Below, in pieces: positions 1 through 64,000 of a stretch of DNA of 64,000 bases (position 1 is the first letter of the stretch; every line of letters begins with the position of its first letter). The translations under genes and the position numbers were made by a program. The notes below the pieces were generated by a model that saw nothing but the letters and a program-made list of their open reading frames with translations, was not told where the DNA came from and made no database searches. The DNA comes from Paramecium tetraurelia. Taxonomy: Eukaryota > Ciliophora > Oligohymenophorea > Peniculida > Parameciidae. The DNA lies in assembly GCF_000165425.1 (NCBI RefSeq), contig NW_001799643.1:62001-126000 (forward strand), given 5' to 3'.

Positions 1-193
1 GCCAAGTGTAAGTAGCAAAAAATCTCTCTTTTGCTTCTGGATGCATGTTAATGAAAACTCTATATTTATCAATGTCGACTTTAGTCATTAAATCAGGTCT
101 GTTTGGTTGGTGATGACTGGCTTTGAGGTGATGATCACTTGCTCTGAATTTACTCAGATTCACCAATGATCGTACTCCGCTAAACTTTTACAT
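1..193 (-). CDS. Partial gene, 5' end only, unknown protein
   Basis: The frame opens with ATG at 191-193 on the minus strand and runs off the left edge without a stop, giving about 64 residues that start MQKFSGVRSLVNLSKF. It is rich in Asn, His and Lys and contains LMTKVDIDKYRVFINMHPE. No domain is recognised. The next gene starts 79 bp away on the opposite strand, so the two are divergent. The start was chosen because the frame is open and coding-like right up to this ATG. The rest of the gene is outside the window, so no function is proposed. Confidence 0.5.
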
Positions 194-272
194 TATTAAT
201 ATTATTTGATTTAAATATATAAATTTTTATTATTTTAATCATAACATTAAATAAAATTTTTATTGTTCCAAA
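194..272. promoter_or_regulatory. Short divergent intergenic promoter
   Basis: These 79 bp separate two divergent start codons (191-193 minus, 273-275 plus) and are almost pure A/T. They must hold both promoters and both 5' leaders, which is a typical size for a compact ciliate genome. No specific motif stands out. Confidence 0.4.
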
Positions 273-1256
273 ATGCATAATTATCGCGGAGTTAGACCGT
301 CTACTGCCAAAATGAACACACTACCTCCAGAGACAGAAAATCTGGAAGAGTACATGTACGATATTTCGAATTAAGGATAGGAAAATACTTTATGATCACT
401 AAAAGGCCTGTGAGAAAGCAGGTAAATATTTGGAGGCTGATTGTGCAAAATAAAGATTGAAAGAACTCAAAGCTAAATACGAATCCAAAACCAAAATAGA
501 TATAAGAGAAAGACATGAATCAGAAGTTAATTTATAATTCATAATATAGAAATATGAACTGACTCAATCACATCAAGAAGAAATGTAAAATTTCAATGCT
601 TTTTGGGATGAAAAAATACAAGAGTTTGAATAAGATGCACAGAAGCTCAAAAATGAACTATAACAAAAATAAGAAGATGAAATGCAGTAATTCCTATAAG
701 ATTTAGAAGGTTCTATTCCATAAACACCTAAAGATTCTGCAGAATTGTTGAGTCTCAAAAAAACTGAAGAGTAATTAGCAAGATAAGAAGAGTATTATAT
801 TCACATCTATCTTAGATATTTGGAAGCACATAAAATACAATCCAGAATAGTGTAGCTTCAGAAGGAAGAACAAGAGAAGTGGGCTTTAATGAGGAACAAT
901 AAAATAAAGAACCTTCTCCAGCAATAAAAGATCAAGCAAAATAATGAAACCAATGTGTTGAATTAGAGAATTGAGAATGCCTAAGAGGAGTAACGAAAAA
1001 TCAAAAAAGCAGAGGAAGAAAAGTAGTCTATATATTCACAATAGGTTAATTTAAAAGTACAATAATGTTAAAAAAGAATTAGAAGGAAAACAACTTTAAG
1101 AATTGTAAAGAGTCGACAAAGACTTTAAGAATACAACCTCTATTTTTGTAACTTCAAAAATGTCCAAAATGGCTTCTCAATCTGGTTCCTAAATGCAAAG
1201 CGAGGACTGTAAACTAATCTTTATATATTCTAGAGTAATTCAAAGGGAAAAATTGA
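273..1256 (+). CDS. Coiled-coil protein, unknown function
   Basis: With TAA/TAG read as Gln and three mini-introns (356-380, 25 nt, GTA..TAG; 1026-1044, 19 nt, atypical GTC donor; 1209-1233, 25 nt) the frame gives 304 residues. The protein starts MHNYRGVRPSTAKMNT and is helical and charged nearly throughout (for example EKAGKYLEADCAKQRLKELK), ending in a Ser/Gln-rich tail. This is a typical coiled-coil protein, possibly ciliary or basal-body, but I cannot name a family. The second intron is inferred only because the frame must shift by one there; a 1-nt indel is the alternative. The peptide RPSTAK near the N-terminus recurs at the C-terminus of the PG-rich protein at 9.5 kb. Confidence 0.75.
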
Positions 1257-1383
1257 ATATCAATTATAACATTATTTATTATATTTTACTCCTTCAATTA
1301 TGATCCACCATGAATAGTTTTTAAATATTCTGCTATTCATATTTTTATTCTATAATTGCTTCTCAAAATATAAATAAATTTTT

Positions 1384-3900
1384 ATGATGGAACAATTTAT
1401 TTCATAATTAAGTGATAAGAAATTCAGAAAAGAATTGGAGGAGTTAATTGAATAAAATGATGAGTAATTAGATATTAACATTTAGATAAACCATGGATTA
1501 ATTGATATAAGCTATGAAAAAAATTATGAATGAAAAATACCCTCCAAAGGAATGTCTCTTTGGATTAAAGATTGTTAAAGATTGCATTGAAAAATTTAAT
1601 GATAACTTTAAATTCAAAGTCAAACAACACTTAATGGATTATATCTATTAAGCAGCTATTTACAGAATAAAAGACATGGATGATGCCAGAGGAGCCACCT
1701 ATTTCAAAAACCCAGAACATGATAAGACTGTTGAATAATATGGAGCAAGTTATCATCGTTTAGCATTGGATTGCATACGAGTATGGTCCAAATGGTTTCC
1801 AGAATTTGCTGTCTATGAAAAGAATTTAATCAAAGAAAATGGATATTTACCCTAAATTAACTACTTCAAGCCAGAAGAAATATAAAGGTATATACCCAAG
1901 GCAGAAGCAACTCCAACTCCTTTGGATGAAGCTTAGTAAATTTAAATGAAAGCTTAAGAACTGCAATAGTAGCTCATTAATCTACTTAATACTAATAAAG
2001 ATGAAAATAATGCTGTAATCAATGACTTGGCCACAATTAATGCTTAAGTGGAGGACTTACTGCTTTTAGATGTTTAAAATGAATTTGTGGAGGATTTCAT
2101 CATGACATATCAAGATTATCAAGGAGGGAACCTTAGTTATCAACAATTAAGACAGCAATATATAAGGAATTAGAAATCACAATTCCAATAAGAAGATCCT
2201 TAGATTTAAAATAGAAGTAATGTATTAACATCTAAAGTTCAACAGCTACCTTAATAAATTATCACTTCAGATACTCATCCAAATATTAATTAATCACACG
2301 TTTAACCAGAAAAAAACGAAGACAAAGTGATGATTGAAAATTTAAAATAAATTATCAATTAAAATGATGTCGCAATTGAAACTATTAAATCAGTGTTGTA
2401 ACGTTAAGTACAAATAAATGAGAAGGCAAGCATTGAAAATCATCAGATATAAACTGAAAATTAGAAACTTAATTTGGAGATAAATTCATTAAAATAAAAA
2501 CTATTCGATGAACATTAATATTATTAAGATCATTTATTAGAGTTGCAACAATAAGTGTAACATTATCAAGTACAGCTCGAGTAAACAAAATAATAATAAA
2601 TAATTACATCTTAAGTAAGAGTAGGACAATAATAACAACAAGAAAGACCTATGGAATCTTAAATTGTATTTTAAAATTTGCAAGAAGAACTAGAGAATTT
2701 AAGAGTTGAAAGAAATCTGTTATTGGAATAGCAGAAAATATATTTAGAGAAAAGTAATTAGGCTTGTAGCTAATTGGATTTTATGAACTTAAAGTAAAAG
2801 TATGATGAATTGGATAGCAAATATTTTTTATTAAAATAAGAGAATCAGAAATTAAGACAAATAACACTTGAGTATAATAATCAATAGTCAGCAAATTAAA
2901 GTAGGAATATTGATAGCGTTAACAGGGAAATCGATTATCAGGACGAATATTAAAACCAGAATTTTGTTTTTTACAATTTTAAAGACCCTGATCTTCAATC
3001 CTAGGCCTTATACATCAAACCGTAATCTCAAATTACTAAAGTCAGTTAATCAAGAGATGTTTCATAACTTATTTATCCTCATAAAACTGCCTCTGAATAT
3101 TACAGGGTGCATGGAAAGAAATAGTTCAGAGGAATCCAAATTATTAGAAATTAATTCTAACTCTAATTGAATAGCACTAATATTGTGAATTTTAAGAAAG
3201 CAAGTATAAATTAATTAGCAATCTTATTTTAATCAAATAAAGTTGAGATTAAATCAAGATAATAAATTTTATACGGTAATAACTAACAAGAATTCATATC
3301 AACTACTTTGAGCATTAAAAATAAAGAACTTAAGCCTGTATAGGTCTAAATTATGAATTAACATAAAAATGTATGGGTAAATAAGGATTTGAAGAGTGTG
3401 TTATTATAATCATAATAATAAATAATGTATGAATTTATTCGGGAAGCAAAAATATAAGTTCATTCATAAACTCAATTATCTTGTTCAATTAAGTATTGCT
3501 AATTATTAATTTTATTAGTTTTGAAAATTTTATCTTATACTTACCCAATTTTATCTTGACATCATTAAAGTTTTACTCAACAGAAGCTACTTCTTTCAAA
3601 GAAATCAAGTAATAGTTTTTGGGAAAGGTTTACAAAACACAGCTGCTCCCAATTGTTTGCTTTGATGAATTAAAACAACTTAGCTAAAAGGGAGTATTAT
3701 TGAATAATTGGGATCAAGAGAATGATGAATTGATTACAGAAAGCAAATTTGGATTTAAAGCTGTATTATTGAACCAACTAGAGTTTTATTTAGAATTAAT
3801 TACAACTCCTTGTGATGAGTTTTTGTTTAGAGGGTTCACTTCTTTCGATGAAGACTTATTATAATTCATTCTTAATGGATTAGCAAATTTATTTAGTTGA
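1384..3900 (+). CDS. VHS-domain trafficking protein with adaptin-ear-like C-terminus
   Basis: Two introns (1464-1485, 22 nt; 3493-3518, 26 nt) give a clean 822-residue protein. Residues about 25-150 resemble a VHS/ENTH-type helical domain (LKIVKDCIEKFNDNFKFKV, then YGASYHRLALDCIRVWSKWF). The middle 400 residues are Gln-rich and coiled-coil. The last 230 residues look like a two-lobed clathrin-adaptor appendage: a beta-rich part ending around residue 700, followed by an alpha-ear-type platform with FYSTEATSFKEIKQQFLGK, then FGFKAVLLNQLEFYLELITT and a final LANLFS. VHS proteins (GGA, TOM1, STAM/Hrs) sort cargo at the trans-Golgi network or endosomes; appendages recruit accessory proteins. A GGA-like role is inferred. 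The first ATG pair was taken as the start. The VHS and ear assignments are my reading of fold-like patterns, not of a search. Confidence 0.7.
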
Positions 3901-4505
3901 TTATTATGAAAGATAAATAATTTTTACAAATTGGTTGATTAAAGCAGCTCCTAATTTTCTTTGTTTATTGATTAATTGAATTAAATTATAGTAAAATATT
4001 AAAGTATCACAAGAATCCATTAAGAAAACTATAAATCTTTTGGATTAATTACCAATTATGATTTTGCTATTTTAAATATATTCTACCTAAATAAAATCAT
4101 TTCAAAATGGATATGAATCTGCGATTTCCTCCTGCATCTACTTGAATTCTGTTTATTCTAAATAGTATCTAATATTCGAATGCTTTTATTTCTTTTTATT
4201 TGTAATAGAGATAAGATATAAATAGTATAACAAAAGTAATATTTAAGGTAATTTAAAACTAGAGCTTAGTGATTTTAATTTTGTCACTTGAGGATCAATT
4301 TTATTGAGGTTTAAGAAAACTGACATAATTTTTGATCTCTTATAATTGTAATCAATAAATAATCATTAATTGAATAAGCTATAATTCATATTAATTTAGG
4401 CCATAGTTTTTATTTTATAATTATTTATTTAATTTTATTAAATTAATTTCATTAAAGGACACTTTATAAAATATATAATAATATTTATTTTTTGAAAATA
4501 TCGTC
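3901..4505. other. Intergenic, no gene seen
   Basis: About 600 bp of A/T-rich sequence between two plus-strand genes. Short open frames exist in several phases, as expected when only TGA stops, but none shows family resemblance, a convincing start or canonical intron borders. Confidence 0.4.
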
Positions 4506-5386
4506 ATGTAAGGATTGCAACAAGGTGATTTAATAGGAAAAACGCACAAAGTTAAGAAACCTCTATCCCGAGTTTCCTTTTGCAAAGTGTATTTAGGGAG
4601 AAATATTGAAAATGGTATGAAGGTGGCAATTAAGGTTGAAAGAGAGGAAATGTCGAATTTTTTGACTTTAGAAAGAGATGTTAATTGAAAAGTTATTGAT
4701 AGGTAGAAATTTTGAAGAAATTAAGAGGCTTTCAATAGGTACCTTAATTACTTGGCATGGAAAACATAATGAATTCTAAGTAATGATAACGAAGATGCTA
4801 GGATTTGATTTAATTTACTTCTTGAAAAAATATAAGAAATTCTCAATTGAATGCATTTTTAACATTACTTAGCAAATGATAGAAATGTTAGAAAATATTC
4901 ACAATAAGTATAAATTTAGAGTTATTTTTAAGGAATATAATTCATAGGGATTTAAAATCAGAAAATATTCTGTGTAAAAGACATTCTGACTAGATATATT
5001 TAATTGATTTTGGAATTGCAAAAATTTCTGTAAAATGTAAGAAATAAAGTAAAGTGAAAATTCCATTCAATGGAACTAGTAGGTATGCCAGTGTAACTGG
5101 AATTAGAGTAATCCAGAAGAGATGATTTAGAATCTTTAGGTTATGTTTTGATATACCTTCTCAAATAGAAATTATCATGGTCTAATTCTGAGAAATGCGA
5201 AAATGATCTTTTAGAGAGGATTGGATAATTAAAATATGAAATTAAACCATAAGAACTCTGCCAAGGCTGTCCACAATAGATATTAAAGTATTGATAAAAT
5301 AGAATATTAGCTATATGACTTAAGTAGCAGAATTGAATCATCAATAAATTCCTAATTATTAAAAGCTGAAGTTAATTTTCAATTGA
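4506..5386 (+). pseudogene. Casein-kinase-1-like protein kinase, frame broken
   Basis: The protein kinase fold is clear: a glycine-poor CK1-type start (GKTHKVKKPLSRVSFCKVYLG), VAIKVE with the ATP lysine, HRDLKSENIL with the catalytic Asp, DFGIAK, then GTSRYAS and SRRDDLESLGYV, all hallmarks of the CK1 family. Introns of 23 nt (4684-4706), 25 nt (about 4909-4933) and 23 nt (about 5292-5314) join blocks correctly. Two further joins cannot be explained by introns: near 4755 one T appears to be missing (expected ...LLWHGKHNEFQVM), and near 5100-5120 the segment between GTSRYAS and SRRDD is short and out of frame, with a possible extra A. Catalytic residues are intact, so this is either a young pseudogene or a functional gene with sequence errors. 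The C-terminal tail is not resolved. Confidence 0.65.
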
Positions 5387-6718
5387 AAATTACTTCTTAA
5401 ATAAAACATTATTTTTGATTGGTCAAATAATTAATTTGTTAATTCGAAAACTAATCAGTTAAAAAACTAATAATAAATAGAGATACGATAGCGTTTAGCA
5501 TATAAAACTGTATCTAATATATTTTATTGTAGATCTTTTGAAAAAACAAGTTCAATACATCTTCATACAATCACTTTTAAAGTTGACTCAAATGCTTCAT
5601 CCTGTTTGAATAGTCAACAATCAAGTAGTGTGTAGAATTCTTTTGGCAGTAATCAAAGTGTGTAGGTTGATTTTTTAAATTCTGAATTTAGTGTACAATC
5701 TTAAAAAAAGAAAACAAACTTTCAACTTTTGATGCATTCATACTCAATGATGATATAATGCCTATCAAAGACTAGTTTCAATTGATGGAATTAGAAAATC
5801 AGGATCTAGAAATTAAGCATAATTAGTTGCATTACCGTTCAGTTTATTATAACATCAAGAATTCATTTTCCGGAATTTTATCTTTAAAAATAACTGATTT
5901 TTTTAACTTCCTTATATATATTTATATGTGTAAATATATCGAAAATTAAAAAGATTTTCAAACTAAATTTAAGTATAAAATTATCAAATAAATGTCAAGT
6001 CATATAGACAAGCTTTTCATATATTTTTGCTTAAACTGTACATATATATCATTTTAAACTCTGTCTAAACAATTTATGGCAATTATATGAGTTGCTTTAA
6101 TATCAACATTTAAGAAGTCATTTTTCGTATTCTTTCCTTTCATACATCTACAGCTCATTTAAGTTAAATTTAAGAAATAAAAATTATGTACTTTGAAAAC
6201 ACCCTCCCCTTACTGAACTGAAGATTTTCATTCTCTTTTGAATTCAATACTAATTTCAAAGATAATTTTAGTTCTTTGAGGTTAATTTCTAGACTTATTG
6301 TGCTTAGAAATACAAGATGGTGTTGTCAAATGCTCTTAAAGATATAAGAAAAACACTATAAATCCAAAATTATGTTATTTTTTTTCTTAAATTTTTATTG
6401 AGAATAGCACTATATTAAAAATGTAGAAATCTCTCATATATATATTAAATATAATTATATGAAAATGTGATTCGAATGATTTCACTATTAGATTAGAATT
6501 AAGTTTTAAGTTAATTAAAAAGCATTTCAATTGGATATTTTAAATTATCCTGATATGAAGCAAATTTAAGATTCTAAAAGTTATAGGGAAGATTTAGCGA
6601 ATTGGATAATTTTGAGGAATTTGAAAGAAGCATCAGTTACCAATGTTATATATCATATCATAATTTTATATTAAATAATATATATAATTTATACACATAT
6701 ATATATCTTTTGGGAAGG
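5387..6718. other. Intergenic, possible tail of the kinase gene
   Basis: A Ser/Gln-rich stretch at about 5520-5870 could be the decayed C-terminal tail of the kinase, but frame is not maintained. From 5880 to 6718 the DNA is very A/T-rich with short AT runs and shows nothing gene-like. The in-frame codons from 6602 to 6718 upstream of the cyclin ATG are low-complexity Ile/Tyr/Asn and look like leader sequence. Confidence 0.35.
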
Positions 6719-7243
6719 ATGAGTGTTATTTTGGAAAGAGGATTGGAGGAATCCCTGGAAGATAATGTTATTTATGCAATAGCCAAGGTTTTGGAAGAAA
6801 TTGTCAAAGAGACAGACATAATAGAAAGTCCAATTTAAACAGTCTTTCACACGAATAAAAAACCTTAAATCTCAATATACAAATATATAGAGCGTATTAA
6901 GATGTACTCTTATTGCAGCAATGAGTGTTTCGTATTGGCGCTGATCTATATAGACAGAGTGCAGGAGAGGAACCAGGATGTTGTTATAAATAGTTATTGT
7001 GTTCATAGGTTGAATTTAGATTAACTATATAGATTTATGTTGGCATGCATACTCATGAGTATAAAATACAACGACGACGACTACTACAAGAATGACTACT
7101 ATTCCAGAGTTGGAGGGATTACACTCCAGGAGCTAAACGCTCTGGAATAGGAACTATTAACACTGTTAGATTACTAACTATTCGTTAGTTAAAATCAATA
7201 CTACTATTACAAGGAAAAATTGATGAAATATGCATAACTATGA
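6719..7243 (+). CDS. Pho80/U-type cyclin
   Basis: An intronless frame of 174 residues. It matches the PHO80-like cyclin box throughout: YKYIERIKMYSYCSNECFVL, ALIYIDRVQ, the diagnostic VHRLNLDQLYRFMLACILMS, KYNDDDYYKNDYYSRVGG and LNALEQELLTLLDYQLFV. These proteins bind and activate cyclin-dependent kinases, in fungi in phosphate signalling, in protists often in cell-cycle control. The length is normal for a single-box cyclin with little extra sequence. The start at 6719 lies just before conserved sequence; an upstream in-frame ATG at 6602 would only add low-complexity residues. The next plus-strand gene begins 18 bp after the stop. Confidence 0.85.
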
Positions 7244-7261
7244 TTATATAAATATAATATA

Positions 7262-7792
7262 ATGGAAATGGCTTAGAGATTGGACATAAATTCTTTGGTG
7301 CATTTGAACAATTTCATATTTCTTGTCTTTTCAATTTGCGCGGATAAAATAGTGACAGAGGATTTTCAATGCAACGATTCTGAAGGGATTGGATTTCTCC
7401 ATTTTATCCTTTATGGAAATTTGATAGTGTAATTGCTAAATACATAATTTAGATACGGAATTATATTCATAATACAGTTCTTGAGTGCATGCAATTTATT
7501 GGATACATGCACCAGAAAATTTGGAGCTGTTTGCATAACAATTAATACATTTGTCTTTTTTGGAGGAGTGATTATATTCGATATTATATCAATGCTCTAC
7601 GGAATCAAGCAACATTTCTTTTCAGCGAGATCTAAATGTAGAGAAATCGAACTCTTTACGATGTGCTGTGCCTATATTTTCGTAGTCTGGATGAGTGTAA
7701 TGATAATTGGAGCAATTAACCACATCATTGACTACTTTAAACCAAGAAATGATCTGATATAACCATTAAATAAGAACCCTGCGGTTTTGTGA
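7262..7792 (+). CDS. Four-helix membrane protein, unknown function
   Basis: An intronless 176-residue frame with four hydrophobic segments: about residues 15-32, 50-62, a pair at 70-110 (FVFFGGVIIFDIISMLYGI) and 130-155 (CCAYIFVVWMSVMIIGAI). The loops carry several cysteines. I do not recognise a family. It starts only 18 bp after the cyclin stop on the same strand, too short for a normal promoter in this window, so it may share a transcript with the cyclin, or the cyclin stop region may contain an unrecognised intron. It converges with NDOR1, whose stop lies 28 bp away. Confidence 0.65.
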
Positions 7793-7819
7793 AAAATAAT
7801 TTATATTAATAAGTCTATT

Positions 7820-9500
7820 TCACCAACACTCAACTAAATATTGTTTCCTCCTTTTTAATTCCTACAACATTTACTCCCCCAAGCACTCTTTGAAAACTTA
7901 CTCAACCTAAGTTGGCATCTTCTTTGATGTTCCAGTTACAATAATCCTAAATTCATCATCAACATACAAAATTACATCACATTTTGAGCATTTTCCCTAA
8001 CAATTTTATTAATTAAATCTCTATTTTCCAAAATTCTATGTTGAACATAAATCTTCTTTTATTGATCTCTACTAAATGCAGTAAATAATGTGATTGCAGA
8101 TTCTTATAGGAATTCTTTATAATAGAATTCCTTATTCTCATAACATGATCCAAAAAATAAAATCGTTTTCTCCTTATTTTTTGCTCCTTACTTCACTCTT
8201 TATTCAATAAATCCAATGAATGGAGCCACTCCAGTTCCTGGTCCAACCATAATTATTGGAATTTCTAATTATTTTGGGAATGCGATGGTTCCTTTTATTA
8301 TTTTCCCCTCAATCTATTGGCCATGTACTAAATTATCAAGATAATTAGAGCAAAATCCTTTGATTGGTCTGTTCTTACCTGTGGTATATGATACTAAGGC
8401 CACTGTTAAGCTTATTTACTCTCCATCATAAGCAGAACTAATTGAATACTATCTCTCCCTTATTAGCTTCAAAGAATCAATTAAGAATTCTAATGGAATA
8501 AAACATGGTTAGAAATCATACAAGACTTCATAAACATTTCTTTTTTCTCTATAAACGTAACTATAATATTCTTCTAAACCTTCAGGTGTTTAAGCACACA
8601 TTTCAGTTAATTTTTATTTATGAATATCTCTTTCTGCATATTGGCTCATTAGTTTAATGAAATATCTATTAGGTGGAGAAGTGATATCCAAACTAAAATT
8701 AATAAATCACTTTCATACAATTCAGAAAACAGTTGTTGAATAGATATAATTTTTGGAATTTTCTTTGATTTTTAGTTTTATTTCTGCTCTTCTAATTTAA
8801 CCCATTTATTTCCATCTAAGTTCAGTATTGCTAAAAATTATGATACTAGCTTATCCTAATTTCTTGGTTTAACACATAAAATATCACCACATTCATATAG
8901 TTTATTACATTTAAAATTATATTGGTAAGTTTCTTTATCATGTTACTCAGCACTCAACCTTTTTTTGTTAGTAAACTCAAAGTCAGACTATTAAACACCC
9001 TTTTACTATCCATAAGTGTCTGTTTACTCAATTTTTATATATTATTAAATGCTGGTCTGAGTCTCGCATTTCTTTACAAGGTTTTCAAACCAAATAACAA
9101 ATTCTGTATCGATTCCACAAGGGTGCTATTCATCCCCAAATGCACTTGGCACAAATTCCTTTGCTGATAATTACAAGAGTCGACTTCTTAATTTTCTAGC
9201 TGCGTAATTGAATTTAGGATAAGAGGAATCTCCAAGTCCAAAAACCGTGAATTCAAGTTTAATTAGAGACTCTTTTGGCAAATCTTTAATCAATAGAAAC
9301 TGCCAAAATTTGAGAATATCAGTAGTCATGTCCCCATCTCCTGTGGTTGATACTATGAAAATGACTCGCTTCTATTCAGGAAGTGTCAAGAAATCGAAGT
9401 CTTCAATCGAAGAGACGATTGCTTTCTCTAAATGTCTACCTACTTCTTCAGCATAAAATTCTGAATTTCCTGTCTGAGTAGCAAAAAGTATTTAAATCAT
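7820..9500 (-). CDS. NDOR1: NADPH-dependent diflavin oxidoreductase (NDOR1/Tah18)
   Basis: Two introns (8693-8718, 26 nt; 7947-7975, 29 nt) give exactly 541 residues. An N-terminal flavodoxin domain binds FMN (ILFATQTGNSEFYAEE at residues 4-19, STTGDGD near 51, FGLGDSSY near 90). The FAD-binding reductase domain has RQYSISSAY, and the NADP site has MVGPGTGVAPFIGF. The C-terminus ends RRKQYLVECW, with the conserved last Trp. The family passes electrons from NADPH to the Fe-S protein anamorsin/Dre2 in cytosolic iron-sulfur cluster assembly. The absence of an N-terminal membrane anchor separates it from cytochrome P450 reductase. Both introns are supported because they restore conserved blocks. 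Confidence 0.9.
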
Positions 9501-9535
9501 TTTTAAGGAAAGTTTATGTAAAAGTATAATAAAAT

Positions 9536-10242
9536 TCAATGTTTTGCAGTAGACGGTCTACTCTTTTGCTTATCTAATTGTACAAACTGGGTAATTGAAG
9601 CATAGTTGCCTGGTCCAGGGACTATAATAGTTGCATAGACTGGGTAATACCTCCACTCTTTTTGGATGCTCTAACAGCATCATCAATAAAGCACTTTCTT
9701 TTGGCGCTACCAAATCTACACTTTGTTTTCGTTTGTATAAGTTATGCATTGTATTCTCCAGGCCCTGGGAAAAAAGTTGATTCTGTTGAGAATCTCTCAG
9801 GACCCTTGTTGATAGAGATGCTTCTCTTCTTATGAATATTGGGATCATAAGCACCAGGACCAGGTATTTCTGTGGTATGATAATAGACACCGAATTTCTA
9901 TCCAATAGAGTAGCCAATAGCTTTGTGTGGACTATAATGGTATGATCCTGGACCTGGAACATCGTTATTTTGCATATAGGAACTGTTTTTGACCATGCTT
10001 CTACTGAGTCCAAAGGATGCACCTTTGTTATTTGAAAATGAACTCTTTGGATCATAGTAGCTTTCAGTATAGGCTTGGACTTTTGTGAAATCAAATTTGC
10101 TCCCATATCCGAATCCTGATGCCCGAGTACTCCGAAAATAATTTGGTTCATAATAGTCTGTCGAACAAGGAGTATGTAGTCTTTTAAATCTTTAAGCTTT
10201 AGGGAATGAGTATTGTATTGTTGCTTAGACATGTTGAGACAT
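9536..10242 (-). CDS. Sperm-tail PG-rich repeat (SHIPPO/ODF3-like) protein
   Basis: One 29-nt intron (9622-9650) gives 225 residues starting MSQHVQATIQYSFPKAQRFK. Three or four PGPG-x-Y repeats are visible (DVPGPGSYHYSP, EIPGPGAYDPN, FFPGPGEYNA, GVPGPGNYAS), spaced about 35-40 residues apart, the signature of STPGR/SHIPPO proteins that line or bind axonemal microtubules. An in-frame ATG 12 nt downstream is out of phase with the repeats, so the ATG at 10240-10242 is the start. The C-terminus ends SRPSTAKH. The gap to the next minus-strand gene upstream is only 32 bp. Confidence 0.88.
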
Positions 10243-10274
10243 TATTTTTAATATTAAAATAAAGTGGAACTCAA

Positions 10275-13200
10275 TCATTCCTACTAATTATTTAAATCTG
10301 CATTAATTTACGACATCACTTGTCTCGGAGGTCTAACAAGTGTTGACTAATTGAAAGAATTTTTGGATTTCATTATGGATTCTGTAACAAAATTCTCTTA
10401 ATCAGTTTTAATGACTTGTCTAGTTAATGAAGAGTTCTAAGGATATGATACTGAACTTACTCTTATGATAGTTGATTGAATGGTGGGATTGTTCATTTTC
10501 TGTTCATATTTCACTTTTAGAGAATCTATTTCCTTGATCTTTTCAGTCAATTCATTACTCATCTTCTGTATCATCTAATCTCTCTCATGTAGACTATTCT
10601 GCATATAATGAAGTTGTGATAATCTATAATTAAAAATATACATTACAAGCTTTATTTTCATTGGTGAGAGTTTACAATTACTCTTTTAAATATTAATTCT
10701 GCTATTCCAAATTTGACACCGCTTATTATAACTATTATTATGTTTTTCTGTTATTTTCTGCTTCTTTATTGGTGGATTCACTCTGTCTCCTTTGTTTATT
10801 CATCAAATTATAGATGTCCTCTGCCTCCTTTGATTTATCTTACAATGATAATTCCAACAATTAAATCTATTTCTCTAGAGTTTGTGTATGAGATTTCAAT
10901 TTCAAGTTGTTCTATTCCAATTCCATGACTTATTACTCCAATATATCATATTCTGTTTTTAATTGCTCATAGTTTTCAGCTAATGAAGCATCCCTGAATT
11001 TGAACCTTAACTCTTCAATCTCATGAAGTCTCTCGTCTCCAATTGTAGTCAATCTCTTTATTTCTTAACTTAATAAATGCACTCTCTATTCATAATCTGA
11101 AATTTAGTTGGTTAATTAATATTTTTGTGTTTCCCAAGACATCTTTTCTGCTTGAAATTTAGTTTCCAAATCCCCCACTTCCAATCCATTCTTCTGCATT
11201 ATGGTTATCTCTGACTAATATTGTTCTATTTACTGATATAATTCTTCGATCTCTTACAATAATGATTTCTACTTATTTTCCTATTCATATCCTTTACTTT
11301 GTTCTTCATACAATTAATTCTTTGTTCTGTCTAATTCGTTTGTCATCATAATCACTTTATTTTCTAAACTCTGCTCTTTCAAACTATTTTCTCTTAAATG
11401 ACTGTTCTTTTCTTATTCCAATTAGTATATTGTGTTATGATACTATTGCATAGTTGATGTTAATTATTATAACTATTCATTTGACAATTATTCTTATTCT
11501 TCAAATTATTTAATTTAATCAGTCTAATCCTGAATTACACTCCACAACCTATCAATTTCAGATGCATAAACTACGATTTTCATTCTCTCCTTAACAAAGT
11601 CCTCCCTCATCTGTTATCTCTCATTTGATATCATATGCAATTCTAACTAGTAATCTTTTATTTCTTATAATAAATTAACCCTTTCCTTTTCACTTGTTTA
11701 TAATTTTTATTTTTAGATCTCCAATTGATCCTCCACTGTGTATTATAATTCTTAAATTTTCTATTACAACAATGAATTTTGTAATTCTACCTCCTATTTC
11801 TATTACTACAATTGTCTAACCTACATCTCAAGTACTTATTTATCATTATTGAACTTTACAGTCAAGTCTCTAATTTATTAATCAAATACAGAACTTCTCA
11901 AATATTCTCCTTATTTCTATAGCTCACTTAATTCAATTTAGTGTTCTTCTTCCATTTATTGCATTTAATCTTGTAGGTCCTTGATTTCGTCATCTTTTTA
12001 TTGAGATGTGATAACTAGTGTTTAGTAGTCTCTATTGATTTTCTCCAATTCTTTCTACATTTCCAATTTATCTTGATTTACTTAACTATAATTATATTAA
12101 TTTCTATTCAATTCATCAATCTATTATTTTAATTCTTAGGATGTTTGATCTTTAACTTCCTGTATTTCTTCTTCCAATTAAGTGATCCTCATATTCAGAT
12201 TATCATTGTCACTATTCAGCAGCATTGATTCCTATTGGTAATTGCTTATTTCTATCTCTAACTATAAGATCATATTAGATTTCTATTCTATAATTTATGA
12301 ATGGTCCTTTAACTATTTTTAGAACTTTTCAATTTCATATTAATAATTCCTGCTATATGTTTCGTTGTCTCTCATAACCAGATTTAATCTCTCGAGCTCG
12401 GTTGTTAACATTGCACACTTATCTTACAACTCCTAATTTCTTTCTGTCCATTCCTATTACAAATATTCAAAGTCTTATTGTGTATTCTGATTTTTAGAAA
12501 TCTCCTATTACAACTATGATTTCAACTGATTTTATAATTGTTATTATTCTTGCAACATCCTACACTACATCTCATATTGCTCTAATCTTTAAATCTATTG
12601 TAAGAAGGAGTGGCTCTGTTATTCTTGTTCCTCAATCACACAATGCAATCTGTCAATCTCAGAACTCATGACAATAATTCTCATTCTATCCTTCTATTGT
12701 TGATCTTCAATGTATTCCATCTAATTTATTTTCTCCTCGTATCTAGATACAAATTGCATCATTTCTAACATTTATGCTTTTAATTCATTGTTTTCATTTT
12801 ATAGATTTTTTGTAATCATTTTATTTTGCTCTAAATCTTTGAAACGCATTCTCTCCATTTCCTAGGCCAGCAACACACATTTGTTCTCTAATTCAACATT
12901 CCTATTTTCGAGATTTTTAATTTTCATATCCGATTATATCCTATCTTAATTGAATTGCTAGGTTATCTCCCTAATTTAAGTATCCATCAAGGATCTCTTC
13001 CAATACTCGTTAGTTTGTGAATATTGTGATAATTCTTATTGATGACTACTTTCGATATTTTGAATTCTTTCTTTCAATGATACGATTTCAGCATCCTTGC
13101 CTTACAATTGCATTTTCATTATATCATAATCCTATGAGTATTCTCTGAGATTTTTGAGGTATTCATCTCTTTCTTTACAACACTCCTAATATTTTTAATT

Positions 13201-13611
13201 TGATTTATTGAGTTCTGTCATGTATTACTCGACTTGGCTCTTGAGATCGACATTCCTTTGTTTGTAATTTTGAATCTACTCCAACAATTGCTTCACCTCC
13301 AATTAATGATTTTGATTCATCTCTTAGAATTACGTAGTTAACATTTTGCTTTAAGCTTCTGCCTACTTCAGGAATTCAATTTCTCTGTTCTTTTCTTCGA
13401 TTATTTTTTAAAGACTTGTCCCTTCCTAACCGTGTGAGTAATTGCTGCTGTTGTTCTAATGAATGACCTCGGATTTATGCAAACTTGCCTCCGAGTCTGC
13501 ATGGGGGTATTTGGCTTTGGTTGGCAAAGGAATGTTTTTATGAACCATATATTCATTTGGAGTCATGCGCCCTTGGTTGTTTGTTTTAGGTTAAGAACTG
13601 AGTCTATTCAT
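10275..13611 (-). CDS. Long coiled-coil protein (~1,100 aa)
   Basis: From ATG at 13609-13611 one frame stays open for over 2,950 nt and reads as almost continuous heptads rich in Gln, Glu, Leu and Lys, preceded by a polar N-terminus (MNRLSSQPKTNNQGRMTPNE). Near 10630-10650 the heptad frame must change to continue into LSQLHYMQNSLHERDQM and a Ser/Thr-rich tail ending at TGA 10275-10277. A GTA..TAG segment of 23 nt is there, but its length gives the wrong phase, so either the splice is unusual or one base is wrong. Architecture suggests a centrosomal, basal-body or axonemal scaffold; no family is recognised. Confidence 0.75.
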
Positions 13612-13673
13612 TATTTAATATTTGAATTTTAAAATAATATCAGTCAGTTCATATTAAATATATATTAAATATA

Positions 13674-14004
13674 ATGGAAAGTGCTTTTATATTCGGATGT
13701 CTCTTTGGAATGGGTATCAGAATGACCGTAAGTAGAGTAATCAGACAACCCTTTCTATTTAGTAAGAAACAATCAAATATTAGAATGTCATCAATATCCA
13801 AAATACATGTTGTTGACAGGAATTGCCTTCTCAGGATTTGACTGGATTAGACGTCTCTCACTAGAAACATTGTGCGAGAAGGAAGAGTTACAAGAATTCC
13901 TAGTACGAACTGCACGCATCAATTAATTGGCAACAGGAGCAGAGTCTGTTGGAGATTACAAGAAGGAGTTTATCTAAATTGCCGTAGATGAGCACATCTA
14001 TTGA
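13674..14004 (+). CDS. Small membrane protein (102 aa)
   Basis: A 22-nt intron (13762-13783, GTA..TAG) gives 102 residues. The first 20 residues (AFIFGCLFGMGIRMTV) and residues about 38-50 (YMLLTGIAFSGFDWI) are hydrophobic and Gly-rich, followed by a charged, soluble C-terminus (LCEKEELQEFLVRTAR). The size and pattern resemble small mitochondrial inner-membrane proteins, but that is only a guess. Its stop lies 9 bp from the stop of the convergent CDC27 gene, so the two 3' UTRs must overlap. Confidence 0.65.
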
Positions 14005-14013
14005 TATATCATG

Positions 14014-16169
14014 TCATAAATCAAAATCATCGTTGAATTCGCTATTCGGATTATTTAAACTCTCCATTAACCCTTTGATCTTTGCGGAATCCTTTTAATC
14101 AAGTGACATTGCAGTGCTGAAACAACTACGAAATTAATAATCCTCCATACTTCTATGCTTCTTAAATCTTCCCCAGTTTCTTATAGATTCGCCCCATCAA
14201 GATGTAAATTGCTGCTTCTTTCGGTATCAATTCTCTCAATCTCTACAATTCACTTAAGGCATCATCGTATTAATCTAATTTTATTAATGAATTAGCCTAT
14301 CATATTATATTGTATAAACTACTTTCTAGTACTTATTTAACCCATTTTGCGGGTCTAATTTTTCACTTTGTTCGAAGTATTTCAAAGCCTCAGCATGCTC
14401 TCCCTTGGCAGCGTAACTCATAGCCAAAAATGTTGGTAGAACTGGATTGTTTGAGTTTATCTTTAAGGCCTACGTGAAACATCTGATGGCATCGTCATAT
14501 TTGTCAGTCTTATAGTACATGTTTCCCTGTCCCCACCAAGCATTGTATTATCTCTGGTCTAAGGAAGTGGCCATGTCATAAGATTTCTTAGCCTACTGGA
14601 AGTTTTCATTTTGTGAGAACTCATGACCTGATAGGGTATAAGCATAAGAATAATCTTTTCTTAACTAAATAGCTCTTCCGAAGAATTTTATTGAGTTGTC
14701 TATTTCCTTACTTAAACTAAAGCAATTTCCAATAGCTATCCAGGTTTCAGGTGCTAGCATACTGATTTACGAACATGAATAAGCTAAGTATGTCAATTCT
14801 GATTGTTTTTTCAGATGCCATAAGCAAGATGAATAATAATCCATACCTTCCAAGCGATTCGGCTCTATTTGTCTCATTTCCTTCCAAACTTTCTCTGCAT
14901 CAGCATATTTCACTTGATCCATAAAACTCCTGGCTACTTTTTCAAGCACCCAACCTGATTTATAATGTTGCGGAGGTAACTTCTAGAAATTAGCAATCGC
15001 TTCCACTGAGTAATTTGTCCATAAGTAATAAGGATGGGCAAACAATTTCAAAAGTTAAGGCAGACTAATAATGGATAAATAAGTAAATCATACTTGATCA
15101 GACTTGGAAATTATTATATTGCTGCTGTGTTTACTTTTTGAATGTCGCTTTTTTTTGGATTGAAATTCTTATTCTAATTCTGTGAGAATTAAAAAGACTG
15201 ACTGAGTAAAGACTAATAATTCTAGTATCCTACTCCTGGAGTTGGTACCATTTTGGCACTGATTTTCTTTTGTTGATGCTCTATTTTGTTGTTAAATATT
15301 TTAAATTACATAAGAATTTCATTTAACTATTTGAAGTGTCATCCATATGTACAATTGATTATTGAACGCCTGTTGTTGAAAATGGTTTGATTGTTTAGGA
15401 TTGTCTTTTGCTTGAAATTTACTATTAAATAGAGGTATCAGATTTACAGGGTCGTTAAAATTTAGACTTCTTCTTTGATGTCTTCCTCTTTTTGACCTGA
15501 TTTCAGATTTGGTGACTTATTTTTCAACAAATTTTATATTATCTTATAGATATTGCAACTCTGTTATCTATTTGTTTCATATTGTCGTTATCTCTGATCA
15601 TTGAAAACCTTGTTGATAGTCACAGATTCACCAATTTTCTGACAGTCTTTCAAAGGCCATCCATAATGTGGGGTTCTAATCCAAAGCCTTGCAATATTAG
15701 TGTTTAGCCTCCTCAATACGGTGGAGTTATTCTTAAATCTAGCCTAACAAAAAGAAACCAAATCCACCATTTGGCACATTTGGAGTTTAACTAGAAAATT
15801 AATTGCTAAATTGAGTTCCTACTAAAGCGACTTCAGCTTCCTTGTATTTTTTATTTTGAAATAGTGACATCGCATATTAATAGCTAAAAGCATTAACTAG
15901 TTTTGTACCGATTGAATTCAGATTTGCAGTCCCTAAGAATATGACAGGCTTTAAATGGCTGATTCTCTTTCAAGTAGCATTCAGCCAATAGTGACCTAAA
16001 CTCCTCAGTGTCTCTCTCATAAACCAATCTTTCAGCTATTGATTACATGCAATTAATTACCTAAAAAGGTGGCATTTTGATCCATGTGATTTTGAAGAGA
16101 ATCCAGAATTGCTTCAACCAGTTGTTATTCCAATTAACTTTTAAGTTATTATCCCTCCTCTTCAATCAT
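14014..16169 (-). CDS. CDC27: Anaphase-promoting complex subunit CDC27/APC3
   Basis: A tetratricopeptide protein with the CDC27 signature: an N-terminal TPR block (NATFLAERLVYERDTEEF, then LLAECYLKENQPFKACHILR), a low-complexity middle, and a C-terminal TPR superhelix (GWVLEKVARSFMDQ, GMDYYSSCLWHLKKQSEL, SYAYTLSGHEFSQ, YNAWWGQGNMYY, AAIYILMGRIYKKLG). CDC27 dimers form part of the APC/C ubiquitin ligase and bind Cdc20/Cdh1. Introns at 16036-16060, 15884-15908 and 14126-14150 (25 nt each) are well supported; others in the middle (for example about 15327-15352) are likely. Around 15640 the frame breaks in AAAA where homologues need one base fewer, and the 15050-15640 low-complexity part is not fully resolved. 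The start at 16169 gives MIEEEGQQLKSQLEQQLV. Confidence 0.85.
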
Positions 16170-16213
16170 AAATTTCAAAATTTGAAATATTATATATATA
16201 TATTGTTTATCTC

Positions 16214-17377
16214 TCAATCCAATATCTTGGCCTTACATCCTTTTAAGTGTACACAAAATAAAAACACTTCATTTTAAGGTCTCTCCACCTTCATTTAGTA
16301 TTTGTTCTTGCCTTGTTCAAACAGAAGATCGCCATCAGTCGGATCGAATTTAATTAATATCACATCCTTAGGTTCTGGAGTGAAACATAATCCTTATTTC
16401 CAATTAATATTTTTATCTGAATTGTGGCAAGTCCCTTTAATATAGAGATTAATATGCATTACATCCATCAGACCGAATTAAGTAAAAACCATGACCTACA
16501 GTAGCCAAATCTTATTACTCAAGTCCTTTTTGTTATCTCACCTTTTAGAGTGTAATTCCAACAGCAAAACTGTATGATTATTTCTTTAATTAGGACTGTC
16601 CCAATTAACTGGCCTATAAAGTCTTTTAATCAGGTTCACTTGCTCTAATCTCCAATTTCGTTTCCCATCTCTTTTAGGAAGTCAACTATTATTGGATGCA
16701 TGCAAATGACCACCCCATAAATGATGCTATCATATTGAGGATACTCCCTTACTTGTTGCTTCAATTTCCCTTTTTGCATCATCTTTGATGGCATAAATGT
16801 TGGCCTTAAATTGATCACTCCATGTGTATTTAACATTACCCAAGGTAGTTATCTATAAATCGTATTGTTAGGCTTTCAACATTCCAGCGACTTCAGTTTT
16901 CAACTTATTCATACGATCATCTATCTGTTCCAAAATGAAACCGTATTTGGGAATCTTTTCCACTTGGAATTCCACTACAGTCTTTAACAAGTCAGCTGTT
17001 ATGTCCTTCTAGATTTTCGGTTTTCCTTACTGTCCACACATATTCTGAGACCTATTGTAAACTTGGCATCTTCCTATGATTTGACATAATGGATAGTTTA
17101 TATACTTGATTTCATTAATTTCAAACAAATCCAACTTCTCTTTTACTTCTTTAATTATCTTAGAGATTGCATCCTTGATAACCTTTTCGTTGCTTGTGAT
17201 TTTCTGAATTTTCTACAAATCTGCATCTCCATATTTTTCCATGACATATGATTTGAACTCCTTGAATTATACGACTTTATGAGACTTGTCATTGTGCTTG
17301 GGCACGTCTGCCATAGTTAACAATAACCGTGATTGGGAAGTGCATTTCTCGTTTATGCAGAACAAAATTTGATCCAT
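16214..17377 (-). CDS. B-box / coiled-coil / SPRY protein (TRIM-like without RING)
   Basis: Introns at 16727-16752 (26 nt) and 16511-16541 (31 nt) give 368 residues. The N-terminus has a B-box-like Cys/His cluster (FCINEKC, then MADVPKHNDKSHKV), a helical middle of about 200 residues, and a C-terminal SPRY-like beta domain (YSFAVGITLQK, FGLMDVMHINLYIKGTC, DVILIKFDPTDGDLLFEQG, EVFLFCVHLKGCKANI). No RING precedes the B-box. In animals the RING confers E3 activity, so this protein is more likely a binding or scaffold factor. A second RING-less B-box gene lies at 61.3 kb. It is upstream of CDC27 on the same strand with a 44-bp gap. Confidence 0.7.
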
Positions 17378-17879
17378 TTTAAATTAATGCTTTTCCCATA
17401 ATATTAAATTAACCATATATAACATCATATAGTAAACTCATTTCCTTTAATCTAATGGAGAGTGACATTCGAAGCATCAGATTACTTCATGAATCTGTTT
17501 GTCAAGGTCACTCATACACTAAGAGAAAACGGGTGGCAGCTTAGCTTCTATAGTTTATGCTTGTCAATTAGATTTTCAAACAATATTAAATAAATCTATT
17601 TTTAGCATTTTCGCATGTCGATTTCATTCAAATATTAATTTTTATTATTTACTAAATGCTATGCCATCGATTAATTATATCTGCACTTAATAGTCATTTT
17701 TTATGAAATTAATCATTTATAATTATTATAATTACGCTTTAAATTAATATTGGAATCATTGATATTATAATTAAATTTTACATTTGGATTTGCAAAAAAT
17801 AGTAATAATTATGATAAAGTTCAATTATATCCCCAATGATTTGCAAAATTATTATATAATAATTATTTAATTTTCTATA
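17378..17879. other. Divergent intergenic region with a doubtful small frame
   Basis: Separates divergent genes. A plus-strand frame from ATG 17455 (MESDIRSIRLLHESVCQ...) is coding-like for about 50 codons, then dissolves into A/T-rich hydrophobic codons and stops near 17705. It could be a small gene but has no support beyond composition. The remainder is A/T-rich and probably carries both promoters. Confidence 0.3.
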
Positions 17880-18927
17880 ATGAGTCTCATAGTCAGATAA
17901 AGAGTAGGCATGCATGACGAGTCCGTCACTCAATCTATTTTATCCAAAGAAATTAAAAAAAAAAGTAAGGCTCATTTTAAACTTAGAAAACTAAAACAGA
18001 AAACGCCAACCCATTAAACAACTTGTGTGTCTAGTGTCAATAGCTAAACCAATTAAGGAACATGTCTACATCAAATCAAATGTGGAACTCAAATTGGCTC
18101 TTTCATACATTCCAGATCACTGTTTAGGAAGTTTAAAAGAAAGTCCCTGCACTTATAATTATAGAGTCTCGCGCACTGACCGATTGGATGACGTCTACTT
18201 TTACACTCTCGAATTACTCGATCAAGCCAATCATTCGATCGATCAGATCACCAACTTGCTAATCAACTAATCAGATCCAGATGCACCATTAGCTGTTAAA
18301 CTCGTGCAAGAACGCCATCAAATCCTGAATGACTTCACTGAATAGCCTTACATTTCAAATGAAGATCTACTGAATGTTGAAAAAATTGCTCAAGATTATC
18401 CCTACCAATGTACAATCCAAAAAGTGAACAAGGATTCTAGTTCACTCTCCCAAAGAATTGTCAATGAATAATTTTACACCTTGATGGGAGTCAGCAGAGA
18501 CATGATGCTTAACCACTTGCACGAAACTAAGACCATCCCATCTATGTTTGATCTTGGACCCAGTCTCAAAATGTGGTGTGATCTGTCAGCTAATTCGATT
18601 CAATCTGCTCACACTTTTGAAACCTACATCAACACCTATGAAGGAGCCTAATATAAATGCACCGTTGAATAAAGATAAATGTTTAAAAGAACACAAGTTA
18701 ACCCAAATTAAATTGTGCTCATTGAATTTTGGCTCTTTAAAGTAGACGAACCTTTGAAATCTTATCTCATGAATCCCTAGCGTATCTACTAGAATTAAAT
18801 CGATTATTTTAACAAGAAGAACACTTAATAAGAATATGAAGTATTCCTTCAATCGATGAAACAGAAGACCACTCCTCAGTATAAAAACAAAAATGCTTGT
18901 GGATATAAGTAATTGACATGGATCTGA
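17880..18927 (+). CDS. Uncharacterised 341-aa protein
   Basis: One 22-nt intron (17965-17986, GTA..TAG) joins a basic N-terminus (KEIKKKKNQNRKRQ) to a long frame ending at TGA 18925. The body is of balanced composition with less A/T-biased codons than flanking DNA (many TCG, CTC, GAC), for example YNYRVSRTDRLDDVYFYTLE and NEQFYTLMGVSRDMMLNHLH. There is no signal peptide or membrane segment. The basic N-terminus could be a nuclear localisation signal. I recognise no domain; it may be lineage-specific. Confidence 0.75.
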
Positions 18928-19691
18928 TTTTCAAAACAATATTACATATTATTTAATTCTTATTTTTATGAATTTTCTCAATTTCTTAAGAAACTCTTAT
19001 CTATATTGCTGAATCATTTTACCAAAATTAAATTGGTTTGGGTTGCATTTTCTCAAAATCCCCACTTCTTTTTAAATCAAATATTTCATAAGATCTGGTC
19101 GCTTTTTCATCAATAATTTAGTTGGGGATTTTCAAATCGAATGAAACCTATAAACAATTATACAACCATATATTTATCATTTGGCTTCATTCCTTTTTAA
19201 TACTCTTGATTTGAACCTAATTAAAAAGTGAAGTTTCTAGAATCCAAAAAAAATATCAAAAATCTAAATATTATTTCAAAAATTACTTGATTAAAAAAGG
19301 ATAAAATGATATATCAATATATGAATATTCAATAGTATTTATAATAATAAAGTTTTTAATGATGGGTTTTTCCCTTATTTCGTGGAAAATCAAAAATGCC
19401 ATTAATTTCTGACATAAAAGGATTTTCTTTTAAAATCTAATCAGTTTTAACTCTAAACAAAATAATAACAAAATAGTCTGGGTGGGAAAATAGAACTTAA
19501 CCCAATTTATTCTACTTTTTTCATAATTATCAAATCATATGGTAGAATTTAATGAATTGCCTCATATTATAATATTATTTTTAGATGAAAATATAATGAA
19601 TGCAAGCATTTGAATTGATCTTTTCTACTTACAATTAATATTAAATTTTAAAGATAATTTTATTAGGAAGTGAACAAAAATATTCATTTAT
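18928..19691. other. Intergenic, with a possible minus-strand gene remnant
   Basis: Mostly A/T-rich. On the minus strand from ATG 19188-19190, a short piece reads MKPNDKYM and, after a possible 19-nt intron, VSFDLKIPNQIIDEKATRSY then EIFDLKRSGDFEKMQPKP down to about 19040. This composition is protein-like but it decays at both ends. It may be a gene fragment. Nothing else is seen up to the stop of the next gene. Confidence 0.3.
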
Positions 19692-20584
19692 TCATTACTT
19701 TTTCCTCGTTGATTGAACTGAAGGCAATTTTAATTACTTTTCACCATACCAAAAATTATCATCAACTTCATGCGCATTATAATTTACTCTTTATTAAGAG
19801 GAGGACTTGTTATTATAGGAATTTCTGGGTTTTCTCTGAGGATTACCTTCTATAATAATTTATTCTTAATCTGAAACTCTATTGATAACCTTCTTAACAT
19901 CATTTAAATTTTATATTGTTGCTCTTAATTATTAAGCCTCCTATTTTAACTGTTATATCTTTTATGATTTTTCATCGACATCTGTTCTTAACAGTAAATT
20001 AGTATTAGTTTATTTTTATATTTATATTTTTAATTTTTGAGCATGCTAATCACTCTCTTGTAATTCTTATCTAACTTCACTGACATACTTTCTATATTAA
20101 TTATAATAAAGTAATACCTTAAATTTCTAAATTGCAATTCTAATTCATAATTTAAAAAGGATCTCTCTTTTTCATTTTCTTTGAGATCTCTCAATTCCTA
20201 TTGCTTTTGTAAAGTCTGTTGAACAAGATTTTCCAGTGTCTCTCTAATCAACGCTTCAACTTTCTAATGAATATTCACAAATGTACATCAGTTGTAGTTT
20301 GATTTTATTTAATCAAGAGCTTTTTGATCTGATCTCTTTTCTCCTCCAATTTCGTTGTGGCCTCCTGTCTTAACTAGGTTCTAATCACTTAACATGAATA
20401 CATATTTCTCTTATTCAATATCAGCCTTTGTTTGCTTAATTTAAGCCTAGACTTCTTTCAATCTAGCAACGAGTTCCTTGAAATACTCCTTTTTTTCTTG
20501 CTCCTCCTTCTCTTGAGAATTATTAACCTAATTTTCATTATCATCATTATCATCTGCATTTATTTAGTCCTCCTAATCAGACAT
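19692..20584 (-). CDS. Coiled-coil protein (271 aa)
   Basis: Three introns restore one continuous heptad frame: 20374-20401 (28 nt), 20264-20286 (23 nt) and 20092-20117 (26 nt), all GTA..TAG, giving 271 residues. An acidic N-terminus (DDNDDNENQVNN) is followed by about 190 residues of coiled coil (KYLRQEATTKLEEKRDQIKK, IRETLENLVQQTLQKQQELR, LQFRNLRKYVSEVRQELQES) and a short basic tail ending STRKKQ. The size and pattern fit an axonemal or basal-body rod protein; no family assigned. It is divergent from the SET gene with 90 bp between starts. Confidence 0.75.
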
Positions 20585-20674
20585 ATAATGTATATTTATT
20601 TATATATACTTATAAATCAAATCTAAAAACTTCATAAAGGAATGAAAGAATAAAGTATTACATTTCCAATAGCT

Positions 20675-21788
20675 ATGTCTGATATGAAGGAATCTTCGAA
20701 GCCTAAATTACAAGAATTCAAAAAAAACACTGTATGTGCAAATTGCAAAATGTGGATTATCAAATAAAAATACGCGAATTGTGTAATATGTGAAGATGCT
20801 TATCATCATAATTGTATGGTATCAAATTTGAGAATGTATATAGAGACCAAAATAAAAGGAAATAACCAAAGATTGGACTTGTGCACATTGCATTGAATTG
20901 AAAAATACTTTTCCAGATACTAATGATGATGAGATTGATAATGTTTGTTAGAAGTGTTAGAAAGAAGTAGATTCAAAAGATGAAGTAATCTGTACAAAAT
21001 GTAATAAAATATTTCATAAAAAATGTTATGGAACTAAAACCATTTCCCCTATTTGTAACCTTTGCCATTCATAAAAACCCCCAAAATTCATTTTGAATGA
21101 AAAAATGAACCATCTCCTCAACTTTGGTGTTCCGATGACAAGTTCTAATTTATTCATACTACCATGTTGTGTATATGACGATAAGTTGAGATAGAATTGC
21201 TTTCAATCACTCTAATATGCCTTATATTGTTAGAATATTAATTTTAATGATGATTTAGTTTATTCATCTGCTAAAAAAGAATTAAATAATGGCTACAATG
21301 AGAAACTAGATCCTTTGATAGGGAAGGATCTTCTGACCTTTAAAAAGTACAAGTAAGTGACAAGGATTGGGTTTTATGGACCTTTGAGAGTAGAATACAA
21401 TTTAGATTAAGGGTTCTATGTTAGATCTGTACAACCCATAGCTTATAAAACATTAATTTGTGAATATGCAGGAGATGTCTACAGATTTGCAGATCAAGTA
21501 TATAGTACTTCTGATTCAATAATGAGCTTGTTAGAAACTGGTTTTGCTGCCACATCACTTGTTATAATTCCTGAGAAGAATGGGAATATAGCAAAATATC
21601 TATCAGGAATAAATAATAGTAAGAAAAATAGCAAGAAAATGTAATAGAATGTGAAATCTAGACGATATAATGTTGAGGGGTAGTCTAGAGTGATATTGTA
21701 TGCATGTAGAGATATAAAATCAGGAGAGATATTATATTATGATTATAATGAAGGGGAATTTAAATATAATACAAATTACTTTGTTTGA
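20675..21788 (+). CDS. ATXR5/6 (TXR1)-like histone H3K27 monomethyltransferase, PHD + SET
   Basis: One 25-nt intron (20819-20843) gives 362 residues. Two Cys/His zinc-finger blocks occupy about residues 20-65 (CANCKMW...CVICEDAYHHNCM...CAHC) and 75-115 (CQKCQKEV...CTKCNKIFHKKC). A SET domain fills the C-terminal half: TRIGFYGPLRVEYNLDQGFY, ICEYAGDV, then YLSGINN (instead of NHSC), VKSRRYNVEGQSRVILYACR and the catalytic/SAM motif ILYYDYN, ending FKYNTNYFV. The SGINN variant, RVILYACRDI and YYDYN are diagnostic of the plant ATXR5/6 and Tetrahymena TXR1 group, which monomethylate H3K27 during replication. It lacks a clear PIP box at the position I could check. Confidence 0.87.
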
Positions 21789-21813
21789 TTTAATATACAA
21801 TAAACAGAAGTAA

Positions 21814-24620
21814 TCAAGACTTCTACTTTTTTCCTTTTCTTCTAGAAACTTGTCTTCTCTTTTTTCCTTTTCCAACTCTGGCCTTTGCCTTCATAGCTCT
21901 TTTATCTTTTTTCAATCTTTTATCAACAGTGAGAACTTTCCTTGAACTCTTAAGTTCTAGAATTTAATTGCATATATTTACTTCCACTTGCTTGACCTTT
22001 TCTAGCAACTATGACCTTTCTTTCTTATTCTTTTTAAATATTTGCTTTTTCTTTGTTATAAATTCTTCTCACTTATTACATTTTTGTCTTTTCATTAATA
22101 CCATCAGTATCAAAAACAGTCTAAGCCTTTTTGGCAGCAGTTTTAAGCTTCTTTTGAGCCTTTTTCCACTTTCTAATCTTGGCTTCCATGATCTTGAATA
22201 ATAATATTGATTAAATACCTTTTTGGGCACTCTAGAATTGATTTCATATAATCTTTGTTTTTCCTATTAAAATTCTTCTTTTGTAATAGGTTCCATCTTA
22301 AATACGTGTCTTTCTTCATCATCTACAAACCATTAAGGTAAATCTGCATCTTCCCATTTATCTCTACCAAATGAGTTTTCAATTATTTATTCTCTAGTCT
22401 TTTTCCTCATCATTTTTTTAGCCAATGCCAGATTAGTAGCTAATTAATCAATATCATAATCCTCTATCTTTTTTTCAGAGACAATTTCTAATTCTTTATG
22501 ATTTGGATCCTTCTCTGATGCTTACTTAGCCTTCTTTTCTTCCCTAGCTGCTATTTTCTTGAGTTTTCTTCTTCTTTTTTCCATATCTGAAATAGGAAGA
22601 TTAAGTTCAAACTATTTTACTTTCTCATCTTCTCCAGGTAAGGGATCTTGATTAATTTTTGCATCTAAATAGATTTTATAATATAATTACTTAATTTTCT
22701 TTAATATTCCATTTCTTTTTTATCAACTCTTTTCAATAATCCAACATCTTTATTATCATCCAATTAGTTCAAGTCTTCCTGAATTTACTTTTATAGATTT
22801 TTCAATTATTTTGGATCCATAACTTTTTCTTCTTGTTCATCGCTGTCTGAGTCATTCTTGAATTTATCAGCAGGTTATTCCCTGTCAGTTTTTTCTTTCT
22901 TCTTCTTCTCCAACTATGTTATGTTTTAATTCTTAAGTGGGTTATCAAATACATCATCTTTTTATTTTTTAAGTTATTCCTTTAATTTTTAGAATTCCTC
23001 CTTATCAAAAAATTTACTCTTTAAATCTGAAACTTTTAAGTGATCCTCTTGTTTCTTCACCTTTTTAATTGGTTTGCAAGCTAGCTCATCAGCATCTACT
23101 TCTTCTTAATCAGATTCTAGAGCTTACTTCTTATTTCTAATTCTTTCTAAAGCATTTTCTTTCTTCTATTTCTTGTTTTCATAAATTAATTCTAAATTTT
23201 TATCTAATTATTTTTAATTGTTAAATGCCAATTTCTCTTTCTTTAGTTTCTCTTCTTGTTTATCTTCCACATCCACATATCCTAATTTTAGTATATTCTT
23301 ATGCTTAGAGAATTAGAATAACTCTTAATCTTCTTCTTGAGGAGTGAATCCTATTCCCCTTCCTGCTAGTTTCTTCTCTTACTAAGCTTACTTTTATTTT
23401 TGTTTTCTTTATTCCTTTAATTCCTTCTTCTATTCCTCAATATATTATTATTCCAAAGCTTCCTTTTGTTTATCTACTAATTTATCAAGATCATCTTATT
23501 CCACTGCTTCTTCCTCATTTACTTCATCATCTTCTCCTTCTCCTTCAGCCTCATCTAGATCTTCGTATTCAGCACTTTCTTGTTGCTCCTATTATTCTAG
23601 TTACTCTTATTCTTTCTTTTATTTTGATATAAAATGCTTGATCTTACTTCTCCATTTTAATAATTATATAATTTCTCTCTTTCCTAATACTTTTATATCC
23701 TCCATCAATATTTCATAATCTTAAGGAGGTTTAGCAAGACTCAAATACTTTTGCTTAGCTTCTTCAGTCATCTTGATTCCTGCATATTCAATAAAGATTG
23801 GATATGGATTTTCCGCATGAAGAAATTCTTCAAAATTTATCATCTAATAAACAGTTTAATGAACATCATCAGCATATCCGCTTCTATGTCTTTAAGTTCT
23901 CTTCTAAAGAATTTTGTCGACAGAGACAATTTCTTTCTATATCTATTATTACAACATATCGGTTTCAGTATCTTTGAACACATGTTTAGAATCAAATAAC
24001 TTCTCATCAATGTATTCTGGTGCTAAATAGTCTAAACAAACCACAAAAATTTCAGCAGACACAAATCTACTTGCTAAAGGTTTAGTAGCTTCTACCTTGC
24101 TAAAGAATTTGTTAAAGACCCACATTAAGGAATTATAATCTGTTGATCTAAATACCTTAGTCACAAAGACTCCTCCTTTCTTTAAAAATTAAGATGCCAA
24201 TCTCAAGGCTGATAAGACAAGATCATTTTAGTTATAAGCATCCTTAGCCCAACTGGCTCCCACATTAGGAGCACCATCATGTAAGAATACATCTGCTTTT
24301 TATGGTATTTCCTTTTTAAGCAATTACACACATTGTGGTGTTGTAATGTCTTAGGTGAATGCTTTGCATCCTGGAATTGGTTTGATGTGAACCAAATCCA
24401 AACCAATTATGGTTGAACTTGTAGGCATTATTTGAGCACACACTTGCATCCATCCTCCTGGGGCTGCACATAAATCTACGACTGTTCTTGCATTATTGAG
24501 AAAATTGTATTTGCGATTTAACTAGAACAATTTAAACGCTGCTCTTGATCTATATCCTTGATCCTTAGCAAGGTTGTAATATTTATCTAAACGAGAACGA
24601 GCTTTTGTTTTTCTAGGCAT
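21814..24620 (-). CDS. SPB1: SPB1/FTSJ3-type rRNA 2'-O-ribose methyltransferase
   Basis: Introns at 22665-22690, 22193-22218 (26 nt each) and 21957-21981 (25 nt) give exactly 909 residues. The N-terminal 210 residues are a FtsJ/RrmJ methyltransferase: [31 protein letters not shown] (SAM site), [24 protein letters not shown] and [14 protein letters not shown], containing the K-D-K-E catalytic tetrad. The rest is long, highly charged and coiled-coil (DUF3381/SPB1-C type), and the end is a lysine/arginine tail ([20 protein letters not shown]). SPB1 methylates 25S/28S rRNA in the nucleolus during 60S maturation. The length matches the family. It faces the SET gene tail to tail, 25 bp apart. Confidence 0.92.
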
Positions 24621-25008
24621 TTTGGTTATTAAAATTAATTTGTGACCAGAATAATAATTTACATACAATATCAATTATTTATACTCAATACCAAAATTCA
24701 TGATTATCACATTTTTAATAATAAAAATACCAAAAAACTTGAAAGTATCAAAATCCATTTCTCCCTTTGTTTGCATATTTTTTTAGTTTTTTAACCATTA
24801 TCTAAATTGCAGTACTTTACTCTGAATTTGAAATTAAAATCTTTTTTGTAAATTTAAGAATTGTGATGCTGAAAATTAGATCATTAAATCTTAGTTTATT
24901 TCAATTCATTTTCTATATTGAAGTTTTCTTGTTCCAATCTATAATAGTTTGAGAATGGATATTAATCCATTAATTTTTAATAATTTGTTAACAATGCTCA
25001 TTTATTAT
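24621..25008. other. Intergenic, nothing seen
   Basis: A/T-rich spacer upstream of SPB1 and downstream of the next minus-strand gene. No frame with family resemblance or plausible splice sites. Confidence 0.4.
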
Positions 25009-25651
25009 TCATTATTATGAGTTACATGTTTTTAACTACATTTTAGATAAAAGCCTTTGAAAAGGAACTAATTTAGTCCCCATATTTAATTCATCTTACA
25101 TCTGTAAATAAAACGAATTAAATTTATCTTTATTTTATTTCTAATTTAAAATAAGAGATACTGCTATTTGTATTTGTTATAACTTAAAATTAGATTAAAA
25201 GGTAATTCAATGTCTACTAATTTATTGATTGCTTTCCCATGGATCTCAGCATTATGATGCTAATTGTCTACTTTGTTGATAATCATCATTCTTAGATTTT
25301 CTCCTCCTCTTATTAAATTATTGCTTTCCATGGAACTAATTTCGTATTCTTAGGAAAAGTAACATTATTATTCAACTACTGCATCTTTGTTAATTGATGA
25401 GTTGACTTTCGAATAATTATAATTAAATAAAATCTCTACTCTTACAATATTTTGAAAAAGAACAGATCTAAGAAAAATCCGTAATGTTGTCTCTTATATA
25501 GTTCTAAAATTTAGCTTCTTTTAATAATTTAACCGAATTCTCTTCTCCACTTACTTTGATCAATCTAGGAGTTAAGAGGATTATTTTAATAGCAGCAAAG
25601 CTAATTATCTAATTGGATGTATATTAATATAGGTGGTTCAACCTCTGTCAT
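25009..25651 (-). CDS. Uncharacterised gene with unresolved introns
   Basis: Several protein-like blocks lie in successive frames: SFAAIKIILLTPRLIKVSGE with ENSVKLLKEAKF, then FLRSVLFQNIVRVEILFNY with SSINKDAVVEQQCYFSQEYE, then MESNNLIRGGENLRMMIINK with VDNQHHNAEIHGKAINKLVD, and finally MQDELNMGTKLVPFQRLLSK to TGA 25009-25011. A start at 25651 (MTE...) would need a 34-nt intron. At least three joins are required and not all have convincing GT..AG borders, so it may be a real gene with introns I could not place or a decaying one. No domain recognised. It is divergent from Rlp7. Confidence 0.42.
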
Positions 25652-25965
25652 TTCAATTACATTTTACTAAAAATCAAATATTAATCTTTCCCTTTATTTC
25701 AATTGAAATATAATTATCTATTAACTTCTAAAAAGTCTCTTTAGACCTTTCTCAATATTATACAATATATCACACCTACAATCTGTAAGTATTTGAATTT
25801 ATCATCATTATTTTTGGCATTCTAAATGATAATAATTCTATGGTTGATTTAAGTTTCATTGATATTTTAATTTTATTTAAATTAATCGTTGATGGATAAT
25901 ATACCACAAGCACAGTATAATATTTGTTCATCATTTTAAGGAAGAAATATGTTCTCACAGACATA
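25652..25965. other. Divergent intergenic region
   Basis: About 310 bp of A/T-rich sequence between two divergent starts. A minus-strand open frame covers part of it but has low-complexity composition (Ile, Lys, Asn, Tyr) and no homology I can see. Presumed promoter region. Confidence 0.35.
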
Positions 25966-26774
25966 ATGAAAAAGAGAAAGCATCAATCAAGTCTAAATGA
26001 GGAGAGAGCACGTTAAATTAAGGAGAGAATCCAAAAGAAAAAATAAAAGACTAAGGATTTCGTTCATCCTGAAAAGTTTGTGGATAAATATCGTAAACAA
26101 TAAACAGCATATTCTTATTTTAAAAGAAAAGTACTCTCCATCTATAACGTATTTAGGAACGCAAACAAAATTTAGAAACAGTTGATACAAAATCTATTCC
26201 AATTAATAAAACATTACTTGTGGTGAGAATTAGAGGGTATACAATTTTTGCTAGATTATTTTAGTGTTAAAGATATCTCCAACAGACAACAAAAAATACT
26301 GAAGGAATTGAGATTAAACAAGGTTAACACAGCTGTTTTTGTGAGGACATCTGTAGATATTTGGAGGAAGCTGAAATTAGTTGAGAATTATATTACCTAT
26401 GGGTAATGATTCCAAATCTATTTAGATTGCCAACACGATAAATTATCAACGATTTAATTGTTAAGAGAGGACACATTATGAAGGATAAAGAAATTATTGC
26501 ATTGAAATCCAACGAAATCATAGAAGAGTATATGAGTGAGAAGGACATTATTTGTGTTGAGGACATTGTGAATACAATTGCAAATGCATCAGAGAATTTC
26601 GACTTTGTTACCAAATTCTTAGTGTATTATATTTAAATAATCATTAGGCCATTAAAATTAAATCATCCTGAAGGACAATTGAAGAGTGGTAAGATCAAAA
26701 AGCCTTTGACAAAGCAAGGAGAATGGGGTTACAGAGAAGAAAGAATAAACAGCCTTGTAGAAAATATGATTTGA
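25966..26774 (+). CDS. RLP7: Ribosome biogenesis protein Rlp7-like (uL30 family)
   Basis: Four introns (26131-26156, 26237-26264, 26403-26425, 26624-26647) give 235 residues. The uL30/RPL7 fold is evident: KTLLVVRIRG, LRLNKVNTAVFVRTSVDIWR, KLVENYITYGLPTRQIINDL, VKRGHIMKDKEIIALKSNEI, IICVEDIVNTI and FLVPLKLNHPEG. The ending GEWGYREERINSLVENM resembles the Rlp7/RPL7L1 version rather than ribosomal RPL7, so a nucleolar 60S assembly factor is preferred; RPL7 itself is the alternative. The last intron is 24 nt, a multiple of three with no in-frame TGA, so failure to splice would insert eight residues without a frameshift. Confidence 0.85.
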
Positions 26775-26968
26775 TTTATATATATATTCAAATTAGATCA
26801 ATATCTCCATAAGATTGTTATGTTTTAACTTTCCATTCATAAAGTGAAATACGTTTCTGAGGGATAAAATAATAGCAGTTAATTCTAACATTTAAATTTT
26901 CTTTGTTCTTTTGCTCATATAATTGTATAAACAATTCATTAATTATTTTGAATTCAAAATAAAATATC

Positions 26969-28370
26969 ATGCAATAACAGACTATTGATGAGAGTATTCT
27001 CTAATAAGTAAGTTAATCATTTTATTGTAGTTGAGACGTATTCTAAGTTTTTAATCCTTATCCAGAAATTATTTTCTTTTGAGGAAATTTGATCTCAGCA
27101 TAGGTTGTATAAGGCTTCAGAGCTTGGCCAAGGAAAAAAGCTTTAGACAATTGCTAGATTACCCTAATGGTATAGAAACTCTAGTTAATGTATTAATTTA
27201 AAAATTAACTTTTTAGATTTTGATCCAATATAACTACAGCAATTGGATTTTCGATTAGGATTTCAATGTCATTAGACCTATCTTTAGAAAGGAGAGAAAA
27301 TAAGTGTAAATTTTGATCAAAAAGAATCAAGTGGATGAATTTAAGAAATTTTTACTAGAATTAGATCTTGAAAAAGAGTGTGAAGTCTTGGAAGCAGAGT
27401 ACATAGCAAACAAGGATTTTACAAAATTGTTCATTGTTTTTGATAATGAGGATGAAGCACAGAGAGGTTTTAGTAAAATATAATCATGCAAGGCCACAGT
27501 AACATTTTATATGAAATTTTAGTTTGCAATACAAAATGCCAAAATGGAGGAAGTGGATTTCTATAACAGATTCCTAAACATTGTTCAATCCAAATAATAA
27601 TAATTTTAAGATTAAAGGATGAATAATCCCAGAAACTATGAAGATATGCAAATGGAGCATTAATAATTTTCACATCATCACTAATCTTAATAGAATCAAT
27701 ACTTATAATACTAATAATAGAAATTCTATTAATAATAACAATAAGAATGTTCTACCTCTGACATTGTAAATTAAAGATTAAATCAAATTAGATCAAATGA
27801 AAAAATAGAATTAAACTATGCTCCTGTGCAAGAATAATAATCAATGTTTTCATTTGTACCTAATTTGAATCCTCAACAATATGGTTCAATGCAAGAAGGT
27901 TATGAAAATCCAAATTTTGGTGAAAACAGGAAAACTATTGAAATAATTAGAATTGAAGTAGATTCTGAAAACACTCAATCCCAAAATGCTGAATAGTTTG
28001 AATCATAGACCAATTAGAGGCAAATTTCAAGAGAAACAGAGTCCAATAAAGAAAATTCAGTGGAAAGAAATAATAAAAAAACACATCAAGTAGAGCTTTA
28101 TGAAGAGAAATAACACTTTAAACATGGACATCAATAAAACGGATATGTATTATTATTTACTTAAAACTTATTAGTAATAAAAGGGTAGAAATAATTATGA
28201 GTACAACAAGTATCACAATAAATAAAATAACAGGAAATAACCATATTATAGTATACAATATTATAAAAAATTTAGATCGTTTGGAGAATGATTTAAGTGA
28301 ATTTACTGGATACAAGAAGTACCAATAAAGATAGCAGAAGGAATACTACGAAGTGAAGAAGGAATATTGA
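26969..28370 (+). CDS. La-related protein (LARP), La-motif fragment plus Gln-rich tail
   Basis: Four introns (27008-27030, 27190-27216, 28147-28174, 28251-28275) give 432 residues. Residues about 10-75 resemble a La motif (FLLRKFDLSIGCIRLQSLAK, then KSFRQLLDY), followed by DFNVIRPIFRKERK as in La modules, then an RRM-like region (VQILIKKNQVDEFKKFLLEL, TKLFIVFDNEDEAQRGFSKI). The second half is Gln/Asn-rich and disordered, ending in a charged coil (YKKYQQRQQKEYYEVKKEY). La-motif proteins bind RNA 3' ends or mRNA. The N-terminal half of the La motif is weak, so the subfamily is left open. The 27-nt intron is 3n and stopless. Confidence 0.65.
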
Positions 28371-28527
28371 ATTCTCAAAACAATTTTGTTATTCCACAAC
28401 TTTATATTCTCTTATAAAATCTATATTATTAAATAATTGATGAATTAAAGGGAGAAACTTGCTTATTATCCACATCTACTTGTATTCCTAAATTTTGATA
28501 TCTCATTAGGGATAATCAGATAAAATA

Positions 28528-30227
28528 ATGAATTAAAACGTAGATAGTAAAAAGGGATTGGAGGAATATTTGGCAATAATGTTGGAGAGAGCTACTGTTG
28601 AAGAAAATTACGCCAAAGCTCTAAGCAAATTAGAATAATAAATTGAGAAGTCAAAGTAATGAAATTCTAAATGTATTTAGTTTGATTTTTATGAGAGAGT
28701 AGTTAATCAATTAATTGAAGAATAAAATTATATGGATTGAGAATTTCGTTGAGTTAATTAGAGCAGAAATTGCTAGCTAAGTTAGGGAGACACTGAATTA
28801 GCAGAATTAGATTTCCATTAAAATAATAGAAGATATTAAATAATTGGAAGAGGTCTTAATGGATAGAAATGGTTAGGTTATGGCTGCAAGAATGGATTAC
28901 AAATTAAAAATGAAAGACTATGAGTAATCTGCAATTTTAGATATGGTTTATCAATATAGTTTTGATGTACCAGAAGATCAGACTATCAAATAAATTTGCA
29001 AGTATTTTGTAGTATAATTTAGAACTTAATATGTATCAATTGAATGTTCTAAATTAAAGAAATAATATTAATTATAAACTATTGCATACAATGAATTCTT
29101 GGATGTCTATAAAACAAAGATGGAAAGTTATTTGTTTTAGATGGAAGAATTTGAGTAGACAAAATTATTAATTCAAAAAGATACTTTATTAAAAGTATTC
29201 TTAATGGAGGTTTAGATGCAAAAATAACAATTTTAAGAAATTGAGAAATTTAATGAATAGATTAAGAATACAAATATTCAGGATGTGATTGAAAGCTTTA
29301 TCATGAAATATTACCGACCAGATTATCACCCAAATTAGTTGGAATTTAAGGATTATTCTTCCTTTTTAATAAATGAAATTGAATCCATAAAATCTCAAGA
29401 GTATCACAAACTAAAAGATTTAATTAAAGCTTATTCTGAGACATTTTACAACATTTTTTCAGATGTTATTGAAAAGAATGTATTCATTTTCTTAACAGTA
29501 GAACCAATAAAGCATTGAAAAGCAAGACCTTGACTCACTACTAAATGGAGAGAGTATTTAAGGACTTTTCAAGTGTTTCCTAATCCATGTTAATTCTATT
29601 TTGAATGATGGTTAATTTTAACATGATTAAACCATAATTGAATTATTGAAATCAAATACTTAGAATAAATTGCTTTGGTTAATCGCATTAGAGATATATG
29701 CCGATAAGAATAATTATAGAGTGCCTAATGCTAAAGCTTATGAATCCATCCTTAAATGGAGTTAGACATTAATTGATTTTGTAATTATTGTTACCTTATA
29801 TCAAGTGCTCTGAAATATCGGATGCAACACCTCTCAGAAAGTTGATAACATTAAGTTCATTACTCCACATTTCTGTTTAAAATAAGAAGCACTATCTAAT
29901 GCATAGTCTCAAAAATAATCAAGTCTTCAACTAATCAGACTTTATAGAGGCCAATATAATAGAGGCAACGTATGATGGCTTGGTTGAGGAGGTGAAGGAA
30001 GAACCGAATTAAATTGAGAGGATTAAGAGGTTTATTCTATATCTTAATTCTATAGACAAAAGATCAATTTTTTTACCTAAATATCGAAAATTTGTTTCAC
30101 TTTGTTGATTTTTAATTCGAATAAATCCATCAGGAATTACTCAGATAAATACTTAAAGCTATTGAAAGTGGCTGCCAATGCTGTCCAAGATTTAACATTT
30201 TAGATTGAGAGTTATAAGTAATTGTGA
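28528..30227 (+). CDS. F-BAR-domain protein
   Basis: Four introns (28656-28680, 29480-29501, 29781-29805, 30030-30055) give 533 residues. The start resembles an FCH/F-BAR module: SKKGLEEYLAIMLERATVEE then NYAKALSKLEQQIEKS, followed by long amphipathic helices to about residue 290. These domains dimerise into curved rods that bind and bend membranes in endocytosis and cytokinesis. A helical C-terminal region of about 240 residues (LLWLIALEIYADKNN, SLLHISVQNKKHYLMHSLK) has no assignment; a RhoGAP-like or helical bundle fold is possible but no arginine finger motif is seen. VPS35L follows 39 bp downstream on the same strand, separate by stop and new ATG. Confidence 0.8.
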
Positions 30228-30266
30228 AATATTTATTATATTTAATTCAATAATAATTCTTACAGA

Positions 30267-33200
30267 ATGGCGTCACAAATGTATTTATTTATTAGAACTC
30301 CACTAGAGTTTTTAAGGAGAAGGATTACGAATTTATTTATAAAACCAGAGTCATTTAATTATAGCAAACAACAGACAATCCATTGAGATTAGACAGACCA
30401 AAAGTCACAATATAGAGAGGAAGAAAAGCGAATGTGCAGATAAGAACAAAAGGAAATTTCGTTGATCCTTTATCAAGAGCAGCTACTTAAAAGGCTTAAA
30501 CAAATCCATTAAGCAGACCACAAACTGTAGATCCATTGGCTAGACCTTCAGCATAACCAACTCAAAAAATAGAATAGTCATAACCTCAAACATAGGCTAA
30601 AAGTGTTGAACCAAATAAACCATAATAATAATAATAACAATAGGAAGGCAAACTTGAGATTGATGCAGAGGAGAAATAATTAAAAGCAACAGGAGAATTC
30701 TCAATTTATTGGTCAGAAATAAGAGAAGACTTTTAAAATATATTCCAAATTAAAACCTATGATTTAGAGCAACCAGTGCCGAATGTACTAAAATATTATA
30801 TGTTAGCCTTTTGGAGCCAATGTTCAAACTATGAATTAATTTGATGGATAAGCTAAATCAGCATATAGTGGTGACAGCAAAATTGAATATTAGACACAGG
30901 CTCCAAAGTAAGGGACTTAAAAAATGATTCTATAAAAGACCTACATTCAAAAAGTCTTGGATATCAGAAGAGATTTAAAGAGACAATGGATTAATGGAGA
31001 CAAAGTGGCATCATTGCAATTAGCAATCTAATCTTGCAAATTGCTAATTGATAATGATAAGCCTCTCTTTGCGCCTGTCAAATATGTTTACATTATAGAC
31101 ATTTTGGAAACCTTTGGTAAATTCGTAATTGAGAGATTGCTAAAATTAAGTTATCCACAGTATACAGATCAGAAGATAGCTGAAATCAGTTTGTAAAGTG
31201 TGGTAGGATCAAACATCTCTGAAACAGCTTCAGAAATTGGAAGAAATTGGATAAATAAAATAGGATCTATTAGAGAATTATTGCCTCGTTTGTATGTGGA
31301 AGCCACTCTGTTGAAGGTTTATTATTTTATTGATTAAAGTTAAATTAAACCCATATTCCAAAGACTTATTAAATAAGTCAGGGCAATTGGTGATTATATT
31401 AATGTATAATGTTGTTGTATTCAATTAGGCTTTGTACTTTGCACTTTATCTATTTAGAATAGGAGCAGAATTGTTCTCAGGGGAAAAGGATTATCTCATT
31501 TCCACATTAAAAGACTTCTTTATCTATATGAATCAAAAAAATAAGTTTAGTAAATTCGACGTCTAAGGAGACTAATATCTAAGACTATTTGAACCATATT
31601 TAATATAGACATTCAGACAATATTCATAAAATTGTACAGAAGTAATTATTTAATTAAATTCAAATTAGAGAGAATTCAAGGATATTTTTGAACATTTCAG
31701 ATAGAGTACATAAAACCATTTTGTTTTGAAAAAAATGATTGAATAATTTTAGGCTGTTCATATTAGTACGCTAGCGTTAGAGTTATTTTCAATAATGCAA
31801 GCTTATCCTGTGGATAATAAATATTAATTATATGCATGCTTTTTACCTAAAATAGCAAAGGGATTAACTAATGTAGCTGCTGGTGCTGAGATATGTGAGT
31901 ATGTTCTATAGGACATTTTATAAATAAAGTCATTTTCACTCTTTTTAGAGATTTTGGCATCATTAATTGAATTAATTTTTAGATCCTTTTAGGGTTATTA
32001 GAAAAATTAATTCTTTTTCTTGATATTACAAAGATTCAATGATTTATTTAGTATGGTTGAAAAGGATCAAGTGAATACCAATTAAAGCAGGGATACTTTT
32101 ATCAAATTGCATTAATTTATTATTAAGATATTTTAAGATTCTTAAGATATTTCAGAAATACTTTAAATTGACACATTTATTACTTGTATTTAATTCTTCC
32201 CTGAAGACATGAAGAAACTAGTTTGTAATGATTTGCTTTCAATGATAATAAATAGAGATTAGAAAGAAAAAATCACTGACCCTATGGCTGTGCATTCAAT
32301 AGTAAAATTGACAGCAAATTTGAATAATAAGAAATCAATTACCAAGGATGAATAAAAAAGTTTGGCAAAAATAATCAATTAATTATTGCAAAAGATTGAT
32401 TTTGGTAAAGATTTAGAATAGACATTGAATCTATATGCTGAAATGAGAGGCTAATTTGGAAACATAAGTGGGTTATCAGAAATTTTGATAGATAGAGCTT
32501 TAGATTTGATTTTTAAAGGGAAACGATTATCCAAAGGAAAAACTCAAAAAAAAATAATTTCCTTTTTTTAAGCATGTATTGCTTATAGTTTTATTACTAT
32601 TCCTACAATTGATAATCCAGTATCAAAGTTGAGAAAATATATCTAAGTAGCCTAAGTGGGGTTATCATTGAATTTATTATCTCAAAGTGAAGCAGTAGTT
32701 AAAACTACAATTGAAACACTGCTTGAATTGCCTGAAACTCATAATGGACGACCGATCGATGAAGTCGTTACGCCATATATCTTGGATTTGATTTCATTTA
32801 TTATAATAGTCCCTGATGACCCTTCAGCGGGTTACTTGAACATTTTCCAAGGCTTATTAAAAGCAATTGAATAGTTGAAATGGAATCCAAAGAATGGAGG
32901 GATTTATTCAATAGTAATATATGTGAATTGCATATAATACTTATGTGCATAAGTGCAAGAAAGATTGCCATATCATTTTGAAAATGTGAAATCAAATGAT
33001 GCTTTATTTAATAAGGATTCTTAATTTAGTTTGACTGTATTAGAACTAGTACAGTAATTGTATGTTAAATTAGGAGAATAGGCAGGAGCTATTCTGAAAC
33101 TCAATATTGCCGATTCAATTGTAAGAATATATTGTATTTTAAAAGGAAAATGGTTTAATTGTAAAACATATGCTAAGTTGTCTGAATAGATTGTTAACAT

Positions 33201-33418
33201 TATTGAAATTTAATCAGGAAGCTGAGACTACATTTACAATTTTTGTTGATTTAATATATAAAAAGATAAATGAATTGAATAGAGATAGAACTGGAAAGGT
33301 GCAATTGACATTATTGAAAGCCTATTTCTTATTAACTTTTATTAACATTGAGAAGTCAACAACAGTAATGAATTATTAATAAATTAGTTTAATTTTGAAG
33401 AGAAAAAGAATTAAATGA
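30267..33418 (+). CDS. VPS35L: VPS35L, retriever complex subunit
   Basis: Four introns (30281-30306, 30785-30806, 31404-31428, 33121-33145) give exactly 1,017 residues, close to the usual length of about 960. After a low-complexity N-terminus with DPLSR/DPLAR repeats and a Gln run, conserved blocks appear: KVLDIRRDLKRQWINGD, VKYVYIIDILETFGKFVIER, NWINKIGSIRELLPRLYVEA, VRAIGDYINALYFALYLFR, IIVPDDPSAGYLNIFQGLLK. VPS35L with VPS26C and VPS29 forms retriever, which recycles endosomal cargo independently of retromer. The helical-solenoid composition agrees. The gene lies directly behind the F-BAR gene; both concern endosomal membranes, which may be coincidence. Confidence 0.9.
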
Positions 33419-33521
33419 TAAACATTTTAGAATCTGCAAAAAATTGAGTTATGATTTTATTTAGATATATATTTTAATTTAAGTTAAGTTTAGAGTAAAT
33501 TTAAATATATTCAAAAACAAA

Positions 33522-34885
33522 TCACACCATCTCCATTTCAGATTAGTCAATTTAACTAATTTTACTAAATTATTATCTTTTAAGGAAGGATGTCACTAAT
33601 CTTAGACTCAGAGGGATTATCATTACAAACAAGATGGATATTTCTAAATAATGAAATTGAGTGAAAAATATCTTGCATAACAATTTCTTAGTTTCTGAAT
33701 TTCCAGCAATTTTGCTTGTTGTTTATTCTTCATAAATTTAAATCCAATAAACGATTATATATGTAAGCAGGTACTAAATATTTGAGCCAATTTGATTTAA
33801 GATTTAATCCGATTCAACTTTTAGTAATGTTTATTATTTAGAATAGAAGGCCAGCAAGTAACATGGGAAGAACAATATTGAGATTCCGGAGATGTCATGA
33901 GTCTCAAATTTATTTTTCGGATTGTACCCTCCTCCATCTGTACATTGTGGTTACTTTAATATATTTTGTTTCCATTATTATTTTAACTCAATCAAGGATT
34001 ATTCATAATGTCTTTCAAAATATAAGAAATAAGCAAAGGTAAAAATCAAAAAAGAGACTAATAGCATTTTCATGTATCTGTATGAATTCAAGAATAAAGA
34101 GTTTCTGAATGCTTATTCTATCATTTTCTCCAAGCCACAATAGTAATATACATAGATTATATATCCTCCGATTACCCAACCTATTATGATTTGATTCAAG
34201 AAGTGAACTCCAAAATACAGTCTACCAATGCCAATTAGGAACGCAAAAATTGCTATGAAAAACTTGTACTTAGAATAGGATATATATTGATTTGAATAAA
34301 TCTATTTATATAATTCAGAACTAAGAATTAATATAAGAAAATACTTTGAGATTTCTTTTTCATCCAATGCTTGTTTGTCTGATTAAATTAGTGAGCAGTT
34401 CTCTTAAATGTTGTATTTTTTCAATACAATTGTTTCAATCAGTATTGTATAGAAGACAAATGACCTGAGAGAATGTCCACTCGGATCTCCAAACCCTGTA
34501 TAGCAAAAGTCTAGTTTGATTTCTGGGTCCAAGTAAAATGGCCTTGGTTGAGTCATAATCATCTTGATTAAGTTCCCAAAAGCCGCAGCTATTGCATTCA
34601 TGGTTATAAGCTTGAATATCTATATTTTGTTTTAAGCTTTGATCCAAATCAAAAGAGTCAAAATATTTGTGCATTCTGCATCTCCTGCGGTTGAAAATAC
34701 CAGGAGTATGTATTCTAAAATATTTTTAAGACTTTACCGAAATATCCAGTTTCTTTTCCATACTCAAATTATATTTGAAGAAACTTAGTAATTTCATTAC
34801 TTATATTGTAAGTTAAGCTTCCAAAATGATTGTCCAATACTAGGAAGAATAGCAATACCGCAGTTGCGAATAATAATTTGTACAT
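33522..34885 (-). CDS. PAP2-family membrane phosphatase (glucose-6-phosphatase/lipid phosphatase type)
   Basis: A 23-nt intron (34715-34737) and a likely in-frame 24-nt intron (34321-34344) give about 438 residues. The three PAP2 motifs are present: KMIMTQPRP (residues 100-108), PSGHS (127-131) and GRLYFGVHF, supplying the phosphate-binding Lys/Arg and the catalytic histidines. Many hydrophobic segments, including an N-terminal one (LLFATAVLLFFLVL), indicate a polytopic ER or Golgi protein. The KxxxxxxRP spacing and the start of the fold resemble glucose-6-phosphatase and sphingosine-phosphate phosphatases; substrate cannot be told. The C-terminal 150 residues are a soluble loop plus further hydrophobic stretches. 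Confidence 0.88.
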
Positions 34886-35301
34886 TAAATAAATAAAAAT
34901 TGAATTAAAAAGAATTTAAAAATGTTCTCATGAAATTCCGAAATTCTTAATATAAGTTTAATATTAATTTCTATTATTTTGATTGAATAATAAAAATCAA
35001 TTTATTTAATCTGGATGTCTTCATTCAGTTGCAAATACCTTATTTTGAAAAAAGTGAGTTAGACTGTAAGAATAAATTTTGGAAGAAATTTAAAAAATAG
35101 TATCAAAGTATTAGGAGGTTTGTGAGTAACAAGAACAAAATATAGGAGGAGGTCTTATCTTTCTTATCATAATAATCATAAGCAATTTAGAATTAAACAG
35201 ACATTGAATACGAATTTAATTATACAATGTATTATTTCATATTTGAAATAAAATAAATGTTGAATTAAATTTATAATATTATTATGTTTATAAAAACCAA
35301 A
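34886..35301. other. Intergenic, with an unassigned plus-strand frame
   Basis: From about 34987 to 35280 a plus-strand frame reads as plausible protein (NLFNLDVFIQLQIPYFEKSE, then KFWKKFKKQYQSIRRFVSNK and IQEEVLSFLSQQSQAIQNQT). It has no ATG in phase and no canonical intron linking it to one. It may be an exon of a small gene or a fragment. Otherwise the region is A/T-rich and holds the promoter of the PAP2 gene. Confidence 0.3.
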
Positions 35302-36692
35302 TCACCATTCCAATACATCTAAGCCCTTTTCAAATTCAGCAGAACCTTCGTAAAATTGGGAATACCATTATCTCCAATTTAATAATGCTTGATCAGCATG
35401 GTTTTTCATATTATACCTTAGGGTTTCTGAAAATATCTTAGCATTCCACAATTTGACATCAAAGATCACTTATCTTAATTCAGCATGAAGAAGATAAGCT
35501 GATATCCAATAAGGTAAGTAATTATTTGTAAATACAGTGTGATAGACTTTTTATGTAAATTTTTCCACAGGTTGAATTGCCTACTTAAATAGTACCTCAA
35601 AGATGGCACTTTTAACATATAATGCGACGGTTGCTGGACCCATTTAGAATCCAGTTGCCCAAACTGCATGGAATTTATACTTATTAAACAAAATGACATA
35701 TCCATCTAACAACAAAACATTCAAATATGGAATGAGTTCTTTGTTGGCAAGATATTGATCAAATATAGATTTCTAATAAGTTCTACACTTTTCGACTGGA
35801 TGAGTCATTTTCTCTAAGAAATCTGGATCTTTGGCATTTTTAGTTCTCATCTCCCATCTTAGTTATACCAACCAAGAGGGAATGATATCCATTGCAGAAT
35901 AATGAACATAATCAAAATGTTTCATATCAGCACCATTTTCTGGTATTTCTTGAATGTGACAATTCACATAATTTACACTCTCAGCTCTCAAACTAAGGTG
36001 ATCACTTTATTCACTCACTAGGTCGTACCATCTAAATTAATAACAAATATATATGTACGGTTTTGATTCTTGGGAATGTAGCCAAATATATACAATTCCT
36101 TTGAGTTCTTTGACAAGATAAGTTTTAATTTTAACTTCTCCCTCAGATATTTTCTATAGGTACTCTCCCTTCTAGTTTTTGGTCACTCTCTCAATATCAG
36201 GATAACAATAAGTTGAAACTACTTTAGGATCCAATTTATCCGAATTTACACAAAGTCCACTTTTACCATCAAAGGCCCATCCATGGAATGGACATCTAAT
36301 TATGATCTAAATTAATTACTCAATGCAGGATCTGAATTTTACTTAACCTCCGATGCCTAAATTAGCACCCATGTGTGGACAATAAGCAGCTACTGCATAA
36401 ACAGTTTTATCTGTTCCTCTGTAGTATGCAATGTGTCTTCCACATAATTTTATTTCTTTCACTTCTCTAATAATTACTTGATAAAATACCCTGATTTCAA
36501 CTCTCCAGATCTACATAGACGATACCAACCATTTGGATACGAGGGAGGGCATTTTCCCCTGGGCAATTTGTTTCTTATATTGTGTTGTTCTAATTTCTCG
36601 ACGATTGTAAAGAATTTGAATTTCCTATAATATAGGAAGTAAAGGATGAAGACAGCCAAAGTTAGGAGGATTTCGTATGACAAGATAGTCAT
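35302..36692 (-). CDS. Rieske sterol C7-desaturase-like oxygenase (DAF-36/Neverland type)
   Basis: Three introns (36467-36489, 23 nt; 36296-36319, 24 nt; 36032-36058, 27 nt) give 438 residues. An N-terminal membrane helix (LLTLAVFILYFLYY) is followed by PPSYPNGWYRLCRSGELKSG, characteristic of the Neverland/DAF-36 family, and a Rieske centre CPHMGANL...CPFHGWAF with both Cys and both His ligands. Downstream, ENGADMKHFDYVH supplies the mononuclear iron ligands. In animals and in Tetrahymena this family introduces the C7-C8 double bond into sterols. The start is set by the membrane anchor. The two shorter introns of length 24 and 27 are multiples of three without an in-frame TGA. Without the 24-nt intron the Rieske loop would carry eight extra residues. 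Confidence 0.9.
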
Positions 36693-36780
36693 TTTGAAAA
36701 AGGATTTAATGAATAAATTTATATTTTATATCTTCTTATTGTGTACACATTTATATAATTTAATATTTAATCAGTTAACA

Positions 36781-38211
36781 ATGATAGATGATAATAATCA
36801 AGAAATTCAATTTCAACAAAATGACTAAGAATAATAAGTAGCCAAGCAAATAATTTAAGTAGGATAATCTTTATCAAATTACTGGAAATGAATAAAATCA
36901 AGAATAACTGAATAATTACGAATAAAACAATAATCAAGAAAAGAAAATCAACTTAAATCATTAGAATCGGAAAATAGCATATCCAAGTTGTCACTGAAGT
37001 TAAAGAAGGGTTTCTAACTAGGATCAAAGGGTGTTCTTGTAGGAGATAGGCCGAGAAAATACAGAATATACAATGATTACAAAGATAGATAAATTTATTT
37101 AGAAATACTTCACTCCTACGTATTTGCTACTATTTTATTATTCTGTCTTTTCACTGCCTTACTTTTCTCGCTTAAATTGTTTATTTATGACATAGATTTG
37201 TACCATGCTGAAATTTTAAGGGTCTCATTTTATAATACTTAAAGGGCGTATTTTTGCTCGTTCAACTTTCGAAAGTTATACTAATCAATTTTCTGAATAA
37301 CGAATGGCTTGATGAATTTCCTTTTTTGGACAGTTCCTTTGAAAATGGATGAGATTATTTAAGATAACATTCTTTGTTCTAACCAATTTAGATGTCTGCT
37401 ATTGCAATTATTATAACTATAGGTAAAATAAGAAAGATGTTACCATAGAATTTATGATGACATTCTATGGAATGATTCATGCATTCTTCTTCAATTTTAC
37501 CTTTAATGTTAGCGTTTTTCTACCTGTCAATACAAAATTTTGATAACCTTCAAATTCGATACTTAGTTATTTCAGGTCTCAATTTGCTCTCTAAAGTGAA
37601 TGGATTCATGCATTTAAGTTTTTGCTGGAAGCTCATTTCTAAGTATTAGATGGAGTATTTAGTTTATCTTTGAATTAAATGTCAAACTCTTCCTAGTTGT
37701 TTCAGTGTTTATAAAATTATAAGAATTTAATATTGAACATGAATATTTCGGTATATTCTGCCTATGCGGGCTCATCTAATTTATTTATTCTCTGAAGACC
37801 AGGATATTAAAGGATAGAACTTATCAATAAAATACTTCTAAATGAAGAAAAAAAAAAAGAAATTCTTTGTTATAACAAATAAATAAGAGAGTTTTGGTAT
37901 GTCATATTTGGATTGTGATGCCTAGCCTGAAATACTAAATGTTGTGGTTGAAAAGTCAACGTATAATTTATCTATTATTAAAATACTCCTTTATTCAGAA
38001 AGCATTTAAATATTTTTTCAATGATGTCCCTAGCATTTATCTTCTGGCTTTTTGGTGGATGGGATATTATCATAACCAATTAGATACTAATTTATATGTG
38101 CTTTGTTGGCTTTGGATGTTCAGGTATTATAATATTAAATTTTCTGTATATTTTCTTACTGGAGGGAAGAAAATATGGTCAAACCATGAAATATAAATTA
38201 TAATATTTTGA
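36781..38211 (+). CDS. Multi-pass membrane protein, introns unresolved
   Basis: Starts MIDDNNQEIQFQQNDQEQQ with a Gln/Asn-rich N-terminus; a 22-nt intron at 36838-36859 is likely. Hydrophobic segments appear in successive frames: SYVFATILLFCLFTALLFSL, MTFYGMIHAFFFNFTFNVSV, FWYVIFGL and LLAFWWMGYYHN. A soluble patch GVLVGDRPRKYRIYNDYKDR precedes the first helix. Several joins are uncertain, including a possible 35-nt intron ending near 37020 and a 23-nt one near 37214-37240, and the 3' end at 38211 is only one option. This could be one receptor- or channel-like protein or two adjacent genes. No family recognised. Confidence 0.4.
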
Positions 38212-38602
38212 ATACATTTATATATTCATAAAATCATATTGTTTTTAAAAACTGACTTTAAGACATAAAATCATTCTAATATATCCTTAGGATCATTCTA
38301 TAAAATGAATAATATAAATCATTTTTAGATTGAAGAATATTTAACAATGTTTTTGGTCTCACGAATAGTTATTAATATCATAAAATTATTTATTGGTTAA
38401 TCATTATTTATTTTAATCATCTCTCTTTTGTTAATTTTGAATTGCTAAAAATAATACAAAAAATATTCAAATCCTAAATGTATTATAATTAATGCCTTTT
38501 TATTAATATAAGAATATTCTTTTAGTTTAAAAGTTCTTTTTTTAATTGTATTTTCAAAATAGAAAGGCTTCTTAAGACTACTAGAACGATACGACATGAA
38601 TC
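38212..38602. other. Intergenic, nothing reliable
   Basis: Very A/T-rich. A plus-strand frame from about 38347 reads as hydrophobic Ile/Leu/Phe-rich sequence, which is expected by chance in such DNA when only TGA stops. Confidence 0.3.
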
Positions 38603-39150
38603 TCAAAATTTAAAAGACCTTATTAATTTACTTATTAACAAATTCTTATATTGCTTTTGAAGAAAAGTCTCAATATTTTCAAAGTCTTTCAGCGCACCTT
38701 TTATGAATTCATTAATCCTTCTTTAAACTTGTTACAATTCATAAGTATTAGTGGAAGCCCGTCTTAAATATTACCATCCTCTTTTGACAATTTATTTTTC
38801 TTTATTTTTGGGGCTAAGTGTTTTCATACATAGAGTAATAATAGCATAAATTTCAATAACAATATAAATAAAAATCATTGAGACCTAATGAACATAGCCT
38901 ATATTCCCAAAAGACCTTTTATAGTGATTTTACTTTTTTATATTGAATTTCGACCAATTCTTATTTCCAAAGGCTTAGAAATGCCTATGACAAATTTGTA
39001 TTAACCTATCAAGGATATACCAGAGTTTTCCTCCCTTTTCAAAGCTTCTTCGTTCAAATCAGTTTCGATTAATTCCCATTCATCTAATTTTAAAGTAGTT
39101 GATTGATCAACTTAAGTTATCGAGATTTGCATCTTATTTAGAGATCCCAT
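38603..39150 (-). CDS. Uncharacterised small protein with one membrane segment
   Basis: The first 50 codons from ATG 39148-39150 are clearly protein-like: MGSLNKMQISITQVDQSTTL, then KLDEWELIETDLNEEALKRE. A 21-nt intron, a hydrophobic segment (FLFILLLKFMLLLLY) and a tail reading FLQKQYKNLLISKLIRSFKF to TGA 38603-38605 follow if two more introns of about 30 and 29 nt are accepted. These are longer and less canonical than most here. A membrane-anchored protein of roughly 150 residues is plausible; no family recognised. Confidence 0.4.
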
Positions 39151-39565
39151 ATTTGGCAAATGATGTATTTTATCGAAATTATAATAGTTATATTAATCGA
39201 AATAAAAACTAACCAAATCATAATATCTTCAGTGAGTTTAATTAAAAATTCTCAATTATAATTAACACTTTTTAAGAAGCTAACTCAGTTTTCAACCCTA
39301 AATTCCTTTTTTTTAATCCCAGATTAATCCAATTTGAAATTGATCTTAGATAAATTATGAAATAGAGGAAGTCATTCGAATCAATAATGAGGGACTAATT
39401 TTGCCCCTATGTTTGATTGCAGCGATAAGAAATAAAAATTCATAATTTGGATCCTTAGATAAGTTGGGTAAGATAGTGGGAAAATAAAAAAACTGAAGAC
39501 AATTACAACAATAATTAAGTTGTATTAATTAGTAATATTTTTATATTAAATTTACAACTACACAA
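39151..39565. other. Divergent intergenic region
   Basis: About 415 bp of A/T-rich sequence between two divergent starts, presumed to hold both promoters. No gene seen. Confidence 0.4.
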
Positions 39566-40933
39566 ATGGGAACTAATAATTCAAAGGAAAAAAGCAACTC
39601 TTACAAAATCACTAAGGAATAAAATGATGTTCCATAAATAAATCAAAAAAAAGATTAGTCCTAGGATCTAGTTCAATAGCTTGAGAAATCTAGCTCTAAA
39701 GTTTAGAATGCCTAAATTAAATCATAAATTAATAAATAATAAATAAGAAATGAAGTTCCCAAAGTAAAAGAGGAGCAACTTCAATAGCTCTAAATAACCT
39801 TCTACAAGGGAGACTTTGAAAATTAAATTTTTGCTCAATAAGATCAGTCAACAGTTCTACATAATAATGTTCAAACCTAAGTAAAAGAACATGGAGTGGG
39901 GTCAACTTTAGATGTAAACTTAGAAATTCATGATGATCATGCAATGGATGTGAATGGATGCAGAAACAAATTGAGAAATGATAGATTCATACAGATATAA
40001 GAGCATGATCCTATAATCGTGGCTGTCTTAGATGATCTGGAGTGTCAAACCTCTAGCCATCACCCATCGAGTACTTAGGCCAAGCCTTACACAGGTACTA
40101 AAATAATGATTTAAAATCGAATTATTGCTGGATTATGGAAGAAGTTGGGACCCTATAAAGTGACCAATTTCAACTTTACACCATTCGAACTATAAGAGAA
40201 CTTGATTTATTATGGAGAATGGTTTTAATAAAAAAGAAATGGCTTTGGATTTTTGATTTGTGACGATTTTATTTATGAAGGGTATTGGTTGAATGATGCT
40301 TATCACGGCGATGGAAGGATGATTAGTAAAGATGGGAATATCTACATTGGAGAGTTCAAAAATGGATAATTTAGTGGTGATGGATTTTATCGTAATAATG
40401 AATAAGTTATGTATGAAGGCGAATGGGAAAATGGACAAAAAAACGGTATCGGAAAAGAATAGATGCCTGATGGATCGGTTTTTATCGGTCAATTTTATAA
40501 AAATTAAAGAAATGGACAGGGAAAGCTATTCAACAATAAGGAATAGTTTGTATTTGAAGGAGAATGGGTAAATGGAAAGCCCATTGATGAGGGTAGAGTG
40601 ATTTGGCAGGATGGTAGAAAGTTTGAAGGAAAGTGGTGTAATGGAATGATGCATGGGCATGGCATATTTATATGGCCAGGAGGCAAGAAATACATTGGGA
40701 ATTATGTGAATAATGTAAGGGATGGATATGGGGAATACTATTATCCAGATGGAAAGATATATAAGGGAATGTGGAAAAAGGGATTAATGCATGGATAGGG
40801 AATCATAATATATCCCAACAATTCCCATGAGAAGGGGTAGTGGAAGCAAGGAAAAAAAGTTGTAGTTTAAGACAAAAAGCCCAAAGAAAAATCATTAAAG
40901 AAGTAGGAAAGTAAGGTTATCTTACCTCTTTGA
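39566..40933 (+). CDS. MORN-repeat protein, probably N-myristoylated
   Basis: A single uninterrupted frame of 455 residues. It begins MGTNNSKEK, a good N-myristoylation context (Gly2, Ser6). Residues about 1-190 are Gln-rich and disordered. From about residue 205 a run of at least seven MORN repeats is visible (ENLIYYGEWFQQKRNGFGF, YEGYWLNDAYHGDGRM, YIGEFKNGQFSGDGFY, YEGEWENGQKNGIGKE, FEGKWCNGMMHGHGIF, YIGNYVNNVRDGYGEY, YKGMWKKGLMHGQGII), followed by a lysine-rich tail. MORN proteins of ciliates sit at the cortex or basal bodies; some are fused to PIP kinases, but no kinase domain is present here. Myristate plus MORN suggests membrane binding. Confidence 0.9.
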
Positions 40934-41007
40934 TTTCATCTTTATATTTTACTTATTTCGAGTTATTAATAATAAATAAATTTAAAGTTATCTTATTCAC
41001 TTATAAA

Positions 41008-44000
41008 TCATTCTTTAAGTGCACAAATAAGTGCTGTTCCTCTTAATGTCCAATAATCAGGAGGTTAATCTAAAGTTGGTAAATCCTAAAATTATATATA
41101 ATTATAATTAATTACCACAGCCAAAACGTAATTTGTACTTTGTCCTGTAGTGGATAACACACCAGCTCTAGTTTATGTTTTGTAAACAGGACAACTAATT
41201 ATTTAATCACAATTAATACCTATAATTATCAGATCTCGATTAATATTTGTCCTATTGTAAAGGTAAGAAGTGGATAACTGGCATCAACATATTCATTTGA
41301 CCCTAAATATAAATAATAATATTTTACAAAGTTAAGATCAGCCAGACATTTCTTCTTCCATTGAGCTCCTTCCAAGAATAGACCATATATAAATACACCA
41401 TCAACTGGTTTGATTGAACATTATTCCTTCTCAAATTCTTATACTTTAAATGAGAAAACAAGGTTGTCAATAGCTATGGTTGTCTTACGAGCATGTGTTT
41501 AGAGAACACCAGTTAAAAATCCTTATGGATAAAAGAACCCTGATATCCAGAAACAATTAGGTCCTCCTGTAACAAGCCATTCTGACATGAACTTAACTCT
41601 TTCTTTTAAGTCTCTAATCCATGATGCCACATCTTTTAATGACAAATATCCAACTTTATTCCATACCTTTGGAACTTCATTGTTCATTAGTGAATAATAC
41701 ATACTATCCAATTCTTGACTCATTACCACTTGATACCTTCAATAGCTTAAGCCAATCCTTACAATGTTCTACCCATAGTTGAGAGTAAAATGTTAAAACG
41801 TTCTAATTCTTACAATAGAACTGTAGACAAGGATGGAATAAGATTTTTCTCTGGATTAATTTGCCATAATTCTTTATTAGATTCTTCTTTGTTTAAGAGA
41901 GGAGGGAGATCATCTTAAATACTCTTGACAAGTTCTAATACTATTTAATCAGGTGTTTTTTCTGATGATCCTCCGCCTTCTCTTGGCTATATAGACAAGA
42001 TAGTTTCTAGTATTGAGTCACTTTCTCTTTATTAGAATGTAATATTGGCATTTTCATGCATACCAAAAACTGCAGGATCATCAGTCATGGGTAAAGATTC
42101 AACATATTTAATATACTCTTCAATTACGTTTTTCTCAGGTATTCTGTATGTATTATTTTCGCAAAAGACATAGTGATCATCCAAGACTTCATTACATATG
42201 AATTTCCTCAAAATGGTCATCAAACATCTTCTATCCCAATCATCAGTTACTCTACCTCCATAGTTGATATTACCACTGACATACAACATGGCATCCCAAG
42301 GTACAGTGTCATTTTCACCTAAAAGCATCTTAATGACTGTCTTTGAAGTATCAAGATCACTATCATTAAATTCATATTTGATATTCCATCCCAAAGGCCC
42401 GAATTTCTTTCGTTCTTAAATAATGGCATGGAAATAGCACAATCCCATAACTAATTTATGATAGATCTCTGGTTTAGCAGCAGAATCCAAGAATTCATTG
42501 GAAATATCTTAAAGGGATCTCTTCAGATTTGCCTTCAAACCTCTAGGTGGTTCTGTTGTTAATTTAATTCCATTTTGAAGTATACTTACAGGGAAATAGG
42601 AAGCAGGCATTGAAGTTAAGAACAACCTATAACTAGGATTTACTGTTTATTTCTTGGCTGTAATATCATCCACCAATTTTTCTAAATCTGGCATAAATGT
42701 CCTTGCCAAATGACAATTTTATAATAACACCCAACCTCCTGTTGTAGTGGCATCATTAATTTGTTTAGTAGCAATCTTTCCTTAACCTTGACCCAATGAG
42801 ATAATAGCTAAGTTTTCTTCAAAGTTTCTTTCCTTTGCGAATTTTAATATCTGAGATGTTGGGTCTGCTCCTTATGATAGTACAAATATAATAGGAGTTG
42901 TAATCATCAGAGTCATTATATAATGTTTCCATTGTTGTGTTTGGAGATTCCAAATAAAATCTACCAATGTTTTATTCAACATAACTTGAGAGTGCAAACA
43001 ATATTTTTTCGCTTCTAAAAATCTTAATAATCATCATTTTTTCAAATTCATCCAATTTGCTTTGATAAGGTTCTTCTAATTTCACAACCAAAGGATCTGA
43101 TGCTTATATGTATGTTTTCCATGCAGCCATATTCTTCTATATGTGTTAGCATAAACCTTTAAAGACTTCGAAATTAAGGTCTAAAAATGCAGCTAATTCC
43201 CAAGATGATTCTCCAATTAATACTTTGTCTGGATTAACTGGCAATTTTGACTTTTCAATTACTCCTGCTCCTCTCAAAAATGAGCTCCAAAGACCATCTG
43301 ATATTTTATTGGCCTTTCTGTTAATTTATGCTGCAATCAAAAATGAATAAATTAGCTTATGCTACTCAAACAATCCTCTGCATACGTTAGTGAAGATTAC
43401 TCTTGTTATGCTATCAATCAAATTAGTTAACCTTTATTATAATTCTTCAGCTGACTATGCTTATCTCATAGCTAAATTGAACATCACTTAAACGTATTAT
43501 AACGAGTATTGATACATAGGATCAATAAGATTTAGATCTTTGATTACGAAATACAATACTGAACCTCTTACTGCTACTGATCTATATTCATTACGCACTC
43601 TCTCTATAGTTTTCTCTAATATGACTGATTCTTCAATTTTGATATTGCTTTCTTCACTTGTGGTCTTGGCAGATTGCAATGAGGTAATCAAATCTACATT
43701 ATCTAAGATCTTCTCTGGATCTGCTTCAGCCAATTGTTTTAAGATCATTGATTCAGATTCACTCAACATCTTTCGATATTAAGCTAATTTCATGACATTC
43801 TCATCCTTTTGAATTTCAATCTCCTCCTTTTCTAATCTCACAACATCTGCCAATAATTACTCTTCTAAACCTTCAAACGTAACTGTGAAATTAATCACTG
43901 TAACTTTAATGAATACTTCAGGTAAATATTTTGGATTTGGAATCTTTGTTGTTATAAACATCTTGAAATTCTTATCAAAATCTATATCTGCTTCACCAAA

Positions 44001-47000
44001 CTTAATCAGAATACGACCATCAGCTTCTTTGTATTATTTCTACAATATAGTTTCAATTGAAGGATCCAAATTCTCCTCAATATCTTAAATTAAAATAGGG
44101 TATCCATTTGTAATACATAATCTCATGTCAGATTAAAATTTTGGATCCGAGAATTTAACTACTTTCAATTTAAGATCTTAAAATGAACTCTTTATCCAAT
44201 TATTTGCTTATTATTGTGGATCAATCATCAAAGGCCATCTGTAACCTTGAGTGGCAAGAATAGAATTCTCTTAAGATACAGAATCACTTGGCAATTTGTG
44301 AATTGTTCCAATCTCTCAATTATAATGGGTCTCCTAAAGTACCAACCAGTGTGAATTTCTCAGATACAGGAATTTATGCCTCTCTCACCTTTTCAGTCCA
44401 ACGAGTAATCAATTCATTTCTGTATGGCCCAGTAAAAGGTCCATTGTATGAAATGGAAGCTGCAGCCAAAAAGACATCACCAATTAAATTGATGATGGCC
44501 ACTCCTAATTCCTCCACAGTACGTGCCCATCTCTCAGCTTCAGATGCTGTAAGACTAATTAATTTCTAAGCTCTATCTAATCTAGCCTCAGTTAATTCTT
44601 TCAAGTTCTCCAGATCCTATTTCTTTTGTGCCATTTCTGCAGTATCTTATTATAATTTCTTAACAGCCATTTTGACCTTCTAAAGTTCAGCCTCCTTAAC
44701 TGCCAATTCCTTATTTGCTGAATCCAAAAACTGCCATCATTTCAGCCACTTTCCTCTTCTTTGGTTCTACTTTCTTGCTTACAATAGAGTATGTATTCAT
44801 AGCCAAACACCAAGTTGCCATATCTGCAGCTGGTTTAGCTTTAGTTCTGATTAGATCAGGTACGAAGTCTTCCCTCGAAATGATTTTTTTCAAATTATTG
44901 AGTATCTTATCTGGAATATTATCTCTTGGATAGTTCTTCAATGAACTTACAAATGAACCGACATCAATCATAGCCTTTTTGGCAGAGTCCCAACTTGTAT
45001 TTAAACCTAATAAGGTTAAGACAGCCTCAAGAACCATGACGACTGCTTAAGGAGGATTGTTATAAGTTCTAACGATTTTAATTTCATTCTCATCCATCTG
45101 TTCAACTGCCTTCAAAGCCTTTTCTAATTCAGGCATGACAACATCTAAATCAGCTTGAGCATCATCAGCTATTATCTTTACATCTTAAGCCTTCTTATTC
45201 ACTTCTTCAGTTTCAGCTTTAACCAATTACTCCTATTGACTTGCAAGATAGGAATCTTAATTGACTTTTTCAAGAGCCTCCTACACCTTTATTGAAGACT
45301 CCTCCAATTAAGGTTTGAGATCAGTCAGAGTCACTTGTAAACCTGCAACTTGTTCATTAGCCATCTTTAACTTAACTAAACCACCTGACAGTCTCTTTTA
45401 TTTTAATTGCAATTCTTCTCTTTTTCTTTTCAGACTACTTAAATACAATCCGATCAGATCTAAATAACTTTTAGGAGTAGTGTAAACCTTTCGTTTAAGT
45501 GCAGCTTCAAATTTATCTGCACAATCTTTAGCTGATATATGAATTTCCATACACATCTAAGCCAAACTATCAATCAATTGTTTCTATGGAATATCGGTTT
45601 AAGGGAAATCGGTCTCTTATTCCAAAATTTTAGTAGCCACTGAAACCAAAGCTTCTGCTGGCCAACTTGAAAACCAATCTAGAGTACAACAATCCACCAT
45701 GGCAGGGAATTTACGACATCTAACTCTAAGTGCATCACCAACAGGAGACATGCACAACACAATATGCAATTGATTTCGAACACTTTCCACAAAGGTTTTG
45801 TAAAGAGTATCAGGATCTTCAGGTCTCTTCAATCTTGCATTGATTTTCTTGACTTCTTCAAGCAATGGTTACTTTTCTTCAGGTTTCCAAATATTTGGCA
45901 CTTCTCCTGAATTCAAAATATTGTTAATATCTTCAAGGAAACTTTCATACACAATCTAAGAATCAGTAAATAAGAAACATAAGGGCTTTTCCTATAACCC
46001 AGATATTTGGAATATTTTCTTTAAGAAATCCTAAAAGTTATCAACTGAAAAGTTCTTCGTTATTTCTAATGACTAGATTTATTGATTCTACATAAAGGCT
46101 GACAGTCTAGTTAACGATTGTTTTCCTGACCCTCCAACACCAAATCAACATTGCATTTCCTCTTGGTTACCTGAGGATTCTAGAGATTCTCAAAATGTGA
46201 TCGATTGCATCTCCAAAGAATACTAATCTTGTCTTCGAATTGCACTCAGTATTATAATCATCTAATTTATCCTCTAAAATCTTAACTAATTTTGCAACAT
46301 CTTTGATTTCTTCATATTCTTTATTATCTGAATCAATTTTTAGGATATCGCCATAAAGCACTTTATTGGCTCCATAAACATCATCTTTAGTCATTCTAGA
46401 TTTGAATTATCGGCCCAAAAGATCTCCAACTAATTCTTTGAACCAATCTCTATCAATATCATTAATCAATCTATCATAAAATACTCTACTGACTTCATGA
46501 ACCCATAAACGTGTTACTTAATCCACTTCTCTAACTAATCCAGGCTTGACCATCAATACACCTTAAAATACTTTGCTGACATCTCTTAAATTAAAAGTAT
46601 AATGAAATTTGGATGGGATAGGTAGTTTCTCCTTAATGATTCTAATGTAAACTTCGATAGTTGCATTTGTGATAGTATCTGACATTTTTTTAACAGGATC
46701 AGTAAATCCTTATCCAAAGAATCCATTGAGGATGCTAAAGAAGATTTTGAATAGAGTAGATTATGCAGGTTGAGGCAATGAGAGCATATTAAAATGCCTT
46801 GTGAATCTGGGTGTAAGTGGATTACGACCACCCCCAGGAGGAGCACTGCAACATAGTAATGTAACATTCTCTATAAACTTCTAAAATCGCTCTTTTCTAT
46901 CGTACAGGAATCCCTTATCTACTAATAATCTAAGCAATTCAATAGGTGGTTAAGCTCCATACTCTTCCAATTATGGCATATTCACATCATCAATAAATAT

Positions 47001-50000
47001 GCAAGTCTAGCGACCTGGTTTAGCTGTCAACAATGCTTTTCTGGTTTTCTCTAGTTTATTCTCAATAGTCATTTATGTAACCATGGATGTAGTTTGAGCT
47101 GAAAATATTATATACACTGGATCTATCGATCTGGGTTCTTATATTTAAACTAATAATTTAGCCAAGACTTGACTCTTGCCAGTTCCTGTGGGACCAGTCA
47201 AATACACTCTCTTATTAATAGATAACAACTGTTCAATGATGTAAGAATATCGAACAGTATCTACTGTTGGTACGAGCATATTAAAAAACTGTTCAGTGGG
47301 ATCATATGTGAATTCTTCAATTTTATCATTCCAATGCTTGAAAGATAATTCATTAGAAGTATCTAAGTAATATGAGTACACTTGGTCAACATTTGGGAAT
47401 ATGATACTCTAAAAGCGATCACGGAAGAAATCACTCATGTCTTCATGATGTTTGTCATCAATAGAAGCTCCAACTGACCAAATACATCCAAATGTGAAAG
47501 CATACAAAATAAAACGTTTTCTTGAGTCTGCAGTCATTGTAGCTTTGAATCCATATTTATCACTGATAAAGGCTTCCAATAGATTACATAAAGAAACTAC
47601 TTACTGAGTGTCATTAGTTCCAATAGTTTCCTTAAATGTCTTTCTGATTTTGTTGATGACATCGTTGACATATTCTTCAAATAAGGATTACAAATATGTC
47701 CTTTCATTTTTTTACAGAATTTCTACGTTTTGTATATTTCCATTAAGTTGAATCTCTTTGGGACCGAATTCAGTTTCAACCCAAGATTATACATAAGGTA
47801 GCCATCCCAAATCTTCTTGTGTCAAATAAACCATACCACATCTACTGACTGTGGCTGGAGATGCTACTCTTAAGTCTTGCACTTCAAATAACATTCTCAT
47901 CTAGGTTCTTAATTTAATACGTTGACCATTAGCCAAACAAAGCATCATATTGTCATCTAACACTGTATTCATATTTTCAATCCACAAGGCATCAACGGGT
48001 CCATCAAACACTACCCATTTCTTCTCATTGGTTTCATCAGCAGCAGCTTCTCTCATGATTTAAGATGCCAAACCATCTTGCCATTCTTAAGTAAATACAT
48101 TCACTTCACCATATAATTCTCCCATGGAAATACACTTAGCGATTTAGAACATAAGAATGTAACTAATTAATATCTTTAATCCTAATGGTTAAGTCTCCTT
48201 AAGTCACTCATAGTCATTTCTAAACATTTATAACATGAAGTTTTTCCAGAGTTTGTATTACCCACCAACATCACACCAAATCTTACATTGAATGTTTCAA
48301 AAAGCTAAATGGTTTTGGTAATCAAATTTGGCACTCTTTACAATTTCATTTTATCCAATGATATTTCTATTTACTTTTGCAAGTCTCCATAATCTACTTC
48401 CTTAATAATGGCAGTTGGGAACAAGTCGCTAATCAAAGCTGAAAATAAGGGTAGATCATCTTTTAAGAACTTTGGTACATTACTGTCTCTCATGGCTCTG
48501 ATTAGAACGGCATCCTCAGGTTAATTGATATCTGCTCTTTTTAATGCTCCTGCCATGACCAACACAGATTTGACTGCTCTCATACCAAAATCATAATGAT
48601 CCTGTTAACTCAACTGTTGGGAACTCAACTGATATAATTGAGTCATCTTTTATGACAAAGACTTGGCATCTTCAAAACCTTCTGCTTAAAGCATGATTTC
48701 AGCAATTAATTTATAATCAGGAATCATCATAGATACTGGTCTAAATAAGACCTTTAGATTGTCTGGTAATTCAGTTCTACCAGCATATCCTGGATTCATT
48801 GTAATGAATACTCCCACTTCTTCCTTTAAATTGATTGGTTTATCTGGATTCACAAATATAAATTATTAATCTCTTCTGATTAATGCCTATCTTACAGTTA
48901 ATAATTGTTGAGCAATGACACTTAACACTTCAATATCAATACGATTGAATTCATCCAAACATGCCCAAGCTCCTTATTAAACTAAACCACTGAATAATCG
49001 TCCCATCATCTTATATTCAATTTTAATCTGAACAATTGAACACAACACAAAACATTCCCAAAGCTTTGGCCAAGTCCTTCGCTTGATTCTGTCTTTCCTG
49101 TTCCTGCTGGTCCAGCTGGAGCTGCTCCTAATTTAATATTCAATGCTCCAGTAATTGTCATCCAACATCTGTCTGTCAAATTAGTAATAACCAATCTTGT
49201 TGTAGCTCCTAAATATTCGTATCCATAATTTAATTTAGCATTAACTTATCTCACTATTATTAGATCATTTTCATCCATATAATATCTTAATTATTATTAC
49301 CATGAGAATTCACTGATTGAACTAACATTTTCATCAGTTAAAGCATCCACAATATCTCTAGCATGAACATCCTAAGTAATCAATGCCACTATGACTTTGT
49401 GTTGAAGTGGAGTCAATGTACCTCTAACTAAGGCAGTCAATCCATTCAATGACTCATATAACAGATTATAGTGTTTTGATAAAGCAGTAGAATCATCTGT
49501 CATACTATTAATAGCTTATTCAGTATCATATGTCCAGATTAGATTCGAAATTGTGGCAACTACTTGAGCTGGTTAATTTAGTAACCAGTGATTTCTTTCT
49601 TAGGTTTCACTCTCTACTTTTCCTTGTTTCATTCTCTTCTTTAAGGATTCAATCATCTAATCTTAAAACTTTCATCAACCACAATTCAACTTCTTCTTTT
49701 GTTGAAACACCCTTTACAAATGGAATCTTCTCTCCTTCTGGTGAAATCATTCCATTTACTGATCTAGCACCTTCTTCAGGTTATTCAAGTCTATAAATGG
49801 CTTCAAAACATTTCTTTAAATTTCTTTGAATTGCATCAAAATCTTATGATTTAGCTAAAATCTCCAAAAGTTCATCGTTTGATAGGAAATAAAATCTTGG
49901 GAATGCCATTCTCTTTTCTTCTAAATAGGATTCTAATGCCTTTTGAATTCTATTTAATGTTTCTTTATATTCTCTGAATTTATCAAGTAATCCACTTGCT

Positions 50001-53000
50001 CTATGAACTTATTTCTATGAATTAGTCTTTTTCATAATGGCCTTAAATTATTTATCAACGTTTTCAAACAAAGCATTTTCTTCCCTTCAATTTGGTTTTT
50101 ATGTCCTGACTGGCAAAAATATTTTCCAAATAAATCCAATTTTTCTAAACTTATAACCAATCATCCAAAGTTTCTTATGCAATCAACACATCCTTTTATA
50201 ATTTTTCAGCTCTCTTTCTCAACAATCTTCAAGTATCTACTACCCAATATATTATTTAAACTTGCCAAGAAATCATCTAAGGCAGCTTATAATTCGTCTA
50301 TTTCAGTGAGCACATAAACTTCCTTTGTTCCTTAGGTTTTCAGGCTTATAGTTAACACATGTAAATTCAAGAGCCTTCCACTTTTACTCAATATCATTAA
50401 ATTAGGCATCCAATACAGCTTCCTAGGTAGCCTAAGTAGCAACTTCTTATATCTGTTCTTAATAGATTCCAACCTTCATGTCCATTAAATTTCTTAATGT
50501 AAATGTTTCAGTGATCTCAAAGTCTTATTTCAGAATCTCCTATTTGATTTGCACCCAATGATAATCTTTTAAATTTTTATTTCTTAATGCCAATACTACA
50601 GGCATAGTATCTTTGAATGAAAATACCTTATCTTTCAATTCGTCTAAAACTTGATTTGCTGGTAATCCCTTAGAACATCTATTGACAATCTTGGTATAAT
50701 ATTCTCCTTTGGCCTTAATTTCATCTGTGTTGATATCTATAAATTTTCCATCAATCCATGATTAAGTTAATTCAATCCACTCCTTTGTAGACTTCCACAT
50801 TGAATACCTGAGATTCAAATCATTCCTTAAATCCTCTAAACTCTAGAATTAAGAAGTAGGTAATCCTAAAGTGCTTTCATAATGTCTGTATTTCTTAGCA
50901 TCTGCTTCTAGTTTCTTACATTATTCATCGCATTCTCCTAACTCTTTAATGGCTTACTCTAAACTCAATCCAGCATCAATATATTTTTTATCTTAGATAA
51001 TTCCATCTAAAGCACCAATCTACTTCTCCAATTGAGGAATAAGGATATGTTGGACATCTCTTGCAAATCTATCAAGTTTAGATTCTGCTCCTTCTTCTGC
51101 ATGATGAATAGCTTATTCCAATAGATTTTATGCTTAAATGATATCAACTACATATGCTTGTTTGTCTTCTTTCTTCACCTCTATCTTATATTCATCAAGA
51201 TATATTATATATGTGACCAACAAGTGAAATCTTAGATTTGATTTTATTTAATTATTTTTGAATCAATTTCAATGAATTACTTTGCTTAACAAATTCATCA
51301 ATATTTGTAGTAGCTCCTTTCAAAGCAGCTGTTGATGATTATAACCATTCCTTTAATTCTTTGCACCTATTTCTTAACATTGGTTATATAAACGCATCAA
51401 ATTACTTCAATAATTCAGCTGGTAGAGGTTCCAACTTCTTTTTTAATTCAACAGAATCAATCTTAAACAATCCTTGCATACTTTCAATAGGAATGTCCTT
51501 CTAAAATTATTCCTTCTGCATATTGAGTACTGCAATCGTGTACTAAAATGTGTCTCCAGGATGTGCCAATTTCTCATCTTTGAAAATATCTATATTAATC
51601 TATTTGTCTTCCCAATAAGTCAATAAATGTTTGTTAAAATACTTCTCAATGTATTTATCAGCTCTTTCGAATGCTTTTTCTAGAATATTCTTAACAACTC
51701 CTGTAAATGTTTCAAGTGGTGCTGAATCCAACCAATCTGAAGGATTCAAATAGTTAGATTCTGGATGTCCCCACTCTTCACCAACCATATCATCCCATTC
51801 TTCCAACACAGCAACGTATTAAGTCATATCGTTGTGTCTGCTCCATCTCTCAAACGCTTAAATTGCATTCAATCCCTCTCCTATACACTTTACAATATCA
51901 GCATGAAATGTATTCAGTTATGGTTTTTTAAAAATCCAATGCTTAGAAATATTGGGAATCACTATTCTTTTATAAATTTTATTTTCATCATAAGTTCCTC
52001 CGTCAGTCTCATCTTCTTCACTATCATCATCAACCTTGCCCTTCTTACCTCCTTATGGTTTTTCTGCTTGCTTTTGCTCTTCTGTCTTTTCTTCTTGTAA
52101 ATGAGCATGATATAGTATATGAAAATCATCGACAGTGCTATTACCAAAAGGTTGAGGTATGAATTCTGGGATGTCTTCAGTTTACATATCTTCTGAAGGT
52201 ATTTAATCGAAGGTGCAATCTAACTTAATCACAAAGAGAGGTTCATCAAATCTGATTGGGGGTTTGTTGCTTGCTTCAAATGTGACATTGAAATCATCAA
52301 TTGATTCTAAGGATTTTAACTTGGATATCAAGTCTCTCACTGAGAGTGTATAAATGTTGCTCAGACTTTCCATTGCTAAAAAATCAACTAGATATGAAAA
52401 GCGCAAGAATTTCGAACATTCTTTCCTTAACTATGATCTTTTCTCATATGTCATGCTATCTGGGAATTATAGGGTTTCATATGCAATTTCTCTTGTTCTG
52501 AACACATTCGTTCCGGTATCTCTTGGAGCATTTCCACCGAATTATTCATCATTTTAAGGTACATAGTTCTACTTTCTTAGAATATCCAATGATTTATCAT
52601 ATCCACTTTACACAACTTTTCTACATGCTTGAGAATATGATCTAATTTTGAGACTCACTTTATTCCTATATTGATCCTATAATTATTTGAACTATTCTAA
52701 AGTAAATGTGCTATCATTCATGGTCAATTAATGAGATGTTTCAAATCCGATGAAACGACAAGACTCCATCATTTCATAGGTATTTTTTCTAACTGTAAGT
52801 AGAGTTTCTCTCATGATGGGGTTCAATAAGAAATATTTGTCCAAAAGAGCATTCTAAATTGTTTTGGTTTTGTGTTTGATCACATTGCTCTTCCACATCT
52901 TAAGGGTTTTCCATTTTCTGAATTTGGTAAAGAATTTCAATGATTTAATTTGATGATAGGTCTGTCTTTCTCTGAGCCAGTTTCTAAGTGGTATGAATTC

Positions 53001-53752
53001 GGTGGGCTTGCCATTAATGTAATGACATAATCCTTTTCTTGAAATGGTGTAATATTCTTTAATTTCAGTTTTCTTATCATCACCTTTAATGGTTTTATAA
53101 TCCACAACTGCCAACATGTAAGGATCATCTTAGCCATCTTCTTCTTCTCTTACAAGATAAATATATTCATCCACACTTGTTGTATTACTCAGAATAAGGT
53201 CTATGTATTTGTCTAACTTGGATTTGGTTTCCTTCTCAGTAACCCCAAACTCTTCATCGTGTGCCAATGTTTCCTTAAATGGACTTTAAATACGTGGATC
53301 TGAATCAAGAGGTTTGAGTTTGAAACGAGATCCTAGTGAACTCATGCCAGTTTTTCGCATTAAGTAGTTACGCTCCTCTTCTGGCATGATGGCCAAGTAT
53401 TTTTAATCGATTTAGAACTTACCCGATAATTTGTCTACGAGGTATTTGGTTCTGTAGAGCTCATCTACATTTTATTTGAAGGTTGTCCCCATGGTCATTC
53501 TCAGTGGGTCCAGTTTTTGCTTGCTTTATTGAGCAACCAGTTTGGGCACTAACTACAAATAGGGAGATTGAATTACTTATTGTTGGGTTCGAGTGACTGG
53601 CCTTTTCTGCTAACCTCCTCGATCATACAATCGAGATTTTAATTGCAACTGATTTGGGGATTTCTAATTATGAATATCACGCGCATTACCACATTTCGCA
53701 ATTATTCGTGTTCATCCTAATCTTCGTATTCCTGAGACTAGAAGAATGACAT
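41008..53752 (-). CDS. Axonemal dynein heavy chain
   Basis: Roughly 4,180 codons. The start MSFFQSQEYEDQDEHEQ is joined by a 26-nt intron (53664-53689) to the body; the last intron is 41086-41115. Order of landmarks (N to C): tail ([20 protein letters not shown] near 51.8 kb), linker ([18 protein letters not shown] near 49.9 kb), AAA1 P-loop GPAGTGKTE (about 49.1 kb), [23 protein letters not shown]2 GNTNSGKTS (about 48.25 kb), AAA3 GPTGTGKSQ (about 47.2 kb), AAA4 [10 protein letters not shown] (about 46.12 kb), stalk coiled coil and microtubule-binding region (about 44.3-45.4 kb), and the C-terminal [20 protein letters not shown] and [13 protein letters not shown]. The length fits single-headed inner-arm heavy chains better than the longer outer-arm type, but I cannot fix the class. 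At least three single-base frame breaks (about 46,143; 49,022; 49,083) disrupt conserved AAA1/AAA4 sequence. Confidence 0.9.
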
Positions 53753-54021
53753 TTTTCAATATATTAATTATTTAAGTTATCATTTTTTGTAATTTGTTTT
53801 TATTAGGAATTACCAAATCAAATATAATATCGGCAAAAGAATTCTCCTTTTGCTCACATGACTGGATGGAGGGACGAGAAGAGAGAGAGGGAGAAATTAA
53901 ATTCTATAAATATAAACTTTTTAAAATGGACTCAATTTTGATCTAAAATTTATTTGCTAATCTTAAACATGGTTTTAAATAGAAGGTATGATAATTCCAT
54001 TATAAAAATTAATTAATACGA

Positions 54022-57000
54022 ATGTATACTGTTTATACGTCATAAAATGGCTCAATTGCTCTTAATAACTGCTTGACTTTGCCCTACGACACTTTATTGA
54101 GGGTCGTTCTGTGCTCGAGAAACATCTTCTCATCCACTCCAGTACTCATCACAAATATTCAACATTCGACTCGTTCTCCCTCGAAGAAAGGTTCTCCAAG
54201 GAAACCATAGAAAGGCTATAAGAAAATTCTAAGAGGAGATGAAGAAGCCTTATTGCCGATGCCCTTCTACTCCGTCTACGAGCCCTATCGATATAATATA
54301 TCGAATGATGGAGACTATGTGTTTGAGATCAAATGTCGGCAATTAGGCCCAAGTTTCCTCAGAATAATCTGGTTAGAATCTAGATGATAGAAAGATTCAG
54401 GAAATGGGATAGCCTTTCCATTTTTTTAGTGTGGAATCAATTAATGTTTAATCTCAAAGATTTGACCATTTAGACAGTCTTACCAAATTTAGTAAAGAGA
54501 TGGGATTTGGAAGGGTTTTAAGCATTTCATTTGTGTCCCATACAGGAAGTATCTCATAGCCTATATGCGATTAAGGATCATTTGAGTATAAAATACTTTC
54601 GAGATTTCGAGGAACTACATAATTTTATCTAATCGTCTAAAAAGATCTTTTTCATCGATGTAGTGTTGAATCACACTGCGAAGGAGAGTCAATGGTTGGA
54701 TGATGAAGAATGCGTGTACAACGAAAGAACTGTTCCGCAACTAACATCGGCTCTTGAATTGGATTTCGCTTTAGAATAGGTATAGAAATATGAGGATATC
54801 GAAAAAGTGATAAAGGCATTTAGAATTGAGGAGTACTTCTAGATTGATTTGCGAAAGATAGATTGGATGGAGTTTCAAGTGGAGAATGAGAATGCAAATA
54901 GTGATGATGATGATGATGATGATGATAATATATTCATGGAATCCAATCAGGAGAAAAATATAAAGTTGATCGAAATGTATTTGTCAAATTTTGGAGTGTC
55001 CAGATATGGAGTATCCTTTAATTTCAGGAGGTTTTAGCAGGAATTAGGAACTCATCAATTGACTGTCAGTCAAATTCTGAAGGCTTTAAAATGTATTAAT
55101 GAAAAATAATTCAAAAGGGCCAAGTAATATGAAGCAGAATCTATAGCTAATAATTAAGCGCATTATTAAAAGTATGGGTGTGTTTAGAAGTACTTCTACA
55201 AATTGAAGAGTTGGTATGCTGCCTATAATGGTTATGTGGATAACATTGATCCCGAAGAAGACTTCGTAACCAGCCAAAACTTCCATTATCTCAGACACAC
55301 TGTCAACAAATGGAATGTAATTAAACTACGCTATGGCAACAAACGAGACACTCCACTATTGCTGAATCGAATGAAACAGTACATCTGTCAGATGGCTCGT
55401 TATTTTCATGGCATTCGATTGGACAATTGTCATGGCACTCCTCTGACAGTTAGCTAATACTTACTGAAACATGCTAGAATGGAGAATCCTAAATTATTGG
55501 TGTTTGCTGAATTGTTTGGTTGCTCATACAAATAGTAAATTAAGTATATGAGTAAATTAGGATTGAATGGATAAGTGGACGAATTATTTTATTGTAGGAA
55601 CGCATCCGCCATAGTTCATAAATTATAAACTTGTGCTTTCATCCCTCAAATCTCAGGACCCTACAGATTAATTTATGATTAAACTCACGACAATTAACCA
55701 CCAATTGTTTCATCTCAAGGACCAGGCTATCTCATGTCCTTAGTATCAGCCTTATCCTTCAGTAGCTAATTCAAAGGAACTACCAAATTAGTCGATGAGT
55801 TCTATGATAAGCACATTAGTTGTGTCTATGAAAATCGTTATTACCCTCAAATCAATTAATAACTATACGATATAGAAAAACGACCTATCACTTTCATGTG
55901 GAAACACACTCCTCCAATTTCAAGTAGTTCAAATCAAGGAGCAGCACTTCCAAAAGTAGTTAAATTAAAAGGTTCATTTGATAATTGGTAATAAGAATAT
56001 TTCCTTTAAAATGATCAAGAAAACCCTAAATATTTTACTTGTCAGATAGAATTATCACCAGGTGTTTATGAATATAAATACATTATCGATGATGTATGGA
56101 CAGTAGATGAAAATCAATAAACGAATCATATGAATAATATAATTGAAATTAAACCCATCAAAGCTTACTCATCATTGACTTTCATTCGGTAACTTACCTA
56201 AAATTAAATATCACACACCTATATGGAGTCTATTCATGAGTAAGTCATGATTATCACCAGATGTCAAGAGGATCATTTATAGAATGAAACAATTGTTATT
56301 TGTTTGAGACCCATCATTCGTAAAATTAAACTGTATTCCAAGATATCAAGTATATTGTATCAATACTCATTCCAATACAGCGGAAAAGAAACTCAGAATC
56401 TCGATGACGAGATCAAAGTCAAAGAGCATTACATAGATGTCACCACTTCCTATGCTAAAATCAACGATGATATTTTATCCATCAATGCTCCCACCTCTTG
56501 TGTTATCATTTTGTAATGTGAACCTATTTTAGAAATACAAAAACTAAACGAGTTCCTGTTGACTCCCTTTAATTGTGATGACGATATGAATCTTCTATAT
56601 CAACCTTTGATAAATCATTATGAAGTACCAGGATGTGGTGTACTCTGCTATTCAGGATTGTATGGAGTATTGAGGTTTATCAATAAGATTGAAACTCTCA
56701 AAGACCCATTCATACAACACATTCGAGAAGGTGATTGGCTTATCGATTATTTATGCGATAATCATTCTTGTTTGGTACCAATTCTAACAATAATCAAATA
56801 ACTGCCTTCAGTCTTTAAACCCCATTACTTCATTAAATGCATAAAGCATATTGTGCAGAGCATTGAAGACAAATATACTCAACACAGAGAGATTTTCTTT
56901 AAATAAATTGATATCTTATCCTCTTATTTTACCAACTACGATTTCATTAAAGGCAGAGAAACCTTTATGAGTTTCAAGGGTATTTTGATTTTGACAAGTA

Positions 57001-58229
57001 AAAATTCATATGTTATTTTTAGATAAGGTTGTCGAAGCCAAAGCCTTGATTTTTAAGTATGGTAACCTAATGCAACATGGCCTCATTCCTAATTCATTAA
57101 AACCACTCAGATATAACACCAGGGACACATGCTTTTGGTGGATCAAGGCCATCCGTGATTATGTAACGTATACTGATGATTTCTCGATCATTAGTTTATT
57201 GCAAGAATAAATTCAATGCATTTTCCAATCTCATGCAACAGGCATCAAATTTAAGGAGATATATGTAAATGATGACACTGACAAAGAAGTAATTCATTAG
57301 TATTTATTATAGGGTCTGGTTGTGGAGCTTAAACTGGATTCAGAAACTGGTTTCATTATGGGAGGCAACTACAAGAATTGTTTGACTTGGATGGACAAAA
57401 TGGGATCAGGCACACTAAATAAAGGATATCCTGCTGCATCCAGAGATGGTGCCCCTATTGAGTGTACTGCATTGTTAAAAGCATGTCTCGATTTCATTGG
57501 GAAGATGCATCAATAGAACAAATTTACTTATCCAGGAATTAAATTAATGAATAGGACGGTCACTTGGAGAGCATGGTCGGATTTTATTTGCCAGCATTTT
57601 GAAAAGAGCTATTACATTCCTGTTGATCCCTCCTATTACAGTGAATATTAGGTGATTGAGAAACATGTAAGGAGGAAAGGAATCTATAGAGACATCTTTA
57701 GATGTTCAAAACCTAGATCTGAATATCAATTAAGACCCAATTCTTGTATTGCTATTGCTTTGGCTCCAGAATTGTTTTAAAAAAATCATGTCATACACCA
57801 TTTAGCATTGATTGAATCCAATTTGATGAGTCTAAACTCACTTGGCTTAAGCACTCTGGATCCTATTGCAAGTGAATACAGTGGAAAATATATTCAATTG
57901 ACTGATCGGTTCAATGCCTAAGATGGATTCTCCATTCACAATGGATCTGAATTTGTATTCTTGCTTGGATATTATCTGAAGGCATTGCTCAAAATTCATA
58001 AACAGGATATCAAGAAAGAAATATTTTATGCCTATCTTGCTCCCATCAAACAACATCTAAAGGAATAGTAAGATATTAATATTTATATTCTAGTTATTCT
58101 TTACCAGATTTCACTGATTATAATGGACAATTAAGTGAGTTTGCTCAAAAATCCTCTATATTAAGCATTGCACTTTTAAAAGAGGCCATTTTCGATTTAG
58201 AGGAATTTAGTTAAAAACTATAAAAATGA
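54022..58229 (+). CDS. AGL: Glycogen debranching enzyme (AGL) with internal CBM48 module
   Basis: Introns at 54335-54362 (28 nt, atypical CAG end), 54446-54473, 56998-57022 and 58068-58093 give exactly 1,366 residues. The N-terminal 4-alpha-glucanotransferase half has FIDVVLNHTAKESQWL and the active-site loop GIRLDNCHGTPL; the C-terminal amylo-alpha-1,6-glucosidase half has RYNTRDTCFWWIKAIRDY, SRDGAPIE, GLSTLDPIASEYSGKY and NGSEFVFLLGYYLKA. It removes branch stubs during glycogen or amylopectin breakdown in the cytosol. Between the halves, about 55,881-56,152, an AMPK-beta-like carbohydrate-binding module is inserted: ITFMWKH, KLKGSFDNWQ, GVYEYKYIIDDVWTVDEN and NNIIEI. An (Asp)8 run lies at 54,903-54,926. 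The start MYTVYTSQNGS is the first ATG in frame. Confidence 0.92.
54903..54926 (+). repeat. (GAT)8 microsatellite coding for eight Asp
   Basis: Eight perfect GAT triplets inside the debranching enzyme, encoding an acidic run in a loop not conserved in the family. It is a pure codon repeat, so length is likely to vary between strains. Confidence 0.95.
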
Positions 58230-58284
58230 ATATTTGATCATTGCTATTAATAATTAATTTCAATTTAGATTAATGTTGATATAA

Positions 58285-59211
58285 TCAAGACTTTGATTGA
58301 GTCATCAATCTTAATTGTTATTACAATAGAAAGGTTTCCTCTATCAATGCTTACAAATACTAGTCTTTCAAGTCTTCCTGCTATCTTATTTACTTGTTGA
58401 ATCTCTCTTGAGCAGCAACCATAGACTTGTTTTTCTCATATCTCTTGATGATACTTTCCAAATCTTGGCCTTCAAGTTTGGGCTTTCTAATTATCCCCGT
58501 TTCCTTGAAATGAAGGATTTCTTATTCTAAGTACTTCTTCTGATTGATCAAATTTTATATTTATCTAAATACATTTGAAATGCTCTATACTTATCTTTTG
58601 ATGAGTTTTATTAATTCAAAGAGGATTTATGAAAAGGCTCATAGGATATTTTCTTAACATTAACTAATGTAGATTTGCCAATCAACAATTGATCGCCTAC
58701 ATAATCATGGCCTTCAAATTTATGGGGTATTATTATTTTAGCTTATTTCATTGTTGATAACTTTTATTTCATTTGCTCATGCAACTCTATATTTTATTTT
58801 TTTAATTCTTCAATAACCTTCTATAATTCCTTTATTTATTCTATTGCTGGACCCAAACTCTCTTCTAAATTACTAATTCCTTAATTAGATTTGCTATTTA
58901 TAATATTAAAAACTAACTGTTAATTTGACTTTTATTGTGTATTTTAATCATTTAATTTATCATTTGCTTTATTTGATGCAATGGCTTTAGTGATTTATGA
59001 ATATGTTATTGGTTCTTTCTCATATATCTCCAATCTAATTTTCAATGTTTTATTGTGCGATAATAGTACTCTTAATTCAAAGTGATAATCATATATAAAT
59101 ACCATCACTTAAATGTTTGATATACATTTAGGAATGACTGAGGGGATCTGATGCTTATTTAATTTCATTAATCCAATCAGAAGAGATTGTTAGTTGCTTT
59201 TGTTTATTCAT
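58285..59211 (-). CDS. Coiled-coil protein (~300 aa)
   Basis: Begins MNKQKQLTISSDWINEIKQA. Blocks in order: DYHFELRVLLSHNKTLKIRL (beta-rich, about residues 50-75), an Asn/Lys-rich linker, IEQIKELQKVIEELKKQNIE (coiled coil), PHKFEGHDYVGDQLLIGKST, then a 26-nt intron (about 58,566-58,591) and a second coiled coil with PKLEGQDLESIIKRYEKNKS. Near the start, around 59,100, one join is not explained by a canonical intron; the total length also implies one missing shift. The KPKLEGQDLE-type element recurs in ciliary coiled-coil proteins, but I do not assign a family. Confidence 0.6.
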
Positions 59212-60048
59212 AAATAAAATAATAAATTGTTATTAGTTCAGAAAAATAAAATTTCCTATAATGTATTTAATGATTGATTAAAAAAATATAAGGAAAAGCT
59301 CTCAAGTATTATATTATATATTGCCCTCATAGCTATATTGAATAGTAAAAGAATCAATTACAATATAGCCAATATTATAATTATACTGATATATTTTAAA
59401 CAAGTTTACAGAGTTTATAAATATTCAAAGTAATCTTTTAAAATATTGAAATTAGACTAATATATATTGTATTTCTCATTAATATAATGGCAGAACACAT
59501 AATACGAAATGATTTTTGAGAATAAATTGAAAATAAAAAGAGAACTTATAAAATATCGAATTTTAAATATTTTCTAAAATATATTTATGTCTCTTTACCA
59601 TTCATGATCCCTCCCTTCTTTATGAAATGCATGTATCTCGCTCAAAATTCAAAGATCGAATAAAAAGCTTAGAAACAGTATTTTCCTAAAAATTCAAACT
59701 GAATTAATCAATTATTTTATAAAGAATTTTATCTGAAACTTACAAAGTTATCTTAGAGTACTTATTCAAAAAAGCAAAGAGAAACAATTTGATTAAGATA
59801 TAAATTAGTTTTGAAGTTTGTAATATGGTGAATCAATCTTCTAAATTTGAACTAGTACTGTTTTCGTACGAGTTCCTATTTTCATAGTAATATACAATTG
59901 TTTATGATAAAATAGATCGTATGATTTTAAAATCTTGATTGGTTGTGTATTATTTGTAAATACTTGAGATTCTTGACTTTCTGGCTGTTGTAATTTAGTT
60001 ATCATCGCAGAGTTACTCTATGATCTTTAATTAATACATTAATAAAAT
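59212..60048. other. Divergent intergenic region, nothing seen
   Basis: About 840 bp of very A/T-rich DNA. No frame shows family resemblance. A minus-strand piece near 59,600-59,630 is mildly protein-like but very short. Confidence 0.35.
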
Positions 60049-61073
60049 ATGCTTCTTGACATAATATTACTTTTAAGTTCTTCTACATTTGCTCTTCTCT
60101 TTTAAGTTGACGAACTGGGAGAATCGATACATGATAGTGCCAAATTGTTTATATTAGGAACACTTATTACGGAATTCCCATGGATGCTGATAGGAATAAT
60201 CTCTTTTTTATGGATTAAGGAGGGTTTCAAAACTAAGGATGGTCATTAACAAGAAAAACATCAAGCAAACCCTGCAGTTATTATACATCATGCGAGGGAA
60301 GGAGCGACGGCCACCTCGGCAGAATATGTACAACCGGTCATTGAGGCCGTATAAATCTTTGACTATGTTACTGGAGAAAGCCAATATGCTATCATACAGA
60401 AAACTGAGAAGAGCTTATTGACTCAATTAGGAGTTACGTTGAAGAATACAATATTGTTGGAGAAGGGGAGACCACAGGATGCAAGTTGTAATTCCAAATT
60501 AATCTCGCATATTGATCAATAAAAGAGAGCCAATAATTAGAATATATCTATTATTTACGAGGACAACAGTGAGTATCAACAAAACCAGATTAAGCCTCAT
60601 GTTTCCATTCCATTCAAAATGGGGGATTTTGATAAATAGATGGGGGAAATAATTCAGGCAGAAATATTGTCAGGGGAATATTCGGTCGAGAACAAAGTAG
60701 TTCATACAAAATTAAAGTATGAACAGGCTTTGATTTCAATTTTAATAAGTATCAATCAAAATATTACAATTAAGTCTCGGTAATTCCACAAGTTGAAGGT
60801 TTGATTTTCAGGTTTTTTAACTCACTTCTATTCGGAGTTGTCCTTCATTCAGCAGTGCAAAGAAAAAGTTTACTCACGTTTTCTCATTTAATATACTTGA
60901 TTATTCTATTAACAAGTTGTGTAGTTGCCTATATATTTGGATATTATTATCAATCTATCAATATTAGACAATTCCTTTTGGGAGGTCTATTATGGTCATT
61001 TCAACATGTCAACCCAAACTTATGTTTACTAGTATTTCCTATACCAACATTACTGTTTTTTGCAGGCTTATGA
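60049..61073 (+). CDS. Polytopic membrane protein, unknown function
   Basis: One 26-nt intron (60749-60774) gives 332 residues. The N-terminus is a signal peptide or anchor (MLLDIILLLSSSTFALLF), followed by a second helix (LITEFPWMLIGIISFLW). A soluble part of about 170 residues rich in Glu, Gln and Thr follows, then four hydrophobic helices (ISVIPQVEGLIFRFFNSLLF, LIYLIILLTSCVVAYIFGYY, FLLGGLLWSF, LCLLVFPIPTLLFFAGL) to the end. The arrangement suggests a multi-pass protein of the secretory pathway with a lumenal or cytosolic loop. I do not recognise the family. Confidence 0.75.
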
Positions 61074-61294
61074 ATTTCAATTCAATTAAAATATTAAATT
61101 GCTCAGACTTGATGTATATTTATATGTATATCGAGTTTTATATAGATATTTAAACTCCATAATTTCAATATTTTTTTGATATAATATCTCATATATATGT
61201 ATGTATATGTAGAGAAGGAATTATTGTTTAATTAGTTTTTAGAATATATAATGAAAGATATTGAAATATAAATGTTGTAAATTTAACGATTTGA

Positions 61295-62091
61295 TCAACA
61301 TTTAAATTGAATTAACACGGAATCACCTAATTTGATCCAATTTTGCAGTCCTTTCTAAAATTCTGATAAATTTAATGAGATGTTATTTAAATTAAATGTT
61401 GTATCAATAGAATTGACAATGTAAACATTTTTATATGTTGGCGTTTGTCTTAGAATTTCCAAACCTCAAATAATGAATACGAACTACTTTCTAAAATATA
61501 GGTTGCCTTTTCCAATAATTGATAATCATTAGTAGATTTAGCTAATTTGATAACATCATATGCTCTTGATTATTTGTCCATCCAAATTTATTCTTAGGTA
61601 TCAATGTTATTAACTTAGATTTCATAATGTTGATTAATCAAATTGATAACTTCATCCTTTCTTTACTTAATCAATTTGAAAATGAGGGCAAAAGTTTATT
61701 CAACTTCCTTTAACACTTTTTGTTTTGATTCCTCGAATGTTAGTTTTGTATGTCTAATGTCTACAAGAACAGTTTCTGTTTTTTCTAATCTCAAGATTCC
61801 TATTTTGAATATACTAAAGAGAGCAATTACCATCTTTCGCAGCCTGATCCATAGATGATCGAATAACTTTGGTAGCTTTGTCCATCTAATCAACCAGATG
61901 TCCTTTGTGATCTCCAAACATCAAACAAGTCGGACAAATAAGACTAGATAAATACAATGGGAATACACATGACAAGAAGTGCAGAAGGCTTCTAGTTGTC
62001 TTTTATGAACTGTGCACTCTCCAACTCTGAGAGTATCTTCACTATTGAGTTGCTTAGTGGATGGTCCTGATTTGAGTTATTCTGATATCAT
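61295..62091 (-). CDS. B-box zinc-finger protein (RING-less)
   Basis: Introns at 61944-61966 (23 nt), 61800-61830 (31 nt) and 61465-61487 (23 nt) give 239 residues. A B-box occupies about residues 25-68: C-x2-H (CTVHKRQ), FCTSCHVLICPTCLMF, GDHKGHLVDQ, with the full set of Cys/His ligands. A coiled coil follows (TKLTFEESKQKVLKEVEQTF, LIKQRKDEVINLINQHYEIQ), then a short C-terminal part (LRQTPTYKNVYIVNSIDTTF). It has no RING and no SPRY. Like the gene at 16.2 kb, it resembles a TRIM core without the catalytic ring. The first intron is supported because it joins the two halves of the B-box. Confidence 0.78.
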
Positions 62092-62223
62092 ATAAATTTT
62101 ATTAATATCTAAAAGTGAAATCACACATTCAAATTAAAAGTTTGTTTGACAAATAAGTGACTAGAGTTGGCATTATATGTTGAATGATTAATGTATTTAA
62201 ATGTACGATATGTTATAATAACT

Positions 62224-62635
62224 TCACAATCCCTTAATTTTATCTTCGACGAATTGTTTTTCATTTTCACTAACTTCAATTGCAAAATGTTTGAGTGCAA
62301 CAGATGAACACTTTCTTGATTTGATCTTTTTAGTTTTAGTAAGGAATTTAGAAATACCAATCCATTCTCCCAACAAAGCTCCTTTTTCTACTTTCCAAAC
62401 AGGGATTTAGAATTATTTAGCCAAAGCAACAATCAATTTCTTGTATGTGTCTTCAGTGCAATCATCAGCCAAAACCACGAATTTTGCCTAGAATGAAGAG
62501 TATTCATACTTGTTTGCTTTCAATGGCTTTGCACACTTCGTGGACTCCCTTAGCCAACAATCCTCTATGTAATGATGTTTAAACAACTCTCTTTAAGGTT
62601 GTGAGTTCTTCTGATAATTACTCGACTTCTGCCAT
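62224..62635 (-). CDS. RPS12: Ribosomal protein eS12 (RPS12)
   Basis: One 22-nt intron (62488-62509) gives 129 residues, the normal size. It starts MAEVEQLSEELTTLKRVVQT and has the L7Ae-like eS12 fold: HRGLLAKGVHEVCKAIESKQ, AKFVVLADDCTEDTYKKLIV, LGEWIGISKF and RKCSSVAL. Component of the 40S subunit. The neighbouring genes are unrelated to translation. The start is the only ATG near conserved sequence. Confidence 0.93.
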
Positions 62636-62745
62636 AATAAATAATTTAAATCTTATTTAAATTAAGAAACTCTCTCTTATGAAATATTACAAAGTAAAGT
62701 AAAAAATATACAATCACAATTATTTTCATTTCTATTGAAGCTATT

Positions 62746-64000
62746 TCACACCAATATAACTTAAGAGTTGTAGTGAATGTCTTTAACTAATTAAAACTTT
62801 AATTCATCAGAATGTTTGATTCTAATAGTGCAGATAGGATGATCCAAATCCTAAAGTATTCTCATCTTGAACCTCAGAGATTGTCTTAATTCTTCTTTCT
62901 TCTATAATACTTTGAGTTGATGTTCCTTCTTCTATTTCTCAAATCTAATCTTCTAACATTCCTTCCTTTGTTAATCAATTAAGGATTCCTGTTTTTGATT
63001 GATCTTTTGATAATGAGCATAAAAGTGATCAAAGTTTGCTCTAACTCCATCAAAGATCGAGGCTCTATTCCGATCAACTAGCATCAGTTTAACCTTTTTT
63101 TTATTCTTCTTCGTTCTATCAGCAATCATTAAGGTTCTATTGTTGGTTGTGTAAATGAGTGATTTGTTCAGTTGATGAACACCCAACTTGGTGTATGTAT
63201 CGACATCCCAACTCGATAGCATCGTTGGATTCTTAGGCCAAATCACGCCCTTATCCTTTGTTAGTTGATATTGTTCATCCATAAAGTCAATGAGATCTGG
63301 TGATAAGGACATCGGACAAAACTGATAGGAACACTCGTTGTTGGAACATGATTCAAAATACCTTGTTTCTGTTGTCTCTCTATTATTCCAATAGGTCTTC
63401 TGATTTGTAAAAACACTTCAGCTCCTTTAAGTTGCCAAATAAATCATTGCAATTATTGAATGTATTTACAAAGTTAAACTCCTCTTCTTTGATTAACTGC
63501 AATTTCAGCAACTCTCTCTATTTTACTTGTCTCAGCAAATTAAGTGCAATCAAGTTCTCATTCAATAGGATTTCCCTTGCAACATCAATACTTTGTATAT
63601 CCATGTGCTTCTATCGTTTTTACTTATAGGCCTTGCTAGGTCTAAAAGCCACATTCATTCGATAACTAAAATTGCTATAATAAATTTACTCATTCTCTTG
63701 AGCACGCATGAAGACTCTCAAAAGTGGCCTCTATAGTCTTTCAACTTTTTTATTATAATAGGTTTCATCATATTCCAATGTATTGAGTAACGAATATTGT
63801 TTAGAATAATTACGATTAGTATTCAGATGACGCCTAAGATCCAATTGCTGCATTACTTTGGGGTCAATGCCAGCTTCCAAATCTTCTTCATCGCAAGAGT
63901 ACTCGTTTTCATCAGGGTACACTATATTGGTGTGAATGTAAACAGTAGGCAATTTGAGTGCGGCCTAAGCAACAGTTGAAATAGTCACATAATTGGGTAC
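62746..64000 (-). CDS. Enhancer-of-Polycomb-like (EPL1) protein, 5' part outside window
   Basis: 409 codons remain, with one 28-nt intron (63334-63361); the gene enters from the right edge in frame. It opens with YVTISTVAQAALKLPTVYIH and YSCDEEDLEAG (cf. the DeeDe segment of EPcA), continues through FMRAQENEQIYYSNFSYRMN and VAFRPSKAYKQKRQKHMDIQ, and NENLIALNLLRQVKQRELLK, matching the EPL/BRPF block where FRPRE...R...L..LR...RE..K is conserved. The C-terminus is basic and coiled (RKECQKIRFEKQKKEHQLK). EPL1 is a scaffold of NuA4/TIP60 histone acetyltransferase complexes. A bromodomain or PHD could lie upstream outside the window. Confidence 0.7.

Follow-up and report, generated by a model that had tools for sequence, protein, structure and literature searches.

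Debranching enzymes and AMPK-type carbohydrate-binding modules are already well known, as are the separate functions of each, and the substrate of the debranching enzyme AGL is the branch that phosphorylase has trimmed. In the module of AMPK beta-1, mutation of W100, K126, W133, L146 or T148 markedly lowers glycogen binding (PMC2642990), and N150 has been added to this set (PMC4032982). The strongest inhibitors of AMPK that act through the module are oligosaccharides carrying a single alpha-1,6 branch, and glycogen becomes more potent once phosphorylase has removed its outer chains (PMC2642990). For the debranching enzyme of Candida glabrata (CgGDE), it is reported that L713 and V714 contact donor-branch residues, that Y408A, W958A and D1400A severely cut the association with glycogen, that D1078N, D1241A and E1492A abolish glucosidase activity, and that mixed transferase-dead and glucosidase-dead mutants complement in trans, restoring debranching (PMC4837477). 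CBM48 is N-terminal in branching enzyme, isoamylase and pullulanase according to PMC4236520, which lists Paramecium tetraurelia among the species with GDE_C enzymes and, in its accessible part, gives a general eukaryotic debranching architecture that has no AMPK-type module. Within the open-licence literature, the accessible parts of PMC4236520, PMC12892837, PMC2642990, PMC4032982, PMC10978948 and PMC4837477 do not describe an AMPK-type module in AGL; public ciliate proteomes may well show the combination already, without its having drawn comment. Here we describe a Paramecium tetraurelia gene that almost certainly encodes an AGL-type enzyme with an AMPK-type module between its catalytic halves, and whose best reading as a whole, at a probability of roughly 0.55, is a diverged, glycogen-anchored and probably transferase-only AGL paralogue.

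The gene lies in a window of 64,000 nucleotides (C224:62001-126000) from a genome of 69.07 Mb in 231 contigs, in which copies were also sought. Under code table 11 the longest open reading frame overlapping 53000-60000 reaches only 87 amino acids, whereas table 6 gives long open frames, and spliced translation with genetic code 6 yields one open AGL-type gene of four exons that occupies 54022-58229 on the plus strand, the same span as in the initial annotation, and ends in TGA.

54022-54371, 54401-56997, 57023-58067 and 58094-58229 (TGA), plus strand: exons of the AGL-type debranching-enzyme paralogue (spliced translation, code 6, 1375 aa)
54372-54400, plus strand: putative intron 1, 29 nt, atypical GTTAGA...CAG, placed by the exon-to-exon frame change (alternative: small indels)
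56998-57022, plus strand: intron 2, 25 nt, GTAAAA...TTTTTAG; its removal restores homology to AGL
58068-58093, plus strand: intron 3, 26 nt, GTAAGATATT...TTCTAG; its removal restores homology to AGL

Introns 2 and 3 are of the short GTA...TAG type; a gene end at 58296 was dropped in favour of the model with intron 3, which ends at 58229. The junction of exons 1 and 2 is uncertain, because intron 1 is atypical and a duplicate of this region, C225, aligns there with small, single-base indels. This junction falls outside the AMPK-type module. Code 6, introns of 25-29 nt and the duplicated regions of a 69-Mb genome point to a Paramecium-like ciliate. A domain search of the translated protein recovered four domains.

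54504-55496, plus strand: glucanotransferase domain, PF14701 hDGE_amylase (Pfam E 3.4e-45, profile positions 32-438 of 439)
55881-56159, plus strand: AMPK-type carbohydrate-binding module, PF16561 AMPK1_CBM (Pfam E 4.6e-15; AMPK beta-1 chain 1z0m E 7.3e-6; one of 16 genome matches)
56613-56756, plus strand: best stretch of the central domain, PF14702 hGDE_central (Pfam E 1.5e-9)
57031-58067, plus strand: glucosidase domain, PF06202 GDE_C (Pfam E 9.5e-61)

The succession of hDGE_amylase, hGDE_central and GDE_C in the Pfam scans of exons 2 and 3 is the eukaryotic debranching-enzyme order. The window enzyme shares this order of transferase, central and glucosidase domains, together with the transferase catalytic residues, with human AGL (8zeq) and CgGDE (5d06); unlike them, it carries an AMPK-type module between the transferase and the central domain, as had been proposed from first inspection. 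Exon 1 alone (54022-54369, with its uncertain 3' junction) matched no Pfam family at E<=1, including hGDE_N, the N-terminal domain named for eukaryotic debranching enzymes (PMC4236520). The C-terminal complex-interaction domain of AMPK beta was likewise absent at E<=1 from the Pfam scans of 54022-54369, 54393-57002 and 57025-58293, in which exon 58094-58229 lay outside its own frame.

The module spans approximately residues 611-703, in frame and entirely within exon 2, and the peptides quoted for it earlier (ITFMWKH, KLKGSFDNWQ and NNIIEI) are present without frame disruption. Its AMPK1_CBM score was 56.0 bits against a curated cut-off of 26.8. With a profile derived from six modules in other proteins, the window protein scored 46.1 bits and the modules of two further AGL copies in the genome, C38 and C8, 45.3 and 44.1 bits; the highest score among 1000 shuffles of the segment was 8.4 bits, which rules out a chance match. 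The segment had been described as matching the CBM48 of AMPK beta: the AMPK type stands, but the four families found in exon 2 at E<=1, in a search whose HMMER filters discard most weak matches, do not include Pfam CBM_48 (PF02922). A weak match to the pullulanase X25 family in exon 2 (0.017) stayed under its cut-off. Searched against the PDB, the module matched AMPK beta-1 chains best, then pullulanase, beta-2 and SIP2 chains, and plant glucan phosphatases. None of the 24 distinct sequences matched at E<=1 was an AGL chain, in a library that includes the human and Candida AGL chains matched by the remainder of the window protein; this agrees with the earlier statement that animal and yeast AGL lack the module. 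The pullulanase match (5ot1, 5.5e-5) is a likeness to the CBM48 of branching enzyme, isoamylase and pullulanase; in contrast to their N-terminal position, the window module (residues 522-588 of the scanned stretch) follows hDGE_amylase (38-368). AF2 prediction of 55782-56262 from the single sequence gave a pLDDT of 30.5.

Sugar-contact residues were placed by alignment, with the numbering of rat AMPK beta-1.

55986-55988, plus strand: Trp equivalent to W100 of AMPK beta-1
56076-56078, plus strand: Lys equivalent to K126
56097-56099, plus strand: Trp equivalent to W133
56133-56138, plus strand: Asn-Asn, one of them equivalent to N150

All four contacts (W100, K126, W133, N150) are thus found in the window copy, against three of four in each of C38 and C8, whose aligned modules lack the N150 equivalent. 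L146 and T148 are unmatched, by a gap and a His, in a shortened and poorly aligned loop. These four equivalents and the PF16561 match liken the segment to the AMPK beta module, from which it differs in this loop and in sitting in an enzyme and not in a kinase subunit. We infer that the module binds glycogen, with a preference for branches. AGL acts on phosphorylase-trimmed branches, so a module of the AMPK type would be expected to keep the enzyme where its substrate is; a role as glycogen tether, already suggested in the initial annotation, is likely and is the most plausible function that can be predicted for it. By analogy with AMPK the module may also sense branch length, but recognition of the branch point is better founded, because AMPK responds most strongly to single-branch oligosaccharides.

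The aligned module begins some 20 residues past the equivalents of CgGDE L713 and V714 and ends before the central domain. In C38 the module ends at 236 and the hGDE_central match starts at 252, and the flank-to-flank length is 218 residues against 137 in CgGDE, the excess of 81 being roughly the length of one module. The insertion site would correspond to the loop after the last barrel strand, on the active-site face. CgGDE Y408, W958 and D1400 serve recruitment to glycogen, the job also proposed for the window module, but they belong to surface patches of the enzyme itself, whereas the window enzyme has a separate module. All three ciliate copies (window, C38 and C8) have Ala at the D1400 position and retain Y916 and W958. 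The Candida enzyme relies on its surface patches for glycogen (PMC4837477), and its relative in the window has, by sequence, a dedicated module near the donor-branch site.

The GDE_C profile matched the genome seven times, at four loci (the window gene, C225, C38 and C8), and AMPK1_CBM 16 times, at 12 loci by our own count, with the window gene, C38 and C8 as the AGL loci; among 14 control genomes GDE_C was matched in six and AMPK1_CBM in one. All three near-full-length AGL copies have the module, which is not an isolated oddity of the window gene, and in C38 and C8 it sits between '...ERRIYN' and '...TMEL', at a site identical to that of the window copy. We write near-full-length and not intact because the coding parts of C38 and C8, compared with each other, show frame-breaking indels of 1-2 nt (C38 has two insertions of 2 nt, C8 three of 1 nt), either real or assembly errors. 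That the segment is foreign to the window gene, borne by an intron or joined by chimeric assembly, has a negligible chance: it is in frame in a single exon next to modelled introns of only 25-29 nt, the same-site insert recurs at two other loci, and no point in favour of this explanation was found. Intron and separate gene are both ruled out for the module on these grounds. Exon 2 gave no pattern match in viral contigs, and the 65 and 77 pattern stretches that the transferase alignment picked out in prokaryotic genome contigs and viral contigs yielded no confirmation by tblastn.

C225 duplicates the window region, with 3.8 kb upstream 93.4% identical, and is a deleted relic that once had the module, of which only the tail is left. 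Five deletions (821, 442, 241, 142 and 34 bases) have removed more than 1.6 kb from it, and it holds five in-frame TGA codons. From this tail and the shared site in C38 and C8 it follows that the insertion is older than these duplications. The fate of C225 raises the question of whether the window gene is decaying in the same way, with its module a relic, and the atypical intron between exons 1 and 2 would fit such a course. Against it, the window gene has 1375 open codons and two typical short introns, retains more of the listed sugar contacts than C38 or C8, and shows a dN/dS of 0.248 (0.192-0.307; 789 codons) against C225 although one branch leads to a dead gene; decay is very improbable. 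By part, this ratio is 0.196 for the N-terminus and transferase, 0.299 for the central domain and 0.273 for the glucosidase, and the window's own module has just 21 codons with a counterpart in C225, which do not suffice for a ratio. Between C38 and C8, dN/dS is 0.076 (0.061-0.094) over 1368 codons, with 0.045 for the transferase, 0.098 for the central domain, 0.074 for the glucosidase and 0.226 (0.104-0.477; 83 codons) for the module, the highest of the four parts and well below 1. The module is under constraint in these copies.

Are both catalytic heads of the window enzyme functional? Catalytic residues were compared, with the numbering of CgGDE 5d06, in an alignment of the window copy, C38, C8 and CgGDE, in which X stands at frame breaks in C38 and C8 and at CgGDE positions without printed letters.

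55422-55424, plus strand: Asp, equivalent to the transferase nucleophile D535, kept
55509-55511, plus strand: Glu, equivalent to the transferase proton donor E564, kept
55689-55691, plus strand: Asp, equivalent to D670, kept
56949-56960, plus strand: K-G-R-E in place of W1075-G-R-D1078 of the glucosidase pocket
58107-58109, plus strand: Asp where CgGDE has the general base E1492

The transferase residues R533, D535, E564, H669 and D670 are all present in the window copy, and in C38 and C8 also, at 30.2% identity (133/441) between the transferase domains of window copy and CgGDE, and the transferase head of the window enzyme is predicted to be active. Many positions of the donor and main-chain clefts are unlike CgGDE in all three ciliate copies, and the window copy alone has W470Y, I494N (V in C38 and C8), D498N and a gap at E188 (Q in C38 and C8), differences through which the transferase could be weakened too.

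The glucosidase head gives a different picture from the "otherwise ordinary" two-headed enzyme described at first, and its pocket is changed relative to human AGL and CgGDE. Of 13 glucosidase positions described in PMC4837477, seven are altered in the window copy, and six of these (H1066S, W1075K, D1078E, L1115S, Y1424I and E1492D) are kept in both C38 and C8; the seventh, D1503, is F in all three copies, as in human, and is the sole difference of C38 and C8. The catalytic residues D1078, D1241 and E1492 accordingly read E, D, D in the window copy and D, D, E in C38 and C8. E1492D is read from the four-sequence alignment and the match of C38 to 5d06; the last 87 residues of the window protein have no PDB match at E<=10. 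C225 agrees with the window copy at 1075 (K), 1115 (S) and 1424 (I), has K at 1078 and T at 1066, and offers no clear counterpart of residue 1492, so the changes at W1075, L1115 and Y1424 are older than the duplication that separated these two. To judge from these residues, the glucosidase of the window copy is probably impaired. The exchanges of D for E and E for D are conservative, and glucosidase activity could survive them.

A rather unlikely alternative is an ordinary bifunctional enzyme with an extra glycogen tether, which tolerates its pocket changes and has two active heads. Consistent with this, D1241, R1123, N1114, N1125, D1207 and Y1407 are retained, the glucosidase domain is 48.8% identical to that of C38 (198/406; 34.5%, 135/391, to CgGDE), and its dN/dS against C225 is the 0.273 given above. 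Nonetheless, six positions that C38 and C8 keep are altered together, and at one of them, D1078, the exchange to N was sufficient to abolish glucosidase activity in the Candida enzyme (PMC4837477).

For the preferred transferase-only paralogue, a mechanism can be proposed in which the module, beside the transferase cleft, would anchor the enzyme to glycogen ends that bear branches and have been trimmed by phosphorylase; the transferase would move maltotriosyl stubs, the glucosidase being weak or dead, and copies of the C38/C8 type, which also have the module, would cleave off the final alpha-1,6 glucose in trans. Since mixtures of dead mutants restore debranching, an arrangement in which a transferase-only copy accompanies a canonical one is feasible. 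Two testable questions arise. Does a module of the AMPK type direct an enzyme towards alpha-1,6 branch ends, and can natural gene copies share out the two debranching activities between them, as the mutant mixes allowed in vitro?

The remaining module loci include C84, which we take to be AMPK-beta-like from its module and from known motifs seen by eye in the sequence that follows, with a near copy at C3; the Kelch-repeat proteins C44, C149, C211 and C2; and C167, where the module lies beside a GT5-type synthase, with a similar frame at C6 (Pfam was run on C84, C167, C44, C211 and C159 only). Its occurrence in AMPK-beta-like, synthase-adjacent, Kelch and AGL genes indicates that the module is widely used in this cell. 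Such company would suit a regulatory pseudo-enzyme that binds glycogen at branch points and either vies with AMPK and further module proteins or signals to them, catalysis being secondary or lost, and so would the drift in both catalytic clefts of the window copy; but the transferase triad and the neighbouring Arg and His are all kept, and we consider this improbable. A broader scenario, which we offer as speculation, is that the ciliate lineage built the AMPK branch-point reader beside the AGL transferase site and then shared out the work among a pair of canonical, two-headed copies and one with transferase only, with AMPK-beta-like, GT5-type synthase, Kelch and AGL proteins competing for the same branch points. 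If true, shared branch points would couple energy sensing, synthesis and debranching. The C84 module scores 107 bits in Pfam and, like that of the window enzyme, differs from AMPK beta-1 at L146 and T148, where it has His and Asn.

Loci on other contigs of this genome (G000) carry either relatives of the window's debranching-enzyme (AGL) gene or matches to the AMPK-type glycogen-binding module:

C38 (L016) and C8 (L017): canonical AGL pair
C225, 112300-119800 (L018): AGL relic with deletions, counterpart of the window's AGL gene
C167, 87000-92500, about 3-3495 of that stretch (L019): GT5-type starch/glycogen synthase with an AMPK-type module, by Pfam
C44 (L020), C149 (L021), C211 (L022) and C2 (L023): Kelch-repeat genes with AMPK-type modules ahead of them
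C159, about 2299-2697 (L024): gene rich in coiled coil, partial AMPK-type module match

Relative to each other, the C38 and C8 copies each contain small frame-breaking indels, which are either real or errors of assembly. Next to the C225 relic, 3.8 kb of upstream DNA shares 93.4% identity with the window.

At the C167 locus, a Glyco_transf_5 match (Pfam, 6e-34) identifies the synthase, and the module (8.1e-16) follows it in the next frame. The stretch ahead of this synthase appears amylase-like by eye; it gave no Pfam match. A gene on C6 (L025) resembles this synthase gene.

Each Kelch locus has two module matches; of the four, stretches of C44 and C211 were scanned with Pfam. This module is not known from elsewhere together with Kelch repeats. 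The partial C159 match scored 23.7 bits in Pfam, below the cut-off.
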